NCBI RefSeq assembly: GCF_001693415.1
Contig: NZ_MAKX01000001.1
Span: forward strand, 1,258,047-1,322,046
Length of the DNA: 64,000 nucleotides
Direction: 5' to 3'
From: Tenacibaculum soleae
GTDB taxonomy: Bacteria > Bacteroidota > Bacteroidia > Flavobacteriales > Flavobacteriaceae
Both the position numbers and the translations under genes were made by a program. Every line of letters begins with the position of its first letter. Positions within the stretch are counted from its first letter, which is position 1. Positions 1 through 64,000 of this stretch are shown here, piece by piece. Under the pieces are notes generated by a model, which made no database searches, had not been told where the DNA came from, and was given only the letters and a program-made list of their open reading frames with translations.

Positions 1-2
1 GA

Positions 3-21
3 GCCCACGCTGTACGTGGGC
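3..21. other. Short perfect hairpin at the window edge
   Basis: A 7-bp perfect inverted repeat (GCCCACG at 3-9, CGTGGGC at 15-21) with a 5-nt loop. It is GC-rich compared with its surroundings. No T-tract follows on either strand, so it is not a classical terminator. Its role is unknown; it may belong to the mobilisable element whose genes begin at 158. Positions 22-157 contain no gene that I can see. Confidence 0.4.
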
Positions 22-157
22 GTCTTAACTTCGATATTGGTGGATTTAAAATTGGCGATTTTCTGACCCCAAATCAAAAGCTAAACGCTTTATAAATTAA
101 TATGTCTTATTTTTACATCTGTAAATCTATTGCAAGATACTACAGATATTTTAAATG

Positions 158-388
158 TTAGGTTGTTTTAATATAGTTTTCTAAAGCTTTATTAATGATG
201 TATTTGATACTTTTATCTTCGTTTAAAGCTCGTTGTTTAATCTTTTTAAGCAGGTTTTTATCTAGGTAAAAAGAAAATTGAACTTCTTCAGTTTCTTTAA
301 CTGGGATAGGAACTACCTTTTGAATCGTTTTAACTTGGTTATTGGCTTTAGCTTTATTGATTAAATCATTAAAATTTTGTTTTTCCAT
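158..388 (-). CDS. Small ribbon-helix-helix-like protein, probable ParA partner
   Basis: A 76-residue protein. Residues 1-35 are polar and probably flexible. Residues 36-74 fit a ribbon-helix-helix fold: a beta strand (VQFSFYLD), a Lys-rich helix and a second helix (SIKYIINKALENYIK). Such small DNA-binding proteins are often encoded just downstream of small plasmid ParA ATPases and act as the centromere-binding, ParB-like partner. Here the gene follows the ParA gene on the same strand after 42 nt and is the last gene of the minus-strand element operon. The partner role is inferred from fold and position; no close family was recognised. Confidence 0.6.
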   Translation of the reverse strand: MEKQNFNDLINKAKANNQVKTIQKVVPIPVKETEEVQFSFYLDKNLLKKIKQRALNEDKSIKYIINKALENYIKTT

Positions 389-430
389 AATGCTAGAATT
401 GTAGTTTTATATAAATATGTATTTATAGAA

Positions 431-1018
431 TTATATGAGTTTTGTTAGTACTTCTTTTGTTAGGTTGTCTAATTGCTTTTGAGCATTTTTATTATTAACT
501 CCACCTACTAAAACCGAACGAGTAAAAGCAACCAAGTCAGATATACGAGTCTTGGCAATAGGAATGTTGTATTCTTCTAAGCTTATTAAAATATCTAGAG
601 TCAGTGTAGTATTGGGTTTAATCATATTAAAAACCAGCATAGATTTTTCTTGTTTGTTTTCGTTTTCAATTAATTCGATAGTACTGTTAATGGCTAATAA
701 ATCTAGTACACCTGCTTTGGTTGGTATAATGATTAAATCGGCTACCTGTATTAATTCAGGTAATTGTTGAGATAGGTAAGGCGGAGTGTCAATGAAAATG
801 AAATCATAGTCTAAATTTTGAATTTCTTTAATTCTTCCCTTGTACGGAATAATTTCAAAGTCTGTAACCAAATCTTTAACAGATGAAAGACTTCCTTGTA
901 AGTCTAAATCAAGAATAGCAACCGAAGCGTTTTTCGAAATGTTTTGTGCTAGGTTAAAAGTAAGTGTTGATTTACCTGTACCTCCTTTTTGATGTGTGAT
1001 AAGTATTTTTTTGCTCAT
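431..1018 (-). CDS. ParA-family partition ATPase
   Basis: A 195-residue MinD/ParA-type P-loop ATPase. The deviant Walker A motif KGGTGKST lies at residues 11-18, with its signature lysine at K11, and a Walker B-like stretch (DFIFIDTPP) is near residue 73. The length matches the short ParA proteins of plasmids and integrative elements, which lack an N-terminal HTH. It probably drives segregation or maintenance of the mobile element together with the small RHH protein downstream. The start codon lies inside the 3' end of the relaxase gene (47-nt overlap, different frame), so the two are probably translationally coupled. Confidence 0.88.
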   Translation of the reverse strand: MSKKILITHQKGGTGKSTLTFNLAQNISKNASVAILDLDLQGSLSSVKDLVTDFEIIPYKGRIKEIQNLDYDFIFIDTPPYLSQQLPELIQVADLIIIPTKAGVLDLLAINSTIELIENENKQEKSMLVFNMIKPNTTLTLDILISLEEYNIPIAKTRISDLVAFTRSVLVGGVNNKNAQKQLDNLTKEVLTKLI

Positions 1019-1892
1019 GGATGTTTTCTTTTGTAATTAAAGTTTCTTTTAACTTGATCTTGTTTTTCAGTTTTTTTATTTCTTTAGGAGAGCCATTTTT
1101 AAGTATGTATTGATTTTGAAATTTTTCGAGTTCTTTTCTTTTATAGTTAAAGAAAGCGTCGAAAGTTGTTTCGTTTGTGTTAATCCATTGCATTCTATCA
1201 AAACCTACACGATATTTATTTCCTCCAATAGACCTGTCAGTTTTTCTTTCTTTTGTAGTAGGAGTAAGTTTTAACCGTTGATTTTTACATTTTCTACTAA
1301 CAATAATGTGTATATGAGTGTTAATGCCAGGTTTCAGGTCACCTGCTTTGTAGCCTCCTTTTATAACTTCTTCGTTAGTTCCTTTAAATCGTCGGAAATG
1401 TTCAACTTTCCCGAAATAAACCAAGTCATCACCAGAAATTAGACCTTTTTCCTGTCTGTTAAAATTTGCAGCATAGTTGGTCATTACTTTTCTAGCATAT
1501 TCTATTATGATACGGTTATACTCTCTGTATTGAGTTGTATTTAATTGCCATATATCTTTAATTTCATCATTTTTAGAAATTATACTAAGAATATGTTTTA
1601 GTTCTTCTTGGCTAAAGCTAATAGTTGGAGCAAAATATTTAGCATCATTTTTACCTAACTTCTTTATGTTAGTGTCTATGGAATTGATAACTTCATTGGT
1701 GCTAATATTTTGTTCATTATGTGAAAAAAAGAATTGTTTTCTTCCTTCAATGTTCCTTTTAGCTTCAGAAGATTTTTGAACTAGTAACAATTTATCTAAA
1801 TCATGATTTTCCTTTTCTAAATATAATGCGAGATTAGAACAGCTACCAGTATTAGCAGCTCCTAATGTACTGTGAGGTTTGCTAATTGGCAT
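972..1892 (-). CDS. DUF5712-like relaxase (mobilisation protein)
   Basis: A 306-residue protein resembling the DUF5712/MobB relaxases of Bacteroidota mobilisable elements. The HxH metal-binding core of HUH nucleases is visible as HIHIIVSRK (H193 and H195). A Tyr-rich helix around residues 132-140 may hold the nicking tyrosine, but this is uncertain. The C-terminal third is strongly basic and probably coiled. It would nick oriT and lead the strand into a conjugation channel supplied by a helper element. The start overlaps the end of the BtgA-like gene by 11 nt, the usual arrangement of this pair. No type IV coupling or mating-pair genes are in view, so the element looks mobilisable, not self-transmissible. 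Confidence 0.75.
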   Translation of the reverse strand: MPISKPHSTLGAANTGSCSNLALYLEKENHDLDKLLLVQKSSEAKRNIEGRKQFFFSHNEQNISTNEVINSIDTNIKKLGKNDAKYFAPTISFSQEELKHILSIISKNDEIKDIWQLNTTQYREYNRIIIEYARKVMTNYAANFNRQEKGLISGDDLVYFGKVEHFRRFKGTNEEVIKGGYKAGDLKPGINTHIHIIVSRKCKNQRLKLTPTTKERKTDRSIGGNKYRVGFDRMQWINTNETTFDAFFNYKRKELEKFQNQYILKNGSPKEIKKLKNKIKLKETLITKENIHEQKNTYHTSKRRYR

Positions 1893-2397
1893 TGTTGAAA
1901 ATTGAGTTTAATTTACCTTTAAGTCCAGATTTGTTTTTTTGATCTATTAATTCACATATAGTGTAAATAGCTTCTTGTTCTTTTTTCATGTTTTTCTCAA
2001 TATCTTCTATTTTTTGAGAAATAATTTTAAGTTTTTGATTTGTAGTTTGTGTTCTTTCTGAATCAAATTTGTTTACTTTTATTATTGCATCTTGAATCCA
2101 TTTTGATAAATTTTCATATTGCTTTTTTTGCTCAGCAGAGTATTCAAAAATTTCATTTCTTAAAGGTTTTAGAATATCTCTTTCTTGAACTTTTAAGAAA
2201 GAAACAATTCGTTTATCTAACACCTTAATCATTGTAGCAGGATTATCATTTGTAGTTTCTAAGGGGTTGATACCTGTCTTTTTAAAATAAAGGATCATGG
2301 ACTCGGTAAAGTCTCCATATTTAGCACCGAATACATTGGAAATTTTTACTAACTCTTTATGATGGAATTCGTCAATAATTATACTTTTTTTCTTCAT
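1882..2397 (-). CDS. BfmA/BtgA-family mobilisation accessory protein
   Basis: A 171-residue protein. The N-terminal part (about 1-50) looks like a small DNA-binding module, including FGAKYGDFTESMILYFKKTG, and resembles the BtgA/BfmA family. Residues 60-155 are charged and heptad-like, typical of a coiled-coil oligomerisation segment. BtgA-type proteins bind oriT and load the relaxase encoded just downstream. That the relaxase gene overlaps the 3' end of this one supports the assignment. A large hairpin 120 nt upstream (2517-2556) is a candidate binding region. The assignment rests on recalled family features and gene order. Confidence 0.7.
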   Translation of the reverse strand: MKKKSIIIDEFHHKELVKISNVFGAKYGDFTESMILYFKKTGINPLETTNDNPATMIKVLDKRIVSFLKVQERDILKPLRNEIFEYSAEQKKQYENLSKWIQDAIIKVNKFDSERTQTTNQKLKIISQKIEDIEKNMKKEQEAIYTICELIDQKNKSGLKGKLNSIFNNAN

Positions 2398-2516
2398 GTT
2401 ATAATTTTTAGCACTGTTATTCAGTGGGTTAAGTTCTTGGTTATAGTTTGGTTATAAAGTTTTATAAATAGTTGATGAATGTAATAATCACATTTACAGT
2501 AGTTAAGCCTCGCAGA

Positions 2517-2556
2517 GCAAGTTGAATAATAGGGGTTTTGCCCCTGTTCAACTTGC
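2517..2556. other. Large imperfect hairpin, candidate oriT
   Basis: Arms GCAAGTTGAA (2517-2526) and TTCAACTTGC (2547-2556) pair perfectly over 10 bp. An inner AGGGG/CCCCT stem (2531-2535 with 2541-2545) is separated from them by a small internal loop. No T-tract follows the stem on either strand, which argues against a simple terminator. It sits between the primase-like gene and the mobilisation genes, where oriT is commonly found in Bacteroidota mobilisable elements. The oriT role is inference. Confidence 0.45.
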
Positions 2557-2565
2557 TACCTTAAA

Positions 2566-3411
2566 TCAGGTACATTTTGACATTAGATAATCGTTTAGAT
2601 CATTATAGTTTTTATAATGAATTCTACAGTCAATTAACTCTTTAGATACTTTTTTTTGAAGGTGTTTTAAAGCTTTGTTTCCAGCTTCATCATTATCAAA
2701 AAAGCATTTGGTTTTTGAATAACCTTTAATTAGTTCAGGAATCTTTTGCGTAAGAGAAGTAGAATTCAAAATGATAAAATTTTCATTTGGAATTATTTTT
2801 TTTAAAGTCAAATAAGAAAGAAAGTCAGACCAAGATTCGAATAAAGAAATTATACCAGAATTATTGTTAATTGTTGTAATAGCTTTTTTGCCTAAACAGC
2901 CTTTAAAGTATTTATTTCTAATTTCTAGCCCACCTAAATCATTCATAAATCCAACTCCGAAATACTCTTTTTTAGCATTGAAAGAGTAGTGAACTTGAAA
3001 TAAAAAACGCTTAGCAAATTCTATATTTATCTTTCTAGTAGATAGATAATTTAATAACAGCGGATTGGTTAGTTCGGTTATCTTCTTAATGGAATACGTA
3101 TTAGCTGGAGGTTGTTTTTTTTGAGGTTGCTGATGAAAAGAAAAACTATTTGTGTTTAAAGTATCCAATACTTGTTTAATAGAACAGTTATTGATTTTTT
3201 GAATAAAATCGATAATTGTGCCTCCAACACCTTCTCCGAAATCGTACCAAATATTTTTAGTAATATCGACTTTGAATGAAGGTGTTTTTTCATTCCTAAA
3301 AGGAGAGCAAAACCAAACAGAATTTGGAGTGTTTTTTACAGGAGTAAATCCTTGTTTTTTTAAGTAAGAAACAAAGTCTATTTTTTTAGCTTTAGAACAG
3401 TTTATTTTCAT
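2566..3411 (-). CDS. CHC2-like/Toprim primase-like protein of a mobile element
   Basis: I place the start at the ATG at 3411 (protein MKINCSKAKK...). An upstream in-frame extension to 3504 would run through the TGATGAC repeat array. The N-terminal module keeps the CHC2-primase shape (CSPFRNEKTPSF... GEGVGGTIIDFI), but only the first of the usual zinc ligands remains: the His is Arg and the paired cysteines are gone. The C-terminal half is Toprim-like, with an acidic ESWSD stretch and FFDNDEAG. It is probably used in replication of the element, perhaps with the helicase encoded upstream. Whether it is an active primase cannot be told, given the missing ligands. Confidence 0.72.
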   Translation of the reverse strand: MKINCSKAKKIDFVSYLKKQGFTPVKNTPNSVWFCSPFRNEKTPSFKVDITKNIWYDFGEGVGGTIIDFIQKINNCSIKQVLDTLNTNSFSFHQQPQKKQPPANTYSIKKITELTNPLLLNYLSTRKINIEFAKRFLFQVHYSFNAKKEYFGVGFMNDLGGLEIRNKYFKGCLGKKAITTINNNSGIISLFESWSDFLSYLTLKKIIPNENFIILNSTSLTQKIPELIKGYSKTKCFFDNDEAGNKALKHLQKKVSKELIDCRIHYKNYNDLNDYLMSKCT

Positions 3412-3442
3412 AATTCGTGGTGTATAAAAAAATGTGTAAAAG

Positions 3443-3651
3443 TTGATGATTTGATGACGAAACGTCTGTGTTTCTTTATTTGTAAGACTTTGTTGCGTCA
3501 TCAAAATGTCATCAAGTCATCAGTTTTTTTCTATTGATGTCATCAACTTTAAATCTTGATGACGCTTTGATGACGATTTTGATGACGGCTTAACCTATTG
3601 TATTTACTAGGTTTATTAACTAAAAAGTTTACTCTGTCATCAAATCATCAA
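3443..3651. repeat. Iteron-like array of TTGATGACG 9-mers
   Basis: At least ten copies of TTGATGAC(G) or its complement occur here. Forward-type copies are at 3443 (variant), 3451, 3556, 3567 and 3579. Reverse-type copies (CGTCATCAA and variants) are at 3496, 3507, 3515, 3635 and 3644. A perfect inverted pair with one central base, TTGATG-T-CATCAA, lies at 3534-3546. Within sub-arrays the copies start 11-12 nt apart, about one helical turn. The array fills the gap between the primase-like and helicase genes. The last copies fall inside the final codons of the helicase gene (FDDLMTE). Confidence 0.75.
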
Positions 3652-4834
3652 AGTTTTTGAGTAAAAATGTTTTTTTAAGTGTAAAAAACCTTCCTTTTGT
3701 GTTTAATAACACAATTTCACCATCGCTAAGAATAGAGAATTTTTGATACTTAAAACAGTTGTTTTTTTGAGGTAATTTCCAGTTGTTTTTAAGTAGTTTT
3801 CTAAGTTGTGTTAAATCGGTTTTAATACGAGTTTTATTTAAAGCGTTTAGCAAATCCATTATACTGAAATTGATTTCTTCTAAATCGAATTTTTCCATAA
3901 CACTAATTAGTAAATGGGCAATTTCTTTTTCAACTCTATTTCGGTTGTTATTTACAAGTTTGGTTAAAGCTGTAGTGTGAATTTGTTGTGGGGTAAACCA
4001 CATTCTAGTTTTTCTTTCACTAGCAAATTCTCGTTTTAATGTAAAGTTTAAGAATGCAGGAATTTCAGATGTTAATTTGCTCAGAAAATTAACATCTTCA
4101 AACTGTAGTTTTGGAATCTTAATAACCCAAAATCGAATTTCATCAGCATCAATTTTAATAAAAGAATCTTCTTTGTTGCTGCACATAATAAACTTGCCGA
4201 AAAAGTCCACTTCAAAACGTTCTTTTCCTTTAGCTTCTATTTTGTTTTTATTAGCAGTTGATAAGTATTTTATTTTTTCAGTTATTTCTTCTTTTTGCAC
4301 AAAGGCTTCGTCCATTCCTGATATTAACTTATTCCCCCAGTCTAGATTAAAATTACTGTTAATGGAGTGGCTATCTAAGTAACTCATATTGTGTCCAAAG
4401 ACTTCTTTAAGATATTTTAGAAATGAACTTTTACCTGTTGCTCTTTCCTTACTGACTAAACATAAAACAGGTAATGAATGTGTTGGTTTTTCATACAATA
4501 GTTTAAAGTAATCTAATCCATACTCTAGTTGACTACCGAAAATGTGTTTGAAGAAGTTTAAGGTATTTTGTATTTCTCCATTTTTAGGTTTATGAGAAAG
4601 AGGGGAGTAAGTGTTATAGAAACTATGAATGGTTTTAGAAAAATTAATGTGATTAGGGAAACATATGCTTCCATCGTATTTTGGGATTTTAGTTAAATAG
4701 TTTCTGTTATGATCTTGTATAATGGTATTTCTATCCCATTTTATAAGAGTTTCATTAAATTGATTATGAATTGTTGGGACTTGAACTATTTTAAAATAAG
4801 ACGTACCAATTCTTAAGTATGGTATTTGTTCCAT
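3629..4834 (-). CDS. DUF5906-type (D5-like) replication helicase
   Basis: A 401-residue superfamily-3/D5-like ATPase. A degenerate Walker A reads SKERATGKSS (GKS at 134-136). A Walker B-like ISGMDEAF is near 172-178. A sensor region (FIMCSNKEDSF) is followed by an acidic/Arg stretch (DADEIRFW). The N-terminal 90 residues lack a recognisable primase domain, so it is the helicase part of a primase-helicase system, with the CHC2/Toprim-like protein downstream as a plausible partner. It is preceded by the HTH gene and followed by the iteron array, a replication-module layout. It is probably the replication initiator or helicase of the element. Confidence 0.75.
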   Translation of the reverse strand: MEQIPYLRIGTSYFKIVQVPTIHNQFNETLIKWDRNTIIQDHNRNYLTKIPKYDGSICFPNHINFSKTIHSFYNTYSPLSHKPKNGEIQNTLNFFKHIFGSQLEYGLDYFKLLYEKPTHSLPVLCLVSKERATGKSSFLKYLKEVFGHNMSYLDSHSINSNFNLDWGNKLISGMDEAFVQKEEITEKIKYLSTANKNKIEAKGKERFEVDFFGKFIMCSNKEDSFIKIDADEIRFWVIKIPKLQFEDVNFLSKLTSEIPAFLNFTLKREFASERKTRMWFTPQQIHTTALTKLVNNNRNRVEKEIAHLLISVMEKFDLEEINFSIMDLLNALNKTRIKTDLTQLRKLLKNNWKLPQKNNCFKYQKFSILSDGEIVLLNTKGRFFTLKKTFLLKNFDDLMTE

Positions 4835-4902
4835 AATTAATTAGAGAATAAACCGTATATTTGTATTACACGGTAGTTAATACTGTGTTTTGGAAAAAAT
4901 TT

Positions 4903-4933
4903 AAAGCGTGATTGGTAGAAGCAATCACGCTTT
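4903..4933 (-). terminator. Terminator after the HTH gene
   Basis: A 12-bp perfect stem (AAAGCGTGATTG at 4903-4914, complement at 4922-4933) with a 7-nt loop. On the minus strand it is followed by a T-rich run (TTTAAATTTTTT). The promoter-proximal arm overlaps the last codons and TGA of the HTH gene. Confidence 0.75.
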
Positions 4934-5221
4934 TCTTTTATACTTGAAGTTTTTCAATGTTTGATCTTTATTGAAAATTTGGTAATGGTGGATTAGTTTT
5001 CTTTTAGGTCCAACTTTTTGAACCTCTATGCGTCCATCATTAATGTAATTGTCAATCGATTGTTTTGACAATTTTAAGATTTGAGCAGCCTCAGCTCTTG
5101 TGTAATAATTAAGAGTATAGTCCTCAGGTTTTTCTTTTATTTCAAGAACTATTTTTTTTAATTCATTTAATTGATTAAAAATTTGTCCAAATGGATCTAC
5201 ATATGTTTGTGCCATAATCAT
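4925..5221 (-). CDS. Helix-turn-helix (excisionase-like) DNA-binding protein
   Basis: A 98-residue protein; a second possible start, MAQTYVD, is 6 nt downstream. Residues 39-68 are a MerR/excisionase-type HTH (YYTRAEAAQILKLSKQSIDN followed by YINDGRIEVQKVG). Small HTH_17-type proteins of this kind are common in Bacteroidota integrative elements, where they act as excisionase or as regulators of replication and mobilisation genes. A 22-bp palindrome lies 47 nt upstream and may be its operator. It is the first gene of the minus-strand replication/mobilisation block, though a terminator separates it from the helicase. Confidence 0.78.
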   Translation of the reverse strand: MIMAQTYVDPFGQIFNQLNELKKIVLEIKEKPEDYTLNYYTRAEAAQILKLSKQSIDNYINDGRIEVQKVGPKRKLIHHYQIFNKDQTLKNFKYKRKA

Positions 5222-5267
5222 GTGTTTTTTTGTTTATCTAGCACAAATATGAGAGGTAAGATATAAG

Positions 5268-5289
5268 AGAATTAATTCGAATTAATTCT
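5268..5289. promoter_or_regulatory. 22-bp perfect palindrome, candidate operator
   Basis: AGAATTAATTC (5268-5278) is followed immediately by its reverse complement (5279-5289). It can also be read as two direct GAATTAATTC copies. It lies between the stop codon of the 5301-5966 gene and the HTH gene start. No T-tract follows on the minus strand, so an operator seems more likely than a terminator. Confidence 0.45.
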
Positions 5290-5300
5290 TTTATATGTTA

Positions 5301-5966
5301 TTATTGAAATTTTTCTAAAAATGATTTAATTTTTATTCTTTCTTTAATAAAATCATTTTCAAGAAGTATAGGAACGTATACCTTGTACTCATCTTTTTTG
5401 AATAAACTTTCTAAATTTTCTTTTGTTAATTTATTGAAAGCATTTTTTAATGTTCCGCTATTCGTTATTTTTTTTTCTTTTTTTACTATCATTTTACAAA
5501 TAGTTATTCTGTCTTTATCACTTTGTAAGAAACTATCTTTTCTGTAAAATTTTTCTTCTAGTAAATATTTTAAGGCTACTAACTTATATTGTGAGATTTT
5601 TTTTCTTCCAGCTTTAATTTTTACTTGATTATTTGTCTCCTTAGTAAAAGGAATCAGCATAGGTATTTTTTTTAACTGAAACCAAATAAAAAATATTAAA
5701 AGCCCTATAATTAATCCAAACCCTAAATAATTAATAGTTGCATTGCTAGAATTAAGTCTTATTAAAGATTTCATTAAAGTACCTGGAGCAATTAAAAGGG
5801 TAAGAGAAAATAATAATTTTAATCTATCTACATTTGGATTCCAATTAATTTTACCATTCCAGAGATAGGGAGCTAGCTTCTTAGTGTATTGTCTTGAAAA
5901 TACGCCTATTTGAATTAAGTAAATTCCAATGAATAACAAAAAAAGAGGAACGTAATAATTTGTCAT
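5301..5966 (-). CDS. Membrane protein of unknown function
   Basis: A 221-residue protein of no family I recognise. The N-terminal half has three hydrophobic segments, at about residues 4-22 (VPLFLLFIGIYLIQIGVF), 48-66 and 80-98. The C-terminal half (about 105-221) is soluble and rich in Lys, Ile and Asn. This suggests a small inner-membrane anchor with a cytoplasmic domain. It is probably cargo of the mobile element, being the outermost gene before ssrA and on the same strand as the rest of the element. It has no visible enzyme motif. Confidence 0.55.
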   Translation of the reverse strand: MTNYYVPLFLLFIGIYLIQIGVFSRQYTKKLAPYLWNGKINWNPNVDRLKLLFSLTLLIAPGTLMKSLIRLNSSNATINYLGFGLIIGLLIFFIWFQLKKIPMLIPFTKETNNQVKIKAGRKKISQYKLVALKYLLEEKFYRKDSFLQSDKDRITICKMIVKKEKKITNSGTLKNAFNKLTKENLESLFKKDEYKVYVPILLENDFIKERIKIKSFLEKFQ

Positions 5967-6087
5967 AATTTTATATTTAATTAAGTTTAATTAGGATAAA
6001 ACTATTAATTTTGAAGAGAAGTGACAAATTAGAGTTTTGACATTTAATAAGTTAAGATTATCAACGCGATTATCAACTCAAAATAAA

Positions 6088-6118
6088 AACCCTCATAAAC
6101 ACTGGGTTTATAAGGGTT
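6088..6118 (-). terminator. Terminator of ssrA
   Basis: The arms AACCCTCATAAAC (6088-6100) and GTTTATAAGGGTT (6106-6118) pair over 13 bp with one wobble and a 5-nt loop. On the minus strand a T-rich tail (TTTATTTT) follows. It starts six bases after the tmRNA 3' end. Confidence 0.85.
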
Positions 6119-6123
6119 AAAAG

Positions 6124-6514
6124 TGGAGACGCCGAGAATCGAACTCGGGTCCAAACAAGCAGCTCAAAGGCTTTCTACATACTTAGTTCTTTCTTAATTT
6201 TCGACTTATAACTGATTAAGAACAATCTGTTAAAAGCTTATCTTCTTTAGTTTCGAAAACTAGCCAAAGTTTCAAGTTTTCTATGTTTACTTTTACGATG
6301 CCCAAAAGTGAAACGCCGTAAACCAAGGCTGTTCGTGGACATAAAGCTTGCACACCTTGTGTGCCTAGGCCAATCCTACTATAATTCGGATTAAGCAGCT
6401 AAAGCGTAGTTATCTTCGCCGTTTAAAAAGTTGAAAAAAGTTTAACGAGTAATCTCTTCACTCCTCGGTATGCTTACATTATCACTGACCTTGCTGTCAA
6501 AACCAGTCGTCCCC
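6124..6514 (-). ncRNA. ssrA: tmRNA (transfer-messenger RNA)
   Basis: This is the rescue RNA for stalled ribosomes. The 5' end reads GGGGACGACTGGTTTTGACA and the 3' end reads GTTCGATTCTCGGCGTCTCC plus the discriminator A. The 7-bp acceptor stem (GGGGACG with CGTCTCC) includes the G3-U pair needed for alanylation. CCA is not encoded and must be added. The tag frame on the minus strand (6420-6391) encodes GEDNYALAA followed by TAA, a typical Bacteroidota-style tag. Its terminator follows directly, and a TATATTTG promoter lies about 75 nt upstream. The 3' end of ssrA is a common integration target, and a mobilisable element lies directly beyond it. Confidence 0.97.
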
Positions 6515-6588
6515 AATATGTTAAAGATTTCAATATTTTCTGGTAAAAAAATAAAAACTAATTACTTTTTATAAAAAAATATGGGCTG

Positions 6589-6616
6589 CAAATATATGAA
6601 AATACTATTTGTACAA
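6589..6616 (-). promoter_or_regulatory. Promoter of ssrA
   Basis: On the minus strand TTG (6616-6614) and TATATTTG (6596-6589) are separated by 17 nt. This matches the Bacteroidota -33 TTG / -7 TAnnTTTG consensus. The mature tmRNA 5' end is about 75 nt further on, implying a processed 5' leader. Confidence 0.65.
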
Positions 6617-6703
6617 TACTTTTAAATCAAGTATTTTCGCCTACGCTGTTTTAATTTACAACAATAATAGTTAATTTGTTTAATTTTTATAAAAAAAAGA
6701 AGA

Positions 6704-7912
6704 ATGAAATTCGGAATTATAAAAGAACGTAAAAACCCACCAGATAGACGTGTTGTGTTTTCACCAGAAAAATTACAAGAGTTTAAACAACAATTTCCAG
6801 AAGCTGAAATAGTTGTAGAAAGTTCTGATATTAGAATTTTTTCAGATGAAGCATATAAAAAAGCAGGTTTTAAAGTTGTAAATGACGTTACTGATTGTGA
6901 TGTTTTATTAGGCGTAAAAGAAGTTCCTTTAGATGATTTAATTCCAAATAAAAAATATTTCTACTTTAGTCATACGATTAAAAAACAGCCTTACAATCGT
7001 AAGCTGTTACAAACAATGTTGGCTAAAAATATTGAAATGTACGACCACGAAACAATTGTTAAAGAAAACGGTGCACGATTAATCGGATTTGGGCGTTATG
7101 CAGGTTTGGTAGGGGCTTATAACGGATTTAGAGCAATTGGTTTAAAAGAAAATAGTTTCAAACTACCTAAAGTAGAAACTTTAGTAGATTTAGATGCTGT
7201 AAAAGCTGAGTTAGATAAAATTAAACTTCCGAATTTAAAAATTCTTTTAACAGGAACAGGTAAAGTTGCCTACGGAGCTAAGGAAATTTTAGATCATTTA
7301 GGGATCAAACAAATTTCTGATGCATTGTATTTAACATCAAAATTTACAGAACCAGTATATTGTATGGCTGATGTAATGGAGTATGCTAAGCGTAAAGATG
7401 GTAAAGTAGGCGATAAGTTTGCTTTTTATAAAGACCCTACAGGTTACGAAAGTAATTTTATGCCATACGCGAAGGAAACAGATTTTTTTATTGCGGGGCA
7501 TTTTTACGGTAATGGTGCTCCTTATTTATTTACAAGAGAAGATGCTAAATCATCAGCGTTTAATATAAGGTATGTGGCAGATATTTCTTGTGATGTAGAT
7601 GGACCTGTGGCATCAACAATAAAAGCATCTACCATCGCTGATCCTATTTATGGATATGATCCTAAAACAGCAAAAGAAGTTGATTATAAATCTGAACAAG
7701 CAATTACAGTAATGGCTGTAGATAATTTGCCTTGTGAATTGCCAAAAGATGCAAGTGAAGGTTTTGGTGAAATGTTTTTAAAACATGTGATCCCTGCCTT
7801 TTACAACAATGATAAAGATGGAGTTTTATCAAGAGCGAAGATGACTACTGATAATGGTGAGTTAACTAAGCGATATTCATATTTGCAAGAATATGTAGAC
7901 GGAAAAGAATAA
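6704..7912 (+). CDS. Saccharopine dehydrogenase-like NAD(P)-dependent oxidoreductase
   Basis: A 402-residue protein of the alanine dehydrogenase/saccharopine dehydrogenase (Lys1-type) fold. The N-terminal domain starts with GIIKERKNPPDRRVVFSP, typical of AlaDH/PNT-N and Lys1-type enzymes. A YDHETIVKENGARLIGFGRYAG segment, written here as two adjoining parts (YDHETIVKENG, ARLIGFGRYAG), is typical of the Lys1 family. A Rossmann glycine-rich loop (LLTGTGKVAYGA) lies near residue 185. It may act in lysine degradation or in reductive amination of a keto acid; the substrate cannot be told from sequence. It is monocistronic: divergent from ssrA, with a terminator four nt after the stop codon. Confidence 0.8.
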   Translation: MKFGIIKERKNPPDRRVVFSPEKLQEFKQQFPEAEIVVESSDIRIFSDEAYKKAGFKVVNDVTDCDVLLGVKEVPLDDLIPNKKYFYFSHTIKKQPYNRKLLQTMLAKNIEMYDHETIVKENGARLIGFGRYAGLVGAYNGFRAIGLKENSFKLPKVETLVDLDAVKAELDKIKLPNLKILLTGTGKVAYGAKEILDHLGIKQISDALYLTSKFTEPVYCMADVMEYAKRKDGKVGDKFAFYKDPTGYESNFMPYAKETDFFIAGHFYGNGAPYLFTREDAKSSAFNIRYVADISCDVDGPVASTIKASTIADPIYGYDPKTAKEVDYKSEQAITVMAVDNLPCELPKDASEGFGEMFLKHVIPAFYNNDKDGVLSRAKMTTDNGELTKRYSYLQEYVDGKE

Positions 7913-7914
7913 AA

Positions 7915-7936
7915 AAATCCCGCTTATGCGGGATTT
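7915..7936 (+). terminator. Terminator
   Basis: AAATCCCGC (7915-7923) pairs with GCGGGATTT (7928-7936) around a TTAT loop. It sits directly after the oxidoreductase stop codon. Confidence 0.8.
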
Positions 7937-7952
7937 CTTATAAACATAATTT

Positions 7953-8174
7953 ATGCTACCAGATCAACAATTTTTAATAGATACTGCAAAAATGCGAATG
8001 CCTTTTGGTAAATATAAAGGAACCTATTTAGTTGATATACCTGAGTATTATTTAGTATGGTATAAAAACAAAGGGTTTCCAGAAGGTAAATTGGGTAAAA
8101 TGATGGGGTTGGTTTATGAATTACAACTAAATGGTTTAGACGATGTACTTCGAAAAATTAAATTACACTTTTAA
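7953..8174 (+). CDS. DUF3820 family protein
   Basis: A 73-residue protein matching the DUF3820 family. The core is MPFGKYKGTYLVDIPEYYL, followed by WYKNKGFPEGKLGKMM; the FGKYKG and P-x-YLxW patterns are the family hallmark. These small proteins are widespread, and some have been labelled quorum-sensing-regulated virulence factors, but their molecular role is not established. The start at 7953 gives the full family length. The gene follows the oxidoreductase terminator and ends at a long bidirectional hairpin shared with the convergent gene at 8254-9159. Confidence 0.85.
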   Translation: MLPDQQFLIDTAKMRMPFGKYKGTYLVDIPEYYLVWYKNKGFPEGKLGKMMGLVYELQLNGLDDVLRKIKLHF

Positions 8175-8193
8175 AGTAATTCTTTACATAAAG

Positions 8194-8242
8194 TTAATAA
8201 ACAAAAAAAGAGTCTTAAAAAGACTCTTTTTTTGTTTATTAA
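8194..8242. terminator. Long bidirectional terminator hairpin
   Basis: A perfect stem of about 23 bp. Its left arm ends AAGAGTCTT at 8216, and its right arm starts AAGACTCTT at 8220, with a 3-nt AAA loop. A- and T-runs are built into both arms, so either strand gives a U-rich 3' side. It serves the convergent pair DUF3820 (+) and the outer-membrane protein gene (-). Confidence 0.85.
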
Positions 8243-8253
8243 AAAATGTATAA

Positions 8254-9159
8254 TTACTTTAAAGACACATTGTAAGTTAAACCCGCTGAAAAAGTAGTAG
8301 CTTCACCTATGTTTCTACCATCAATTACTTTACCAAAACCTAAACTAACACCCAGCTTTGGAATAATGTTTTTATATACAGTAATTCCAACTCTTTTATA
8401 ATCTACATTCGTTTCAGGAAAATTACCTGCAAAATCTGAACTTCCAATATCAACACCTTCTTCAGAATTAAAAATATCAGCCCAAGCTTCAACATAAATA
8501 AAACTACTTGCGTATCCAATTTTACCTGTGGTTACAAAAGCATTTGGCACCCCAAAATCTTTACCAGGAGTTAAATTATTGTTAGCATCACCTCTAAGAT
8601 TATAAGAAGCAAAAAGAGTAGAAAAGAAGCCACTATCGGTGTTTAAATGTAAACCAGCAGTTACATCAAATCCGAATGCACCACTACCTAAAGATAAAAT
8701 ACCGTTTGGTTCATACCCTGTAGGAATAACAGCGGTAAATCCTGTTATAATATTTAAGTTTGCTTTTTCAAAATTAATTTTATGAGCATTTAACTTTAAA
8801 GCTATTGAAATGTCTTGTAACTCAGAGATAGAGTTTTTTCCATTTACAGGGTCTACAGCTCCTGTTGTATTGTCAGAAGAAATAAAAGGTACGTTTATTA
8901 CAACTGATAAACGGTCAGTAATACCATATTTAGCATAAAGAGAAATTATGTTTTGGTTGATTTCTCCATGAACAGGAACTTCATCTTTTTTTACATTAGC
9001 TACATAAAAAGAATCGTACTTGCTAGTAGAAAAAGAAGTTGTTAAAGATAAATCACCTTTTTTAGATGTAAATCCATCTAATAACCCTTGTGCATTTACG
9101 GTAGAATATACAGTTGTTATTGCAAAGACAGATAATGCAATTAATTTTTTTACTTTCAT
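8254..9159 (-). CDS. Probable outer-membrane beta-barrel protein (transporter-like)
   Basis: A 301-residue protein with a signal peptide (MKVKKLIALSVFAITTVYST, probably cut after VNAQ). The rest shows alternating strands typical of an outer-membrane beta-barrel (LSLTTSFSTSKYDS, YGITDRLSVVINVPF, LNIITGFTAVIPTGY, TFSAGLTYNVSLK) and ends in a hydrophobic strand. The pattern resembles the transporter/MetA-like outer-membrane proteins of Bacteroidota. The gene is monocistronic on the minus strand. No substrate can be inferred. Confidence 0.65.
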   Translation of the reverse strand: MKVKKLIALSVFAITTVYSTVNAQGLLDGFTSKKGDLSLTTSFSTSKYDSFYVANVKKDEVPVHGEINQNIISLYAKYGITDRLSVVINVPFISSDNTTGAVDPVNGKNSISELQDISIALKLNAHKINFEKANLNIITGFTAVIPTGYEPNGILSLGSGAFGFDVTAGLHLNTDSGFFSTLFASYNLRGDANNNLTPGKDFGVPNAFVTTGKIGYASSFIYVEAWADIFNSEEGVDIGSSDFAGNFPETNVDYKRVGITVYKNIIPKLGVSLGFGKVIDGRNIGEATTFSAGLTYNVSLK

Positions 9160-9225
9160 TGTTCTATTAATTTGATTTTAATGTCAGTCGTAATAAAAAC
9201 CAAAAATTACATAAACAATCTTTGT

Positions 9226-9585
9226 TTATTTTTTAGTAATCAACTCTATCGTTAACACCACAGTAATACCTAGAGTATAGGCAATTAAATCGTAATAGCT
9301 AAAGGTGTTACCAATTATAATATTTGCTATTCTATAATTTTCTAGACCAAGTATTTTAACTAAGTTATAATTTTGTAATATTTCAATACTAAAAGAAAAA
9401 ATTAAAATTGAGATTGCTAATTTTTTAGATGAAATATTAAAAAAAGATTTTATTAAATAATAAAGAAGTATTACTACTAAAAAATCACCAAAGGTATGTC
9501 GTATAAAACCTGATGTTTGTGCAATTAAAATTTCTGTTATAAATAATAGTATAAAAATTATAAAACTGGTTAAATTAAATTTCAT
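9226..9585 (-). CDS. DUF2809 family membrane protein
   Basis: I prefer the start at 9585 (MKFNLTSFIIF); an upstream in-frame start at 9606 adds seven basic residues. The protein is about 119 residues with four hydrophobic segments. It carries the DUF2809 signature around GFIRHTFGDFLVVILLYYL. The family is found in many bacteria, often near envelope-stress genes, and its role is unknown. It lies 70 nt downstream of creD on the same strand, so it may belong to the same unit as creD and its regulator. Confidence 0.75.
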   Translation of the reverse strand: MKFNLTSFIIFILLFITEILIAQTSGFIRHTFGDFLVVILLYYLIKSFFNISSKKLAISILIFSFSIEILQNYNLVKILGLENYRIANIIIGNTFSYYDLIAYTLGITVVLTIELITKK

Positions 9586-9654
9586 AAGCCTTAATTTAAG
9601 GCGCAAAACTCCTTGTTTATAAGAAGTTTTACGCTGTTTAATAAATAAAATTAA

Positions 9655-11037
9655 TTAATCGTTTTGCCAATCTATTTTTCTTGAAGTATACATTACAGTT
9701 GCTAAAATGGTAAACAAACCAATGCTTCCAACTAATAAAGCGTAGTTTTCTAATTGAATTATTATAAAAATAAAAGCATATAAGGCAGTTAGTGAAAGTG
9801 CTATAAAAACTGGAAACTTTATGTTTTTTAAGATAGATTTTGAGTACAAAGAAATTAACATAATAACCGCTATTCCTGAAATTATATAGGCTTTTAAATA
9901 ACTAGAATGTTCTGATATTGAAATTAATAAAGTGTAAAACATAGTTAAAGCAACACCGATCATTAAGTATTGAAAAGGATGAATGGCAATTTTACTCATG
10001 GTTTGAATTAAAAAGAATACTAAAAAAGTTAAGCCAATTACTAAAAAGCCATATTTGGTTGAGCGTTCACTTTTTTGATATTCATCAACAGGAATCATAA
10101 AGTTTACTCCAAAAGCATAGTTTTTTAAATTAGGAATTCCGTTAAAAGATTGTTGTGGGAAAGGTCGGTTAATATCTAAAACTTTCCACTTTGCAGAAAA
10201 ACCATTTTCAGAAATTTTATTAGAATTATAAGGTAAATATTCACCTAAAAAGTTTGCTGTTTTCCAATTAGAATTGATTGTTACATTTGTTTCTTTTCCA
10301 ATGGGTATAAAACGGATTTGTTTACTACCATTAATATTTATATTTAACTCAAAATCAACATCTTTTTCTAAAGGAATATCATTTTTAATTATAACATTGC
10401 TCTCTAATTTATGTAAATTAAGTGAGTTATTATAAATGTTATTCGTGTTATTGTTTTTATATTTTGATGTAAAAGAATAGGTACTTTTATTTAAAGCTAT
10501 TTCAACTAAACTATTAACACCTTTTAGGTTAGAGGTTTCAATAATAAGCCTTACTTTGTCCCAAATAATAGCCTCTTTTTGTATATCAATTTCACCAAAA
10601 TCAGGCTGCGTAAAACTTCCTGAAATATTAATATTACTTTTATAAACAGCTGTTTTATAAATGCCGCGTTTTTTTTCTTCTGGATTTATAGTTGATTTTA
10701 TCGCTAATTTTTTAGGAAAAAAGTACCCATACTTTATTTCTTCAACCATTTCGGTTTGTATTTCTTTTGTTTTTTGATTTACGATTGATTTTTTATGATA
10801 CGTTTTATAAGGAACCTTCATAATTGGCCCATAAAGCAATACTTCTTTTCCCCATTTTTTATTAATTTCTTGTACAACTTCTTGTTGCCTATTCATGCGT
10901 TCATTAATGATGTTTTTAATAAACGATAATGGAATTAATAGTATCAATATTAAAAAACCAACCATTAACATTCTAGCAGTTATTGATGTTTTAACCCATT
11001 TTCCAAATTTTCCGTTTTGTTTGTTTGTTACTTCCAT
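9655..11037 (-). CDS. creD: Inner-membrane protein CreD
   Basis: A 460-residue CreD family protein. There is one N-terminal membrane segment (about 21-43, ARMLMVGFLILILLIPLSFI). A large periplasmic domain follows, including the conserved ELLYGP-type motif seen here as EVLLYGPIMKVPY and the segment PFPQQSFNGIP. A C-terminal bundle of about five membrane helices ends the protein. CreD in enterobacteria belongs to the CreBC regulon and affects envelope integrity. In Bacteroidota it is commonly preceded, as here, by a small winged-helix regulator instead of CreBC. Confidence 0.93.
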   Translation of the reverse strand: MEVTNKQNGKFGKWVKTSITARMLMVGFLILILLIPLSFIKNIINERMNRQQEVVQEINKKWGKEVLLYGPIMKVPYKTYHKKSIVNQKTKEIQTEMVEEIKYGYFFPKKLAIKSTINPEEKKRGIYKTAVYKSNINISGSFTQPDFGEIDIQKEAIIWDKVRLIIETSNLKGVNSLVEIALNKSTYSFTSKYKNNNTNNIYNNSLNLHKLESNVIIKNDIPLEKDVDFELNININGSKQIRFIPIGKETNVTINSNWKTANFLGEYLPYNSNKISENGFSAKWKVLDINRPFPQQSFNGIPNLKNYAFGVNFMIPVDEYQKSERSTKYGFLVIGLTFLVFFLIQTMSKIAIHPFQYLMIGVALTMFYTLLISISEHSSYLKAYIISGIAVIMLISLYSKSILKNIKFPVFIALSLTALYAFIFIIIQLENYALLVGSIGLFTILATVMYTSRKIDWQND

Positions 11038-11089
11038 AGTTTATTTATTAAAAGAACTTTGAATTTCAAAGTTGTTGTGTAAAAAAATA

Positions 11090-11386
11090 TCATTTGTTTT
11101 TAATTAGCTTTTCTAAAGCTTCGATGTGTTTTTTAAATTCTTGTTTACCTAGATCTGTTGCATAGTATCTTGTGTTTGGTTTTTTACCTATAAATTGTTT
11201 TTCTATTCTAATAAATTCAACTTTTTCTAAAGCTTTGGTGTGGCTGGCTAAATTACCATCTGTAGCACCTAATAACTCTTTTAAGGTTGTAAATTCGGCA
11301 TATTCATTTACCATAAGAACCGACATAATTCCTAGCCGTATTCTATGATCAAATGCTTTATTGATATGTAAAATAATATTTTTCAA
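11090..11386 (-). CDS. Winged-helix transcriptional regulator
   Basis: A 98-residue winged-helix protein of the small MarR/ArsR-like type found beside creD in Bacteroidota. The sequence begins INKAFDHRIRLGIMSVLMVN. A recognition-helix region (LKELLGATDGNLASHTKALE) is near residues 37-56, followed by a wing (FIRIEKQFIGKKPNTRYYA). It starts two nt after the stop of the upstream membrane-protein gene and lies 52 nt before creD, which suggests one operon and a role in controlling it. The signal it senses is unknown. Confidence 0.83.
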   Translation of the reverse strand: MKNIILHINKAFDHRIRLGIMSVLMVNEYAEFTTLKELLGATDGNLASHTKALEKVEFIRIEKQFIGKKPNTRYYATDLGKQEFKKHIEALEKLIKNK

Positions 11387-11388
11387 AA

Positions 11389-11997
11389 TTATTTTTTATC
11401 GTATTTAAAATACATTAAAGTTCCGTAAACAATATGCATAACACCAAAGCCTAAAACCCAAAACCAAAAGCCATAACCTATAAAATACGAGGCTAGTAAT
11501 CCTAAAATTATTTCGATATAACCTAAATATTTAATATCTCCATAGGTATGTTTTGAGGCATTTATTAATGATAATCCGTAAAATAATAGCATTAATCCTC
11601 CGGTTTGCCCGTAACGCCCTTGGCTTAATATGATAATAATATAAATACCGCCTGCAATTAGAGGAATAAGAAAACTGGTTAATAACCGTTTAGTTGTGGC
11701 ATCCCAAATTTTAACGTTATTTTTTGTAGCTTTTTTTGTGGTTAAAAAAACAGCCGTACCAATACTTGCGGTTAATACCAATAATAAGTCTGTTAAGGCA
11801 AGTTTAAAAACCCAACCATCTAACAATAATTTTCCTTGCGAGTGATTGTTTACCAGCCAATATGCATAGCCAGCACCAATAAGTGCATAAATACCGGCCA
11901 TAATACCTGATAATCCGCTTAAAGAAATAAATCGAGAGGATTTATTCATTAAGTTTTTAATTTCTGATATGTCTTTTAAATAATTTTCTGAACTCAT
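11389..11997 (-). CDS. Membrane protein upstream of the creD regulator
   Basis: I place the start at 11997 (MSSENYLKDISEIKNLMNKS), because an in-frame extension to 12048 has no family-like sequence. The protein is about 202 residues: an amphipathic N-terminal helix, then five to six membrane helices (GLSGIMAGIYALIGAGYAYW, ALTDLLLVLTASIGTAVFL, LLTSFLIPLIAGGIYIIIIL and two more near the C-terminus). No enzymatic motif is seen. Membrane proteins of this type often precede the winged-helix regulator and creD in flavobacteria. It may act with the regulator as a sensor, which is inference. Confidence 0.65.
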   Translation of the reverse strand: MSSENYLKDISEIKNLMNKSSRFISLSGLSGIMAGIYALIGAGYAYWLVNNHSQGKLLLDGWVFKLALTDLLLVLTASIGTAVFLTTKKATKNNVKIWDATTKRLLTSFLIPLIAGGIYIIIILSQGRYGQTGGLMLLFYGLSLINASKHTYGDIKYLGYIEIILGLLASYFIGYGFWFWVLGFGVMHIVYGTLMYFKYDKK

Positions 11998-12075
11998 TTT
12001 TAAAGAACTTTGAAATACAAAGTAAATGGTTTTATATTTTACTGGCAAGTAAAATATTTAATTTATTTTTATAGG

Positions 12076-12438
12076 ATGAAACCAGCTGAACAATATATAT
12101 TAAAACAAGCAGAGCCGTTACGGTCAATTTTATTACATCTTCAAGTTTTGATTGAAGTAAATTTTTTAGGTGTTGAGCTATTATATAAATGGAAACTTCC
12201 TTTTTATTATTTAAAAGGCAAGCCGCTATGTTATTTTAACGCCACTAAAAAAGGTTATGTTGATGTTGGTTTTTATTCTAAAACTACTTTAAACAACTAC
12301 AATGAATTTCTGGTAACTGAAAAAAGAAAGGCTGTTAAATCGTTACGCTTTTCTAATTTAGAAGAGATAAATGAAGAAGTATTAAGAGCTGTTTTGTTAG
12401 AAGCGTATAAAATTAGGCAAGGGAAAAGTACATTGTAA
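12076..12438 (+). CDS. DUF1801 family protein
   Basis: I place the start at 12076 (MKPAEQYILKQAEPLRSIL), preceded by an AT-rich leader; an in-frame extension to 12010 is unlikely. The 120-residue protein matches the DUF1801/YdhG-like fold. An N-terminal helix pair is followed by the YKWKLPFYYLKGKPLCYF strand region and a C-terminal helix. Family members resemble frataxin/YdhG and have been proposed to act in iron handling, but the role is not settled. The gene is divergent from the creD block. Confidence 0.8.
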   Translation: MKPAEQYILKQAEPLRSILLHLQVLIEVNFLGVELLYKWKLPFYYLKGKPLCYFNATKKGYVDVGFYSKTTLNNYNEFLVTEKRKAVKSLRFSNLEEINEEVLRAVLLEAYKIRQGKSTL

Positions 12439-12460
12439 AACAAACAAAACTTAAAGTAAG

Positions 12461-12530
12461 GCTTAGCCCCGATTGTAGCATTTGTTTGAGCTCCTCGCAG
12501 AGAGCGAGTGCGAAAAGCGGGAAATAGCTT
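12461..12530. repeat. Flavobacterial intergenic structured repeat (TAGCCCCGATTG...AGCGGGAAATAGCT)
   Basis: The intergenic region contains GCTTAGCCCCGATTGTAGCA and then AAAGCGGGAAATAGCTTCG. Between them is a perfect 5-bp hairpin (CTCGC 12494-12498, GCGAG 12504-12508). I recall the same flanking boxes, with a variable hairpin between them, in many intergenic regions of Flavobacteriia genomes. Recurrence cannot be shown within this window. The element is GC-rich compared with its AT-rich surroundings. Confidence 0.55.
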
Positions 12531-12566
12531 CGTAAAAAAGATAATGCTCTTATAAAAGTGTATTTT

Positions 12567-13529
12567 TTAATATTGTTTGATTAAAAAATCTAACATTACT
12601 TGTTGGTTAATAATTAGATGTAATTTTTTGCTTATTTTTGGAGGGATGATACTTATTGTGGTACTATTTTTAGTGATTGTAATTTTAGGTTTTTTAGCAT
12701 AGTTAGAGTTTGAAAAGCCGCAATAAATAGGTTGATTTGCGTTTAAATTTTTTAAGGTAATGTTAATAGGAGTGCCTTTTTTTACTTGTAATATTCCGTT
12801 AGTTGGTTTGAGTAGTTTGTAGCCTTTTTTTAAAAAATTAGTGGCGTATATTGGTTGTTTAAAAAAGGTAGTTAAAGATATTTTTTTGATATCAGGTTGC
12901 CAAGATGCGTTTTCAGGATAGTGTGTTAATAGATATTTTTGTTTAGGGATGTTAAAAAAGTAATCGTTAAAGTTGCGTTCCCATTTTCCATTTATAACAA
13001 ATCCGGCAGCCCATGTAGCATCAATATAAAGCCATTTATTGTTTAATTTTACAGCATTCCAAGCATGATTTGTTTGTGTTTTTATTTTGCCAATGTCATT
13101 TGATGAATTACGAACATAACCTTTTATAACTTGGTTTTGTATTTTTAACAACGAGCATATTTTGGCAAAAGCTTGAGCGTAACCTTCACAAACACCTTTT
13201 CTTTTTAACATGGTTTCAGTAGCAATATTATTTTTAATAGCGCTAATTTTAGCTTGTTTGTCAGCTTCGTTTTTGTAAGAAAACCGAATTCTTTTTTGTT
13301 TTGGATTGTAAAATTCGTTTAAATCATAACGAATATTAAAGGAAAGCCAAGAAAATATCGCTCGAACTTTATCTTGATCAGAATTAAAATCTATCGCAAT
13401 TTTATGTGCTAATTTTTCTGCCGTAATTTTTTTAGGATAGGTTTTTATTTTGGAGTCAACAAGAGTAAAGTTTTGTGCCGTTACTGATGCAAAACTTAGG
13501 AGTAAAAAAAAGAAATAAAGTTGTTTCAT
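12567..13529 (-). CDS. Exported transglutaminase-like protein
   Basis: A 320-residue protein with a signal peptide (MKQLYFFFLLLSFASVTAQ). The transglutaminase-like core has a full Cys-His-Asp triad: KGVCEGYAQAF (C114), TNHAWNAVK (H155) and LYIDATWA (D170). The N-terminal YPKKITAEKLAHKIA and DQDKVRAIFSWLSFNI segments are typical of bacterial periplasmic members, which are thought to act as peptidases or peptidoglycan/protein cross-linkers. The C-terminal 100 residues are beta-rich. It is a single gene, 36 nt upstream (in the direction of transcription) of kdsA. Confidence 0.82.
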   Translation of the reverse strand: MKQLYFFFLLLSFASVTAQNFTLVDSKIKTYPKKITAEKLAHKIAIDFNSDQDKVRAIFSWLSFNIRYDLNEFYNPKQKRIRFSYKNEADKQAKISAIKNNIATETMLKRKGVCEGYAQAFAKICSLLKIQNQVIKGYVRNSSNDIGKIKTQTNHAWNAVKLNNKWLYIDATWAAGFVINGKWERNFNDYFFNIPKQKYLLTHYPENASWQPDIKKISLTTFFKQPIYATNFLKKGYKLLKPTNGILQVKKGTPINITLKNLNANQPIYCGFSNSNYAKKPKITITKNSTTISIIPPKISKKLHLIINQQVMLDFLIKQY

Positions 13530-13569
13530 AGTAAGGATTTAAAACAACTTTATTTATCAAATATTGTGC

Positions 13570-14391
13570 CTATAAGTTATTTATTGTTTTACGAATGGTA
13601 ACTAAATTTGTTAGTAGGTTTTCTAAATAATCAAGATGCAACATATTTGCCCCGTCAGATTTTGCATTGGCAGGATCAAAATGAGTTTCAATAAATAAAC
13701 CATCTACATTATTTACCACACCAGCTCTTGCTATGGTTTCAATCATATCTGGTCTACCACCTGTAACTCCGCTAGATTGATTTGGTTGCTGTAATGAGTG
13801 TGTTACATCTAAAACGGTAGGTGCGTATTGGCGCATGGTAGGAATTCCTCTAAAATCAACAATCATATCCTGGTAGCCAAACATGGTTCCACGATCGGTT
13901 ATCCATGCTTTTTCATTGCCAGCATCATGTACTTTTTTAACGGCATGTTGCATTGCCTCTGGACTCATAAATTGCCCTTTTTTTAAATTTATAACTTTAC
14001 CTGTTTTAGCGGCAGCAACTACTAAATCGGTTTGACGTACTAAAAAAGCAGGTATTTGTAATACATCAACATATTCAGCAGCTTTAATTGCATCCGAAAC
14101 TTCATGAATATCGGTTACGGTTGGTACATTAAAAGTTTCAGAAACTTTACGTAATATTTTTAGTGCTTTTTCATCACCAATTCCTGTAAAACTATCAATT
14201 CTACTACGGTTTGCTTTTTTAAAACTTCCTTTAAAAATATAAGGAATTTCTAATTTATCAGTAATAGAAATAACTTTTTCAGCAATACGCATTGCCATGT
14301 CTTCGCTTTCAATTGCGCAAGGGCCAGCTAAAAGAAAAAAGTTGTTAGCTTTAGTGTGTTTTATATTCGGAATAAGTTGTAAGTCCATCAT
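13570..14391 (-). CDS. kdsA: 3-deoxy-8-phosphooctulonate synthase (KDO-8-P synthase)
   Basis: A 273-residue enzyme that condenses phosphoenolpyruvate with arabinose-5-phosphate for the KDO part of lipopolysaccharide. Family hallmarks are FLLAGPCAIES near the N-terminus, FKGSFKKANRSR, VDVLQIPAFLVRQTDL, NLKKGQFMSPEAM, the RGTMFGYQDMIVDFRGIP block and FIETHFDPANAKSDG. Length and order are typical of KdsA. Translation may start at M1 or M2. It sits alone, divergent from the M28 peptidase gene. Confidence 0.97.
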   Translation of the reverse strand: MMDLQLIPNIKHTKANNFFLLAGPCAIESEDMAMRIAEKVISITDKLEIPYIFKGSFKKANRSRIDSFTGIGDEKALKILRKVSETFNVPTVTDIHEVSDAIKAAEYVDVLQIPAFLVRQTDLVVAAAKTGKVINLKKGQFMSPEAMQHAVKKVHDAGNEKAWITDRGTMFGYQDMIVDFRGIPTMRQYAPTVLDVTHSLQQPNQSSGVTGGRPDMIETIARAGVVNNVDGLFIETHFDPANAKSDGANMLHLDYLENLLTNLVTIRKTINNL

Positions 14392-14478
14392 TGTAAATTT
14401 TCAACAAAATTAAGAAATTAAATTGGCTATATTTAGCCTTTTAAATTAAATACAAATTAATACTATAAATAGGATCAA

Positions 14479-15477
14479 ATGAAAAAAATACTATATACAT
14501 CAGCAATTGTAACAACATTGATGTTGTCATGTAAAGCGGTAAAAAATGAGGAGCAAAAAATAGCTGTAACAACCAATAGTATAGCAAAAAATGTAATAGT
14601 GAGTGATGTGAATATTGATTCTACACTTGTTAAAAAGCATTTATATACCTTGGCTTCTGATGAAATGGGCGGTAGAAAACCAGGTACAGCAGGTATTGAA
14701 AAAGCAGCGAAGTATATTGAGAATGAATTTGAAAAAATAGGCTTAAAAAAGTACAATTCGTTACCAACGTATCGTCAAAATTTTGAATACAAGAGCATTA
14801 AAATGTTTAATGTAATAGGTGTTTTAGAAGGGAAAAGCAAAAAAGATGAATATGTTGTTATTTCGGCGCATTACGATCATTTAGGAACTAAAAAAGAGGG
14901 TACTGGCGATTTGATTTTTAATGGAGCAAATGATGATGCTTCAGGAGTAACGGGAGTTTTAGCATTGGCTAAATACTTTAAAAATAAAGGACAAAATGAA
15001 CGAACTATTGTTTTTGTAGCTTTTACAGCCGAAGAAATGGGCTTGGTAGGATCTACACATTTTGGAAAAGGAATTGACGCGAGTAAATTTATTGCCGGAA
15101 TTAATTTAGAAATGATTGGAAAAACCCCAAGTTTTGGCCCAAACACGGCTTGGTTAACTGGTTTCGAACGTTCTGATTTTGGTAAAATTATTCAAAAAAA
15201 CTTAGTAGGAACAGGATATCAATTATTTCCAGATCCGTATAAAAAGTTTAATTTATTTTTTAGATCAGATAATGCTTCTTTGGCACGTTTAGGGGTACCT
15301 TCTCATACATTTTCTACAACGCCAATTGATGTAGATAAAGATTATCATAAAGTATCTGACGAAGCAGAAACGTTAAATATGACAGTAATTACTGAAACTA
15401 TAAAAGCAGTAGCAAAAGGTACTGAGAGTATTATTAATGGTAAAGATACGCCTAGTAGAGTAACTCTTAAAAAGTAA
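14479..15477 (+). CDS. M28 family metallopeptidase (lipoprotein)
   Basis: A 332-residue Zn-dependent aminopeptidase-type protein of family M28. The N-terminus carries a lipobox-like MLSC (C18), suggesting a lipoprotein. Zinc-site residues are visible: HYDHLG (131-136), NDDASG (151-156) and the catalytic TAEEMGLVG (184-192). Later ligands probably include D in NLFFRSDNAS and H in GVPSHTF. It probably trims N-terminal residues from peptides in the periplasm or at the outer membrane. It is followed after 54 nt by a DUF4136 lipoprotein gene on the same strand. Confidence 0.9.
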   Translation: MKKILYTSAIVTTLMLSCKAVKNEEQKIAVTTNSIAKNVIVSDVNIDSTLVKKHLYTLASDEMGGRKPGTAGIEKAAKYIENEFEKIGLKKYNSLPTYRQNFEYKSIKMFNVIGVLEGKSKKDEYVVISAHYDHLGTKKEGTGDLIFNGANDDASGVTGVLALAKYFKNKGQNERTIVFVAFTAEEMGLVGSTHFGKGIDASKFIAGINLEMIGKTPSFGPNTAWLTGFERSDFGKIIQKNLVGTGYQLFPDPYKKFNLFFRSDNASLARLGVPSHTFSTTPIDVDKDYHKVSDEAETLNMTVITETIKAVAKGTESIINGKDTPSRVTLKK

Positions 15478-15531
15478 TTTTTGTATCTTTACTGAGGTAT
15501 GATTATTGATATAAATGTATAAAATTTTATT

Positions 15532-16050
15532 ATGAAACAAATAAAGTACTTATTGTTAATTGTTCTTTTGGGTTGTTCATCTGCTAAAGTAGCCTATGAT
15601 TACGATAGTCAAACAAATTTTACAGCCTATAAAACATTTAATTTTTTTGGAGATGCTGGTAAAGGTTTAAATGAGTTAGATGTAAAAAGAATTACAAATG
15701 AAATAACAAAAGGACTACAACAAAAAGGAATGATTTTGTCTGAAAATCCTGATATATACGTTAATATTATATCAAATAAAAATACGTCAACTAAAAGAAA
15801 TCGAATAGGAATTGGATTAGGCTCAGGAGGTAGAAATGTTGGTTTTGGTATTTCAGGAGGAATTCCTATTGAAAGCAAAAAAATAAATGAAGAGCTAATT
15901 GTTGATTTTGTTGCGAGTAAAAATGATGAATTATTATGGCAAGGAGTATTAAACGGTGAAATGAAAGAAAGAAGTTCGCCTCAAGAAAAGAAACTACATT
16001 ATAAAAAAGTAATTGAAAAAATATTGATAAACTATCCACCTAAAAAGTAA
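15532..16050 (+). CDS. DUF4136 lipoprotein
   Basis: A 172-residue predicted lipoprotein (signal peptide ending LLGC, C15). It matches DUF4136: after the Cys comes YDYDSQTNFTAYKTFNFF, then a helix around VKRITNEITKGLQQKG, a Gly-rich strand (GIGLGSGGRNVGFGISGG) and a C-terminal KLHYKKVIEKILINYPP. The family is widespread in Bacteroidota and unknown in function. It lies 54 nt downstream of the M28 peptidase gene and ends at a strong shared terminator. Confidence 0.88.
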   Translation: MKQIKYLLLIVLLGCSSAKVAYDYDSQTNFTAYKTFNFFGDAGKGLNELDVKRITNEITKGLQQKGMILSENPDIYVNIISNKNTSTKRNRIGIGLGSGGRNVGFGISGGIPIESKKINEELIVDFVASKNDELLWQGVLNGEMKERSSPQEKKLHYKKVIEKILINYPPKK

Positions 16051-16057
16051 ATTTAAA

Positions 16058-16098
16058 AGCATAAAAAAACCTCCATTTAATGGAGGTTTTTTTATGCT
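16058..16098. terminator. Bidirectional terminator
   Basis: A perfect 20-bp stem: the left arm 16058-16077 ends ACCTCCATT and the right arm 16079-16098 begins AATGGAGGT. A/T runs in the arms allow function on both strands between two convergent genes. Confidence 0.9.
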
Positions 16099-16111
16099 AA
16101 TATTTTCGTTT

Positions 16112-16558
16112 TTAAAACTGGTAACGAATCCCTAAACCAAAATCAGAGTTAAAGCCATCATAATAATCGCTAAAACCAATTTCTGGTCTAAAGTCTAAAG
16201 AAATCATTAAAGGAATATCAAAGTTGTATTCGATACCTACAGTCCCTGCAGCAAAAATCGCGCTGTTACCACTAGCAGAAATTAATCCTCCACCTGCACC
16301 AGCAAACCAGTTAAATTGGTTGTCTAATTTATAAACCCATTGGTAAAGTCCAGTAGCTTTAAACGCGCTACCTTTTCTAAAACCTAAATCGATTTCTAAA
16401 CGATTCACATTGCTTAATTTTCTTTGGTATGAAATTTCTCCACCAAAACCACTATTGTCTCCAAAACGAATACCAATTGCATTTTTAGAAACTTCTTGTG
16501 CGTTTGTTGATAAAATTGAAATGGTTATAAAGCCAATAAATAAAATTAGTTTTTTCAT
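16112..16558 (-). CDS. Small outer-membrane beta-barrel-like protein
   Basis: A 148-residue protein with a signal peptide (MKKLILFIGFITISILSTNA, cut near AQE). It has alternating amphipathic strands and ends with GLGIRYQF, a terminal aromatic residue as is usual for outer-membrane barrels. The size suggests a six- to eight-strand barrel. It lies 51 nt downstream of the alpha-2-macroglobulin gene on the same strand and is probably co-transcribed with it. Specific function unknown. Confidence 0.7.
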   Translation of the reverse strand: MKKLILFIGFITISILSTNAQEVSKNAIGIRFGDNSGFGGEISYQRKLSNVNRLEIDLGFRKGSAFKATGLYQWVYKLDNQFNWFAGAGGGLISASGNSAIFAAGTVGIEYNFDIPLMISLDFRPEIGFSDYYDGFNSDFGLGIRYQF

Positions 16559-16609
16559 AAATGTTAATTAAATTATTTAAAAAAGATATTTTTTAAGTAA
16601 GCTACAAAC

Positions 16610-19600
16610 TTACTTAATTATTAATGATTTTCCATTTGAATGACTGTTAAATTCAGGAGCATACATATTTTGAATGGTTGTAATGCCATTGCTAAAATTT
16701 CCTTTATTATTTGCGCGTACATCATATTCAAAAACATAAACTCCTTTAGGTAAACGATCAAAAAAGAAATTTGTTGCCGCATCTTTGGTTGCTTGATAAT
16801 AACCTAAGCCATCTTGCCATTTGTATTGCGAAAGTACATTTATTGGTTCTACACCAGACGCTCTCATGTCTTTCATGTGAATAAATTCCATATCTCTGTC
16901 AGAGCGAAGTTCAATTCTTACCGTAATTAAATCGCCAACTTTTAAATTTGTTTTAGTAGTAACTTCAACAAGTTCTTTACCTGTATCCGAATTTACTTTT
17001 TTAAACAGTTTTTTCTTTATTTTTAGCGGAGTCTCAGCGGTTGTAATTTTATCTAAATCTTCAAAATATTGCCAATACAATCCTCCCCAAGCAATACCTT
17101 TTCCTTTTTTAGAAATCGTTACTTCTGCCATGTCGGATTTAATTTCTTCTTTATTCCATGAAGTTTTAAAATAACCAGTTCCTGCTTCTACTTTTACATT
17201 TTTTAACTTTGTGGGAGCAATTTTTTGATTTCCGATTTTAAGATCAACCATATCTGTAATAGAAAGCCAATCGTTTCCTTGTAATAATAATGCATATACA
17301 GCCTCGGTGGTTGCTTTGGTTGTTTGCCAACGATTGGTTTGTTTATTTTTAAGCAGCCAAATTTTTAAATTATCAATAGTTTTGGTGTTGTTTTCAATTT
17401 CAGAAAATGCTTCTATTAATAATGCTTGTGTTTCAATAGGGGCTTCGTAATTATAATATCCTGCAACGTTTGCTTTCCAGTACATACCTAATTCATCAGA
17501 AGTAATACTATTTTCTTTTAAAGATTTGATAATTTTTGTTGAAATAGATTGATTATCAGCTCTAAATTGAATTAAAGCTATTTGCCCTTTAGCGTATAAA
17601 TTATAAGCATTCCAATAAATAGCAGTTTGATTTTTATAATATTTAATTGCGCTTTTAGTCGCGTTTGAAAATGTAATTTCAGGGTGAAAACTACGCATGT
17701 ATAAATACTGAATCGTAAAATAATTTAAATGATTTTTCTTTAGATATTCTTCATATTTAACAACGCCTTTTGTGGCTTTTATTTTTGCAGCTTGTTTTAA
17801 TAAATCACTGTATTGTACTACAATTTCTTGATCTAAAAATCGAATTGCTTTTTGAAGCATTTCATTTGTTGAAGCATCAAAATTTTTAATACCTAATTTT
17901 TTTAAATGACCAAATCCACTAACAATGTGTTGCGTAATATATGTATTGGCATAATCACTTCCTTTAAACCAAGGAAAACCACCAGTATTCAATTGCATGT
18001 TTCTTAGTTTATGGACGCTTTTTTGTTGCTCGTTCTTCATTTTGTTTAAATCAAATAACAGGGCAATACGCTTTTTTTGTTCGGTTTCAGATTGTGCATC
18101 ACGCAACCAAGGAGTTTCTTGAATAATCAATGATTTTAATTCCTGATTTTTTTCTAAGTTACTTACTAAAGCATCCGAAGATTTCCATTGTTTAAAAACT
18201 TCTTGAATCCTTGGATTTGAATTTGCTATATGACTCGCCAATGTATTTGCATAATAACGTGTAAAAGTTTGCTCGCTACATTCATATGGATATTCCATTA
18301 AATACGGTAACGCTTGCACAGCATACCAAGCCGGGTTTGATGTAACTTCTAATGTTAATTTGTGATGTTTTAAACTTGTTGAGGTATTGTTTTTTAGTTT
18401 ATCTAACGTAAATGTTTTTGTTTGATTAGAGCGTACCCACATTGGCAGCGTTTCAGTAACCAACATTCGGTTAGATAAAACAGGTAAAACATTTTGTTCT
18501 CCATCAGAAAAATCGCCAGCCTTGGCTATAATTTTATATTGAACTGCTTGTACAGTTTCTGGAATGGTTAAATTCCAAGAAACATTTGTATTTCCGTTTG
18601 TATCAACTTTAAAAGATTGATTTTTTGTTGTGTTTTCTAACAGATGAATTTCTTTACCTGTAATAGCATCCGTTAAAATTAATTGAGATATCCCTCGCAG
18701 ATTTTTATCTGACAGATTCGAAATTTTGGCACTCAATGTTATTTTATCACCTTCTCTTAAAAATCGTGGAGCATTTGGTGTAATCATTAACTCTTTTTGA
18801 GTTACCGTTGTTAACGTTTTTACAACAGATTGTGCTTTTTTAGTGTGTGCTAATAATTGTAATTTCCATTTGGTTAACGCTTCGGGAGTTGTAAAACTAA
18901 ACGTAATATTTCCTTTTTTATCCGTAGTTAAATGTGGGAAGAAGAAAGCAGTTTCTTGTAAGTTTTTACGAATTTGAATTCCTTTTAAGGAAGTTTTTTC
19001 TTGTTTTTCTTGAACGTTTTTAGGTGATTTTTCTTCAGATTCATCAGCTTCATTATTTTCAATATTTAATCCAGATACTTTTCCAGAAATAGCCTTACGG
19101 GCTGTGCCTGTAAATGCTTTTTTCGGACTAGTTCCATATCCCATAACAACAACTTCATCTAAAGTATTACTATTATTAATCATCAAAATATTAAGGTTTG
19201 AAAAATCCCCAATAACTTTTTCAATAGTTTGCATACCAACAAAACTTAAAACCAAAATATCTCCTTTTTTAGCTTTGATTGTAAAATCGCCATCAAAATC
19301 TGTTTCAGTACCTTCTGTATTTCCTTTTATTGTAATAGTTACGCCAGGTAAAGGACCCGATTCATCAGAAACAATACCTTTTATTGTTCCTGAGTATTTT
19401 CCAGAAGTTTTAATTTTATCTCTTAGTTTTAATTTTTTCAGGTATCTTTCATTTGTCCAACTATGATTATTTAAACTAAATCCAAACCAGTTAAATTGAT
19501 CGTATTGTTGAGGTTGATAACGGTTATTCGAATAACTACGGTTATAAACTCTAAAACTATTATTACCAAAACTTTGGTGTGCGTTTGCGGTATTTCCGTA

Positions 19601-22600
19601 TGAATAATAATTAGATGTTGTTATAGGATTGAATTGCCAGTTATGCGGTTTAAACTCATCTAAAGAAGCATCATACATACTTGCCAAAACTTCGGCAGTT
19701 ACTTTGTTTCTTTTATCATTTTTAATGGTGAAACTCCATTTTTCTTGTACGCCTGGTTGTATTTTATCTCTAAAAGTAGTAGTTTCAATCGTAATAAGTT
19801 CATCTTTTTTAGGAACCGAAATATTAAGTGCACCACTACTAAAAGAATTATAGTTTACAAAGTAGTATTTAACAGAAAAACTGCCAATATCTTCTTTTGT
19901 TACAGGGATTTCAATAGATTTTTTGTTATTGTTTAAATGAACTAATTGAGTATTTACAATTTTATGATTTTTTTCAATTTGAACAACCACGGTAATATCT
20001 TTTGATGCAGAAGCAAGTTCTAAAGAAACCATATCACCAATCGAATAATTAGTTTTATTTTTTGTGATAAACAATAATTTACTATCAGCAATCTTTTTCT
20101 CACGAGCACTAGTAACGGTAAAATTGGCTTTGTCGGTTACTTGTTGTTTAAATTTATCTCGCGTAGTTAAAACGGCAATATATTTACCTGAACTCCAACT
20201 TTTAGTGGTTTTAAAAACATGCTCTTTTGATTTTTTAGTGTCAAATTCTTTCTCAAAAACCAATTTTCCTTTCTTCCAAAAAGCTTCACCTTGTTCTTCT
20301 TTAGTATAAGCATCATGCGGAAATAATTTTCTAAACTCATCTTCAGGGATATCTTGATAATCGGGAGTATTCCAAGGTCTTTTTCGTAACGGATTTTTAG
20401 GAGCTTTTAATTTGTAGATTTTTACAGTTCCGCTAGCAGCCACAAACTCGTTATTTAAGTTTTCGGTGTTGATTTTTATTTTGTGCTGTTTCTCGTCTTT
20501 ATCAATAATCGAATTTATTTGTAAAGAAGCCGTTAAAGCATGATAACCTACTTTTACAATGGTGGTAGCACTTCGTGTTTCGCCATTAATATCGGTAACA
20601 TCAGCCGTAATTTCATAATTAAAAATGGGTAAACCTTCTTTGGAAACACTCTCATCAGGAAGTGCTTTAAATTTGATAGCAAAATTACCTGCTGCATCGG
20701 TAATGCTTTCTCCGTGGGTAATTTCTTGTGCTTCAGACGATGAATTTGGTCTGCGCCAATACCACCAATTAGGATATTGTACTTTTCTATGCACTCGATA
20801 TACCACTTTAGCATCGGTTATATTTGCTCCAGAAAAAGCTTTTGCAAATCCGTTTACAGTAATACTATCATTCAGTTTAAAAGTTTCGGTAACTGGTTTA
20901 AAATCGGTTTCAAATTTCGGTCGTTTGTATTCTTCTACCGAAATAGTAGTAATGTAATCATCTCTTTCAAAATCGAAATCGACTGTGTTATAAAAAGTAC
21001 TTTCTTCTTTGTTACTTTCATCAATATTAAAAGAATATTCGCCAGTTAAACCATTATTAGGTAATACTATTTCACCGGATGCAGATCCGAATTCATTTAA
21101 TTTTAAATCTAACTTTTTAACTTCTTGTCCGTTTACATCATTTAAGGTAATTTCAACATATTTATTAGTGAAAGGAGTAGATTTATCGTCCTTTTTTTGA
21201 ATGAAAATAGTTTTAAAATAAACCGTTTGTCCTGGGCGATAAATACTTCTGTCAGTAAAAATAAATGGTTTTATTTTGATACTTTCATTTTGCGTATCTA
21301 TAGTTGGTTTTTGATATTTATATAAATAATAATCACCAAAAATAGCCTTGTCATTTTTAGTTGTAACAGTTATAAATACATTATAAAAAGTTTGATTACT
21401 TTTATAAGTAGCAAACCCATTTTTATCAGTAATTAATTTCTGATTGATGCTTTTTCTATTTCTGTATTCTTTGTTTTTAAGTAAAAGTTGCGCGTTTTTA
21501 ATCGGTTTACCTGTATTTCTATCAACTACTTGGTAGGTTTTTATATTGTTATCTGTACTTTCAATTAAAACCAAATTACTTACCTGAATATTTGCGGTAG
21601 CCAATAAATCAGTCGTATTTAAAGTTTCGTTTTCATGGGCAATAATTAAATAATTTCCTTGTGCAAGTTTTGGAACGATAACCTCGGTTGTGTGTGATAA
21701 ATAATCTAATTCATTTCTTAATTTGGTATTCCAAGATGTTGCTATTGTTAGCTTTTTTATAAAGTTGACGCGCTCTTCTTCTTTATAAATAGTATTTAAT
21801 TCTTCAACCTGATCTCTACTAATTTTATAAGTTGTAAAATATAGCGTATCAATATTATTGTAAGTAAGTAATAAACGAGAAGCAGTATTTATAGGGCTAA
21901 ATTTTTCTGTTAAAACAGTAAGTTTTTTTGTGGTGATTTGCTGCTTTAAAGCTTCACATTTTTTAGCGCCAATACTTTTAGGAAACTGCGTAATTACACG
22001 ATTACAAATGGTAAGTACTTCTTTGTTTTTAAAACGAAAAGTTTCATTTTTGTTTGAATTGTAGCTGCTTGCTTGTTGTTTGTAAATTTCAGCAATCTTA
22101 TAACTATACAATCCAGCAATTTCTTGTTTTTTATAGTTGTTTTCAGCTGATTTTAATGTTTGTAAAAGCAACTGCTCTTTATCATTAAGAGTAGTATGTT
22201 GATTCACAAAATTTAATCGTTCTAAATCTACCGTAGCCAAAGCTTTTAAATTGTTGTCTTTTAAATGAAAACTTAGTAGTTCTTGATAAATTTTCAACGC
22301 ATTTAGTTGAAGTGAAATAGCATCTTTTGAAGTTAAGTTGATAGTAGAAAAACTACCTGCATCACTTATCAATTTAGGATTGTCAATTTTAAATTGATAG
22401 GCTGGTTTTGTAATATTTGTCTCAGATGTTTTATAAAATTTTAGCGCATTATGTGCTAAGAAATCAAATAGGGTAGGACGGTATTCTTTAGAGTTTTTTG
22501 CTGTATGTAAAATATCACTAAATTCATAGATGTCAGCTTGTTGTAAAAGTAATCCGTTGGCTAATGATTTTTGATAATAGCTGTGAATTTCGGCAAATAA

Positions 22601-23032
22601 AGTATCTAAATCCCAAGTTCTAAAATCGTTTTCATCAATTTTTTCGGATGTTTTGGTACGTTGATAAAACTTCCATCTATTTTGATTAAAATATTGCCAA
22701 TACAAATTGGCTAAAACATTTTCTAACAAGTTTTTTGTAGGGAAACTACTTTTATCAATCTGTTCTTTAAATTGATTGATGATTTTTAATTGAGCGCCTT
22801 CTTCTAAAGCTAACGAAAACTTACTTTTATAAAATAATGCTTTAATAATTTGTGGAGAATTCTTAGTTGCTTCCGCTTTAGCGTAAATATTATTTACAAC
22901 TTTTAGGGCAGATTTAGGTAAGTTATCTTTTTCAAATTCCTGAACTTCATTCCAAAGATTTTTATAATTTTCTTGTGCATTTACAAGGGATGAAAATAAA
23001 ATTAGTAACAAAAAAGGAGTGATTTTTTTCAT
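16610..23032 (-). CDS. Giant alpha-2-macroglobulin family protein with embedded SusC-like N-terminal module
   Basis: A 2140-residue exported protein (signal peptide MKKITPFLLLILFSSLVNA). Bacterial alpha-2-macroglobulins are periplasmic protease traps. An MG2-type motif (FTDRSIYRPGQTVYFK) is near residue 600. The thioester motif CSEQ is at residues 1585-1588 (context PYECSEQTF), so covalent trapping should be possible. The thioester-containing helical domain follows and a receptor-like C-terminal domain ends the protein. Unusually, residues about 1205-1325 resemble the start of a SusC protein: a carboxypeptidase-regulatory-like domain (GPLPGVTITIKG... ETDFDGDFTIKAKKGD) and LDEVVVMGYGT. A small barrel protein gene follows. 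Confidence 0.93.
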   Translation of the reverse strand: MKKITPFLLLILFSSLVNAQENYKNLWNEVQEFEKDNLPKSALKVVNNIYAKAEATKNSPQIIKALFYKSKFSLALEEGAQLKIINQFKEQIDKSSFPTKNLLENVLANLYWQYFNQNRWKFYQRTKTSEKIDENDFRTWDLDTLFAEIHSYYQKSLANGLLLQQADIYEFSDILHTAKNSKEYRPTLFDFLAHNALKFYKTSETNITKPAYQFKIDNPKLISDAGSFSTINLTSKDAISLQLNALKIYQELLSFHLKDNNLKALATVDLERLNFVNQHTTLNDKEQLLLQTLKSAENNYKKQEIAGLYSYKIAEIYKQQASSYNSNKNETFRFKNKEVLTICNRVITQFPKSIGAKKCEALKQQITTKKLTVLTEKFSPINTASRLLLTYNNIDTLYFTTYKISRDQVEELNTIYKEEERVNFIKKLTIATSWNTKLRNELDYLSHTTEVIVPKLAQGNYLIIAHENETLNTTDLLATANIQVSNLVLIESTDNNIKTYQVVDRNTGKPIKNAQLLLKNKEYRNRKSINQKLITDKNGFATYKSNQTFYNVFITVTTKNDKAIFGDYYLYKYQKPTIDTQNESIKIKPFIFTDRSIYRPGQTVYFKTIFIQKKDDKSTPFTNKYVEITLNDVNGQEVKKLDLKLNEFGSASGEIVLPNNGLTGEYSFNIDESNKEESTFYNTVDFDFERDDYITTISVEEYKRPKFETDFKPVTETFKLNDSITVNGFAKAFSGANITDAKVVYRVHRKVQYPNWWYWRRPNSSSEAQEITHGESITDAAGNFAIKFKALPDESVSKEGLPIFNYEITADVTDINGETRSATTIVKVGYHALTASLQINSIIDKDEKQHKIKINTENLNNEFVAASGTVKIYKLKAPKNPLRKRPWNTPDYQDIPEDEFRKLFPHDAYTKEEQGEAFWKKGKLVFEKEFDTKKSKEHVFKTTKSWSSGKYIAVLTTRDKFKQQVTDKANFTVTSAREKKIADSKLLFITKNKTNYSIGDMVSLELASASKDITVVVQIEKNHKIVNTQLVHLNNNKKSIEIPVTKEDIGSFSVKYYFVNYNSFSSGALNISVPKKDELITIETTTFRDKIQPGVQEKWSFTIKNDKRNKVTAEVLASMYDASLDEFKPHNWQFNPITTSNYYSYGNTANAHQSFGNNSFRVYNRSYSNNRYQPQQYDQFNWFGFSLNNHSWTNERYLKKLKLRDKIKTSGKYSGTIKGIVSDESGPLPGVTITIKGNTEGTETDFDGDFTIKAKKGDILVLSFVGMQTIEKVIGDFSNLNILMINNSNTLDEVVVMGYGTSPKKAFTGTARKAISGKVSGLNIENNEADESEEKSPKNVQEKQEKTSLKGIQIRKNLQETAFFFPHLTTDKKGNITFSFTTPEALTKWKLQLLAHTKKAQSVVKTLTTVTQKELMITPNAPRFLREGDKITLSAKISNLSDKNLRGISQLILTDAITGKEIHLLENTTKNQSFKVDTNGNTNVSWNLTIPETVQAVQYKIIAKAGDFSDGEQNVLPVLSNRMLVTETLPMWVRSNQTKTFTLDKLKNNTSTSLKHHKLTLEVTSNPAWYAVQALPYLMEYPYECSEQTFTRYYANTLASHIANSNPRIQEVFKQWKSSDALVSNLEKNQELKSLIIQETPWLRDAQSETEQKKRIALLFDLNKMKNEQQKSVHKLRNMQLNTGGFPWFKGSDYANTYITQHIVSGFGHLKKLGIKNFDASTNEMLQKAIRFLDQEIVVQYSDLLKQAAKIKATKGVVKYEEYLKKNHLNYFTIQYLYMRSFHPEITFSNATKSAIKYYKNQTAIYWNAYNLYAKGQIALIQFRADNQSISTKIIKSLKENSITSDELGMYWKANVAGYYNYEAPIETQALLIEAFSEIENNTKTIDNLKIWLLKNKQTNRWQTTKATTEAVYALLLQGNDWLSITDMVDLKIGNQKIAPTKLKNVKVEAGTGYFKTSWNKEEIKSDMAEVTISKKGKGIAWGGLYWQYFEDLDKITTAETPLKIKKKLFKKVNSDTGKELVEVTTKTNLKVGDLITVRIELRSDRDMEFIHMKDMRASGVEPINVLSQYKWQDGLGYYQATKDAATNFFFDRLPKGVYVFEYDVRANNKGNFSNGITTIQNMYAPEFNSHSNGKSLIIK

Positions 23033-23176
23033 AGCAGTATTCGTTTTATACCTTCAAAGGACTTAAATAATTATAAATAAGACAACCAAAAATTTGTAAA
23101 ATTAGTATTTGAATGCGTGAATATAACTTTTCAATGAGTTTCGATTTAAAGATACTTAAATTATAACTTGGTTTTG

Positions 23177-23184
23177 TATTTTTG
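23177..23184 (+). promoter_or_regulatory. Possible -7 box for the mpl-like gene
   Basis: TATTTTTG, matching the TAnnTTTG consensus, lies 25 nt before the start codon. No good TTG is seen 17-20 nt upstream, so the call is moderate. Confidence 0.4.
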
Positions 23185-23208
23185 CTTTATACTAGAGATA
23201 CCTAAAAT

Positions 23209-24564
23209 ATGAAAATTCATTTTATAGCCATCGGTGGTAGTGCAATGCACAATTTAGCAATTGCTTTACACCAAAAAGGATACCAAATTACAGGAAGTGA
23301 TGATACAATTCACGATCCTTCAAAATCTCGTTTATCAAAACATGGATTGTTGCCTGAGGAATTTGGTTGGTTTCCAGAAAAAATCAATACTGATTTAGAT
23401 GCGATTGTTTTAGGAATGCATGCAAAAAAAGACAATGCTGAATTGTTAAAAGCACAGGAGTTAGGAGTGAAAATTTATTCATATCCAGAGTTTTTATACG
23501 AGCAATCTAAAGACAAAACACGTGTTGTTATTGGTGGTTCTCACGGTAAAACTACTATTACCTCTATGATTTTGCATGTGTTGAATTATCATGAAAGAGA
23601 GGTTGATTATATGGTCGGAGCACAGTTAGATGGTTTTGATACGATGGTGCATTTAACTGAAAAAAATGAATTTATTGTTTTAGAAGGTGATGAGTATTTA
23701 AGTTCTCCAATAGACATGCGTCCGAAATTTCATTTATACAAGCCAAATATTGCGTTGTTAAGCGGAATAGCATGGGATCATATTAACGTGTTTCCTACGT
23801 TTGATAATTATGTAGAACAGTTTCAAATATTTAACGATTCGCTTACTAATGGCGGAATTATGGTGTATAATGAAGAGGATACAGTTTTAAAAGAGGTTGT
23901 TGAAAATTCAAATCATCCAATAAAAAAATATCCATACAAAACACCAAATTATTTTATAGATAACGGAATTACGTATATCGATACTCCTGATGGAGATTTA
24001 CCTTTAGAAATTTTTGGTGATCATAATCTTCAGAATTTAGCAGGAGCAAAGTGGATTTGCCAACACATGGGAATTGATGAAGATGAATTTTACGAAGCAA
24101 TCGCTAGTTTTAAAGGAGCTAGTAAGCGATTAGAAAAAATTGCAGAAAATAAAACATCGGTAGTTTTTAAAGATTTTGCACACAGTCCGAGTAAAGTAGC
24201 GGCAACAACTACAGCTGTAAAAAAACAATATTCAGAAAGAACCGTTTTAGCTTGTTTAGAGTTACATACCTATTCTAGTTTGAACGCTGAGTTTTTAGCA
24301 GAATATAAGGGTGCTTTAGATGAGGCGGACAAAGCAGTAGTTTTTTATTCACCACACGCAGTAAAAATTAAACAATTAGAAGAGGTTACAGCGCAGCAAA
24401 TAGCCAATGCTTTTAAACGTGATGATTTGATTATCTATACGAATCCAACTGAGTTTAAAGAGTTTTTATTCAATCAGAATTTAGAAAATACCGCTTTGTT
24501 ATTAATGAGTTCTGGTAACTATGGAGGTTTGGATTTTGATGAGGTAAAGAAGTTTATTAATTAA
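23209..24564 (+). CDS. mpl: Mur ligase of the Mpl type (UDP-MurNAc:tripeptide ligase)
   Basis: A 451-residue Mur ligase. The N-terminal FIAIGGSAMHNLAIALHQKG is the nucleotide-binding motif of MurC/Mpl. The ATP P-loop is GSHGKTT at 110-116. FVVLEGDEY-type and DHINVFPT motifs follow, and the C-terminal KDFAHSPSKV segment fits Mpl. Mpl re-uses the L-Ala-D-Glu-mDAP tripeptide released in cell-wall turnover. Separating Mpl from MurC relies on length and on the first motif; MurC itself is normally in the dcw cluster. The stop codon overlaps the convergent nucleotidyltransferase gene by 8 nt. Confidence 0.88.
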   Translation: MKIHFIAIGGSAMHNLAIALHQKGYQITGSDDTIHDPSKSRLSKHGLLPEEFGWFPEKINTDLDAIVLGMHAKKDNAELLKAQELGVKIYSYPEFLYEQSKDKTRVVIGGSHGKTTITSMILHVLNYHEREVDYMVGAQLDGFDTMVHLTEKNEFIVLEGDEYLSSPIDMRPKFHLYKPNIALLSGIAWDHINVFPTFDNYVEQFQIFNDSLTNGGIMVYNEEDTVLKEVVENSNHPIKKYPYKTPNYFIDNGITYIDTPDGDLPLEIFGDHNLQNLAGAKWICQHMGIDEDEFYEAIASFKGASKRLEKIAENKTSVVFKDFAHSPSKVAATTTAVKKQYSERTVLACLELHTYSSLNAEFLAEYKGALDEADKAVVFYSPHAVKIKQLEEVTAQQIANAFKRDDLIIYTNPTEFKEFLFNQNLENTALLLMSSGNYGGLDFDEVKKFIN

Positions 24565-25600
24565 ATAAACGTTTCAATAAGTATATTCTATATTCTCTTA
24601 TATAAAAAGATTTTGAAAACAAAGAGATACGATGGATATATAAAAAGTAATATTCCAATGATTTCATATATTTTGAATGTTTTTTTGGATTATCAATAAA
24701 AAACAATTGTTTTTTTAAGAATTTTTTAGTTTTATTAGTTTTTTGATAATTTAAAGAAGTTGGCGAATTAAAGAAATAATTTGTACTTGCGATAAAGTTA
24801 TCAAAGTAATATTTTTTTGAATATTTAAAATTAGATATAACATCTTTAGAAGATGTATTTTCTGATTGTAAGTATAGGTCATATGAATTTCTAAAAGAAA
24901 TATTTTTATTCCATTGGCCTTTATCATTAATTTGTTTGTTAAAACAGGTCATCAATACTTGGTTTTTATTTGAAAGTACTGTAATGTTTTTTACTTTTTT
25001 TAAAGTACTCTTAACATAGTTGTAATTAAAAATATTGTTATTTGTCATTTTGTAATGCACTTCAATAGCTCCTGTTTTATCCTTTTTCACTAATCTTGGA
25101 TAATGTCTATTAAAAATAGTTCTGTCAATGCTTGGTTTACTTATGTATTTTTCTTCTTTTAAAATTGATAAAGTTAATTTAATATCTTTTTCATCAATTA
25201 AAAAATCAATATCGCCCACCATACGTTCAGCTATATCATCATACAAACCATCTAATAAATTTCCAGTTCCTTTTAAAAAAATAGGCGTGATGTTATTTTT
25301 TAAGAGTATTTCATTTATTTCTTTGGCTTCGGTTATAATTTGCTGATTTCTTTCGCGATTTAAATCCGTAATATGCTGCATGTACTCAACTAAATCCTTT
25401 GGTAAATAATGTAAAAATCCGACACGTTTTAAATTACAGTATAAAGCAGGAAAAACATAATGTGACGTGCTAACTTTAACAACAGGATCCCAATCAATAT
25501 TATTTAGTTTTAATTCTTTTTCAATCAACTCTCGGTTATGTTTTTCATGAGTAATTGTTAAGCATTTACCAATAAATAATAAGGTGTCTTTATAATTCAT
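24557..25600 (-). CDS. NTP_transf_5-family nucleotidyltransferase
   Basis: A 347-residue protein of the uncharacterised nucleotidyltransferase family (NTP_transf_5). The core LKGTGNLLDGLYDD leads into GDIDFLI at 129-135, with D130 and D132 in the place of the two metal-binding aspartates. The C-terminal half is helical and rich in Lys, Asn and Tyr. Members of this family are often encoded next to PqqD-like and HPr-kinase-like proteins in peptide natural-product clusters, where a nucleotidyl group may be added to a phosphorylated peptide. The start overlaps the kinase-like gene by 11 nt, so the two are coupled. Confidence 0.8.
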   Translation of the reverse strand: MNYKDTLLFIGKCLTITHEKHNRELIEKELKLNNIDWDPVVKVSTSHYVFPALYCNLKRVGFLHYLPKDLVEYMQHITDLNRERNQQIITEAKEINEILLKNNITPIFLKGTGNLLDGLYDDIAERMVGDIDFLIDEKDIKLTLSILKEEKYISKPSIDRTIFNRHYPRLVKKDKTGAIEVHYKMTNNNIFNYNYVKSTLKKVKNITVLSNKNQVLMTCFNKQINDKGQWNKNISFRNSYDLYLQSENTSSKDVISNFKYSKKYYFDNFIASTNYFFNSPTSLNYQKTNKTKKFLKKQLFFIDNPKKHSKYMKSLEYYFLYIHRISLFSKSFYIREYRIYLLKRLFN

Positions 25601-26696
25601 CGTTAAAAATTTTTGAAACAGTTGTTATCATTTTCGAATTATTAGAATACGTAAGTTGATAACAAGGTAGGTTTGAAAACCAGTTTAAGAAAACTTCAAC
25701 ATTTTCTTGTATTGGTGATAACCAAGAGTCAGGTACTAACTGTTCAAAGGCTTTGGTATTAGGTATTTTATTAATAATCAGGTCACTATCTTTTTTGTAT
25801 TTAATAAAAACGAGTGCTTTGCATTTTTCCTTTTGTTTATAGTTTGTGTTGTTTGTAGGTAAATATCTAACAATTTTATTTAATCTTTTAAAGTGGTATT
25901 CAGCAGAATTTTGTAGTTCAGGATAAATAGGAAGTAAAGTAGTTAAGCTATTTTTTTTAATTGAAATAGCAGAAGGAAAACTATAAACTTCTTGTTTTTT
26001 AGCATCAACAGGAACAAAATCATCTGCTAAACAAGTAAACCTATTTGCTTGTAATAAAGCTAAAGAAGTACTTTTTCCATTACCAGAATCTCCTAAAAAA
26101 AGCATAGAATTTTTACCATTACTAATAGCTGAAGCATGAAAAACACCTAACCATTGATTTTCTGGTTTGTGATGGATTAGTTCTGTGATTTTCATTGAGA
26201 ATTTCCCTTGAAAATAATGGACATTATTTAAAGTCCATGTTCCGATAACATTGTTGTTTATAGCAAAGCAAATGTGCTTTTTATCACTATACACTTCAAA
26301 ATGATGTGTTATTTTTTTATTTATATTACCTTCTAAGTATGCAAATTTTGGGTGTACTAATGAGTATTCATATTCAGATAAGTAATGTACTTTGAAAGTA
26401 ATATCATTTACTTGATAAAACTTTTCGTATTCGAATTTTTTTGGTTTTAAAATAGGAGGTAAATCACGTTTAGTTGAGTTTTGGGAATTTAGTAAACTGT
26501 TTATGTCTGCGATTAAGTTTTCTATTTCTTGGAGAGGTATATTTATTTTATTGCTAATTTTAGTTATAATGGTTTGTTTATCAATATTTTTATATAGTAA
26601 AGAAAGTGTTTCAGCAACTAAAGGTTCAACAACAATATATTCGTTTGAATCTTTAAACCAAATAATATTTTTATTTTCTATTTTTTTAATAATCAT
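25590..26696 (-). CDS. PqqD-like domain fused to an HPr-kinase-like protein
   Basis: A 368-residue protein. Residues 1-72 have a PqqD/RRE-like pattern (WFKDSNEYIVVEPLVAETLS, then helices with QTIITKISNKINIPLQEIEN); such domains bind leader peptides. Residues about 185-330 match the HPr kinase core: FHASAIS (H187), Walker A GDSGNGKST (202-210), the acidic pair in LADDFVPVD (D225/D226) and FPSAISIKK. HPr-kinase-like proteins in lasso peptide clusters phosphorylate a precursor peptide. Here no lasso cyclase or protease is nearby, so the substrate is open. A terminator after the short peptide gene lies 59 nt upstream. Confidence 0.82.
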   Translation of the reverse strand: MIIKKIENKNIIWFKDSNEYIVVEPLVAETLSLLYKNIDKQTIITKISNKINIPLQEIENLIADINSLLNSQNSTKRDLPPILKPKKFEYEKFYQVNDITFKVHYLSEYEYSLVHPKFAYLEGNINKKITHHFEVYSDKKHICFAINNNVIGTWTLNNVHYFQGKFSMKITELIHHKPENQWLGVFHASAISNGKNSMLFLGDSGNGKSTSLALLQANRFTCLADDFVPVDAKKQEVYSFPSAISIKKNSLTTLLPIYPELQNSAEYHFKRLNKIVRYLPTNNTNYKQKEKCKALVFIKYKKDSDLIINKIPNTKAFEQLVPDSWLSPIQENVEVFLNWFSNLPCYQLTYSNNSKMITTVSKIFNDEL

Positions 26697-26754
26697 ATTA
26701 GTAAATATATAAAAAAGGAAGAATTTTTTATACTCCTATTTAATTTAGTTAAAT

Positions 26755-26785
26755 AATAAACCCTCGAAAATTTCGAGGGTTTATT
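26755..26785 (-). terminator. Terminator after the short peptide gene
   Basis: A palindromic hairpin (AATAAACCCTCGAAA / TTTCGAGGGTTTATT), 12 nt after the peptide stop codon and upstream of the kinase-like gene. On the minus strand the region after the stem is T-rich. Incomplete termination could let the kinase and transferase genes share transcripts with the peptide gene. Confidence 0.78.
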
Positions 26786-26797
26786 TATTATAAATAA

Positions 26798-26974
26798 TTA
26801 AAAATTTCCGCCAGGAGTTCCTGGGCCTGGACTTTGCGCTTGTGCTTTTTGAGGGTTTAAAATCATATAAGTTCCAATGGCTGTTAAAGCAGCATACTTA
26901 CTATAACCACCTATTTTTTTTAGCGCCTCTTTTCTTGATATATTTTCGGTGTTGTTTTTTATTTGTTTTTTCAT
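26798..26974 (-). CDS. 58-residue peptide with Tat-like or leader-like N-terminus (candidate precursor)
   Basis: Read on the minus strand: ATG at 26974 and TAA at 26798, giving 58 codons. The protein starts MKKQIKNNTENISRKEALKK, then has a hydrophobic segment (YAALTAIGTYMILN) and AQAQ, with a possible signal peptidase site after residue 46. The last 12 residues are QSPGPGTPGGNF. SRKEALK resembles a Tat motif (SRRxFLK). I recall similar short proteins in other flavobacteria. The gene starts 11 nt after the stop of the T9SS surface-protein gene, so they share a transcript, and it lies upstream of the PqqD-HPrK and nucleotidyltransferase genes. It may be a secreted peptide or the precursor of a modified peptide. 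Confidence 0.75.
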   Translation of the reverse strand: MKKQIKNNTENISRKEALKKIGGYSKYAALTAIGTYMILNPQKAQAQSPGPGTPGGNF

Positions 26975-26985
26975 GATGTCAAGTG

Positions 26986-29900
26986 TTATTCTAAAATAAT
27001 TTTTTTATTAACTTTTCCTAAGCTAGAACTTAGTTCTACAACATATATTCCTGAAGCTATTTTAGGTAATTCAACAACATGAGTACCTGTTGCTTTAAAT
27101 TCAGATGTCATTATTTTTTTTCCTAGAATTGAATATATGTTAACTGAATATTTATCAGTTTGTAAACCTGATATTGTTATGTTATTATTAATTGATTTAT
27201 AAATATTAACATTTTGAATATCTTCTTTAATATCAGTGTTATTTGGTTTTTTTGCACTTGTGTGAATGTAAAATTGCCCAGAATTATTTGTATTTGACTT
27301 TAAAGAAACAGTATAATTTTTATTAGATAAATTTGTAAACACATTGTTTTCTCTATCTTCTAAATACAACTGAATACCAGAAGGTATATTTTTACTATTT
27401 ATAGAGAATGTGATTTGTTCACCTGCTTTACCAATTATACCTACTGGAATTACCATTTTTTGATAATCTGAGTTAGGTAATGTTTGAATTGCTAATTTTT
27501 TTCCTTCATTATTTTCTAATAATTCAGTAAATACAGCAAAATCATGCGTTACACCACTAAACATTTTTGAATCATATCCCTTATCAAAACCGGCAGTTTT
27601 GTTAGCTACATAAAATACTTTAGTTGACTTTTTACTTCCATCATTTTCTAAAAATAATTCAAAAGATGGGTTAGGAGCTTGTCTCAAAAAAGTATCTGAA
27701 CTTTGATGACTTTGATTAGCGGTAGAAAAAATAACATTAGTATTAGTGTTAGCTTCAACAAAAAAGCCTTGTGCAGGAGCAATATTAATAGGAGAGGCGT
27801 TATTATATGTTTGATATTGAGAACCATCCCATAACCAAAAAGTACCATTTTCAATAACAGAATTATCTCCGGCTAAAACTGCTGAGTTTATATAAGATGT
27901 AAATGGGTTTCCTATTAGATTGAAATTATCTCTACTTCCCATAGAAACAGGGATGGCTACATTTGTGACATTGATATTTCCAGTAATAGAAACATCGCCA
28001 GGAGCGTCTAGTTTCATTGATGCTCCTGTTCCTGATATTACAGGTCCAGTGCTACTTATGTTTAAATAATTCCAAGTATTGGTAGCGTGATCATTATTAT
28101 AAGCACCAATACCAATATTAGCACCACTACCTGTTGCAAAAGTATGATTTGCAATTATATCTTGTGTAGTTTCATTATTAACAGGAGGAGCTACTAAATA
28201 CCAATTTGTAGTTGGTAAATTTCTGTTATATGTTACAGGAGCAGTTACCGTTGCGTTGGCAATTAAAGATGCTCCAGATACAATATTTATTGAGTTTACA
28301 GTAACGGCAGAAGATACAGTAGGGTAATTAGTTACCCCAGAAGGAATAATTACATTAGCTGAATTAGTAGGAATAGTGTTCGTGTTCCAATTCCCTGCTG
28401 TTGTCCAGTTGTTATTTATAGTACCTGTCCAGGTAATTGTAGGGTTACCTACTAAAACACCTGTAGTACTACCGACACTATTTAAGGTTAAATTAGCATC
28501 ATTTGCAGAGGTATCTTTTAATGTTCCCATATTATTAGCTAAAGAGCCTATGGCGATACCATCAGTGTCTAAATCACTAATTATAACAGTGTATCTAAAT
28601 AATAAAGAGCTAGTTCCTGAACCGCTAATATATGCAGCTTGACGCAAGGTACTACCAATATTAATAGCTATTTCTGGAGTTCCACTTACAGTGTTTACTA
28701 TTATATTTTCATTAAAATTAACAGTGAAATCTAAATTTTGTCCCACAGTATAAGTTGCATTTACAGGTACGTTAACATTAACGACAGTTGGGCTATTCGC
28801 ATCAATAGCATCTGCGTTTTGACTAATAGCTGTAGTGAAAGCATCAGAGTTATTACCAGCAGCGTCTGTTAAAGTAAAGCTTACTGGAATATCGTCTCCA
28901 GCAGCTCTATCAGTATTTCCTTCTACTATTGTATAAGTAGTGGTATAATTACCACCTCCATTATCAGTAAGACCAGATACAGTTACTCCGTTAATAAATC
29001 CAGCATTTAATAAAAGTCCAGTTTCACTAGCAGTAATAGTTACTGTAATTGCATCACCAACTTTAGTAGAAGTATTAGGAATAGATACAGAAGTTATTGT
29101 TGGGCTATTCGCATCAATAGCATCTGCGTTTTGACTAATAGCTGTAGTGAAAACATCAGAGTTATTACCAGCAACGTCTGTTAAAGTAAAGCTTACTGGA
29201 ATATCGTCTCCAGCAGCTCTATCAGTATTTCCTTCTACTATCGTATAAGTAGTGGTATAATTACCACCTCCATTATCAGTAAGTCCAGATACAGTTACTC
29301 CGTTAATAAATCCAGCATTTAATAAAAGTCCAGTTTCACTAGCAGTAATAGTTACTGTAATTGCATCACCAACTTTAGTAGAAGTATTAGGAATAGATAC
29401 AGAAGTTATTGTTGGGCTATTCGCATCAATAGCATCTGCGTTTTGACTAATAGCTGTAGTGAAAGCATCAGAGTTATTACCAGCAGCGTCTGTTAAAGTA
29501 AAGCTTACTGGAATATCGTCTCCAGCAGCTCTATCAGTATTTCCTTCTACTATTGTATAAGTAGTGGTATAATTACCACCTCCATTATCAGTAAGGCCAG
29601 ATACAGTTACTCCGTTAATAAATCCAGCATTTAATAAAAGTCCAGTTTCACTAGCAGTAATAGTTACTGTAATTGCATCACCAACTTTAGTAGAAGTATT
29701 AGGAATAGATACAGAAGTTATTGTTGGTGCTTTACCATCAACAACAATAGCTTTATTTGCCCCTAAAGAATTTGCAGCACCAGGTGTAGCCAATGTTATA
29801 TCAGCATTAGTACCAGAACCGTTTTGAATTGTTCCTCCGTTTAATAATATAGCACCTGTAGATATATAGTCTAAATCAGCACTTATATCACCAACTTGTA

Positions 29901-30786
29901 CTGTATAATTAAATGTTAGTACGTCTGTACCACTACCAGAAGTATAGTTAATGGTACGGTCTGTAACACCAGTTTCTAAAGTAATTTGTGGAGTACCCGT
30001 TACTGTAACATTTTCGCTAAATGTAACAGTAATGGCGATAACATCACCTGCTTTATATGTTCCGTTTGCACTAGAAGAGTTAACATTACTTATAATTGGT
30101 GTACTACCGTTAAAGGTAGAGCCAGTGAACGAACTAGGAACAGTTGAGGGAAAAGAATACCCTCCAAAAGACCAATTTGAAGATGAAGTATTAATTAGAG
30201 CAGCACAATCCGCTAAGCTTCCATTACAAATAGTTGATCCATTATAATATCCTTCTTGAGTAATTATGTTGGCAGTAACTCCATCTGTTAGCCCTGTGTT
30301 GGCTAATGAATTACCGTTTATGTCACCAATAAAAGCAAGAAAAGTTCCAGGAGCGGCTCTAGTTCCTGTAAATGCAAAAAGCTCATCTATATTTGAAGTC
30401 GTAAAACCAGTGTCAGATTCAGAAGCTGTTCCTGAACTAGCAGTTATTCCTCCGCTATTATCATCAGCATCTGTAATATTTATAATGTTTCCTTTTGTAA
30501 TTGTATTACCAGTGTTATTTGTCCATAAAACTTCTCCTTCACCAGTTGGACTAACGAAAGCGGTTCCATTCCATTCTTCGTCTGTAAAGCGTATTGAGGT
30601 GTTATTAGGACAGTCATCTAATAAAATAAAAGAAAAACCATCATCATCATCATGATAGGCTACAAAGGCAATGTCACCTGGGGCATCAATTTGACCATTA
30701 TCATTTTGACTAATGGTATTTAGAATTCCTAAAAAAATAAATAGAAAACTAAAAATTTTGGTATTTAAGGTAATTTTTTTTTCCAT
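26986..30786 (-). CDS. T9SS-secreted repeat surface protein
   Basis: A 1266-residue protein with a signal peptide (ending GILNTISQ) and a C-terminal type IX secretion sorting domain. The C-terminal segment includes NVNIYKSINNNITISGLQ, VNIYSILGKKI, GIYVVELSSSLGKVNKKIIL. It should be exported and anchored on the cell surface. Residues about 354-666 are three 104-residue Ig-like repeats (start ITSVSIPNTSTKVGDAITVT), nearly identical at the DNA level. Further bacterial Ig-like blocks lie on either side (GTYKAGDVIAITVTFSENV and YTVGQNLDFTVNFNENI). The N-terminal 200 residues form an acidic domain (HDDDDGFSF). The role may be adhesion or display. The short peptide gene follows after 11 nt. Confidence 0.9.
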   Translation of the reverse strand: MEKKITLNTKIFSFLFIFLGILNTISQNDNGQIDAPGDIAFVAYHDDDDGFSFILLDDCPNNTSIRFTDEEWNGTAFVSPTGEGEVLWTNNTGNTITKGNIINITDADDNSGGITASSGTASESDTGFTTSNIDELFAFTGTRAAPGTFLAFIGDINGNSLANTGLTDGVTANIITQEGYYNGSTICNGSLADCAALINTSSSNWSFGGYSFPSTVPSSFTGSTFNGSTPIISNVNSSSANGTYKAGDVIAITVTFSENVTVTGTPQITLETGVTDRTINYTSGSGTDVLTFNYTVQVGDISADLDYISTGAILLNGGTIQNGSGTNADITLATPGAANSLGANKAIVVDGKAPTITSVSIPNTSTKVGDAITVTITASETGLLLNAGFINGVTVSGLTDNGGGNYTTTYTIVEGNTDRAAGDDIPVSFTLTDAAGNNSDAFTTAISQNADAIDANSPTITSVSIPNTSTKVGDAITVTITASETGLLLNAGFINGVTVSGLTDNGGGNYTTTYTIVEGNTDRAAGDDIPVSFTLTDVAGNNSDVFTTAISQNADAIDANSPTITSVSIPNTSTKVGDAITVTITASETGLLLNAGFINGVTVSGLTDNGGGNYTTTYTIVEGNTDRAAGDDIPVSFTLTDAAGNNSDAFTTAISQNADAIDANSPTVVNVNVPVNATYTVGQNLDFTVNFNENIIVNTVSGTPEIAINIGSTLRQAAYISGSGTSSLLFRYTVIISDLDTDGIAIGSLANNMGTLKDTSANDANLTLNSVGSTTGVLVGNPTITWTGTINNNWTTAGNWNTNTIPTNSANVIIPSGVTNYPTVSSAVTVNSINIVSGASLIANATVTAPVTYNRNLPTTNWYLVAPPVNNETTQDIIANHTFATGSGANIGIGAYNNDHATNTWNYLNISSTGPVISGTGASMKLDAPGDVSITGNINVTNVAIPVSMGSRDNFNLIGNPFTSYINSAVLAGDNSVIENGTFWLWDGSQYQTYNNASPINIAPAQGFFVEANTNTNVIFSTANQSHQSSDTFLRQAPNPSFELFLENDGSKKSTKVFYVANKTAGFDKGYDSKMFSGVTHDFAVFTELLENNEGKKLAIQTLPNSDYQKMVIPVGIIGKAGEQITFSINSKNIPSGIQLYLEDRENNVFTNLSNKNYTVSLKSNTNNSGQFYIHTSAKKPNNTDIKEDIQNVNIYKSINNNITISGLQTDKYSVNIYSILGKKIMTSEFKATGTHVVELPKIASGIYVVELSSSLGKVNKKIILE
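28790..29725 (-). repeat. Three 312-bp tandem repeats inside the T9SS surface protein gene
   Basis: The unit starts GGGCTATTCGCATCAATAGC at 28790, 29102 and 29414, an exact 312-bp (104-codon) period. Copies differ by only a few bases; for example AGCGTCTG versus AACGTCTG changes DAAGN to DVAGN. The high identity suggests recent expansion or conversion, and copy number may vary between strains. Confidence 0.92.
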
Positions 30787-30838
30787 AATTGTAGTTATTT
30801 TTTTGTAATTAGCATAAAGATAGTGATTTATAAATAAA

Positions 30839-30866
30839 ATTCACCTTTCGTATTTGAAAGGTGAAT
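30839..30866 (-). terminator. Terminator of the tail-collar gene
   Basis: An 11-bp stem (ATTCACCTTTC 30839-30849, GAAAGGTGAAT 30856-30866) with a T-rich tail on the minus strand, 18 nt after the stop codon. It separates the collar gene from the T9SS protein gene. Confidence 0.8.
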
Positions 30867-30884
30867 GATAATAAATTTTTAATT

Positions 30885-31541
30885 TTAACTTCTAGAAGGA
30901 TATTGACCTTGTAAACATATAATATAGTTAATTACTTGAACTGGCTGGATAATATTGAAAGGAGCATTATTTCCGGTAGGTCCTATTTGAACATTACCTG
31001 TTCCACTTACAGGGACACTTTGACCACCATATTTAGCATTTGTTGTTGTTTCACTAGAAAATCGATCTTTCCCATTATTAGCTAAAACACCAGAGCCAGG
31101 ATTACTATCATCTTCTCCTCCAGATTCAGTATTTACAGGTATGTCAACAGCACCTAAAAAAGAAGATAAAATTGCAGTATGTGTATGAGAAGGTAGATTT
31201 AAAAGGTTTAGAGACATCGTTTGTACTCCAAACCTTTGCCCTAAAACTCTTGTAGTTAAACCAGGGCCTGTTCTAGGTCCCATTGCTACCCTGCCTCTTA
31301 AGTCAGGTAAAGCAAAAGTTGTTCTACCATCTCCACCATAAATAGTTCCTATAACTGAAAATAAAGCTTGATTTTGTGCAATAGAAAGTAATTGACCATC
31401 GCAATAGGCCCAACCTCTTGGAGCAAAATTTCCTGCAAACATTTTAACTTCTCCAATAAAGCCTTCTTGTTGTGCAGAGATATTTGATATTGATAATAAA
31501 CAAATGAAAAGTAATACTGTTAATTTGATTTTTAGTTTCAT
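30885..31541 (-). CDS. Exported phage-tail-collar domain protein (MdpB-like)
   Basis: A 218-residue protein with a signal peptide (MKLKIKLTVLLFICLLSISN, cut near SAQQ). The tail collar domain follows: GFIGEVKMFAGNFAPRGWAY, CDGQLLSIAQNQALFSVIG, GGDGRTTFALPDLRGR, then LPSHTHT and NAPFNIIQPVQVINYIICLQ G. This fold occurs in phage tail fibres and in microcystin-dependent-like bacterial proteins. No other phage genes are near and it has its own signal peptide, so it is not part of a prophage. In flavobacteria such proteins often sit beside T9SS-secreted proteins, as here. Function unknown. Confidence 0.85.
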   Translation of the reverse strand: MKLKIKLTVLLFICLLSISNISAQQEGFIGEVKMFAGNFAPRGWAYCDGQLLSIAQNQALFSVIGTIYGGDGRTTFALPDLRGRVAMGPRTGPGLTTRVLGQRFGVQTMSLNLLNLPSHTHTAILSSFLGAVDIPVNTESGGEDDSNPGSGVLANNGKDRFSSETTTNAKYGGQSVPVSGTGNVQIGPTGNNAPFNIIQPVQVINYIICLQGQYPSRS

Positions 31542-31572
31542 CTTTAGTAAAGTTTAGTTAGTTTATAGTAAC

Positions 31573-31580
31573 CAAATTTA
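31573..31580 (-). promoter_or_regulatory. Possible -7 box for the collar gene
   Basis: On the minus strand TAAATTTG (31580-31573), matching TAnnTTTG, lies 31 nt before the start codon. No clear TTG is seen at the usual spacing. Confidence 0.4.
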
Positions 31581-31681
31581 ACTATAGATAATATGAGATA
31601 ATTGTAAAAAACCTTAAGCGTATAAATTAAAAGTATAAAAGAGGTTAAAAAAGGTATAGGAGTGCTGTTCTTTGTAAAACA

Positions 31682-33181
31682 TTAATTTTTACGCCAAAAG
31701 AACGGAGTAAATAAAATTAATACAGTAAAAAGCTCTAATCTTCCTATCAGCATTAAAAATGAGCAAAACCATTTGGCTGCGATAGATAAATGATTAAAAT
31801 TACTAACAGGGCTAACGCTACCAATTGCAGGGCCAATATTTCCTAAAGAAGAAGCACACGCACCTAAGGCAGAATAAAAATCTAACCCGAAGAAAGATAA
31901 AATAATAGTACCTGTAATAAAAATACCCATATACAAAACAAAGAACGAAAGTATGTTAAAAACAATAGTTTGTTTTACCGCTTTTCCGTCATAACGAACT
32001 GGTATTATTGCATTTGGATGCAATGATTTTTTAAATTCTAAAAAACTACTTTTAAGCATTATAATATGCCTTACAATTTTCACACCTCCAGAGGTAGAAC
32101 CGGCAGAACCGCCTAAGAAAAATAAAGAAAAAAACATGGCGGTAACCAAAAAACTCCACATTGTAAAGTCGGCACTTACAAATCCGGTTGTTGTAACTAC
32201 TGAAATTACTGAAAAAAGTGAATGTCGTATGGCACTTTCAACTTTTCCAAAAACCATTGGGTGTTCAATGGTAGTTTGTAATGCAGGATCTTGATAAAAA
32301 ATAATCATAACTGCTATAAAGAATGATATAGTTAAGGTTCCGAATAAATAATATTTAAATTCCTCACTCTGAATTACTTTTCTAACTTTTCCTTTTAATG
32401 CAAAATAAGTAAGAACAAAGTTAGTACCCGCTATAAACATAAAAAATATAATAATGTATTGTATCATTGGTGTTCCGTTCCAATGTGCTACACTTGCATT
32501 TTTAGTTGAAAAGCCACCTGTGCTTACCGTTGCCATGGCATGATTAAGGGCATCAAACCAGTTCATACCGGCTACTTTTAATAATAACAATTCAACAGCG
32601 GTAAGTAATACATATATTTGCCAAAGTCGTTTTGCGGTATCAGTAATACGTGGGTGTAATTTATCTGCAGATGGCCCGGGCGCTTCGGCCATAAACAACT
32701 GCATGCCTCCAATACCTAATAGTGGCAATATTGCAATGGTAAGTACAATTATCCCCATTCCTCCAATCCAATGGGTTGCACTACGCCAAAAAAGAATCCC
32801 TTTTGGCATTGCTTCGATGTCTGTTAAGATTGAAGATCCGGTTGTAGAATATCCTGAAATAGTTTCAAAAAAAGCGTTGGTAATTGACGGAATACTACCT
32901 GATAATACATAAGGAAGCATTCCTGTTAAGGTTAAAATCAACCATCCGAAGGTAACAATAAGATACCCTTCTTTTTTTTGAATTTTTTTAGTGTCAGGTT
33001 TGTTAAAAAAGTAAAGAATTAAACCTATAGCAATAGTGATAATACCAGCGTTTAAAATTCCCCATTTAGAATTTTCGTTATAATAAAAACTAAAAGGAAG
33101 TGAAAGCCACATAAATAATCCGTTAAGAATGGCTGTTATTCCTAAAAAACGATAAATTAACTTTAGATTTAGGTTTTCCAT
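31682..33181 (-). CDS. trkH: Potassium uptake membrane subunit TrkH/KtrB
   Basis: A 499-residue cation-translocating subunit with about ten membrane helices. The four pore-loop filters each carry the conserved Gly: ISGYSTTGSS, ATVSTGGFST, VVTTTGFVS and SSLGNIGPA. These line a K+ (or Na+) selective path through the inner membrane. It is translated with the regulatory TrkA subunit: the TrkA stop and the TrkH start overlap as TAATG. The first helices, LNLKLIYRFLGITAILNGLF, are typical of the family. Confidence 0.95.
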   Translation of the reverse strand: MENLNLKLIYRFLGITAILNGLFMWLSLPFSFYYNENSKWGILNAGIITIAIGLILYFFNKPDTKKIQKKEGYLIVTFGWLILTLTGMLPYVLSGSIPSITNAFFETISGYSTTGSSILTDIEAMPKGILFWRSATHWIGGMGIIVLTIAILPLLGIGGMQLFMAEAPGPSADKLHPRITDTAKRLWQIYVLLTAVELLLLKVAGMNWFDALNHAMATVSTGGFSTKNASVAHWNGTPMIQYIIIFFMFIAGTNFVLTYFALKGKVRKVIQSEEFKYYLFGTLTISFFIAVMIIFYQDPALQTTIEHPMVFGKVESAIRHSLFSVISVVTTTGFVSADFTMWSFLVTAMFFSLFFLGGSAGSTSGGVKIVRHIIMLKSSFLEFKKSLHPNAIIPVRYDGKAVKQTIVFNILSFFVLYMGIFITGTIILSFFGLDFYSALGACASSLGNIGPAIGSVSPVSNFNHLSIAAKWFCSFLMLIGRLELFTVLILFTPFFWRKN

Positions 33182-34527
33182 TAGTTAAATAAATCTTCTA
33201 CAACTGATATTGCTTCTGGTAAACAAAACACGATTGCTTTATCACCACTTTGTAATTGAAAATTTCCGAAAGACATGTGTGGTTTCCCATCTCTAATAAC
33301 ACCACCGAAAACGGCTTCTCTAGGAAAACGTAATTCTTTAATTGGTTTGTGAGTTACTTTAGCATTTTCTTGCACCTCGAATTCAAAAACTTCAGCGTCA
33401 ATATTATGTAAATTAGCTAGCGCCAAAATTTCTCCTTTACGTATGTGGCGAAAAATATTACTAGCAGCAATTAGTTTTTTATTGATAAGCGTATCAATAC
33501 CTATGGTTTGTGAAATGTTGATGTAATCCATGTTTTCAACCAAGGCAACTGTTTTTTTTACTCCTTTGGATTTTGCTACCAAACAAGACATAATGTTTGT
33601 TTCAGAATCGCCAGTTACAGCAATAAAGGCATCCATTTCTCTAATACTTTCTTCTTCTAAGAGTTCTATATTACGGCCATCACCATGAATTAACAAGGTG
33701 TCCATCAGGTCTTCAGCAAGGTTTAACGCTTTTTCTTTTTTGCGCTCAATTAGTTTTACATTAAAATTATCTTTGCAAAGGCTTCGGGCAGTTTTTCGTC
33801 CAATACTACTTCCGCCCAAAATCATCACATTTTTAATATCTATTTGCTCTTTACCAACAATTGGATATAATTTAGAGATGCTATAATTGGGTACTGAAAA
33901 ATAAACTTGATCGTTCATTTTATAGGTAGTATCCCCACGGGGGATGATAGTTTGCGCAATTCCTTCACGTTTTATCGCGATGGTAATAAAATCAACCAAG
34001 CTAAACTTTTCTTTAGCTTCTTTAACGGTTAAATCTAATATAGGTGATTTGTAACCAAGGGTTGTTCCCATGATATTAAAAACACCGTTTTCAAAAGCAA
34101 CAGTATCATTAAAAGAAGATTGATTTAGTAATAATTTAATTTCTTCGGCAGCTAAAGCTTCAGGAGAAATCATAAAATCAACACCATAATTTTTAAAATT
34201 AATACTATCGTTTTTAACAAATTCAGGGTTGTTAATTCTGGCGATTGTTTTTTTAACTCCAAGTGCTTTTCCTACAACGGCTATTGTAAAATTAGTGTTT
34301 TGACTTTCGGTAACAGCTAGTAATAAGTCAGCAGAACCGATACCAATTTCTTTTAATAATTTAATAGAGGTTGCATCACCTTTTTTAGTAATAACATCTA
34401 AATGATTGTTGATATAATTTAGCTTTTCGCCATCAAAATCAATCACATAAGTATCTTGTGATTCGTAAGAAAGGAGTTTAGCCAAATGAAAACCTACATC
34501 TCCAGCCCCGGCTATAATAATTTTCAT
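33181..34527 (-). CDS. trkA: Trk system K+ uptake regulatory protein TrkA
   Basis: I place the start at 34527 (MKIIIAGAGDVGFHLAKLLS); the in-frame extension to 34584 runs into the promoter region. The 448-residue protein has two tandem RCK modules, each with a Rossmann NAD-binding domain: the first with GAGDVG near residue 6, the second with ILGGSSIGRKTARSL near residue 230. Each is followed by a TrkA-C domain, the last around ALANLHNIDAEVFEFEV. TrkA binds nucleotides and gates TrkH. It is the first gene of the two-gene unit, divergent from radC. Confidence 0.95.
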   Translation of the reverse strand: MKIIIAGAGDVGFHLAKLLSYESQDTYVIDFDGEKLNYINNHLDVITKKGDATSIKLLKEIGIGSADLLLAVTESQNTNFTIAVVGKALGVKKTIARINNPEFVKNDSINFKNYGVDFMISPEALAAEEIKLLLNQSSFNDTVAFENGVFNIMGTTLGYKSPILDLTVKEAKEKFSLVDFITIAIKREGIAQTIIPRGDTTYKMNDQVYFSVPNYSISKLYPIVGKEQIDIKNVMILGGSSIGRKTARSLCKDNFNVKLIERKKEKALNLAEDLMDTLLIHGDGRNIELLEEESIREMDAFIAVTGDSETNIMSCLVAKSKGVKKTVALVENMDYINISQTIGIDTLINKKLIAASNIFRHIRKGEILALANLHNIDAEVFEFEVQENAKVTHKPIKELRFPREAVFGGVIRDGKPHMSFGNFQLQSGDKAIVFCLPEAISVVEDLFN

Positions 34528-34625
34528 GGTTGAAATTAAAAAATGATAGGAAGCAAAGATACTGTGCATCTTTGGGTTGTGCAAAAAATGAATTATATTT
34601 ATGTGTTATTTTGATATAATAAGCG

Positions 34626-35312
34626 ATGAAAAAGATATCTATTAAATCATGGGCGCTAGATGATAGACCTCGTGAAAAATTAATGTTAAAAGGAAAAACA
34701 ATATTATCAAATGCCGAATTAATAGCTATTTTAATAGGATCGGGTAATAGAAGTGAAAGTGCAGTTGCGCTGTCTCAAAAAATATTATTATCTATTGATA
34801 ATGATTTAAATGCGTTGGCTAAATTATCAATAGAAGAGCTAATGAAGTTTAAAGGAATAGGAGAAGCGAAAGCAATTTCGATTATAACCGCTTTAGAATT
34901 AGGTAAAAGAAGACAGTTTGAAACAAAAGAAATAATAGAGCAAATAAAAAGTTCGTTAAATGCAGCTACAATTTTACAGCCTTTGTTAGGTGATTTAGAG
35001 CATGAAGAATTTTGGGTGTTGTATTTAAATAATTCCAATACTGTATTAGCAAAAACACAAATTAGTAAAGGGGGTTTTACTGCTACTTTGGTAGATATAA
35101 GATTATTGTTTAAAAAAGCATTAAAACTATCGGCAGTTGGTATTATTGTAGCTCATAATCACCCATCTGGTAAATTAAAGCCAAGTACTTCAGATATTCA
35201 ACTAACCAATAAAATTAAAGAAGCTGGTGTAACTTTAGATATAAAATTGTTAGACCATTTAATAATTACTGAAAAAGCGTACTTTAGCTTTGCAGATGAG
35301 GGAATTTTATAA
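34626..35312 (+). CDS. radC: DNA repair protein RadC (JAB/MPN family)
   Basis: A 228-residue protein with a helix-hairpin-helix (KFKGIGEAKA, residues 74-83) and a C-terminal JAB/MPN domain. The JAMM metal site is complete as HNHPSGKLKPSTSD (177-190). The start MKKISIKSWALDDRPREKLM is typical of RadC. Despite its name, a direct role in repair is doubtful and the family may be peptidases or nucleases. It is 26 nt upstream of the deacetylase-like gene with no terminator between, so they may share a transcript. Confidence 0.94.
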   Translation: MKKISIKSWALDDRPREKLMLKGKTILSNAELIAILIGSGNRSESAVALSQKILLSIDNDLNALAKLSIEELMKFKGIGEAKAISIITALELGKRRQFETKEIIEQIKSSLNAATILQPLLGDLEHEEFWVLYLNNSNTVLAKTQISKGGFTATLVDIRLLFKKALKLSAVGIIVAHNHPSGKLKPSTSDIQLTNKIKEAGVTLDIKLLDHLIITEKAYFSFADEGIL

Positions 35313-35344
35313 GTAGTATATTTTATTCTCTTTTATAATTGACT

Positions 35345-36649
35345 ATGATACTTATTTACACTCACAAAATAACACCTCGTGTTCGGTATATTTTTAAACA
35401 TATTTTTACACGTATTTTATTAATTCCAATAAACTTTACAAACAAAGTAGAAGAGTTTGTTGCTTATAATGGCCCTAAATTTTCATACACAAATGTAGCT
35501 TTAGGAAAAGAGTTTTTTATTAAAAGTAGCGAATTATTATTTCAACAAGGGATTAAAAACCATGAGATAAATGTGAAAGATTGGGATAACATTCCTAGTT
35601 TTTTTTCAACAAATGAGCAGTCAGAAATTCCGTTTGATGTTTTTGCGGCTAGCTTTTATTTAATCACTAGGTATGAAGAATATTTACCACAAGTTAAGGA
35701 TGTACATGGGCGTTTTATAGCAACAGAGAGTATTGCATTTAAATCAGGTTTTTTAGAAAAACCAATTATAGATATTTGGGCTTATAAATTTTTAGAAATA
35801 TTAAAAAATAAGTTTCCCGATTATCAGCATTCAACTAGAAAATATCAATACATATCTACCATTGATGTTGATAATGCTTTTGCGTATAAATATAAAAGCT
35901 TTGTAAGAAGTATTGGTGGGTTTTTAAAAGATGCATCGCAATTTAAAATAATTACAATTTGGGATCGTTTTGCGGTATTATTTAATATTAAAAGAGATCC
36001 TTTTAATACTTTTAAATCAATCATTGAGCTAAAAAAAATATATGAAATTAGAACTATTTTTTTCTTTTTAATAGGTGATTATACAACGTTTGACACTAAT
36101 GTTTCTACATCAAAAAGAAAGTTTAAGTTGCTAATAAAAGACATGGTTGATTATGCACGTGTTGGGTTGCATCCTTCGTATTACACGAGTAAAAATAATA
36201 CTTTATTAAAAAAAGAAAAGGAACGATTAGAGAATATAACCAACATGCCTATTAAACGTTCTCGTCAGCATTATTTACGCTTGTCATTACCAAAAACATA
36301 TCAAAATTTAATAGATTTAGAAATAGAAGAAGATTACTCAATGGGGTATGCCAGTCACACAGGGTTTAGAGCAAGTACCTGTACACCGTTTTATTTTTAC
36401 GATTTAGAGTTTGAAATTCAAACACCTTTAAAAATATTTCCTTTTGCATTAATTGATACTACTTTAAATGATTATATGAAGCTAACCCCAAAACAATCTT
36501 TGGGTAAAATAAGAGATTTAAAAAATGAAGTTAAGGCGGTAAATGGAACTTTTATCACTGTTTTTCATAACGAAAGTATAAGTAATTATCAACGTTGGAA
36601 AGGGTGGAAAAGAGTGTATAGCTCCATGCTAAAAATTGTTAGAAGCTAA
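35345..36649 (+). CDS. Polysaccharide deacetylase family protein (DUF7033-like N-terminus)
   Basis: I place the start at the ATG at 35345 (MILIYTHKITPRVRYIFKHI). The 434-residue protein has an N-terminal region of the DUF7033 type (about 1-165) and a C-terminal NodB-like region. Visible motifs are ISTIDVDNAF near residue 172, GLHPSYYTSK and SMGYASHTGFRASTC. The acidic DVD and the later His fit a metal-dependent carbohydrate esterase, but the catalytic set is not fully certain. It may modify surface polysaccharide. It is followed 13 nt later by a HAD phosphatase gene. Confidence 0.75.
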   Translation: MILIYTHKITPRVRYIFKHIFTRILLIPINFTNKVEEFVAYNGPKFSYTNVALGKEFFIKSSELLFQQGIKNHEINVKDWDNIPSFFSTNEQSEIPFDVFAASFYLITRYEEYLPQVKDVHGRFIATESIAFKSGFLEKPIIDIWAYKFLEILKNKFPDYQHSTRKYQYISTIDVDNAFAYKYKSFVRSIGGFLKDASQFKIITIWDRFAVLFNIKRDPFNTFKSIIELKKIYEIRTIFFFLIGDYTTFDTNVSTSKRKFKLLIKDMVDYARVGLHPSYYTSKNNTLLKKEKERLENITNMPIKRSRQHYLRLSLPKTYQNLIDLEIEEDYSMGYASHTGFRASTCTPFYFYDLEFEIQTPLKIFPFALIDTTLNDYMKLTPKQSLGKIRDLKNEVKAVNGTFITVFHNESISNYQRWKGWKRVYSSMLKIVRS

Positions 36650-36662
36650 TTATAATAAATAG

Positions 36663-37340
36663 ATGAACATAGAACACATTTTTTTTGATTTAGATCATAC
36701 CCTTTGGGATTTTGATAAAAATTCACAACTTACTTTTCAACAAATATTTAAAGAACAAAATATTCAATTAAAAGTAGCAGATTTTTTAGAGGTATATATG
36801 CCTATAAATTTAGATTATTGGCGATTGTATCGAGAAGATAAAATATCAAAAGAATATTTACGATTTAACCGATTAAAAGATAGTTTTACAGCTGTAAATT
36901 ATAATATTTCAGATGATTTAATAAATATAATTTCTAAAGATTATATTACCTATTTACCAAATCACAACCATTTATTTGAAGGAACTATTGAAATTTTAGA
37001 GTACTTACACAAAAAATATAAACTACATATTATTACCAATGGTTTTGAAGAGGTACAGAATTTAAAACTTCAAAAATCAGGTATTATTAAATATTTTAAA
37101 GAAATAATTACTTCCGAAAGTATAGGAGTGAAGAAGCCTAACCCGAAAATTTTTGAGCACGCATTAAAAAAAGTAAATACTGTGGCTCATAATTCCGTAA
37201 TGATTGGAGATAGTTATGAAGCTGATGTATTAGGAGCATTAAAATCTAATATGTTAGCAATTCATTTTACAAATAATATAAAACAAGAATCTGGTGTTTT
37301 ATGTATCGATAAATTAATGAAGTTAAAAAATTATTTGTAG
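36663..37340 (+). CDS. YjjG-type HAD nucleotidase
   Basis: A 225-residue HAD-superfamily hydrolase with all four motifs: FFDLDHTLWD (nucleophile Asp at 9), ITNGFEEVQN, KKPNPKIF and IGDSYEADVLGA. The FDLDHTLWDFD start is the hallmark of the YjjG branch, which removes phosphate from non-canonical pyrimidine nucleotides as a housecleaning step. It follows the deacetylase-like gene by 13 nt, so translation may be coupled. Confidence 0.88.
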   Translation: MNIEHIFFDLDHTLWDFDKNSQLTFQQIFKEQNIQLKVADFLEVYMPINLDYWRLYREDKISKEYLRFNRLKDSFTAVNYNISDDLINIISKDYITYLPNHNHLFEGTIEILEYLHKKYKLHIITNGFEEVQNLKLQKSGIIKYFKEIITSESIGVKKPNPKIFEHALKKVNTVAHNSVMIGDSYEADVLGALKSNMLAIHFTNNIKQESGVLCIDKLMKLKNYL

Positions 37341-37399
37341 CCCTTTTATTAATTAACGATATTGCTACATCAATCAAAAAAAGAAATAAATTAAAAAAG

Positions 37400-38140
37400 A
37401 TGAAAAAAATATTTTTAATATTATTGATGCTAACAACGTCAATTTTTGCACAAAAAAAAGTAAATAATTATAAATATATTATTGTGCCAAATAAATTTGA
37501 TTTTGTAAATACAGTTGATCAGTATCAAACAAGTTCACTAACAAAATTTTTGTTTAATAGAGCTGGTTTTACTGTTTTTTTGAGTGATGATAAATTACCA
37601 AAAGATCTCTCTGTAAATAGATGCTTAGCGCTTACAGGAACAATTAAAGATGTTTCTACGATGTTTGTAACAAAGAGTAAAGTAGAGTTAAAGGATTGCT
37701 CCAACAATGTAATATATACATCTATACTTGGGAAAAGTAAAACTAAAGACTACAAAAAGGCATACCACGAAGCAATCAGAAATGCATTTAAATCAATTGA
37801 AGCTTTAAACTATAAATATGTTTCTGTTAAAAATGAAGAATCAAATAATTTAGTTAATAAAACCCTAATAGTAACAGTGCCTAAAATTATAAAAAATAAA
37901 GAGGTTTTAAATAAACAAAATAATACAATTGTAAATTTGTATGCCCAGGCTATAGCTAATGGATTTCAATTAGTAAACACAAAACCATCAGTTGTTTTTC
38001 AAATACTAAAAACCAATGTAGCAGATGTTTTTATTCTAAAAAATAAGAACGGAATACTTTATAAAAATAATGCTAATTGGATTGCAGAATATTATCAAGA
38101 TGGTGTTAAGGTTACAGAAGAATATCAAATTAAGTTTTAA
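37400..38140 (+). CDS. Exported protein of unknown function
   Basis: A 246-residue protein with a signal peptide (MKKIFLILLMLTTSIFAQ). The mature part starts with a conserved-looking YKYIIVPNKFDFVNTVDQYQ segment and contains GTIKDVSTMFVTKSKVELKD and the helix KKAYHEAIRNAFKSIEAL, then a second domain near VFILKNKNGILYKNNAN. The first half resembles small periplasmic lipoprotein-like domains found in flavobacteria. I recognise no enzymatic motif. It is 59 nt after the HAD gene and ends at a strong palindromic terminator. Confidence 0.65.
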   Translation: MKKIFLILLMLTTSIFAQKKVNNYKYIIVPNKFDFVNTVDQYQTSSLTKFLFNRAGFTVFLSDDKLPKDLSVNRCLALTGTIKDVSTMFVTKSKVELKDCSNNVIYTSILGKSKTKDYKKAYHEAIRNAFKSIEALNYKYVSVKNEESNNLVNKTLIVTVPKIIKNKEVLNKQNNTIVNLYAQAIANGFQLVNTKPSVVFQILKTNVADVFILKNKNGILYKNNANWIAEYYQDGVKVTEEYQIKF

Positions 38141-38160
38141 ATTGATAAACAAACAATTAA

Positions 38161-38186
38161 AAAAAGGAGCGATATCGCTCCTTTTT
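38161..38186. terminator. Bidirectional terminator
   Basis: A 26-bp palindrome with core GGAGCGATATCGCTCC and flanking A/T runs. It lies between the plus-strand exported-protein gene and the minus-strand rarA. Confidence 0.88.
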
Positions 38187-39458
38187 TTAATAATTATATT
38201 TACCCTTCCAACGTTTTTTTAAGAGTTCTCTAAACTGATTTTCACGTGTGTTATTTCCAGGTTCATATAATTTTGTGTTTTTAATTTCATCAGGTAAAAA
38301 TTCTTGATTAACAAAATTCCCTGTATAATTATGTGAATATTGATACTCTTTACCATAATCTAAGTCTTTCATTAACTTTGTAGGCGCATTGCGTAAATGT
38401 AAAGGTACCGATAAATCTCCAGTGGTTTTTACTAAATTTTGAGCTTCACCAATAGCCATGTAAGAAGCGTTACTTTTTGCAGAATTAGCCAAATAAACAG
38501 CACATTGACTCAAAATAATTCTAGATTCAGGATAACCGATTACTGATACAGCTTGAAAAGTATTGTTTGCCATAATAAAAGCAGTCGGATTTGCATTTCC
38601 AATATCTTCAGATGCAGCAATTAACATTCTACGAGCAATAAATTTTACATCTTCACCACCTTCAATCATTCTTGCCAGCCAATATACAGCAGCATTAGGG
38701 TCGCTACCGCGGATAGATTTTATAAAAGCCGAAACAATGTCATAATGTTGTTCACCAGTTTTATCGTACCGAACAGTATTTTTTTGAATTTTAGACAAAA
38801 CTAACTCATTGGTTATATCTATATGATCATCTGCAGCAACTAATAATTCAAAAATATTTAATAACTTTCGAGCATCACCACCAGATACCTGCAATAAAGC
38901 TTCGGTTTCTTTTAAATGGATTTTTTTTTGAGATATAAATTCATCCTTTTCCATTGCTCTATGTATCAAAGCAATTAAATCATTTTTATCAAAAGAATTT
39001 AAAATATACACTTGACAACGAGAGAGTAGGGCAGGGATTACCTCAAAACTTGGATTTTCTGTTGTAGCACCAACCAAAGTTACCCATCCTTTTTCTACAG
39101 CACCTAATAACGAATCTTGTTGCGATTTGCTAAAGCGATGAATTTCATCAATAAATAAAATGGGATTTTTTTGTGTAAACAGCCCACCACTTTTCTTGGC
39201 TTTTTCAATAACTTCACGCACATCTTTTACACCTGAACTGATAGCACTTAAGGTATAAAATGGTCTGCCAGATTCGTTGGCAATAATATTAGCTAAAGTT
39301 GTTTTTCCAATTCCAGGAGGCCCCCATAATATTAAAGAAGGAATGATTCCTTGTTTTATATGATTCGTTAAAATACCGTTGTCGCCTACTAAATGTTGTT
39401 GACTAATATAGTCAGACAAATTTTGAGGTCGAATTCTTTCTGCCAAAGGTTGATTCAT
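38187..39458 (-). CDS. rarA: Replication-associated recombination protein RarA (MgsA)
   Basis: A 423-residue AAA+ ATPase related to clamp loaders. The start [20 protein letters not shown] is typical. Walker A is [12 protein letters not shown], Walker B is [14 protein letters not shown] and sensor 1 is [11 protein letters not shown]. The C-terminal tetramerisation domain includes [20 protein letters not shown]. RarA acts at stalled replication forks and double-strand breaks. The gene is monocistronic and divergent from the rhomboid gene. Confidence 0.96.
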
Positions 39459-39534
39459 CTTGTAAAAGTATAAAAGATTTATGACAGATGTTCCGAAATT
39501 ATCATTTGGATTTATTTTTGCTATTCTTTACTCG

Positions 39535-40239
39535 ATGAAAGAGTCTAAACAATTAAAATTTTCTAATAGCGTATTGGCAATCCCGTTTGTGTTTGTTTTC
39601 TCAATATGGTTTATTTATTGGATAGAAATCAAATTCGGATTTAATTTTAACAAATTTGGCATTTTTCCAAGAACTCTATCGGGTTTAAAGGGGGTTTTTT
39701 TTAGCCCTTTTATACATAGCGATACTAACCACCTTTTTAACAATTCTGTTCCTTTATTTGTGTTATCTGCAAGCGTTTTTTATTTTTATAAGGATGTAGC
39801 TGGTAAAATATTTACTTATGGATTAATTTTAACAGGAATATTAACATGGCTTATCGCTCGAAAATCATTTCATATTGGGGCAAGTGGTATTGTATACTTA
39901 TTATTCAGTTTTGTTTTTTTTAGTGGAATAATAAGAAAACATTACCGACTGGTGGCTTTATCATTTATCATTATATTTTTATATGGAAGTATGATTTGGT
40001 ATGTACTGCCAATTAAGGAAGGCATGTCTTGGGAAGGGCATTTATCAGGGTTGATAATTGGATTTATTTTGTCAATGATTTATAGAAAAAAAGGAATTAT
40101 TAAAGAAAAATATGAGTTTTCTAAAACTGAATTTGATGATATGTTTGATGAAGAAGGCAATTATGTTCCGCCACAAATCGATGAAGAAGATATCTTACCA
40201 ACATTAAATTATCGATATATTTATAACGAAGAAGAATAA
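39535..40239 (+). CDS. Rhomboid family intramembrane serine protease
   Basis: I place the start at 39535 (MKESKQLKFSNSV); an upstream in-frame ATG at 39481 is possible. The protein has about 234 residues and six membrane helices. The rhomboid motifs are FIHSDTNHLFNN (conserved His/Asn in the second helix), the serine site GASGIVYL and the histidine site GHLSGLIIGF. It should cleave membrane-embedded substrates. A charged cytoplasmic tail (about 50 residues, ending RYIYNEEE) follows. Divergent from rarA. Confidence 0.9.
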   Translation: MKESKQLKFSNSVLAIPFVFVFSIWFIYWIEIKFGFNFNKFGIFPRTLSGLKGVFFSPFIHSDTNHLFNNSVPLFVLSASVFYFYKDVAGKIFTYGLILTGILTWLIARKSFHIGASGIVYLLFSFVFFSGIIRKHYRLVALSFIIIFLYGSMIWYVLPIKEGMSWEGHLSGLIIGFILSMIYRKKGIIKEKYEFSKTEFDDMFDEEGNYVPPQIDEEDILPTLNYRYIYNEEE

Positions 40240-40240
40240 A

Positions 40241-40265
40241 AAAATCCTGCTACAAACAGGATTTT
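40241..40265. terminator. Terminator between rhomboid and rlmB genes
   Basis: AAAATCCTG (40241-40249) pairs with CAGGATTTT (40257-40265). It lies between two convergent genes and can act on both strands. Confidence 0.8.
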
Positions 40266-40273
40266 AAATTTTA

Positions 40274-41011
40274 TTATTGACGTTGCCTTATGGTTTCATA
40301 CAAAAATACTCCACAAGCAACAGAAACGTTTAACGATTCTATTTCACCAAGTAATGGTAATTTAGCCTTATAATCCACCATTTTTAATACTGAGTTACTT
40401 ACACCTTTGTGTTCCGAGCCCATTATGATTGCTATTGGTTGGTTAAAATCAACATCGAACACAGAGTCTTCAGTTTTTTCAGTAGCAGCAACCATTTTTA
40501 TATCAGAAGCTTGTAATTGAAACATAGCATCTTTAATATGGTCAACTTTACAAATAGGTATTTTAAAAGCAGCACCAGCAGAAGTTTTTATCGTTTCAGC
40601 ATTTACAGGAGCACTCCCGCTTTTTTGAATGATAATTCCGTTGACACCAGTACATTCAGCAGTTCTAATAATAGCACCAAAGTTTCGTACATCAGATACT
40701 TGATCTAATAGTAAAAATAAAGGTGTTTTATCAGATTCTAAAGTAGTTTCAATTAAGTTTTCTAAGTCATGAAAAGCTACTGGAGATATTTTTGCGACTG
40801 CTCCTTGATGATTATTATGTTTAGATAACCTGTCTAGTTTTTCAGTAGGAACTACACTTGTTGATACTTTATTTTTTTTCAATAATTTGTCTAACTCAAA
40901 AAATAAATCTCCTCTAAGACCTTTTTGTAAATATACTTTATTGATTGAAGCATCACTTTCAATTGCTTCAATTATTGCTCTAATACCAAAAATAGTAGTG
41001 TTTTCTTCCAT
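40274..41011 (-). CDS. rlmB: 23S rRNA (guanosine-2'-O-)-methyltransferase RlmB
   Basis: A 245-residue SpoU/TrmH family methyltransferase. The N-terminal substrate-binding domain begins TTIFGIRAIIEAIES. The SPOUT domain has motif 1 VRNFGAIIRTAECTG, motif 2 IIMGSEHKGVS and motif 3 LPLLGEIESLNVSVACGVFL, a trefoil-knot arrangement. RlmB methylates G2251 in the peptidyl-transferase centre. It lies downstream of the susD terminator, on the same strand as susCD, with an own transcript likely. Confidence 0.93.
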   Translation of the reverse strand: MEENTTIFGIRAIIEAIESDASINKVYLQKGLRGDLFFELDKLLKKNKVSTSVVPTEKLDRLSKHNNHQGAVAKISPVAFHDLENLIETTLESDKTPLFLLLDQVSDVRNFGAIIRTAECTGVNGIIIQKSGSAPVNAETIKTSAGAAFKIPICKVDHIKDAMFQLQASDIKMVAATEKTEDSVFDVDFNQPIAIIMGSEHKGVSNSVLKMVDYKAKLPLLGEIESLNVSVACGVFLYETIRQRQ

Positions 41012-41043
41012 GCAGCAAATGTACTAGAATTTATTGTATAAAA

Positions 41044-41067
41044 AAACCACCTCGTTAGAGGTGGTTT
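41044..41067 (-). terminator. Terminator of susCD
   Basis: AAACCACCTC (41044-41053) pairs with GAGGTGGTTT (41058-41067), a GTTA loop between them. A T-run follows on the minus strand. It lies 24 nt past the susD stop codon. Confidence 0.85.
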
Positions 41068-41090
41068 AATAAAAATATCAAAAATATTAA

Positions 41091-42602
41091 TTAGTTAACA
41101 TCCCAGAATATTTTAGAAATCATTGTATCTCCGTCAGATAAAAGGTCTCTTGCAGCATCTCTATTTTCTTTATTTAATAGTTGCTCATTTGCAGGATAAT
41201 TTACTCTGTTAGGAATTGTGTTTAAATCAGTTATTAAAGTTGTAAAAGTAACACCATTATATACATCTCCAGGTACATCTAAAGTATTAGGGTATCCTGA
41301 TCTTCTGTATTCTGTCCATCCTTCTAAACCGTCCATAAATAAACCAATATATTTTTGCGTTAAAACAGTTTCTTCAGAAGCTGCAGGTAATGCAGCTACA
41401 TATGAAGTTATATCAGCGCTAGGAACACCCCAGTACTCCATTGAAGCCTTTACACCATTTTCATAGTTTGCTTGACTCCATGAGTTAAATTCAGATCTAA
41501 TAAATTCAACTTCTGCATATTGAAATAATGGTTGAGCGAAATCAGCTTTTATAATTTCAGGGCTCATTGTTGATTCATTTAAGATAGCTAATGTAATGTC
41601 TTTACCATATACTGATGGTACACCAATTACTTCAGCAGAAGATTCTCTTTTTTCAAAGAACTTCTCTACTCTTGGGTCTTCAGAACCAACTGCTTGAAAA
41701 GGTCCTTTTCTGTTATATAATAACTCAACAAAAGAAGTACTAGGAGCAAAATCTCTTCTAGCCCCTACTGTAACAGCTTGGTGCCAAGGACCTCCTGTAA
41801 GGTCATCAGTTCCGAAAATAAAATCTGCATTATCTGCATTACTACTAAAAGCCAAAGCATCAGATTCGTTAAATGCTTGATTAGCTATTGCAGCATCAGA
41901 TTTTAATATATGTGACGCTAAACGTAATCTAAGTGAATGTGCAAGTTTTCTCCATTTAGAAACATCTCCATCATAAATATTATCTCCAGATTTAAAACCA
42001 GAAGCGCTTAAATTTAATTTATCGGCAGCATCTTTTAATTCAGCTAATAAATCTATATATATTGTTTTAGCGTCAGTATATTTAGGTGTACTGATACCTT
42101 CAGGTAACTTTAATCCTTGAAAATCAGGATTGTCTTTTTGACCATAACTCCAATAAGGTACATCACCAAAAGTATCTACTAATTTAACAAAAGTGTAAGA
42201 CATTAAAATTCTTGCAACTTGTATTTGGTTATTATTGTCACCATAAGCAGACATTAAATCCCTAGAATCAGCATTTTCATTTAATTCAATAACCTTTTGA
42301 AGTTCTGTTAAGATGAAATATGGTTGGTTCCACATAGAGTTAACCATATTAGTTCTTAAAGCATATCTGTTTTCTTCAGTATATTCAGTACCTCCCCAAT
42401 ATTGAGCAATACTTAATGTTCCTCTACCGGCAACCCATTGGTCATTTAAATTATAAGCTACATCATATGCAGCATTATTAAATAATTGACTTGTAGGTAC
42501 AATTGTGGGTCTGTCAGGGTCATTTATATAATCTGTATCACAGGCTGTGAATAGCGATCCAACTAGCATTGTGAATATTAAAGTTTTTTTAATTTTTATC
42601 AT
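41091..42602 (-). CDS. SusD-like outer-membrane lipoprotein (SusD/RagB-2 family)
   Basis: A 503-residue predicted lipoprotein (LFTACDTDY, Cys21). It belongs to the second SusD branch: NDPDRPTIVPTSQLFNNAAY near the start, a TPR-like helical body with SYTFVKLVDTFGDVPYW, RKLAHSLRLRLASHI and the C-terminal GLEGWTEYRRSGYP. SusD proteins form a lid on the SusC barrel and bind the ligand. It follows susC by 11 nt. No glycosidase, peptidase or regulator is adjacent, so the ligand, sugar or peptide, cannot be told. Confidence 0.92.
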   Translation of the reverse strand: MIKIKKTLIFTMLVGSLFTACDTDYINDPDRPTIVPTSQLFNNAAYDVAYNLNDQWVAGRGTLSIAQYWGGTEYTEENRYALRTNMVNSMWNQPYFILTELQKVIELNENADSRDLMSAYGDNNNQIQVARILMSYTFVKLVDTFGDVPYWSYGQKDNPDFQGLKLPEGISTPKYTDAKTIYIDLLAELKDAADKLNLSASGFKSGDNIYDGDVSKWRKLAHSLRLRLASHILKSDAAIANQAFNESDALAFSSNADNADFIFGTDDLTGGPWHQAVTVGARRDFAPSTSFVELLYNRKGPFQAVGSEDPRVEKFFEKRESSAEVIGVPSVYGKDITLAILNESTMSPEIIKADFAQPLFQYAEVEFIRSEFNSWSQANYENGVKASMEYWGVPSADITSYVAALPAASEETVLTQKYIGLFMDGLEGWTEYRRSGYPNTLDVPGDVYNGVTFTTLITDLNTIPNRVNYPANEQLLNKENRDAARDLLSDGDTMISKIFWDVN

Positions 42603-42613
42603 GATTTTTTTTT

Positions 42614-45600
42614 TTAAAAAGATAATTTTACATTCATACCATAAGATCTGTTTGAAGGTTGTAAACCACCTTCTAAACCTTGTACGTTACCAGAACCAGT
42701 AGAAACTGTTTCAGGATCGATACCATCATAGTCAAGACCCCATGTGTATAAGTTTCTTCCAAATACACTTATTCTTGCAGAATCAAAAATTGGTAATGTT
42801 TTACTATCAAAAGTATACCCTAATGAAAGTTCTCTTAGCTTAAAATAGTCGGCATCAAAAACATTTTGAGCGTCAGGAGTACCAAATCCACCATAGTGCA
42901 TCTGTCCGTAAGCTTGACCTGATATTCTTGTTGTATTTTCAGCAGTGTTAGTAACAGTATATTTACCGTTTTCATCGTAAGTAACAGTTCCTGTAACACC
43001 TCCTAAAATAATACCGTCTTCTCTTATATTATTAGCAGCTGTTTCTTCTAACATACCAGAGTACATACCCCACATGTGAGAAGTAGAAAAGTATTTACCA
43101 CCTTTACTCATTTCAATTAAAAATCCTAAGTCCCAGTTTTTATATTTAAAAGAGTTAGTCATACCAGCAGTGTAATCAGGTAAAGTTGATCCTAAAGAAA
43201 CAATATCTCTAGTCGCAGCATACCTACCATTAGAAGCTATAACCTTATTACCCTGATCATCATATACAAAATCTCTACCCATTATAGTACCATAAGCTTC
43301 ACCTACAGTAGCAGCTAATGAAACTTGGAAAGAAGCATTTGTTAATGTTAATGTTTCTAAATCCTCTTTTAAAGATACAAGCTCATTTTCGTTTTTAGAG
43401 AAATTAAAATCTACATCCCAAGAAAAGTTGTCTTTAATAATAGGTCTTAAACCTAAGTTTATTTCCACACCTTTATTTGTCATTTCTCCCGCATTAACAT
43501 ATTGTTCGTTATAACCAGTACTTGTAGATAGGTTAACAGGAATAATTTGATCAATAGTACTATTGTTATAGTAAGTAGCATCTAAATTAACTCTTCTGTT
43601 TAAGAATGATAATTCAGCACCAACTTCCCAAGTTCTAGTAGTTTCATTTTTTAAGTTAGCGTTTAATAATCTACCAGGAACTGATGCAGTACCTTCTCCA
43701 TTAAATGGTTGTTCTAACGCTAAAGTGCTTATTACACTGTATGGGTTAGCATCATTACCAACTTCTGCCCAACCTAATCTTAATTTACCAAAACTAAACC
43801 AATCGTTGCTTTTTAAGACAGATTGTGAAAATATCCACGCAAGAGATGCAGATGGGTAAAAATAAGAATTATTATCATCTGGTAAAGTAGAAGACCAGTC
43901 ATTTCTGGCTGTTAAATCAATAAATAATTGATTGTCAAAAGCAAAATTTAAACTACCAAAAATACTATTAACCTTTTTAAAACTAGAGTCAGTACCTTTA
44001 TTTAATTGTCCTTTACCGTTATTTATGTTGTAAATATTAGCAATTGAAAGTCCTCCCGTAGTTTGAACTGCTCTGTATTCAGTAGAAAAATCTCTACTAT
44101 TCATTCCCGCTAAAGCATTAACAGAAATCTTATCACTTAAGTCTTTTTTATAATTAGCAGTAAATTCATAATTATATTCTTTAAAGTCATAAACTCTTTC
44201 TAAGTATTGTGATTGACTTTGAGATCCTACAGCAATTCTTTCAGAATTTCTAAAATTATATGTATCAGCAAAAATATTAGCTTTAACACTTAAGTCATCA
44301 GTAACTTGGTAATTTAAACCAACAGTACCATAGATTCTAGTCCTTTTATCTTTAGGAGTATTTTCGTAAATTGTCCAATAAGGATTGTCAGAATATTTAG
44401 GTTTTGCGTTATTCCATCCAGATCTGTTCCATGTTCTTTGAGAACCATCAAGGTTTTTATAATTAGCTAAACGCTTATAATCTAATTGTCTTTGTCCCCA
44501 TTGAAAAAACTTTTGAGTTACACTATTACCATCATAACCAACAACAGCCCTTGTACCACTAGTTTGTACATAGTTAATGCTACTGTTAGCAGATAAGTTA
44601 TCAGATAACTTTTGAGATAAACTTAATTTAGCAAAATGCTTGTTAATACTTGTATTTGGTACTGTACCAGTAGTTTTATCATCACCGATAGACATTAAAA
44701 AGTTTCCTTTATCAGTTGATGATGTTATTGTAAGAACATTATTAGTTGATATACCATTTTTAAAGAAGCTATCCACATCATTTTCAGAAGCAACCCAAGC
44801 ACGAGGCTTTAAATAATCTTCAGGAAAACTAGCTTGATCAAAAGCATCCCAATGTAAAACTTTTAAATTTGGGTCAAATTTAGGTCCCCAGCTTTCATCT
44901 ACTGCATAACCAACAAGCATTTGTTCAGTTCCATTAATTGTAGCAGTACTAAAACCATTTTTACCACCATTAGCGTCAGAAACAATGCTACCTCCACCAT
45001 ATAATCTTTGTAATCTTGGTAAAATAGCTACTTCAGTAACAGAGATTGATGAATTTAAAGAGATTCCTAATTTTTTAGAATTGTTTCCTTTTTTAGTGTT
45101 TATTAAAATTACACCATTTGATGCTCTAGAACCATATAAAGCTGCTGCTGCACCTTTTAATACAGTTACACTTTCAATGTTATTTGGGTCTATATCATTT
45201 ATAGTACTACCAAAATCTACTCCACCAGCTCCTCTTTGAGCATCATCTGTATTGAAGTTTGAGTTATCCATAGGGATACCATCAATAACAAATAAAGGTT
45301 GGTTGTTACCTGTTACAGAGTTTGTACCTCTAATTAAAATTCTTTGAGAACCTCCTAAGTTTCCTGAAGGAGAGTTAACTTTTAAACCAGCAACTTTACC
45401 TGATAAAGCACTAATAGCATTAGAGTTTTGAGCTGAATTTAATTCTTCAGCCTTTACTTTTGGAGCAGCAAAAGCTAAAGATCTCTCACTTCTTGACATA
45501 CCTAAAGCAGTAACAACTACTTCATCAAGAACATTTGAGTCTTCAGTTAAAGTAACGTTAATTGTGTTAACAGCTCCAACACTTTTTTCTGAGGTTGTCA

Positions 45601-45829
45601 TACCTACAAAACTAAAAACTAAAACATCTCCAGTTTTTGCTTTGATAGAGTATTTACCATCAAAGTCAGTTTCCGTTCCTTGTGAAGTCCCTTTTTTTAA
45701 TACTGTAACTCCTGGTAATGGCCCTGAACTATCAGAAACTTTACCTGAAATTGTTTTGTCTTGTGCAAATGATACTTGCACAATCAACGCTAGTAACAGC
45801 GTTAAAATTCCATTAAACTTTGTTTTCAT
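42614..45829 (-). CDS. SusC/RagA-type TonB-linked outer-membrane receptor
   Basis: A 1071-residue outer-membrane transporter. There is a signal peptide (MKTKFNGILTLLLALIVQVS), a carboxypeptidase-regulatory-like domain (GKVSDSSGPLPGVTVLKKG), the VLDEVVVTALGMSRSERSL linker, a plug domain (PLFVIDGIPMDNSN, IESVTVLKGAAAALYGSRAS) and a long barrel ending GLQPSNRSYGMNVKLSF. It imports a ligand with the help of the TonB complex and its SusD partner downstream. The N-terminal module resembles the insert in the alpha-2-macroglobulin of this window. The promoter is not obvious. Confidence 0.95.
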   Translation of the reverse strand: MKTKFNGILTLLLALIVQVSFAQDKTISGKVSDSSGPLPGVTVLKKGTSQGTETDFDGKYSIKAKTGDVLVFSFVGMTTSEKSVGAVNTINVTLTEDSNVLDEVVVTALGMSRSERSLAFAAPKVKAEELNSAQNSNAISALSGKVAGLKVNSPSGNLGGSQRILIRGTNSVTGNNQPLFVIDGIPMDNSNFNTDDAQRGAGGVDFGSTINDIDPNNIESVTVLKGAAAALYGSRASNGVILINTKKGNNSKKLGISLNSSISVTEVAILPRLQRLYGGGSIVSDANGGKNGFSTATINGTEQMLVGYAVDESWGPKFDPNLKVLHWDAFDQASFPEDYLKPRAWVASENDVDSFFKNGISTNNVLTITSSTDKGNFLMSIGDDKTTGTVPNTSINKHFAKLSLSQKLSDNLSANSSINYVQTSGTRAVVGYDGNSVTQKFFQWGQRQLDYKRLANYKNLDGSQRTWNRSGWNNAKPKYSDNPYWTIYENTPKDKRTRIYGTVGLNYQVTDDLSVKANIFADTYNFRNSERIAVGSQSQSQYLERVYDFKEYNYEFTANYKKDLSDKISVNALAGMNSRDFSTEYRAVQTTGGLSIANIYNINNGKGQLNKGTDSSFKKVNSIFGSLNFAFDNQLFIDLTARNDWSSTLPDDNNSYFYPSASLAWIFSQSVLKSNDWFSFGKLRLGWAEVGNDANPYSVISTLALEQPFNGEGTASVPGRLLNANLKNETTRTWEVGAELSFLNRRVNLDATYYNNSTIDQIIPVNLSTSTGYNEQYVNAGEMTNKGVEINLGLRPIIKDNFSWDVDFNFSKNENELVSLKEDLETLTLTNASFQVSLAATVGEAYGTIMGRDFVYDDQGNKVIASNGRYAATRDIVSLGSTLPDYTAGMTNSFKYKNWDLGFLIEMSKGGKYFSTSHMWGMYSGMLEETAANNIREDGIILGGVTGTVTYDENGKYTVTNTAENTTRISGQAYGQMHYGGFGTPDAQNVFDADYFKLRELSLGYTFDSKTLPIFDSARISVFGRNLYTWGLDYDGIDPETVSTGSGNVQGLEGGLQPSNRSYGMNVKLSF

Positions 45830-46140
45830 TGTGTAATTATTTGAATTAATTAGGTGCTAAATTCTTAAAATAATCTTAAAGCAACAACTTTTTAACAAAA
45901 AAAATAGAAAATAATTATTGTTTAATCAGTAATTCGTTTGTTTTATTGCTGTACTATTATTTTAAATGTTTTTTTGTTTTTATCATAACTATGACTCAGC
46001 TTGTGCAGAATGATTTGTTTCATATCGTGTAATCTAATTATAGATGCTAAATTATTATAATATTTGTAGTTGTTTCTAGAGTGTGATTTATGTGAAAAAG
46101 TTTTAAATATTGTTATTATTTAAAAATAACTAACTGGTAT
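45830..46140. other. AT-rich intergenic region between susC and rpsL
   Basis: About 310 nt, divergent between susC (-) and rpsL (+). The sequence is very AT-rich. I find no gene, tRNA or strong hairpin in it. The rpsL promoter follows at 46141. Confidence 0.6.
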
Positions 46141-46170
46141 TTGAATGTTTAGAAATAAATTGTACATTTG
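46141..46170 (+). promoter_or_regulatory. Promoter of the str operon (rpsL)
   Basis: TTG at 46141-46143 and TACATTTG at 46163-46170, separated by 19 nt, fit the Bacteroidota -33/-7 consensus very well. The 57-nt leader starts with a small hairpin (CACTCT/AGAGTG at about 46172-46191). Confidence 0.85.
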
Positions 46171-46227
46171 CACACTCTTATAAATAGAGTGAATTAAGTA
46201 CAAATTAAAAACAAGTAATAATTTAGT

Positions 46228-46602
46228 ATGCCAACTATTCAACAATTAGTTCGTAAAGGAAGAACCAAAATAACTAAGAAGAGTAAATCGGCTGCATTAC
46301 AAGCTTGTCCTCAAAGACGTGGAGTTTGTACGCGTGTGTATACCACTACACCTAAGAAACCTAACTCAGCAATGAGAAAGGTAGCAAGGGTAAGGTTAAC
46401 AAATGGTAACGAAATTAACGCGTATATTCCAGGTGAAGGACATAACTTGCAAGAGCACTCGATAGTATTAGTTAGAGGTGGAAGGGTAAAAGATTTGCCA
46501 GGAGTTAAGTATCACGTTGTTCGTGGTGCGTTAGATACTGCAGGAGTTGAGGGTAGAACCCAGCGTAGGTCTAAGTATGGTGCAAAACGCCCTAAGAAGT
46601 AA
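46228..46602 (+). CDS. rpsL: Ribosomal protein uS12
   Basis: A 124-residue decoding-centre protein of the 30S subunit. It has the conserved [17 protein letters not shown] block and [16 protein letters not shown]43 and K88, the positions at which streptomycin-resistance mutations occur, are wild type, so no such mutation is visible. It is the first gene of the str operon, with its promoter 57 nt upstream and rpsG 32 nt downstream. Confidence 0.98.
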
Positions 46603-46634
46603 AATTAATCAATTAACTTTTTTAATGTAAAGAC

Positions 46635-47111
46635 ATGAGAAAAAGAAAAGCGAAAAAAAGAGTTCTTTTACCGGATCCAAAATTTAATGATCAATTAGTA
46701 ACACGTTTTGTAAATAACTTAATGTGGGACGGTAAAAAATCTGTAGCTTTTAAAGTATTTTACGATGCAATTGCAATCGTAGATGAAAAGAAAACTGACG
46801 AAGAGAAGTCAGCTTTAGAAATTTGGAAAGATGGTTTGTCAAATGTTATGCCTCACGTAGAAGTACGTTCTCGTAGAGTAGGTGGAGCAACATTCCAGAT
46901 TCCAATGCAAATTCGTCCAGACCGTAAGGTGTCTATGGCGATTAAGTGGATGATCACTTACACGCGTAAGCGTAATGAAAAAACAATGGCTCAGCGTTTA
47001 GCTGCTGAAATTTTAGCTGCTGCTAAAGAAGAAGGTGCCGCTGTTAAGAAAAGAGTTGATACTCACAAAATGGCAGAAGCTAATAAAGCATTCTCACACT
47101 TTAGATTCTAA
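46635..47111 (+). CDS. rpsG: Ribosomal protein uS7
   Basis: A 158-residue primary-binding protein that nucleates the 30S head. Conserved parts are [39 protein letters not shown] and the C-terminal [19 protein letters not shown]. It lies between rpsL and fusA, three nt before the latter. In E. coli S7 is the autoregulator of the str operon; whether that holds here is not shown. Confidence 0.98.
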
Positions 47112-47114
47112 GAT

Positions 47115-49232
47115 ATGGCTAGAAATTTAAAATTTACAAGAAATATTGGTATTGCTGCGCATATTGATGCTGGTAAAACTACTACTACTGAGCGTGTATT
47201 GTATTATACAGGTGTAAGTCATAAGATTGGTGAGGTACATGATGGTGCTGCAACTATGGACTGGATGGAGCAAGAGCAAGAAAGAGGTATTACAATTACT
47301 TCTGCAGCTACTACTTGTGAGTGGAAGTTCCCTGTAGAAAATGGTCAGCCAACAAATGAAACTAAAGGATATCACTTTAATATCATTGATACTCCTGGTC
47401 ACGTTGATTTTACTGTAGAGGTAAATCGTTCGTTACGTGTACTAGATGGTTTAGTTTTCTTATTTAGTGCAGTTGATGGTGTTGAGCCTCAGTCTGAAAC
47501 TAACTGGAGATTGGCAGATAACTATAAAGTACCACGTATTGGTTTTGTTAACAAAATGGACCGCCAAGGATCTAACTTTATGGCAGTATGTCAGCAAGTT
47601 AAAGATATGTTGAAGTCTAATGCTGTGCCAATTGTAATGAATATTGGTGATGAAGACGAGTTTAAAGGTATTGTCGATTTAGTTAAGAACCGTGCTATTA
47701 TTTGGCATGATCATACTCAAGGTGCTACTTTTGATATCGTTGATATTCCTGAAGATTTAAAAGAAGAAGCTGCTGAATTAAGAGGAAAACTTATTGAAGA
47801 AGTTGCTGCTTATGATGAAAATCTTTTAGAAAAATTTATGGAAGATGAAGATTCTATTACTGAAGATGAAGTGCATGCTGCTCTTCGTGCTGCTGTAATG
47901 GATATGTCTATCATTCCTATGATTTGTGGATCAGCCTTTAAAAATAAAGGAGTTCAGTTCTTATTAGATGCTGTGTGTCGTTACTTACCTTCGCCGGTAG
48001 ATAAGGATGCAATTGTAGGAACAGATCCTAATACTGGTGATGAGATTTCTCGTAAGCCAGATGCAAAAGAGCCTTTCTCTGCATTAGCGTTTAAAATTGC
48101 TACAGATCCTTTCGTAGGTCGTTTAGCATTTTTCCGTGCATATTCAGGGCGTTTAGATGCAGGTTCTTATGTGTTAAATAATCGTTCAGGTAAAAAAGAA
48201 CGTATTTCACGTATCTACCAAATGCACTCTAACAAACAAAATGCTATCGATTATATCGAAGCAGGAGATATTGGAGCTGCAGTAGGTTTTAAATCTATTA
48301 AAACAGGAGATACTTTATCTGATGAAAAGAATCCAATTATTTTGGAATCTATGGACTTTCCTGATCCAGTAATTGGTATAGCGGTAGAGCCTAAAACGAA
48401 AGCAGATGTCGATAAGTTAGGGTTGTCTTTAGCTAAATTAGCAGAAGAAGATCCAACATTTACAGTAAGAACTGATGAAGCTTCAGGACAGACTATTATT
48501 TCTGGAATGGGTGAGTTGCACTTAGATATTATTGTTGATCGTTTAAAGCGTGAGTTCAAGGTAGAGGTGAACGAAGGTCAACCTCAAGTAGAGTACAAAG
48601 AAGCTATTACAGCTGCTGCAGAGCACAGAGAAGTTTATAAGAAACAATCTGGAGGACGTGGTAAGTTTGCTGATATTGTATTTACTATGGAGCCGGCAGA
48701 AGAAGGTGTTCAAGGATTAGTTTTCGAATCTGTAATCAAGGGTGGTAACGTTCCTAAGGAATTTGTACCGTCTATTGAAAAAGGTTTCAAAGAAGCTATG
48801 AAGAATGGTCCTTTAGCAGGATACGAAATGGATTCAATGAAAGTAACTTTAAGAGATGGATCTTTCCACCCTGTGGATTCTGATCAATTGTCTTTTGAGT
48901 TAGCTGCAAAAATGGGTTATAAAGCTGCTGCAAAAGCTGCAAAAGCTAAAATCATGGAGCCATTGATGAAATTAGAGGTGTTAACTCCAGAAGAAAACAT
49001 GGGAGACATCGTAGGGGATTTAAATAGAAGAAGAGGTCAGGTTAACGATATGAGTGATCGTAACGGATCTAAAGTTGTAAAAGCATTAGTGCCATTATCT
49101 GAAATGTTCGGTTATGTTACTGCTTTAAGAACAATGTCTTCAGGTAGAGCAACTTCTACAATGGAATTTTCTCATTACGCAGAAACTCCTTCAAGTGTTT
49201 CTGAAGAAGTAATCGCAAAAGCTAAAGGTTAA
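47115..49232 (+). CDS. fusA: Elongation factor G
   Basis: A 705-residue translocation GTPase. G1 is [12 protein letters not shown] (15-26), G3 is DTPGHVDF and G4 is NKMDR. The domain II to V blocks are present, including GEMGEL-type [30 protein letters not shown] and the C-terminal [20 protein letters not shown]. It follows rpsG by three nt and precedes rpsJ by 12 nt. tuf is not in this operon, so EF-Tu is encoded elsewhere. Confidence 0.98.
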
Positions 49233-49244
49233 TAAGATATTAAG

Positions 49245-49550
49245 ATGAGCCAAAAAATTAGAATTAAATTAAAATCTTACGATTATAATTTAGTAGATAA
49301 ATCTGCTGAAAAAATCGTAAAGACAGTAAAGTCAACTGGAGCTGTAGTAAACGGGCCAATTCCTTTACCAACAAATAAAAAGATTTTTACAGTATTACGT
49401 TCACCACACGTAAATAAAAAATCTAGAGAGCAATTTCAATTATCTGCTTACAAAAGATTATTAGACATTTATAGTTCTTCTTCAAAAACTATTGATGCTT
49501 TAATGAAACTTGAGTTACCAAGCGGTGTTGAAGTTGAGATAAAAGTATAA
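49245..49550 (+). CDS. rpsJ: Ribosomal protein uS10
   Basis: A 101-residue 30S head protein, also NusE in transcription antitermination. Conserved segments are [20 protein letters not shown] and [20 protein letters not shown], then the C-terminal [11 protein letters not shown]. It is the last gene of the str transcript: a strong terminator follows 10 nt after the stop, separating it from rplC, which normally follows S10 directly in one operon. Confidence 0.97.
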
Positions 49551-49560
49551 GTAATGACTA

Positions 49561-49596
49561 ACTTTCGGTTTAATTTTTTTAAACCGAAAGTTTTTT
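49561..49596 (+). terminator. Terminator between rpsJ and rplC
   Basis: ACTTTCGGTTTAA (49561-49573) pairs with TTAAACCGAAAGT (49579-49591), a 13-bp stem followed by a T-tract that runs straight into the next promoter box. It ends the str transcript. Confidence 0.9.
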
Positions 49597-49597
49597 A

Positions 49598-49605
49598 TAC
49601 TTTTG
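49598..49605 (+). promoter_or_regulatory. Promoter -7 box of the rplC unit
   Basis: TACTTTTG, directly after the terminator T-tract and followed by CACAC as in the rpsL promoter. No clear TTG lies at -33. Transcription would start about 230 nt before rplC. Confidence 0.7.
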
Positions 49606-49835
49606 CACACCAGAATTTATATTCTGTGGTGTAAAGTTTCTAGTGTATGCTAGAAATTAACATGTCCTGAGGGTTTCGCAAGGGAAAAATGGTAAAAACA
49701 AATTCAGAGTGAAGATGTTTTTCGCTCTTTTTTTATGTGTAATATCCAAAGGAAAAATGAAACTTTTGTTTCAAATAAATTTATATTAATAGACGCGCTG
49801 GATAAAATAGATCTATCGTCTTAAAATTAACAAAC
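49606..49835 (+). promoter_or_regulatory. Structured leader of the rplC-rplD unit with attenuator-like hairpin
   Basis: A 230-nt untranslated leader. Hairpin 1: ACACCAGAAT (49607-49616) with ATTCTGTGGTGT (49621-49632). Hairpin 2: TTTCTAG (49637-49643) with CTAGAAA (49650-49656). An intrinsic-terminator-like hairpin, AGAGTGAA (49706-49713) with TTCGCTCT (49721-49728), is followed by seven Ts. It lies about 100 nt before rplC. This fits a transcriptional attenuator controlling the L3-L4 unit. E. coli S10 leaders are regulated by L4, encoded here as the second gene; that link is inference. Confidence 0.55.
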
Positions 49836-50453
49836 ATGTCTGGGTTAATAGGTAAAAAAGTAGGTATGACCAGCTTATTCGATGAGAACGGGAAAAATAT
49901 TCCTTGTACTGTAATCGAAGCAGGGCCATGCGTGGTTACCCAAGTCAGAACCGAAGAAGTTGACGGGTATAACGCGTTACAACTTGGTTTCGATGACAAA
50001 AAAGCAAAAAGCTCTAATAAAGCTTTAGATGGTCACTTTAAAAAAGCTGGCACATCTGCTAAGAAAAAAGTCGTAGAATTTCAAGGTTTTGATGGAGAGT
50101 ACAAATTAGGTGATTCAATTACTGTTGAGCACTTTATTGAAGGAGAATTCGTAGATGTTTCTGGAGTTTCTAAAGGTAAAGGTTTTCAAGGTGTTGTTAA
50201 ACGTCATGGTTTTGCCGGTGTTGGTCAAGCAACGCACGGTCAGCATAACCGTTTAAGAGCTCCTGGTTCGATTGGTGCTGCATCTTACCCTGCAAGAGTA
50301 TTCAAAGGAATGCGTATGGCAGGTCGTATGGGTGGAGACAAAGTAAAAGTTCAAAATTTAAAAGTATTAAAAGTGGTTGCTGATAAGAATCTTATCGTAG
50401 TAAAAGGAGCTATTCCTGGTCACAAAAATACTTTTGTAACTATCGAAAAATAA
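49836..50453 (+). CDS. rplC: Ribosomal protein uL3
   Basis: A 205-residue primary assembly protein of the 50S subunit near the peptidyl-transferase centre. Conserved parts are [34 protein letters not shown] and the loop [17 protein letters not shown]. It is the first gene of its transcript after a 230-nt leader and overlaps rplD by one nt (TAATG). Confidence 0.97.
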
Positions 50454-51082
50454 TGAAAGTAGCAGTTTTAGATATTACAGGAAAAGATACCGGTAGACAA
50501 GTTGAACTTTCTAACGAGGTATTTGGTATTGAACCAAACGATCATGCAATTTATTTAGACGTAAAGCAGTACTTGGCGAATCAAAGACAAGGAACGCATA
50601 AGGCTAAAGAGAGAGCTGAAATCGCTGGTAGTACAAGAAAGATTAAAAAGCAAAAAGGAACTGGTACAGCACGTGCAGGTTCTATCAAATCTGGAGTTTT
50701 CAGAGGAGGTGGGCGTATGTTTGGACCAAGACCAAGAAACTACTCTTTTAAATTGAATAAAAATTTAAAGCGTTTAGCACGTAAGTCAGCTTTAAGTATT
50801 CAGGCAAAAGAAAGTAATTTAGTTGTTGTTGAAGATTTCAATTTTGAAACTCCAAAAACAAAAGAATTTATCAATGTTTTAAAAGCTTTAGAATTAGACA
50901 CAAAAAAGTCTTTATTCGTATTAGGTGATGAAAGTACAAATGTGTACTTATCATCTCGTAATTTAAAAGGATCTAAAGTAGTAAATGCAACAGGAGTTAA
51001 TACTTACAGCGTTTTAAATGCAAATAAGGTGATTATTTCTGAAAGCTCTTTAGAAGGAATTGAAACTAACTTAAGTAAATAG
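50453..51082 (+). CDS. rplD: Ribosomal protein uL4
   Basis: A 209-residue 50S protein with an extended loop reaching the exit tunnel ([20 protein letters not shown], then [20 protein letters not shown]). In E. coli L4 binds its own operon leader and represses S10-operon expression. Here the leader upstream of rplC has a terminator-like hairpin that could be its target. Translation is coupled to rplC by the TAATG overlap. Confidence 0.97.
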
Positions 51083-51089
51083 GGAAAGA

Positions 51090-51380
51090 ATGAGTATTTT
51101 AATTAAACCTATTATTACGGAAAAAGCAACAAACGATAGCGAGGTATTTAACCGTTATGCATTTGTTGTAAACAGTAAAGCTAACAAATTAGAAATCAAA
51201 GGAGCTGTTGAAGCTGCTTATGGTGTAGCGATTAAGTCTGTTAAAACTATGAATTATCCTATTCAAAGAAATACTAAATACACTAAAAAAGGTTTAGTAA
51301 CAGGGATAAAAAGTGGATACAAAAAGGCAATCGTTCAGTTAGCTGAAGGAGAAACTATTGATTTTTATAACAATCTTTAA
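51090..51380 (+). CDS. rplW: Ribosomal protein uL23
   Basis: A 96-residue protein at the exit of the ribosomal tunnel that contacts signal recognition particle and trigger factor. The start [17 protein letters not shown] and [19 protein letters not shown] are typical. It lies seven nt after rplD and 11 nt before rplB. Confidence 0.96.
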
Positions 51381-51391
51381 GAAAAGACAGA

Positions 51392-52216
51392 ATGTCAGTT
51401 AGAAAATTAAAACCAATAACACCAGGTCAGCGTTTTAGAGTTGTAAATGGGTTCGACACCATAACAACTGATAAGCCGGAGAAATCTTTATTAGCTCCGA
51501 AAAAACGATCTGGAGGTCGAAACAATCAGGGTAGAATGACTACACGCAACATCGGTGGAGGTCATAAACAAAAATACCGTATTATCGATTTTAAAAGAGA
51601 TAAGCAAGGTATCCCTGCAACAGTAAAAACTATAGAGTACGATCCAAATCGTACAGCATTTATTGCTTTACTTAGTTATGCTGATGGTGAAAAACGTTAT
51701 GTAATTGCACAAAACGGTTTAAAAGTAGGTCAAGTAATTACTTCAGGTAAAGGATTAGTTCCAGAAGTTGGTAATGCTATGTACTTAAGCGAAATTCCTT
51801 TAGGAACAACAATTTCTTGTATTGAGTTGCACCCAGGTCAAGGAGCTGTTATGGCTCGTTCGGCAGGATCTTTTGCCCAATTAATGGCAAGAGATGGTAA
51901 ATACGCTACAGTTAAGTTACCTTCTGGTGAAACTAGAATGATCTTGTTAACTTGTATGGCTACAATTGGAGTTGTATCTAACTCAGATCACCAATTATTA
52001 GTTTCAGGTAAAGCAGGTAGATCTAGATGGTTAGGTAGAAGACCAAGAACTAATGCAGTACGTATGAATCCAGTTGATCACCCAATGGGTGGTGGTGAAG
52101 GACGTTCTTCAGGAGGGCATCCAAGATCAAGAAACGGTATTCCAGCGAAAGGGTTTAAGACTAGATCTAAGACTAAAGCTAGTAATAAGTATATTATAGA
52201 ACGTAGAAAGAAATAA
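51392..52216 (+). CDS. rplB: Ribosomal protein uL2
   Basis: A 274-residue 50S core protein needed for subunit association and peptidyl transfer. It has the conserved [20 protein letters not shown] block and the C-terminal [19 protein letters not shown] with the essential His region. It lies between rplW and rpsS, three nt before the latter. Confidence 0.98.
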
Positions 52217-52219
52217 ACC

Positions 52220-52498
52220 ATGGCAAGATCATTAAAAAAAGGACCTTTCGTTCACTATAAATTAGAGAAAAAAGTGTTAGCTAACGTTGAAACTGAGAGT
52301 AAATCAGTTATCAAAACTTGGTCAAGAGCAAGTATGATTACTCCAGATTTCGTAGGGCAAACAATTGCAGTTCACAACGGAAAGCAATTTGTACCAGTTT
52401 ACGTTACTGAAAACATGGTAGGTCATAAATTAGGCGAATTTTCACCAACACGTTCTTTTAGAGGGCACGCTGGTGCAAAAAATAAAGGTAAAAAATAG
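52220..52498 (+). CDS. rpsS: Ribosomal protein uS19
   Basis: A 92-residue 30S head protein that contacts S13 and the 50S bridge. Conserved [32 protein letters not shown] and [15 protein letters not shown] motifs. Starts three nt after rplB and lies nine nt before rplV. Confidence 0.97.
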
Positions 52499-52507
52499 TA
52501 GGAAATT

Positions 52508-52912
52508 ATGGGAAGTCGTAAACATAACATGGCAACACAGTTAAAAGAAGCTAGAAAGTCTAGAGCTTTCGCTAAAATAACTAATTGTCCTACATCACCA
52601 AGAAAAATGCGCTTGGTAGCAGATTTAGTAAGAGGAGTTGAAGTTGAAAAAGCTTTACAAATCTTAAAATTTAGTCCAAAAGAAGCATCAAGAAACTTAG
52701 AGAAATTGTTAATGTCTGCAATTGCAAACTGGCAAGCTAAGAACGAAGATGCTAGTATCGAAGATGCTGGATTATTTGTAAAATCTATTTATGTAGATAG
52801 CGCAGGTATGTTAAAAAGGTTAAGACCAGCTCCACAAGGGCGTGCACATAGAATTCGTAAGCGTTCTAATCACGTAACTTTAGAGTTAGGAGCTAAAAAT
52901 AAAAGTAATTAA
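52508..52912 (+). CDS. rplV: Ribosomal protein uL22
   Basis: A 134-residue tunnel-lining 50S protein. The family core begins [20 protein letters not shown], with the tunnel hairpin [21 protein letters not shown] keep the first ATG because flavobacterial L22 proteins carry a similar basic N-terminal extension (MGSRKHN here). Confidence 0.96.
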
Positions 52913-52923
52913 TCAAAGTAGAA

Positions 52924-53646
52924 ATGGGACAAAAAACAAATCCAATAGGAAATCGTTTAGGAATTATCAGAGGATGGGAATCTAACTGGTATGGTGGAAA
53001 TGACTACGGAGATAAATTAGCTGAAGATGATAAAATAAGAAAGTATATTAATGCTAGATTATTTAAAGCAAGTGTATCGAGAGTAATTATTGAGCGTACG
53101 CTTAAACTTGTAACCGTTACTATCACTACTGCACGTCCAGGTATCATTATTGGTAAAGGAGGTCAAGAGGTAGACAAGTTAAAAGAAGAGCTTAAGAAAA
53201 TTACTGGAAAAGAAGTTCAAATTAATATTTTCGAAATTAAACGTCCAGAGTTAGATGCTAAATTAGTAGCTGCTAGTATTGCACGTCAGATTGAAAATAG
53301 AATTTCTTACAAGCGTGCAACTAAAATGGCTATCACTGCTGCAATGAGAATGAATTCAGAAGGTATTAAGGTACAATTATCTGGTCGTTTAAATGGAGCT
53401 GAAATGGCACGTTCTGAGCACTATAAAGAAGGAAGAATTCCTCTTTCTACTTTTAGAGCAGATATCGATTATGCACTTGTTGAGGCACATACTCAATACG
53501 GAAGATTAGGTATTAAAGTATGGATCATGAAAGGTGAGGTTTATGGAAAACGTGAATTATCTCCATTAGTAGGATTATCTAAACAAAAAGGTGGTGCTAA
53601 TAAAGGTGGTGGAAATAAACGTCAACAACCTCGCAGAAGAAAATAA
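52924..53646 (+). CDS. rpsC: Ribosomal protein uS3
   Basis: A 240-residue protein at the mRNA entry site of the 30S subunit. It has a KH domain with [17 protein letters not shown] and the C-terminal domain with [18 protein letters not shown] and [16 protein letters not shown]. The C-terminus carries a basic Gly/Lys/Arg-rich tail ([14 protein letters not shown]). Confidence 0.98.
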
Positions 53647-53668
53647 TTTTTAAAATTAGAAATTAAAA

Positions 53669-54100
53669 ATGTTACAGCCAAAAAGAGTAAAATACCGTAA
53701 GGTACAGAAGGCGAAAGGAAATATGAAAGGTAACTCTGGTAGAGGTACTCAACTTTCTAACGGAATGTTTGGTATCAAATCATTAGACCAGAATTTACTT
53801 ACCTCTCGCCAAATAGAGGCAGCTCGTATTGCGGCAACTCGTCATATGAAGAGAGAAGGACAGCTTTGGATTAAAATATTTCCAGACAAGCCTATTACCA
53901 AGAAACCTTTAGAGGTACGTATGGGTAAGGGTAAGGGTGCTCCTGATCATTTTGTGTCAGTTATCAAACCAGGTAGAATTTTGTTTGAAGTTGGTGGAGT
54001 ACCAATGGATGTTGCAAAAGAAGCTTTACGTTTAGCTGCACAAAAACTTCCTGTAAAAACGAAGTTTGTTATTGCAAGAGATTTTGATTTTAACGCTTAA
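53669..54100 (+). CDS. rplP: Ribosomal protein uL16
   Basis: A 143-residue 50S protein by the A-site tRNA. Conserved segments are [36 protein letters not shown] and [19 protein letters not shown]. The start MLQPKR is the standard one; it lies 22 nt after rpsC. Confidence 0.97.
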
Positions 54101-54111
54101 TTCTATATACA

Positions 54112-54303
54112 ATGAAACAATCAGAAATTAAAGAATTATCTATCGCTGACTTACAAGGACAGTTAGAGGCGTTAAAGAAAAATTATACGGATCTTAAGAT
54201 GGCTCACGCCATAACTCCATTGGAAAACCCATTGCAGTTACGTAGCTTAAGAAAAACTGTAGCAAGAATTGCTACAGAGTTAACTAAAAGAGAATTACAA
54301 TAA
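54112..54303 (+). CDS. rpmC: Ribosomal protein uL29
   Basis: A 63-residue two-helix protein at the tunnel exit beside L23. It has the typical start MKQSEIKELSIADLQGQLEA and the ENPLQLRSLRKTVARI segment. It lies 11 nt after rplP. Confidence 0.96.
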   Translation: MKQSEIKELSIADLQGQLEALKKNYTDLKMAHAITPLENPLQLRSLRKTVARIATELTKRELQ

Positions 54304-54321
54304 TTCTAGTCAGTTTTAAAG

Positions 54322-54579
54322 ATGGAAAAAAGAAATCTTAGAAAAGAGAGAATCGGTGTAGTATCTAGTAGCAAAATGGAGAAATCTATTGTTGTTAATG
54401 AGGTAAAAAGAACCAAGCACCCAATGTATGGTAAGTTCGTATTAAAAACGAAAAAGTACGTTGCACATGACGAGAATAACGATTGCAACGAAGGTGATAC
54501 TGTTAGGATAATGGAAACACGTCCTATGAGTAAATCTAAACGTTGGAGATTAGTAGAAATCCTAGAAAGAGCTAAATAA
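54322..54579 (+). CDS. rpsQ: Ribosomal protein uS17
   Basis: An 85-residue OB-fold 30S protein. [20 protein letters not shown] and the [20 protein letters not shown] block are conserved. One nt separates it from rplN, so the two are translationally linked. Confidence 0.97.
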
Positions 54580-54580
54580 T

Positions 54581-54949
54581 ATGTTACAGACAGAATCAAG
54601 ATTAAGAGTCGCAGATAACACTGGAGCAAAAGAAGTTTTAGTGATAAGAGTTTTAGGAGGAACAAAAAAGCGTTATGCTAGCGTTGGAGATAAAATTGTA
54701 GTAACTGTAAAGTCTGCAACTCCAAATGGTGGTGTAAAAAAAGGTCAAGTATCTCGTGCTGTAGTTGTTCGTACTAAAAAAGAAATTAGACGTAAAGACG
54801 GATCATATATCAGATTTGATGATAATGCTTGTGTACTTTTAAATCCTACTGAGGAAATGAGAGGAACACGTGTATTTGGTCCTGTTGCCCGTGAATTACG
54901 TGATAAGCAATTTATGAAGATAGTATCATTAGCACCTGAAGTGCTTTAA
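54581..54949 (+). CDS. rplN: Ribosomal protein uL14
   Basis: A 122-residue 50S protein at the subunit interface. The start [19 protein letters not shown] and the conserved [20 protein letters not shown] and SLAPEVL end are typical of the family. Confidence 0.98.
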
Positions 54950-54961
54950 ATCGACATTAAG

Positions 54962-55270
54962 ATGAAGAAGTTCAAAATTAAATCAGGAGATACTGTAAAA
55001 GTATTAGCAGGTGATCACAAAGGATCGGAAGGTAAAGTTTTACAAATTCTTAAAGATAAAGATAGAGTTTTAGTAGAAGGTGTTAATATGGTATCTAAAC
55101 ATACCAAGCCAAGTGCTGCTAATCCTCAAGGAGGAATTGTAAAAAAGGAAGCTCCATTACACATCTCTAACATAGCATTAATCGAAAACGGTGAAGCTGT
55201 AAAAGTTGGATATAAGGTAGAAGGAGATAAGAAAGTTAGATTTTCAAAAAAATCAGATAAAGCAATATAA
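54962..55270 (+). CDS. rplX: Ribosomal protein uL24
   Basis: A 102-residue 50S assembly initiator with a KOW motif ([20 protein letters not shown]). The end [21 protein letters not shown] is usual. It lies 12 nt after rplN and two nt before rplE. Confidence 0.97.
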
Positions 55271-55272
55271 CC

Positions 55273-55824
55273 ATGAGTTACGTACCAAGATTAAAAGAAG
55301 AGTACAAGAGCAGAGTTATCAAAGCTCTTACTGATGAATTCGGTTATAGTAATGTAATGCAAGTGCCTAAATTACAAAAGATTGTTGTAAGTAAAGGTGT
55401 TGGTGCAGCTATAGCAGATAAGAAATTAATAGAATACGCTATTGATGAGTTAACTACAATTACAGGTCAAAAAGCAGTTTCAACGATGTCTAAAAAAGAT
55501 GTTGCAAACTTCAAATTACGTAAAGGGATGCCAATTGGAGCAAAAGTTACGTTAAGAGGAGAAAAAATGTACGAATTTTTAGATAGATTAGTTACTGCAT
55601 CTTTACCACGTGTAAGAGATTTTAACGGAATCAAAGCAAACGGTTTTGATGGTAGAGGTAATTACAACTTAGGAATTACTGAACAAATCATCTATCCTGA
55701 AATCAATATTGATCAAGTAAAAAAAATTAGTGGTATGGATATTACTTTTGTAACATCTGCGAACACTGATAAAGAAGCTAAATCATTATTAGGAGAATTA
55801 GGTTTACCATTTAAAAAGAACTAA
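55273..55824 (+). CDS. rplE: Ribosomal protein uL5
   Basis: A 183-residue 5S rRNA-binding protein. It has the conserved [16 protein letters not shown] region, the loop [20 protein letters not shown] and the C-terminal [17 protein letters not shown] motif ([16 protein letters not shown]). It lies three nt before rpsN. Confidence 0.98.
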
Positions 55825-55827
55825 GAC

Positions 55828-56097
55828 ATGGCTAAAGAATCAATGAAAGCGCGTGAGCGCAAAAGAGCTAAAACGGTTGCAAAGTATGCTGAAAAGAGAA
55901 AAGCTTTAAAAGAAGCTGGAGACTATGAAGCATTACAAAAGTTACCTAAAAATGCATCACCAGTTAGAATGCACAATCGTTGTAAACTAACAGGACGTCC
56001 TAAAGGATATATGCGTCAGTTCGGTATTTCACGTGTTACTTTCCGTGAAATGGCTAACCAAGGATTAATTCCAGGTGTAAAGAAAGCGAGCTGGTAA
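55828..56097 (+). CDS. rpsN: Ribosomal protein uS14 (zinc-free long form)
   Basis: An 89-residue protein of the 30S head. It is the long form without the CxxC zinc-ribbon pairs; only a single Cys ([11 protein letters not shown]) is present. The start [17 protein letters not shown] and end [11 protein letters not shown] are typical. It ends this segment of the spc cluster: a terminator follows 23 nt after the stop codon, before rpsH. Confidence 0.96.
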
Positions 56098-56120
56098 CAG
56101 TTGTTTTTTATAAACTTATA

Positions 56121-56155
56121 AAGCATATCACAATTTTGTGATATGCTTTTTTTTT
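56121..56155 (+). terminator. Terminator between rpsN and rpsH
   Basis: AAGCATATCACAA (56121-56133) pairs with TTGTGATATGCTT (56136-56148), a 13-bp stem followed by nine Ts. It divides the spc gene run. Confidence 0.92.
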
Positions 56156-56250
56156 GTCAAATAAATTTGGTGTTTATGTTTTAATAAAGCCAATAAATTA
56201 AAACTCAAAATGATAAGTTGTAAAAACAGTGAGTTTCTAATAAATTTATG
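56156..56250 (+). other. Spacer between spc terminator and rpsH promoter
   Basis: AT-rich sequence of about 95 nt with no gene. Together with the leader it makes the 342-nt gap between rpsN and rpsH. Confidence 0.5.
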
Positions 56251-56258
56251 TATATTTG
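56251..56258 (+). promoter_or_regulatory. Promoter -7 box of the rpsH unit
   Basis: TATATTTG, matching TAnnTTTG, followed by CACTC as in the rpsL and rplC promoters. No TTG is seen at the usual -33 spacing. Confidence 0.65.
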
Positions 56259-56439
56259 CACTCTGTTTTTATAAGGTGAATTATGCCTTGTAAGTAAATA
56301 CTAGTAAAGTGGTATACTGCTTATGAGATTTATCTAAAAAACAAAAAACAAATATTAACTGGTTTCAGGTTCATTAATTAGCTGATTTTCATACTGTAAA
56401 TAGCTTTTAGTGAAAACCAAAACCGAAATTTAATTAATT
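56259..56439 (+). promoter_or_regulatory. Structured leader of rpsH
   Basis: A 181-nt untranslated leader. Possible stems include AAGG/CCTT (AAGGTGAATTATGCCTT at about 56272-56288), AGTA/TACT and a TTTTCA/TGAAAA pair near its end. No T-rich terminator hairpin is seen. S8 represses the spc operon in E. coli by binding mRNA; a similar target here is inference. Confidence 0.4.
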
Positions 56440-56838
56440 ATGTATACAGATCCAATCGCGGATTTTCTTACTCGAGTTAGAAATGCTATTGCAGCAAATC
56501 ACCGAGTAGTTGAGATTCCTGCTTCAAAATTGAAGAAGGAAATGACGAAAATTTTGTTCGATCAAGGTTATGTTTTAAGCTACCAGTTCAATGACGATAA
56601 AGTTCAAGGAACTATTAAGATAGCTTTAAAGTACGACCGTGACACGAAAGAGTCAGTAATCAGAAAGATTCAAAGAATTTCAACACCAGGTTTACGTAAA
56701 TACGTTGGCTCTAAAGAGATGCCAAGAGTATTAAACGGTTTAGGTATTGCTATTGTTTCTACATCTAAAGGTGTAATGACAAACAAAAAAGCTAAACAAG
56801 AAAACGTTGGTGGAGAAGTATTATGTTACGTTTATTAA
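56440..56838 (+). CDS. rpsH: Ribosomal protein uS8
   Basis: A 132-residue 16S rRNA-binding protein. The start MYTDPIADFLTRVRNAIAAN and the C-terminal NGLGIAIVSTSKGVMTNKKA with GGEVLCYVY are conserved. It opens a new transcription unit after a terminator, promoter and 180-nt leader. In E. coli S8 represses the spc operon. Confidence 0.98.
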   Translation: MYTDPIADFLTRVRNAIAANHRVVEIPASKLKKEMTKILFDQGYVLSYQFNDDKVQGTIKIALKYDRDTKESVIRKIQRISTPGLRKYVGSKEMPRVLNGLGIAIVSTSKGVMTNKKAKQENVGGEVLCYVY

Positions 56839-56850
56839 TCACTTTGTACA

Positions 56851-57396
56851 ATGAGTAGAATAGGAAAAAATCCAATCGCATTACCACAAGGTGTTGAAGT
56901 TAAAGTAGACGGAAACGTGGTTACAGTAAAAGGTAAATTAGGTGAGTTAACGCAAGAGTTAAAGTCTGATATTACTGCAAAAATTGAAGATGGTGTTATA
57001 ACTGTAGAAAGAGCATCAGATAGTAAAGATCATAGAGCAGCACACGGTTTATATCGTGCTTTAATCAATAACATGATTGAAGGTGTTACTAAAGGTTATA
57101 CTAAGGAATTAGAATTAGTAGGTGTAGGTTATAGAGCATCAAACCAAGGGCAAAAATTAGATTTAGCTTTAGGTTTTTCTCATAACATTGTTTTAAACTT
57201 AGCTCCAGAAGTAAAGGTTGAAACAGTATCTGAAAAAGGTAAAAACCCAATCATTAAATTATCTTCATTCGATAAGCAATTAGTTGGTCAAGTAGCAGCT
57301 AAAATCCGTGGTTTCCGTAAGCCAGAGCCTTATAAAGGAAAAGGAATTAAGTTTGTAGGAGAAGTATTAAGAAGAAAAGCAGGTAAATCTGCATAA
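56851..57396 (+). CDS. rplF: Ribosomal protein uL6
   Basis: A 181-residue 50S protein with two repeated folds near the factor-binding site. It starts SRIGKNPIALPQGVEVKV and ends RKPEPYKGKGIKFVGEVLRR KAGKSA. It lies 12 nt after rpsH. Confidence 0.98.
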   Translation: MSRIGKNPIALPQGVEVKVDGNVVTVKGKLGELTQELKSDITAKIEDGVITVERASDSKDHRAAHGLYRALINNMIEGVTKGYTKELELVGVGYRASNQGQKLDLALGFSHNIVLNLAPEVKVETVSEKGKNPIIKLSSFDKQLVGQVAAKIRGFRKPEPYKGKGIKFVGEVLRRKAGKSA

Positions 57397-57414
57397 TAAA
57401 TAAGAGAAATTATT

Positions 57415-57765
57415 ATGGCATTATCAAAGCTTGAAAGAAGACAACGAATTAAGTATAGAATTAGAAAAGTTGTTACAGGAACTGCTGTTAAACCTAGGTT
57501 ATCAGTATTTAGAAGTAATAAAGAAATCTATGCTCAATTAATTGATGACGTTGCTGGTGTAACATTGGCATCTGCATCATCAAGAGATAAAGAAATTACA
57601 TCTGGTTCTAAATCAGAAGCTGCTACTGCAGTAGGTAAAGCAATTGCAGAAAAAGCTGCTGGAAAAGGTGTTGAAACAGTTTCTTTTGATAGAAATGGAT
57701 TTTTATACCATGGTAGAGTTAAAGTATTAGCAGAAGCTGCTAGAGAAGCTGGTTTAAAATTTTAA
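57415..57765 (+). CDS. rplR: Ribosomal protein uL18
   Basis: A 116-residue 5S rRNA-binding protein. Conserved [38 protein letters not shown] and the C-terminal [20 protein letters not shown]. It lies 18 nt after rplF. Confidence 0.98.
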
Positions 57766-57776
57766 GAAATTATATT

Positions 57777-58298
57777 ATGTTAGGATATAAAAACGTAGAA
57801 AGAGTAAAACCAAGCGGATTAGAGCTTGTAGATAAATTAGTAGGTGTACAGCGTGTTACCAAAGTAACTAAAGGGGGTAGAGCATTTGGTTTCTCTGCAA
57901 TCGTAGTAGTTGGAGATGGTAACGGAGTTGTAGGTCATGGATTAGGAAAGTCTAAAGATGTTGCTTCAGCAATTGCAAAAGCAATTGAAGATGCAAAGAA
58001 AAGTTTAGTACGTATTCCTATTTTAGACGGAACTTTACCTCACGAACAAAAAGGTAAGTTTGGTGGAGCGAAAGTGTTCATTAAGCCAGCCTCTCATGGT
58101 ACGGGGGTTATTGCCGGTGGAGCTGTACGTTCAGTATTAGAATCTGTTGGTATAAAAGACGTATTATCAAAATCTCAAGGATCATCAAATCCTCATAACG
58201 TAGTTAAGGCAACTTTTGATGCTTTATTACAATTACGTAGCGCAGCAACAATTGCTAAGCAAAGAGGAATTTCTTTAGAGAAAGTTTTTAACGGTTAA
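57777..58298 (+). CDS. rpsE: Ribosomal protein uS5
   Basis: A 173-residue 30S protein that helps decoding fidelity. It has the double-stranded RNA-binding-like N-terminal domain ([20 protein letters not shown] and [20 protein letters not shown]) and the C-terminal [17 protein letters not shown]. The GRAFGF loop, where spectinomycin resistance mutations map nearby, looks wild type. Confidence 0.98.
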
Positions 58299-58309
58299 AA
58301 TTTAAGACG

Positions 58310-58492
58310 ATGAGTAAAATTAAAGTTACACAAGTAAGAAGTAAAATTGGTCGCCTTAAAAGTCAAAAAGCAACGTTAGAGGCGTTAGGTTTACGTAAAT
58401 TAAACCAAACTGTAGAGCATAATGCTACAGCTACAGTTATGGGTATGGTAAATAAAGTTTCACACTTAGTTTCTGTAGAAGAAGTTAAATAA
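58310..58492 (+). CDS. rpmD: Ribosomal protein uL30
   Basis: A 60-residue 50S protein. [20 protein letters not shown] and [16 protein letters not shown] are the family hallmarks. It lies 11 nt after rpsE. Confidence 0.97.
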
Positions 58493-58502
58493 ACAATATA
58501 AG

Positions 58503-58952
58503 ATGAGTTTACACAACTTAAAACCTGCAGCAGGATCTACTAAGAGCGGTAAAAGAATCGCTCGTGGAGAAGGTTCTGGACATGGAGGTACCTCTACAAG
58601 AGGTCATAATGGTCAGAAATCACGTTCTGGTTATTCTCGTAAAATCGGATTTGAAGGAGGTCAAATGCCACTTCAAAGACGTGTACCTAAATTTGGTTTC
58701 ACAAACATAAACCGTAAAGAATATGTTGGTGTTAATTTAGATAAATTACAAGGATTAGTAGAAAATGGAAAAATTTCAGATACAGTAACTTTAGAGGTTT
58801 TAGTAGAAAACCGTTTAGCTCGTAAAAACGACTTAGTAAAAATATTAGGTGGTGGTGAGTTAAAGGCTAAATTAAATATAACTGTACATAAATTTACTGC
58901 AACAGCAAAAGCGGCTATTGAAGCAGCAGGAGGTGAAGCAGTTACATTATAA
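58503..58952 (+). CDS. rplO: Ribosomal protein uL15
   Basis: A 149-residue late-assembly 50S protein. It has the basic N-terminal extension SLHNLKPAAGSTKSGKRIAR with GHGGTSTRGHNGQKSRSGY and the C-terminal KFTATAKAAIEAAGGEAV. It lies nine nt before secY. Confidence 0.98.
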   Translation: MSLHNLKPAAGSTKSGKRIARGEGSGHGGTSTRGHNGQKSRSGYSRKIGFEGGQMPLQRRVPKFGFTNINRKEYVGVNLDKLQGLVENGKISDTVTLEVLVENRLARKNDLVKILGGGELKAKLNITVHKFTATAKAAIEAAGGEAVTL

Positions 58953-58961
58953 GAATTGTAA

Positions 58962-60284
58962 ATGATGAATTTTATAAATACTTTAAAAGACATTTGGAAG
59001 ATAGAAGAGTTAAAAGAGAAATTACTTTTAACTTTAGGTTTAATTGCTGTATATCGTTTTATGGCGGCAGTTCCATTACCTGGAATTGACCCTACACAAT
59101 TATCAGCATTACAAGACAGTACTTCAAGTGGACTTTTAGGTTTATTAAACGCATTTACAGGTGGGGCATTTGCTAGAGCGTCAGTGATGGCACTTGGTAT
59201 AATGCCTTATATTTCTGCATCAATTGTAGTTCAGTTAATGGGTATTGCGGTACCATATTTACAAAAATTACAAAAAGATGGAGAAAGTGGACGTAAGAAG
59301 ATTACACAAATAACAAGATGGCTTACAATTGCTATTACTTTGTTTCAAGCACCTACTTATATTGGTATTATTCAAAACCAAATGGGATTAGGACCTGAAG
59401 CATTTTTAGTAACTGGAGCAACATTTTGGGTTTCATCAATTATCCTTTTATCTGCAGGAACAATTTTTGCAATGTGGTTAGGTGAGCGTATTACAGACAA
59501 AGGAGTTGGTAATGGTATATCATTATTAATTACAGTAGGTATTATTGCTAATTTTCCAGCAGCTTTCATACAAGAGTTAGTTTCTAAGCAAACAGCTGGA
59601 GCTGGAGGGATTATGATGATTCTAATCGAATTAATAGTTTGGTTTGTAGTAATCTTGTTAACCGTATTATTAGTTACAGCAGTAAGAAAGGTAGCGGTTC
59701 AGTATGCACGTCGTACAGCTGTTACAGACATTAAAGATGTTGACGGTGCACGCCAGTACATTCCATTAAAATTGAATGCATCGGGTGTAATGCCAATTAT
59801 TTTTGCACAAGCTATTATGTTTTTACCAGTAGCTTTGGGGCAAAAATTTCCAGCATTAAACAGTTTAACTGATAATTTCGGATTATGGTATAACGTTATA
59901 TTTGCTATCTTAATTATTATCTTTAGTTATTTTTATACGGCGATTACGATCCCAACAAATAAAATGGCAGATGATTTAAAGAGAAGTAATGGTTTTGTAC
60001 CTGGATATAAGCCAGGAGAAGAAACAGCAAACTATTTAGATTCGGTGTTATCGAAAATAACATTTCCAGGATCTTTATTTTTAGCAGCTTTATCTATATT
60101 ACCAGCGATTATTGTAAAGTTTGGAGTTACTCAAAACTGGGCAATGTTTTTTGGTGGTACTTCTTTAATCATTATGGTTGGAGTTGCAATAGATACCATA
60201 CAGCAAATTAACTCGTATTTATTAAACAGTCGTTACGATGGTTTAATGAAAACAGGTAACAGTAACAGAAAATCATTAAAATAA
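58962..60284 (+). CDS. secY: Preprotein translocase subunit SecY
   Basis: A 440-residue membrane channel with ten predicted helices. Conserved parts are [32 protein letters not shown], the cytoplasmic C4/C5 loop segments ([33 protein letters not shown]) and the C-terminal [10 protein letters not shown]. It may start at the first or second Met (58962 or 58965). It lies one nt before infA. Confidence 0.98.
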
Positions 60285-60285
60285 T

Positions 60286-60501
60286 ATGGCTAAGCAACCA
60301 GCAATTCAACAAGACGGAACAATAACAGAAGCATTATCAAATGCAATGTTTCGCGTAGAATTAGAAAACGGACATATTGTAACGGCACACATTTCAGGTA
60401 AAATGCGTATGCATTATATCAAATTATTACCAGGAGACAAGGTGAAATTAGAAATGAGTCCGTATGATTTATCAAAGGCAAGAATTACTTACAGATATTA
60501 A
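60286..60501 (+). CDS. infA: Translation initiation factor IF-1
   Basis: A 71-residue OB-fold protein. [40 protein letters not shown] and [20 protein letters not shown] are the canonical blocks. It starts one nt after secY and lies 12 nt before rpmJ. Confidence 0.98.
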
Positions 60502-60513
60502 AAACACACACTG

Positions 60514-60630
60514 ATGAAAGTAAGAGCATCATTAAAGAAAAGAAGTGCCGAGTGCAAGATTGTACGTAGAAAAGGCAGATTATATGTAATTAACAAAAAG
60601 AATCCTAGATTTAAACAAAGACAAGGGTAA
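60514..60630 (+). CDS. rpmJ: Ribosomal protein bL36 (zinc-free form)
   Basis: A 38-residue protein read directly from the sequence: ATG at 60514, TAA at 60628-60630. It begins [19 protein letters not shown] and ends NPRFKQRQG. Of the usual four zinc ligands (three Cys and one His) only C14 remains; the others are Ser11, Asn27 and Phe33. The rpsM start overlaps its stop by one nt. A Zn-free L36 is common in Bacteroidota. Confidence 0.97.
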
Positions 60631-60995
60631 TGGCAAGAATAGCAGGTATTGATATTCCAAAGAATAAAAGAGGTGTTATCGCTTTAACTTACATCTTTGG
60701 TATAGGAGACAGCAGAGCAAAAGAAATTTTAGCAACTGCAAAAATAGACGAAAGTATCAAAGTTCAAGATTGGACAGATGATCAAATTGCAGCGATTCGT
60801 GAGCAAGTAGGAACTTTTACTATAGAAGGTGAATTACGTTCAGAAGTTCAATTAAACATTAAACGTTTAATGGACATAGGATGTCAAAGAGGTATTCGTC
60901 ACAGACTTGGTCTTCCTTTAAGAGGGCAAAGAACTAAGAATAACTCTCGTACAAGAAAAGGTAAGAGAAAAACTGTAGCTAACAAGAAAAAATAA
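60630..60995 (+). CDS. rpsM: Ribosomal protein uS13
   Basis: A 121-residue 30S head protein. [33 protein letters not shown] and the C-terminal [20 protein letters not shown] are conserved. It overlaps rpmJ by one nt. An 80-nt gap with a GTTAGAT/ATCTAAC hairpin follows before rpsK. Confidence 0.98.
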
Positions 60996-61075
60996 GTTAG
61001 ATAAGTAATAAAGATCTAACAGTGGTTATTATAACCATAAGGTTAGAAAACTAAATTACTAAAACTATAATAATC

Positions 61076-61462
61076 ATGGCAAAGTCTAAAGTAACAAAAA
61101 AACGTAAAGTTGTAATAGAATCAGTTGGTGAAGCTCACGTAACTGCATCTTTCAACAATATTATTATTTCTTTAACAAACAAAAAAGGTGACGTTATATC
61201 TTGGTCATCTGCAGGTAAAATGGGTTTCAGAGGTTCAAAAAAGAACACTCCGTATGCAGCTCAATTAGCCGCAGAAGATTGTGCTAACGTAGCAAAAGAA
61301 GCAGGTTTACGTAAAGTAAAGGTGTATGTTAAAGGGCCTGGTAACGGTAGAGAATCTGCAATCAGATCTATCCACAATGCAGGAATCGAAGTAACAGAAA
61401 TTATTGATGTTACGCCAATTCCTCACAACGGATGTCGTCCTCCAAAAAGAAGAAGAGTATAA
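61076..61462 (+). CDS. rpsK: Ribosomal protein uS11
   Basis: A 128-residue 30S platform protein. It has [20 protein letters not shown] and the C-terminal [20 protein letters not shown] with [13 protein letters not shown]. The stop codon is part of a terminator hairpin that separates it from rpsD. Confidence 0.98.
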
Positions 61463-61489
61463 GTTGATATAAATCAACTTATACTTTTA
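61457..61489 (+). terminator. Terminator between rpsK and rpsD
   Basis: GTATAAGTTGAT (61457-61468) pairs with ATCAACTTATAC (61473-61484), a 12-bp stem followed by TTTTA. The rpsK stop codon lies inside the left arm. Confidence 0.78.
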
Positions 61490-61496
61490 TTTAGCG

Positions 61497-61504
61497 TATT
61501 TTTG
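61497..61504 (+). promoter_or_regulatory. Promoter -7 box of the rpsD unit
   Basis: TATTTTTG (TAnnTTTG) directly after the terminator. It is flanked by an inverted GCGTA/TACGC pair. No clear TTG lies at -33. Confidence 0.6.
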
Positions 61505-61532
61505 TACGCGCAAAAAAAAGTATTTTAACTAA

Positions 61533-61582
61533 AGTAGGAATACGATTATCGAAGGAGTAAGCCTTAATTCATAATCCCTACT
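61533..61582 (+). promoter_or_regulatory. Two-part stem in the rpsD leader, candidate S4-binding RNA
   Basis: AGTAGG (61533-61538) pairs with CCTACT (61577-61582), and GATTAT (61544-61549) with ATAATC (61571-61576). This forms a 12-bp helix with a 5-nt bulge. An inner AAGG/CCTT stem (61552-61555 with 61562-61565) caps it. The structure ends 13 nt before the rpsD start codon. S4 autoregulates its operon in E. coli and Bacillus; a similar role here is inference. Confidence 0.6.
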
Positions 61583-61595
61583 AAAACAATAAGAA

Positions 61596-62201
61596 ATGGC
61601 AAGATATACAGGACCAAAAACTAAAATTGCTCGTAAGTTTGGTGAAGCAATTTTTGGAGATGATAAAAACTTTGAAAAAAGAAATTACCCTCCAGGACAA
61701 CATGGAAACGCAAGAAGAAGAGGTAAGAAATCTGAATATGCGACTCAGTTAATGGAGAAGCAAAAAGCTAAATACTCTTATGGTATTTTAGAGCGTCAGT
61801 TTAGTAACTTATTTAAAAAAGCATCTGCATCTAAAGGTATTACAGGTGAGGTTTTATTACAATTATGTGAATCTCGTTTAGATAACGTTGTTTTCCGTTT
61901 AGGAATTGCTAACTCAAGAAGAGGTGGACGTCAATTAGTATCTCACCGTCACATTACTGTGAACGGAGAAATTGTTAACATTCCATCATACAGCTTACAA
62001 GCAGGAGATGTTGTGGCAGTAAGAGAAAAATCTAAATCATTAGTAGCTATTGAAGATTCTTTAGCATCAAACAGTAATGTTTATGAATGGTTAAGCTGGA
62101 ACTCTGATCAAAAGTCAGGAACTTTTATTAAAGCTCCAGAAAGATTACAAATTCCTGAAAATATCAAGGAACAATTAATCGTAGAATTATATTCTAAATA
62201 A
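61596..62201 (+). CDS. rpsD: Ribosomal protein uS4
   Basis: A 201-residue primary 16S rRNA-binding protein. It starts [20 protein letters not shown]. The S4 RNA-binding domain follows ([40 protein letters not shown]). It has its own promoter and a structured leader. In E. coli S4 represses the alpha operon. Confidence 0.98.
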
Positions 62202-62297
62202 TAAATTATTTACATTGTTGTATAGCCAAAGGGTTTATCTGTATTTCTTCAAACTAATAAACCGCGCAACTAAACAACAATTAAAACGAAGAAAAAT

Positions 62298-63290
62298 ATG
62301 GCAATTTTAAATTTTCAGAAGCCTGATAAAGTAATAATGATTGAATCTACTGACTTTTCAGGAAGATTCGAATTTAGACCTCTTGAACCAGGTTTTGGAT
62401 TAACAATAGGAAATGCTTTAAGAAGAGTTTTATTATCTTCTTTAGAAGGATTTGCTATCACATCATTAAGAGTAGATGGTGTAGATCATGAGTTTTCAAC
62501 AATTCAAGGTGTTGTAGAAGATGTTACAGAAATCATCTTAAACTTAAAACAAGTTCGTTTTAAGAAACAAATTGAAGAAACTGATAGAGAAACAGTATCT
62601 ATAGCAGTATCAGGACAAGAACAATTAACTGCAGGAGATTTACAAAAATTTACTTCAGGTTTTCAAGTACTAAATCCAGATTTAGTAATTTGTAACATGG
62701 ATAAATCAGTGAATTTTAATGCTGAAATCACTATCGAAAAAGGTAGAGGTTTTGTGCCAGCAGAAGAAAACAAAAGAGCAGGTGCTCCATTAGGAACAAT
62801 TTTTACAGATTCTATTTACACTCCTATAAAGAATGTAAAATATGCTGTTGAAAATTTTCGTGTAGAACAAAAGACCGATTATGAAAAATTAGTTTTTGAT
62901 ATCGATACAGACGGTTCTATCAACCCTAAGGATGCCTTAACAGAAGCTGCTAAAATTTTAATCCACCACTTTATGTTATTCTCAGATGAGCGTATCACTT
63001 TAGAGGCAGATGAAATTGCACAAACTGAAACATATGATGAAGAATCATTACACATGCGTCAGTTATTGAAGACGAAATTAGTAGATATGGATTTATCTGT
63101 TCGTGCTTTAAACTGTTTAAAAGCAGCAGAAGTTGATACTTTAGGAGACTTAGTATCGTTCAACAAAAGTGATTTAATGAAATTTAGAAACTTTGGTAAA
63201 AAATCATTAACTGAATTAGATGAGTTAGTGGCTAATAAAAACCTTAATTTCGGAATGGACTTAAGCAAATACAAATTAGATAGAGATTAA
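62298..63290 (+). CDS. rpoA: RNA polymerase alpha subunit
   Basis: A 330-residue protein. The N-terminal dimerisation domain has [20 protein letters not shown] and [16 protein letters not shown]. The C-terminal DNA- and activator-binding domain (residues about 250-325) has [16 protein letters not shown] and [16 protein letters not shown]. It lies 96 nt after rpsD and 60 nt before rplQ. Confidence 0.98.
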
Positions 63291-63350
63291 CCTTTCATAA
63301 TTTGCTCCCTTAAAAGGTAGTAGCAAGATGAGAGCTAAAAACCAAATGTC

Positions 63351-63824
63351 ATGAGACACGGAAAGAAATTTAATCATTTAGGAAGACAAACAGCGCACAG
63401 AAAGGCGATGTTAGCAAATATGGGGTGTTCTTTAATAGAGCACAAACGTATAAACACAACTTTAGCAAAAGCGAAAGCTTTACGTATGTTTATAGAGCCT
63501 ATAATTACTAAGTCTAAATCAGATACTACTCATAATCGCCGTACAGTATTTAGCTATTTACGTAGCAAAGAAGCTGTAACAGAATTATTTAAAGAAGTTT
63601 CTGTAAAAGTAGCAGATCGTCCAGGAGGATATGTTCGTATTATCAAATTAGGAAACCGTCAGGGAGATAACGCTTCTATGGCAATGGTTGAATTAGTTGA
63701 TTACAACGAATTATACAACCCGAAAGGAAACAAAGCTAAAAGGAACACTCGTCGTAGCCGTCGTGGTGGTGCAAAAACTACAGCTGCAGCAGTTGAAACT
63801 CAAACTTCAAACGAAGAAGAATAA
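63351..63824 (+). CDS. rplQ: Ribosomal protein bL17
   Basis: A 157-residue 50S protein. The core is [40 protein letters not shown] and the [20 protein letters not shown] segment. A C-terminal extension of about 35 residues, basic then acidic ([11 protein letters not shown] to TSNEEE), is longer than in E. coli and usual in Bacteroidota. Confidence 0.97.
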
Positions 63825-63850
63825 AAATGAAAATTTTTATAAATTATATC

Positions 63851-63885
63851 AAAGGGATAAACATTTAATGTTTGTCCCTTTTTTT
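63851..63885 (+). terminator. Terminator of the rpoA-rplQ unit
   Basis: AAAGGGATAAACAT (63851-63864) pairs with ATGTTTGTCCCTTT (63868-63881), a 14-bp stem with one wobble and a T-tract. It ends the ribosomal supercluster. Confidence 0.92.
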
Positions 63886-63888
63886 ATA

Positions 63889-63896
63889 TATTTTTG
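63889..63896 (+). promoter_or_regulatory. Promoter -7 box of carA
   Basis: TATTTTTG (TAnnTTTG) just after the terminator T-tract and 26 nt before the carA start codon. The nearest TTG (63872-63874) has a short spacer of 14 nt. Confidence 0.55.
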
Positions 63897-63922
63897 CAAT
63901 CAAATTACACAACACACACTAA

Positions 63923-64000
63923 ATGAAATATCAGCAACGTAAAAAAGCACTAGTTTTATTAGCAGATGGAACTATTTTCTATGGAAAGTCTATAGGAATC
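63923..64000 (+). CDS. carA: Carbamoyl-phosphate synthase small subunit (5' part only)
   Basis: Twenty-six codons are visible to the window edge. The protein begins MKYQQRKKALVLLADGTIFY and continues GKSIGI. The ALVLLADGTIFYGKSIG pattern is the family start. The small subunit is the glutamine amidotransferase that feeds ammonia to CarB for arginine and pyrimidine synthesis. It follows rplQ, as I recall in many Bacteroidota, with its own promoter. Confidence 0.88.
   Translation, partial: MKYQQRKKALVLLADGTIFYGKSIGI

Follow-up and report, generated by a model that had tools for sequence, protein, structure and literature searches.

An HPr-kinase-like protein and a nucleotidyltransferase-like protein of the NTP_transf_5 family are encoded beside a short peptide gene and the gene of a type IX secretion system (T9SS) cargo in Tenacibaculum soleae, which raises the question of what the two enzymes act on. 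We examined this locus within a 64,000-nucleotide stretch of the genome, called the window here (Table 1). We read the system as non-lasso peptide tailoring for a class of T9SS cargo. Our preferred explanation, towards which we lean modestly, is that the peptide, the kinase and the NTP_transf_5 protein form one peptide-tailoring system whose phosphorylated, capped and exported product serves the adjacent T9SS-tailed protein.

Table 1. Features of the locus in window coordinates, in the order of transcription.
Feature	Position	Strand	Basis
Tail-collar protein, N-terminal signal-like stretch	30885..31541	-	Pfam Collar 9.8e-31
Terminator-like hairpin after collar gene	30839..30866	-	Listed by terminator pattern scan
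T9SS type A cargo, Ig-like repeats, 1266 aa	26986..30786	-	Big_12 2.4e-8; TIGR04183
Pre-CTD domain of cargo, residues 868-1190, peptide-linked branch	27217..28185	-	Profile A5, 361 bits
Precursor peptide gene, 58 residues	26798..26974	-	1351 homologues; co-occurs with kinase
Conserved leader/signal part, residues 1-46, ends AQA	26837..26974	-	Conserved across the 237 peptides
Predicted mature peptide QSPGPGTPGGNF, residues 47-58, invariant Ser 48	26801..26836	-	237 peptides compared
Terminator-like hairpin, peptide/kinase gap	26755..26785	-	Fold -18.7 kcal/mol, z = -5.4, 0/200 shuffles as good
HPr-kinase-like protein, predicted PqqD-like N-terminal domain, 368 aa	25590..26696	-	TIGR04352 5e-14; model pLDDT 92.5
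Predicted PqqD-like domain, kinase residues 1-71	26484..26696	-	Secondary-structure order in model; weak profile matches
H187, predicted catalytic histidine of kinase	26136..26138	-	Invariant in alignments of 17 and 60
P-loop GDSGNGKS, kinase residues 202-209, including K208	26070..26093	-	Alignment of 17
D225-D226, predicted catalytic aspartates of kinase	26019..26024	-	Invariant in alignments of 17 and 60
NTP_transf_5 protein, nucleotidyltransferase-like, 347 aa	24557..25600	-	PF14907 2.1e-35

A sequence-only reading of the window had placed five genes on one strand in the order collar, T9SS repeat protein, peptide, kinase and NTP_transf_5; this order was confirmed at the coordinates given, with all five on the minus strand. 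The 58-codon peptide gene starts 11 nt past the cargo gene, the kinase gene starts 101 nt past the peptide gene, and the NTP_transf_5 gene overlaps the kinase gene by 11 nt. The motifs quoted in that reading (GDSGNGKST and LADDF in the kinase, GDIDFLI in the NTP_transf_5 protein) are found in the sequence, and its view that this is not one simple operon agrees with the two hairpins that divide the locus, after the collar gene and after the peptide gene. A terminator pattern scan listed six terminator-like sites against 3.0 expected by shuffling; the hairpin at 26785-26755 is absent from that list.

The peptide gene is a real gene, judging by its 1351 homologues in a protein database search (E <= 0.001) and by low pN/pS among kinase-adjacent copies (leader, 0.15 over 58 pairs; mature part, 0.25 over 19 pairs). 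We compared 237 distinct peptides, made up of the best 120 of the 1351 database matches and the peptides of 132 genomic sites, so the set leans to close relatives. The leader carries the conserved motif I-[ST]-R-K-[ED]-A-[LI]-K-K, and alanine occupies position -1 in 233/237 peptides and position -3 in 230/237. Mature position +2 is serine in all 237, PG occurs in the mature part of 228, and no mature part contains cysteine. There are 163 distinct mature parts, and the final residue is Phe in 195 peptides and Ser in seven. A single-sequence structural model gives a single long helix that runs into an unordered tail, at modest confidence (pLDDT 69). Export is probably by Sec, because the peptides lack the twin arginine of a Tat signal: RR before the hydrophobic stretch was found in 0/237 peptides, the residue after the conserved arginine being Lys in 232, Asn in one and Glu in one, with three sequences ending before it. 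This rules out Tat export; the presence of TatC in 25/25 carriers tested decides nothing on the matter.

Residues 79-368 of the modeled kinase have the PEPCK/HprK fold; kinase matches, which cover these residues, fill the list of the fold comparison. Its best curated match is TIGR04352 (HprK_rel_A), at 52.1 bits against a cut-off of 200, which places it outside that equivalog; all 60 kinase homologues compared match the same profile at E <= 10 (best 1.3e-19). The full His-Lys-Asp-Asp motif is present as H187, K208, D225 and D226, all four invariant in the alignment of 17 and in that of 60, and in the alignment of 17 the P-loop residues G202, S204, G205 and G207 are likewise invariant. We equated these residues with those published for lasso kinases by their order and P-loop context rather than by structural superposition.

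The N-terminus of the kinase had been called PqqD-like, a description that held up in the confident model, where residues 2-71 form three strands and then three helices as in PqqD, and in weak but repeated profile matches among the homologues. At E <= 10, PqqD matches 20/60 of them (best 0.0016), WgkC 30/60 (best 9.3e-5) and lasso PqqD 13/60 (best 0.0027). For the window kinase itself, no PqqD-family profile is over its cut-off (WgkC 15 bits versus 110) and Pfam PqqD gives no match at E <= 10. The HprK_rel_A group has a separate PqqD partner, whereas the predicted domain here is fused to the kinase. WgkC, the tryglysin PqqD protein of Streptococcus, is also a separate protein and belongs to a radical-SAM pathway; the kinase N-terminus weakly matches its profile.

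In an alignment of 16 NTP_transf_5 proteins, KG 110-111, G129, D130, D132, E180 and H182 are invariant. The gene is present in 23/26 carrier genomes and 0/26 other genomes; the profile rows came from 16 of the 23 positive carriers, and the gene was found in 7/10 carriers that gave no row. A sequence search for relatives of solved structure returned none at E <= 1. We take PsmN of the pseudomycoidin pathway to be a member of this family.

Co-occurrence of the peptide, kinase and NTP_transf_5 genes across genomes, proposed as a check in the sequence-only reading, is strong. Of 199 Flavobacteriaceae genomes from 198 genera, 20 have the peptide and 20 have a strong kinase match, and 19 genomes from 18 genera have both (Fisher p 2.5e-24, ignoring phylogeny at near one genome per genus). 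Queries for this family sample were drawn from the window and a protein database, not from the scored genomes. The kinase count is what remained of 22 genomes matched at E <= 0.001 after two were set aside, G119 (2.8e-4) and G141 (7.9e-9, another kind of kinase-like protein, within an apparent sugar cluster). A sample of 395 genomes from the order gave the peptide in 11, the kinase in 11 and both in 10 (Fisher p 5.3e-18, phylogeny ignored), using profiles that contain rows from some of the genomes scored; four weak matches (1.2e-11 to 3.0e-13) had been set aside from the 15 kinase genomes at E <= 1e-10. The two samples are not independent and have genomes in common. One genome has seven peptides, all >180 kb from its kinase, and in G267, G392, G441 and G484 no found peptide adjoins the kinase, so neighborhood alone fails to explain the link. 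Exceptions are G121 (complete) and G066 (80% complete), where branch cargo is present and kinase, peptide and NTP_transf_5 were not found, and G136, where the peptide is present and branch cargo, kinase and NTP_transf_5 were not found.

In Bacteroidota, type IX secretion is a main route by which surface proteins leave the cell. The cargo carries the C-terminal sorting domain (CTD) of type A cargo, with TIGR04183 over its cut-off at residues 1200-1265 (7.4e-7, 29.1 bits versus 23) and Pfam Por_Secre_tail at 26.7, slightly below its 27. The sequence-only reading overlooked that this T9SS cargo is the peptide's conserved partner, also at sites distant from the enzymes. A T9SS cargo gene is the nearest upstream gene of at least 90 codons at 118/132 peptide sites, within 60 nt at 101 of them (median of these 24 nt); six of the 14 sites lacking one are at contig edges. 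A kinase gene lies within 400 nt downstream at 34/132 sites. Identical contexts were removed from the 132 sites, which retain a few contig overlaps within an assembly (e.g. L144/L149 and L150/L155).

The cargo pre-CTD profile matches the RemA and RemZ chains of Flavobacterium johnsoniae type A cargo (2.5e-30 and 6e-30), and the general family includes both; the peptide-linked branch is set apart by an A5 score of at least 150 bits. The window genome is one of the 14 rows that built A5. This score is reached in 22 genomes of the family sample, 20 of them with the kinase, so that every kinase genome has branch cargo; apart from G066 and G121, the best kinase-less genome scores 139 bits. Peptide-linked cargo from 13 of the 22 high-scoring genomes went into A5, which leaves only nine independent, seven of them carriers. 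Cargo of at least 150 bits outnumbers peptides in G157 (nine versus one) and G045 (six versus one). Within 13 genomes with at least three pairs, in a test that kept tandem duplicates, peptide distances correlate with cargo CTD distances (r = 0.61, 0/2000 within-genome shuffles as high) and with pre-CTD distances (r = 0.32, 8/2000). In this test the mature part shows no co-variation with the cargo pre-CTD (r = 0.06, 598/2000). According to a study of the F. johnsoniae T9SS, the type A CTD is bound by PorV and SprA (PMC10994853).

The recurrence of cargo-paired peptide, kinase and NTP_transf_5 together across Flavobacteriaceae makes one system likely. In the mechanism that we propose, the PqqD-like domain would bind the conserved leader, and the invariant serine at position 2 of the mature part is the likely site at which the kinase, as its conserved motif suggests, phosphorylates the peptide. 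The NTP_transf_5 protein would then put a nucleotide or hexose on that phosphate; such an addition is likely by analogy with what is reported for PsmN and pseudomycoidin. During export, signal peptidase I would cleave after A-x-A and release a peptide of about ten residues. As the least certain step, the modified peptide may bind or join the branch cargo at the outer membrane. The specific form of this idea, a peptide of about ten residues, phosphate-linked and capped with a sugar or nucleotide, that is bound or covalently joined to the T9SS cargo as a dedicated anchor or ligand, we regard as doubtful. Against the preferred explanation, the peptide mostly ends in Phe, whereas lasso kinases use a C-terminal serine, cargo exceeds peptides in G157 and G045, and in G121 and G066 branch cargo was found but the rest of the system was not.

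The enzymes are nevertheless of kinds known beside lasso peptides, and a peptide with a conserved leader and a variable short core could be a secreted RiPP-like signal or antimicrobial, the enzymes making a released natural product and the cargo being merely a co-transcribed neighbor. We consider this improbable: the cargo-peptide order recurs at 118/132 sites, the seven peptides of G484 comprise six distinct mature parts, and no protease or exporter gene lies within 24557-31541 of the window. A slightly less probable reading is that the kinase and NTP_transf_5 protein have a different target, for example the cargo or a sugar carrier used in its anchoring, with the peptide as helper or regulator. 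The cargo branch does track the enzymes in 20/20 kinase genomes, and it exceeds the peptides in two of them, but the peptide tracks the kinase equally closely (19/20), the predicted PqqD-like domain suits leader binding, and an invariant serine in a short exported-type peptide would be left unexplained. Least probable, and very unlikely in our judgment, is that the unmodified peptide helps cargo export from the membrane or periplasm and that the enzymes only share its lineage history. The modeled helix with its unordered tail would fit such a helper, as would a cargo pairing that is commoner than a nearby downstream kinase; sharing of peptide and kinase by 19 genomes in 18 genera, together also at unlinked places, speaks against it.

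The preferred peptide-tailoring system can be set beside known ones. PadeK, ThcoK and SyanK are HPr-kinase-like lasso kinases of the paeninodin type, and lasso kinases target a C-terminal serine. Paeninodin-type lasso systems differ from the present one in having the conserved serine at the C-terminus rather than at predicted mature position 2; here, moreover, a predicted PqqD-like domain is fused to the kinase and the peptide gene is paired with a T9SS cargo. Lasso-peptide kinases carry a His-Lys-Asp-Asp motif according to a review (PMC9266682), and the paeninodin-type kinases resemble the window kinase in both the HPr-kinase-like fold and the complete motif. The same review describes PsmN as adding one or two hexoses to the phosphoserine of pseudomycoidin after phosphorylation by PsmK (PMC9266682), likewise a pair of a kinase and an annotated nucleotidyltransferase. 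The system here differs in its lack of a lasso protease and in a peptide with a predicted cleavable signal sequence. A standard lasso system, already doubted in the sequence-only reading, is ruled out: the transglutaminase-like leader protease (lasso B/B2, PF13471) is over its cut-off in 0/26 carrier genomes, with one sub-threshold match in G484. Of the seven window proteins covered by the initial scan, none was named as an asparagine-synthetase-like cyclase.

Searches of the open-access literature found none joining an HprK-related kinase with PqqD or on HPr-rel-A, and none linking type IX secretion to HPr kinase or to PqqD; we know of no comparable secretion-coupled peptide-tagging system for T9SS. 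If true, the explanation would add a new way of giving secreted proteins a tailored peptide partner in many marine flavobacteria, and would connect type IX secretion with the peptide phosphorylation and capping chemistry that has been reported in lasso peptides. Naming a likely substrate, a likely modified residue and a cargo class opens the roles of NTP_transf_5 and HprK-related kinases beyond lasso clusters to direct tests in Polaribacter.

Overall the sequence-only reading was partly borne out: co-occurrence, the PqqD-like domain, the non-lasso character and the hairpins stood, and the collar gene as a core part did not. Of the 87 cargo-peptide pairs that could be assessed, just 19 have a collar homologue upstream of the cargo, and 17 of those 19 belong to Tenacibaculum, which makes the collar gene a lineage-specific neighbor. 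A match to phage tail families was obtained for the collar protein alone (PHROGs, 3.2e-23); the best PHROGs value for the kinase is 0.044, and NTP_transf_5 and the peptide match nothing there at E <= 0.1. We rejected a phage origin of the enzymes, a search of 50,697 phage records having given no kinase match at E <= 1e-5, and also a defense system (no PADLOC match at E <= 0.01). In eight carriers, a 190-residue beta-barrel-like protein (E <= 4e-67) is encoded next to NTP_transf_5. It was rejected as a fifth part, and is taken as a local neighbor, because a relative at E <= 1e-5 is present in 41/46 genomes, whether these are carriers or not.

The sequence-only reading had placed five genes on one strand of the window, encoding a tail-collar protein, a T9SS-sorted protein (the cargo), a 58-codon peptide, a kinase with a PqqD-like N-terminus and an HPr-kinase core, and an NTP_transf_5 protein. 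Gene calls and profile scans recovered all five, on the minus strand, exactly as described, and terminator-like hairpins were present at both of its terminator sites, one lying 3' of the collar gene and another 3' of the peptide gene. Together with the 11-nt overlap between the kinase and NTP_transf_5 genes, these hairpins suggest two transcription units, cargo with peptide and kinase with NTP_transf_5. The genome is 3.0 Mb in size. Of the named genomes scanned, Tenacibaculum haliotis matched most closely (98% peptide identity); there the cargo lies 11 nt upstream of the peptide and the kinase downstream. Collar genes were found upstream of cargo at 19 sites (17 Tenacibaculum, 2 Polaribacter); some of their products begin without a signal-like stretch (MDPFIGEI...).

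Coordinates of features in the window and in loci fetched from sampled genomes (L numbers)
Feature	Position	Remark
TrkH gene	window 31682-33181	one flank of the locus
Mur-ligase gene	window 23209-24564	other flank; convergent with the NTP_transf_5 gene, 8-nt overlap
Tail-collar proteins 5' of cargo genes	window 30885-31541; L120:1834-2409; L151:4878-5474	
Repeats in cargo gene	window 28787-29727	312-base unit three times head-to-tail, 98% matches, within the Ig-like (Big_12) repeat stretch
Alpha-2-macroglobulin-like protein	window 16610-23032	2140 residues; CarboxypepD_reg at residues 1217-1296, between bait-region and A2M domains
Two peptides of one genome	L057:9680-10150; L057:11169-11456	usual leader, then polar Gly/Pro-rich mature tails of ~50 residues
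Peptide in a small genome	L076:8097-8243	preceded by a FolD-like gene (named by eye)
PF00483 nucleotidyl transferase gene	L062:1270-2157	next after the kinase in genome G055
Beta-barrel-like protein	L058:10762-11346	example

Peptide and kinase occur in largely the same genomes. Among 199 Flavobacteriaceae genomes (198 genera), queried with the window kinase alone and with a peptide profile built from window and database sequences, 20 had strong kinase matches, 20 had the peptide and 19 had both. Both exceptions are incomplete assemblies: G048 (82% complete) has only the kinase, its match starting 54 bases from a contig end, and G136 (84%) has the peptide only. An order-level sample of 395 genomes gave 11, 11 and 10, with a lone kinase at a contig end in G257 (72% complete) and a lone peptide in G284 (66%). 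Fisher tests, which ignore phylogeny in both samples, gave p = 2.5e-24 for the family and 5.3e-18 for the order. Two order-sample carriers (G279, G284) lie outside the family; in a phylum-level sample of 247 genomes, all four with the peptide were Flavobacteriaceae. The NTP_transf_5 profile matched 23 of 26 carriers versus none of 26 hand-picked other family genomes. Its rows came from 16 carriers, and seven of the remaining 10 were positive; the three carriers lacking a match are 82-87% complete.

Shared neighbourhood alone is an insufficient explanation for this shared presence, because unlinked copies exist. G484 has seven peptides, the closest of them ~187 kb from its kinase at 3.55 Mb; in G441 the nearest peptide is 327 kb from the kinase. 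Peptides and kinase occupy separate contigs in G267 and G392, as do kinase and NTP_transf_5 gene in G055 and G149.

At 132 peptide sites with distinct contexts in the fetched loci, the kinase lay within 400 nt downstream at 34, and the nearest same-strand upstream gene of at least 90 codons was a T9SS-tailed cargo at 118. Of these cargos, 115 lay within 300 nt and 101 ended 2-52 nt before the peptide; examples include three sites on three contigs of Polaribacter sp. Hel1_85 and several Tenacibaculum. Six of the 14 sites without upstream cargo are at contig edges. Peptides from small genomes in L074, L076 and L077 have no cargo neighbour in view, those of L074 and L077 being at contig ends. Across 13 genomes with at least three cargo-peptide pairs, peptide distance correlated with the distance of the cargo C-terminal sorting domain (CTD; r = 0.61, 0 of 2000 shuffles equal or higher) and of the pre-CTD region (r = 0.32, 8/2000), so pairs appear to move and duplicate jointly. 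The mature part alone correlated with the CTD (r = 0.32, 1/2000); for the pre-CTD domain there was no correlation (r = 0.06, 598/2000), and this test does not support a specific contact of that domain with the mature peptide.

A profile of the pre-CTD region (A5) matched RemA and RemZ chains at ~1e-30, which places the domain in the general type A cargo family. At E <= 1e-10 it matched 111 of the 199 family genomes. Scores of at least 150 bits were confined to 22: all 20 kinase genomes plus the complete G121 and the 80%-complete G066; no other genome scored above 139 bits. Profile rows came from 13 of the 22, and the other nine include seven carriers. The sole match in the window genome is the cargo adjoining the peptide. 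G157 has nine such high-scoring cargos and G045 six, with one peptide found in each, so a strict one-to-one pairing does not hold.

Among 237 distinct peptides the leader is strongly conserved, and purifying selection acts on both leader and mature part, more strongly on the leader. The leader motif I-[ST]-R-K-[ED]-A-[LI]-K-K looks Tat-like, with the second arginine absent wherever readable. The predicted cut site follows A-x-A, alanine occupying -3 in 230 peptides and -1 in 233. Serine is at +2 in 237/237; the aligning pattern requires it, and every peptide matched that pattern. Mature parts are 10 residues long in 137 peptides, contain PG in 228, have C-terminal Phe in 195 and Cys in none; 83 have no further Ser/Thr.

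The genes, cargo pairing, co-occurrence and conserved residues are direct observations, and we somewhat favour a peptide-tailoring system comprising peptide, kinase and NTP_transf_5. The predicted PqqD-like domain would capture the leader, and the kinase would phosphorylate the +2 serine, chosen as the only Ser/Thr position shared by every one of the 237 mature parts. NTP_transf_5 would then add a group to the phosphate; after export and signal peptidase I cleavage, the tailored peptide would serve, possibly by contact, a cargo of the linked branch (A5 at least 150 bits).

In chemistry the nearest resemblance is to the paeninodin-type lasso kinase PadeK and to the pseudomycoidin kinase and nucleotidyltransferase PsmK/PsmN. 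Lasso kinases act at the C-terminus, unlike the proposed phosphorylation at +2, no lasso protease scored over the cut-off in the 26 carriers, and the peptides lack a conserved C-terminal serine. By score the kinase falls outside the HprK_rel_A equivalog (TIGR04352). Our search of open-access literature found no work joining such enzymes to T9SS cargo, which does not prove the link unpublished. The main text of a Flavobacteriaceae natural-product survey lacks PqqD, HPr, lasso and type IX, though a RiPP-recognition-element cluster in Aquimarina is mentioned there (PMC10734526).

Immediately 3' of the NTP_transf_5 gene in L057-L061, L063 and L064 lies a gene for a beta-barrel-like protein of ~190 residues. 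Two copies scanned matched no Pfam family; the protein forms a tight subfamily present in 8 of the 26 carriers.
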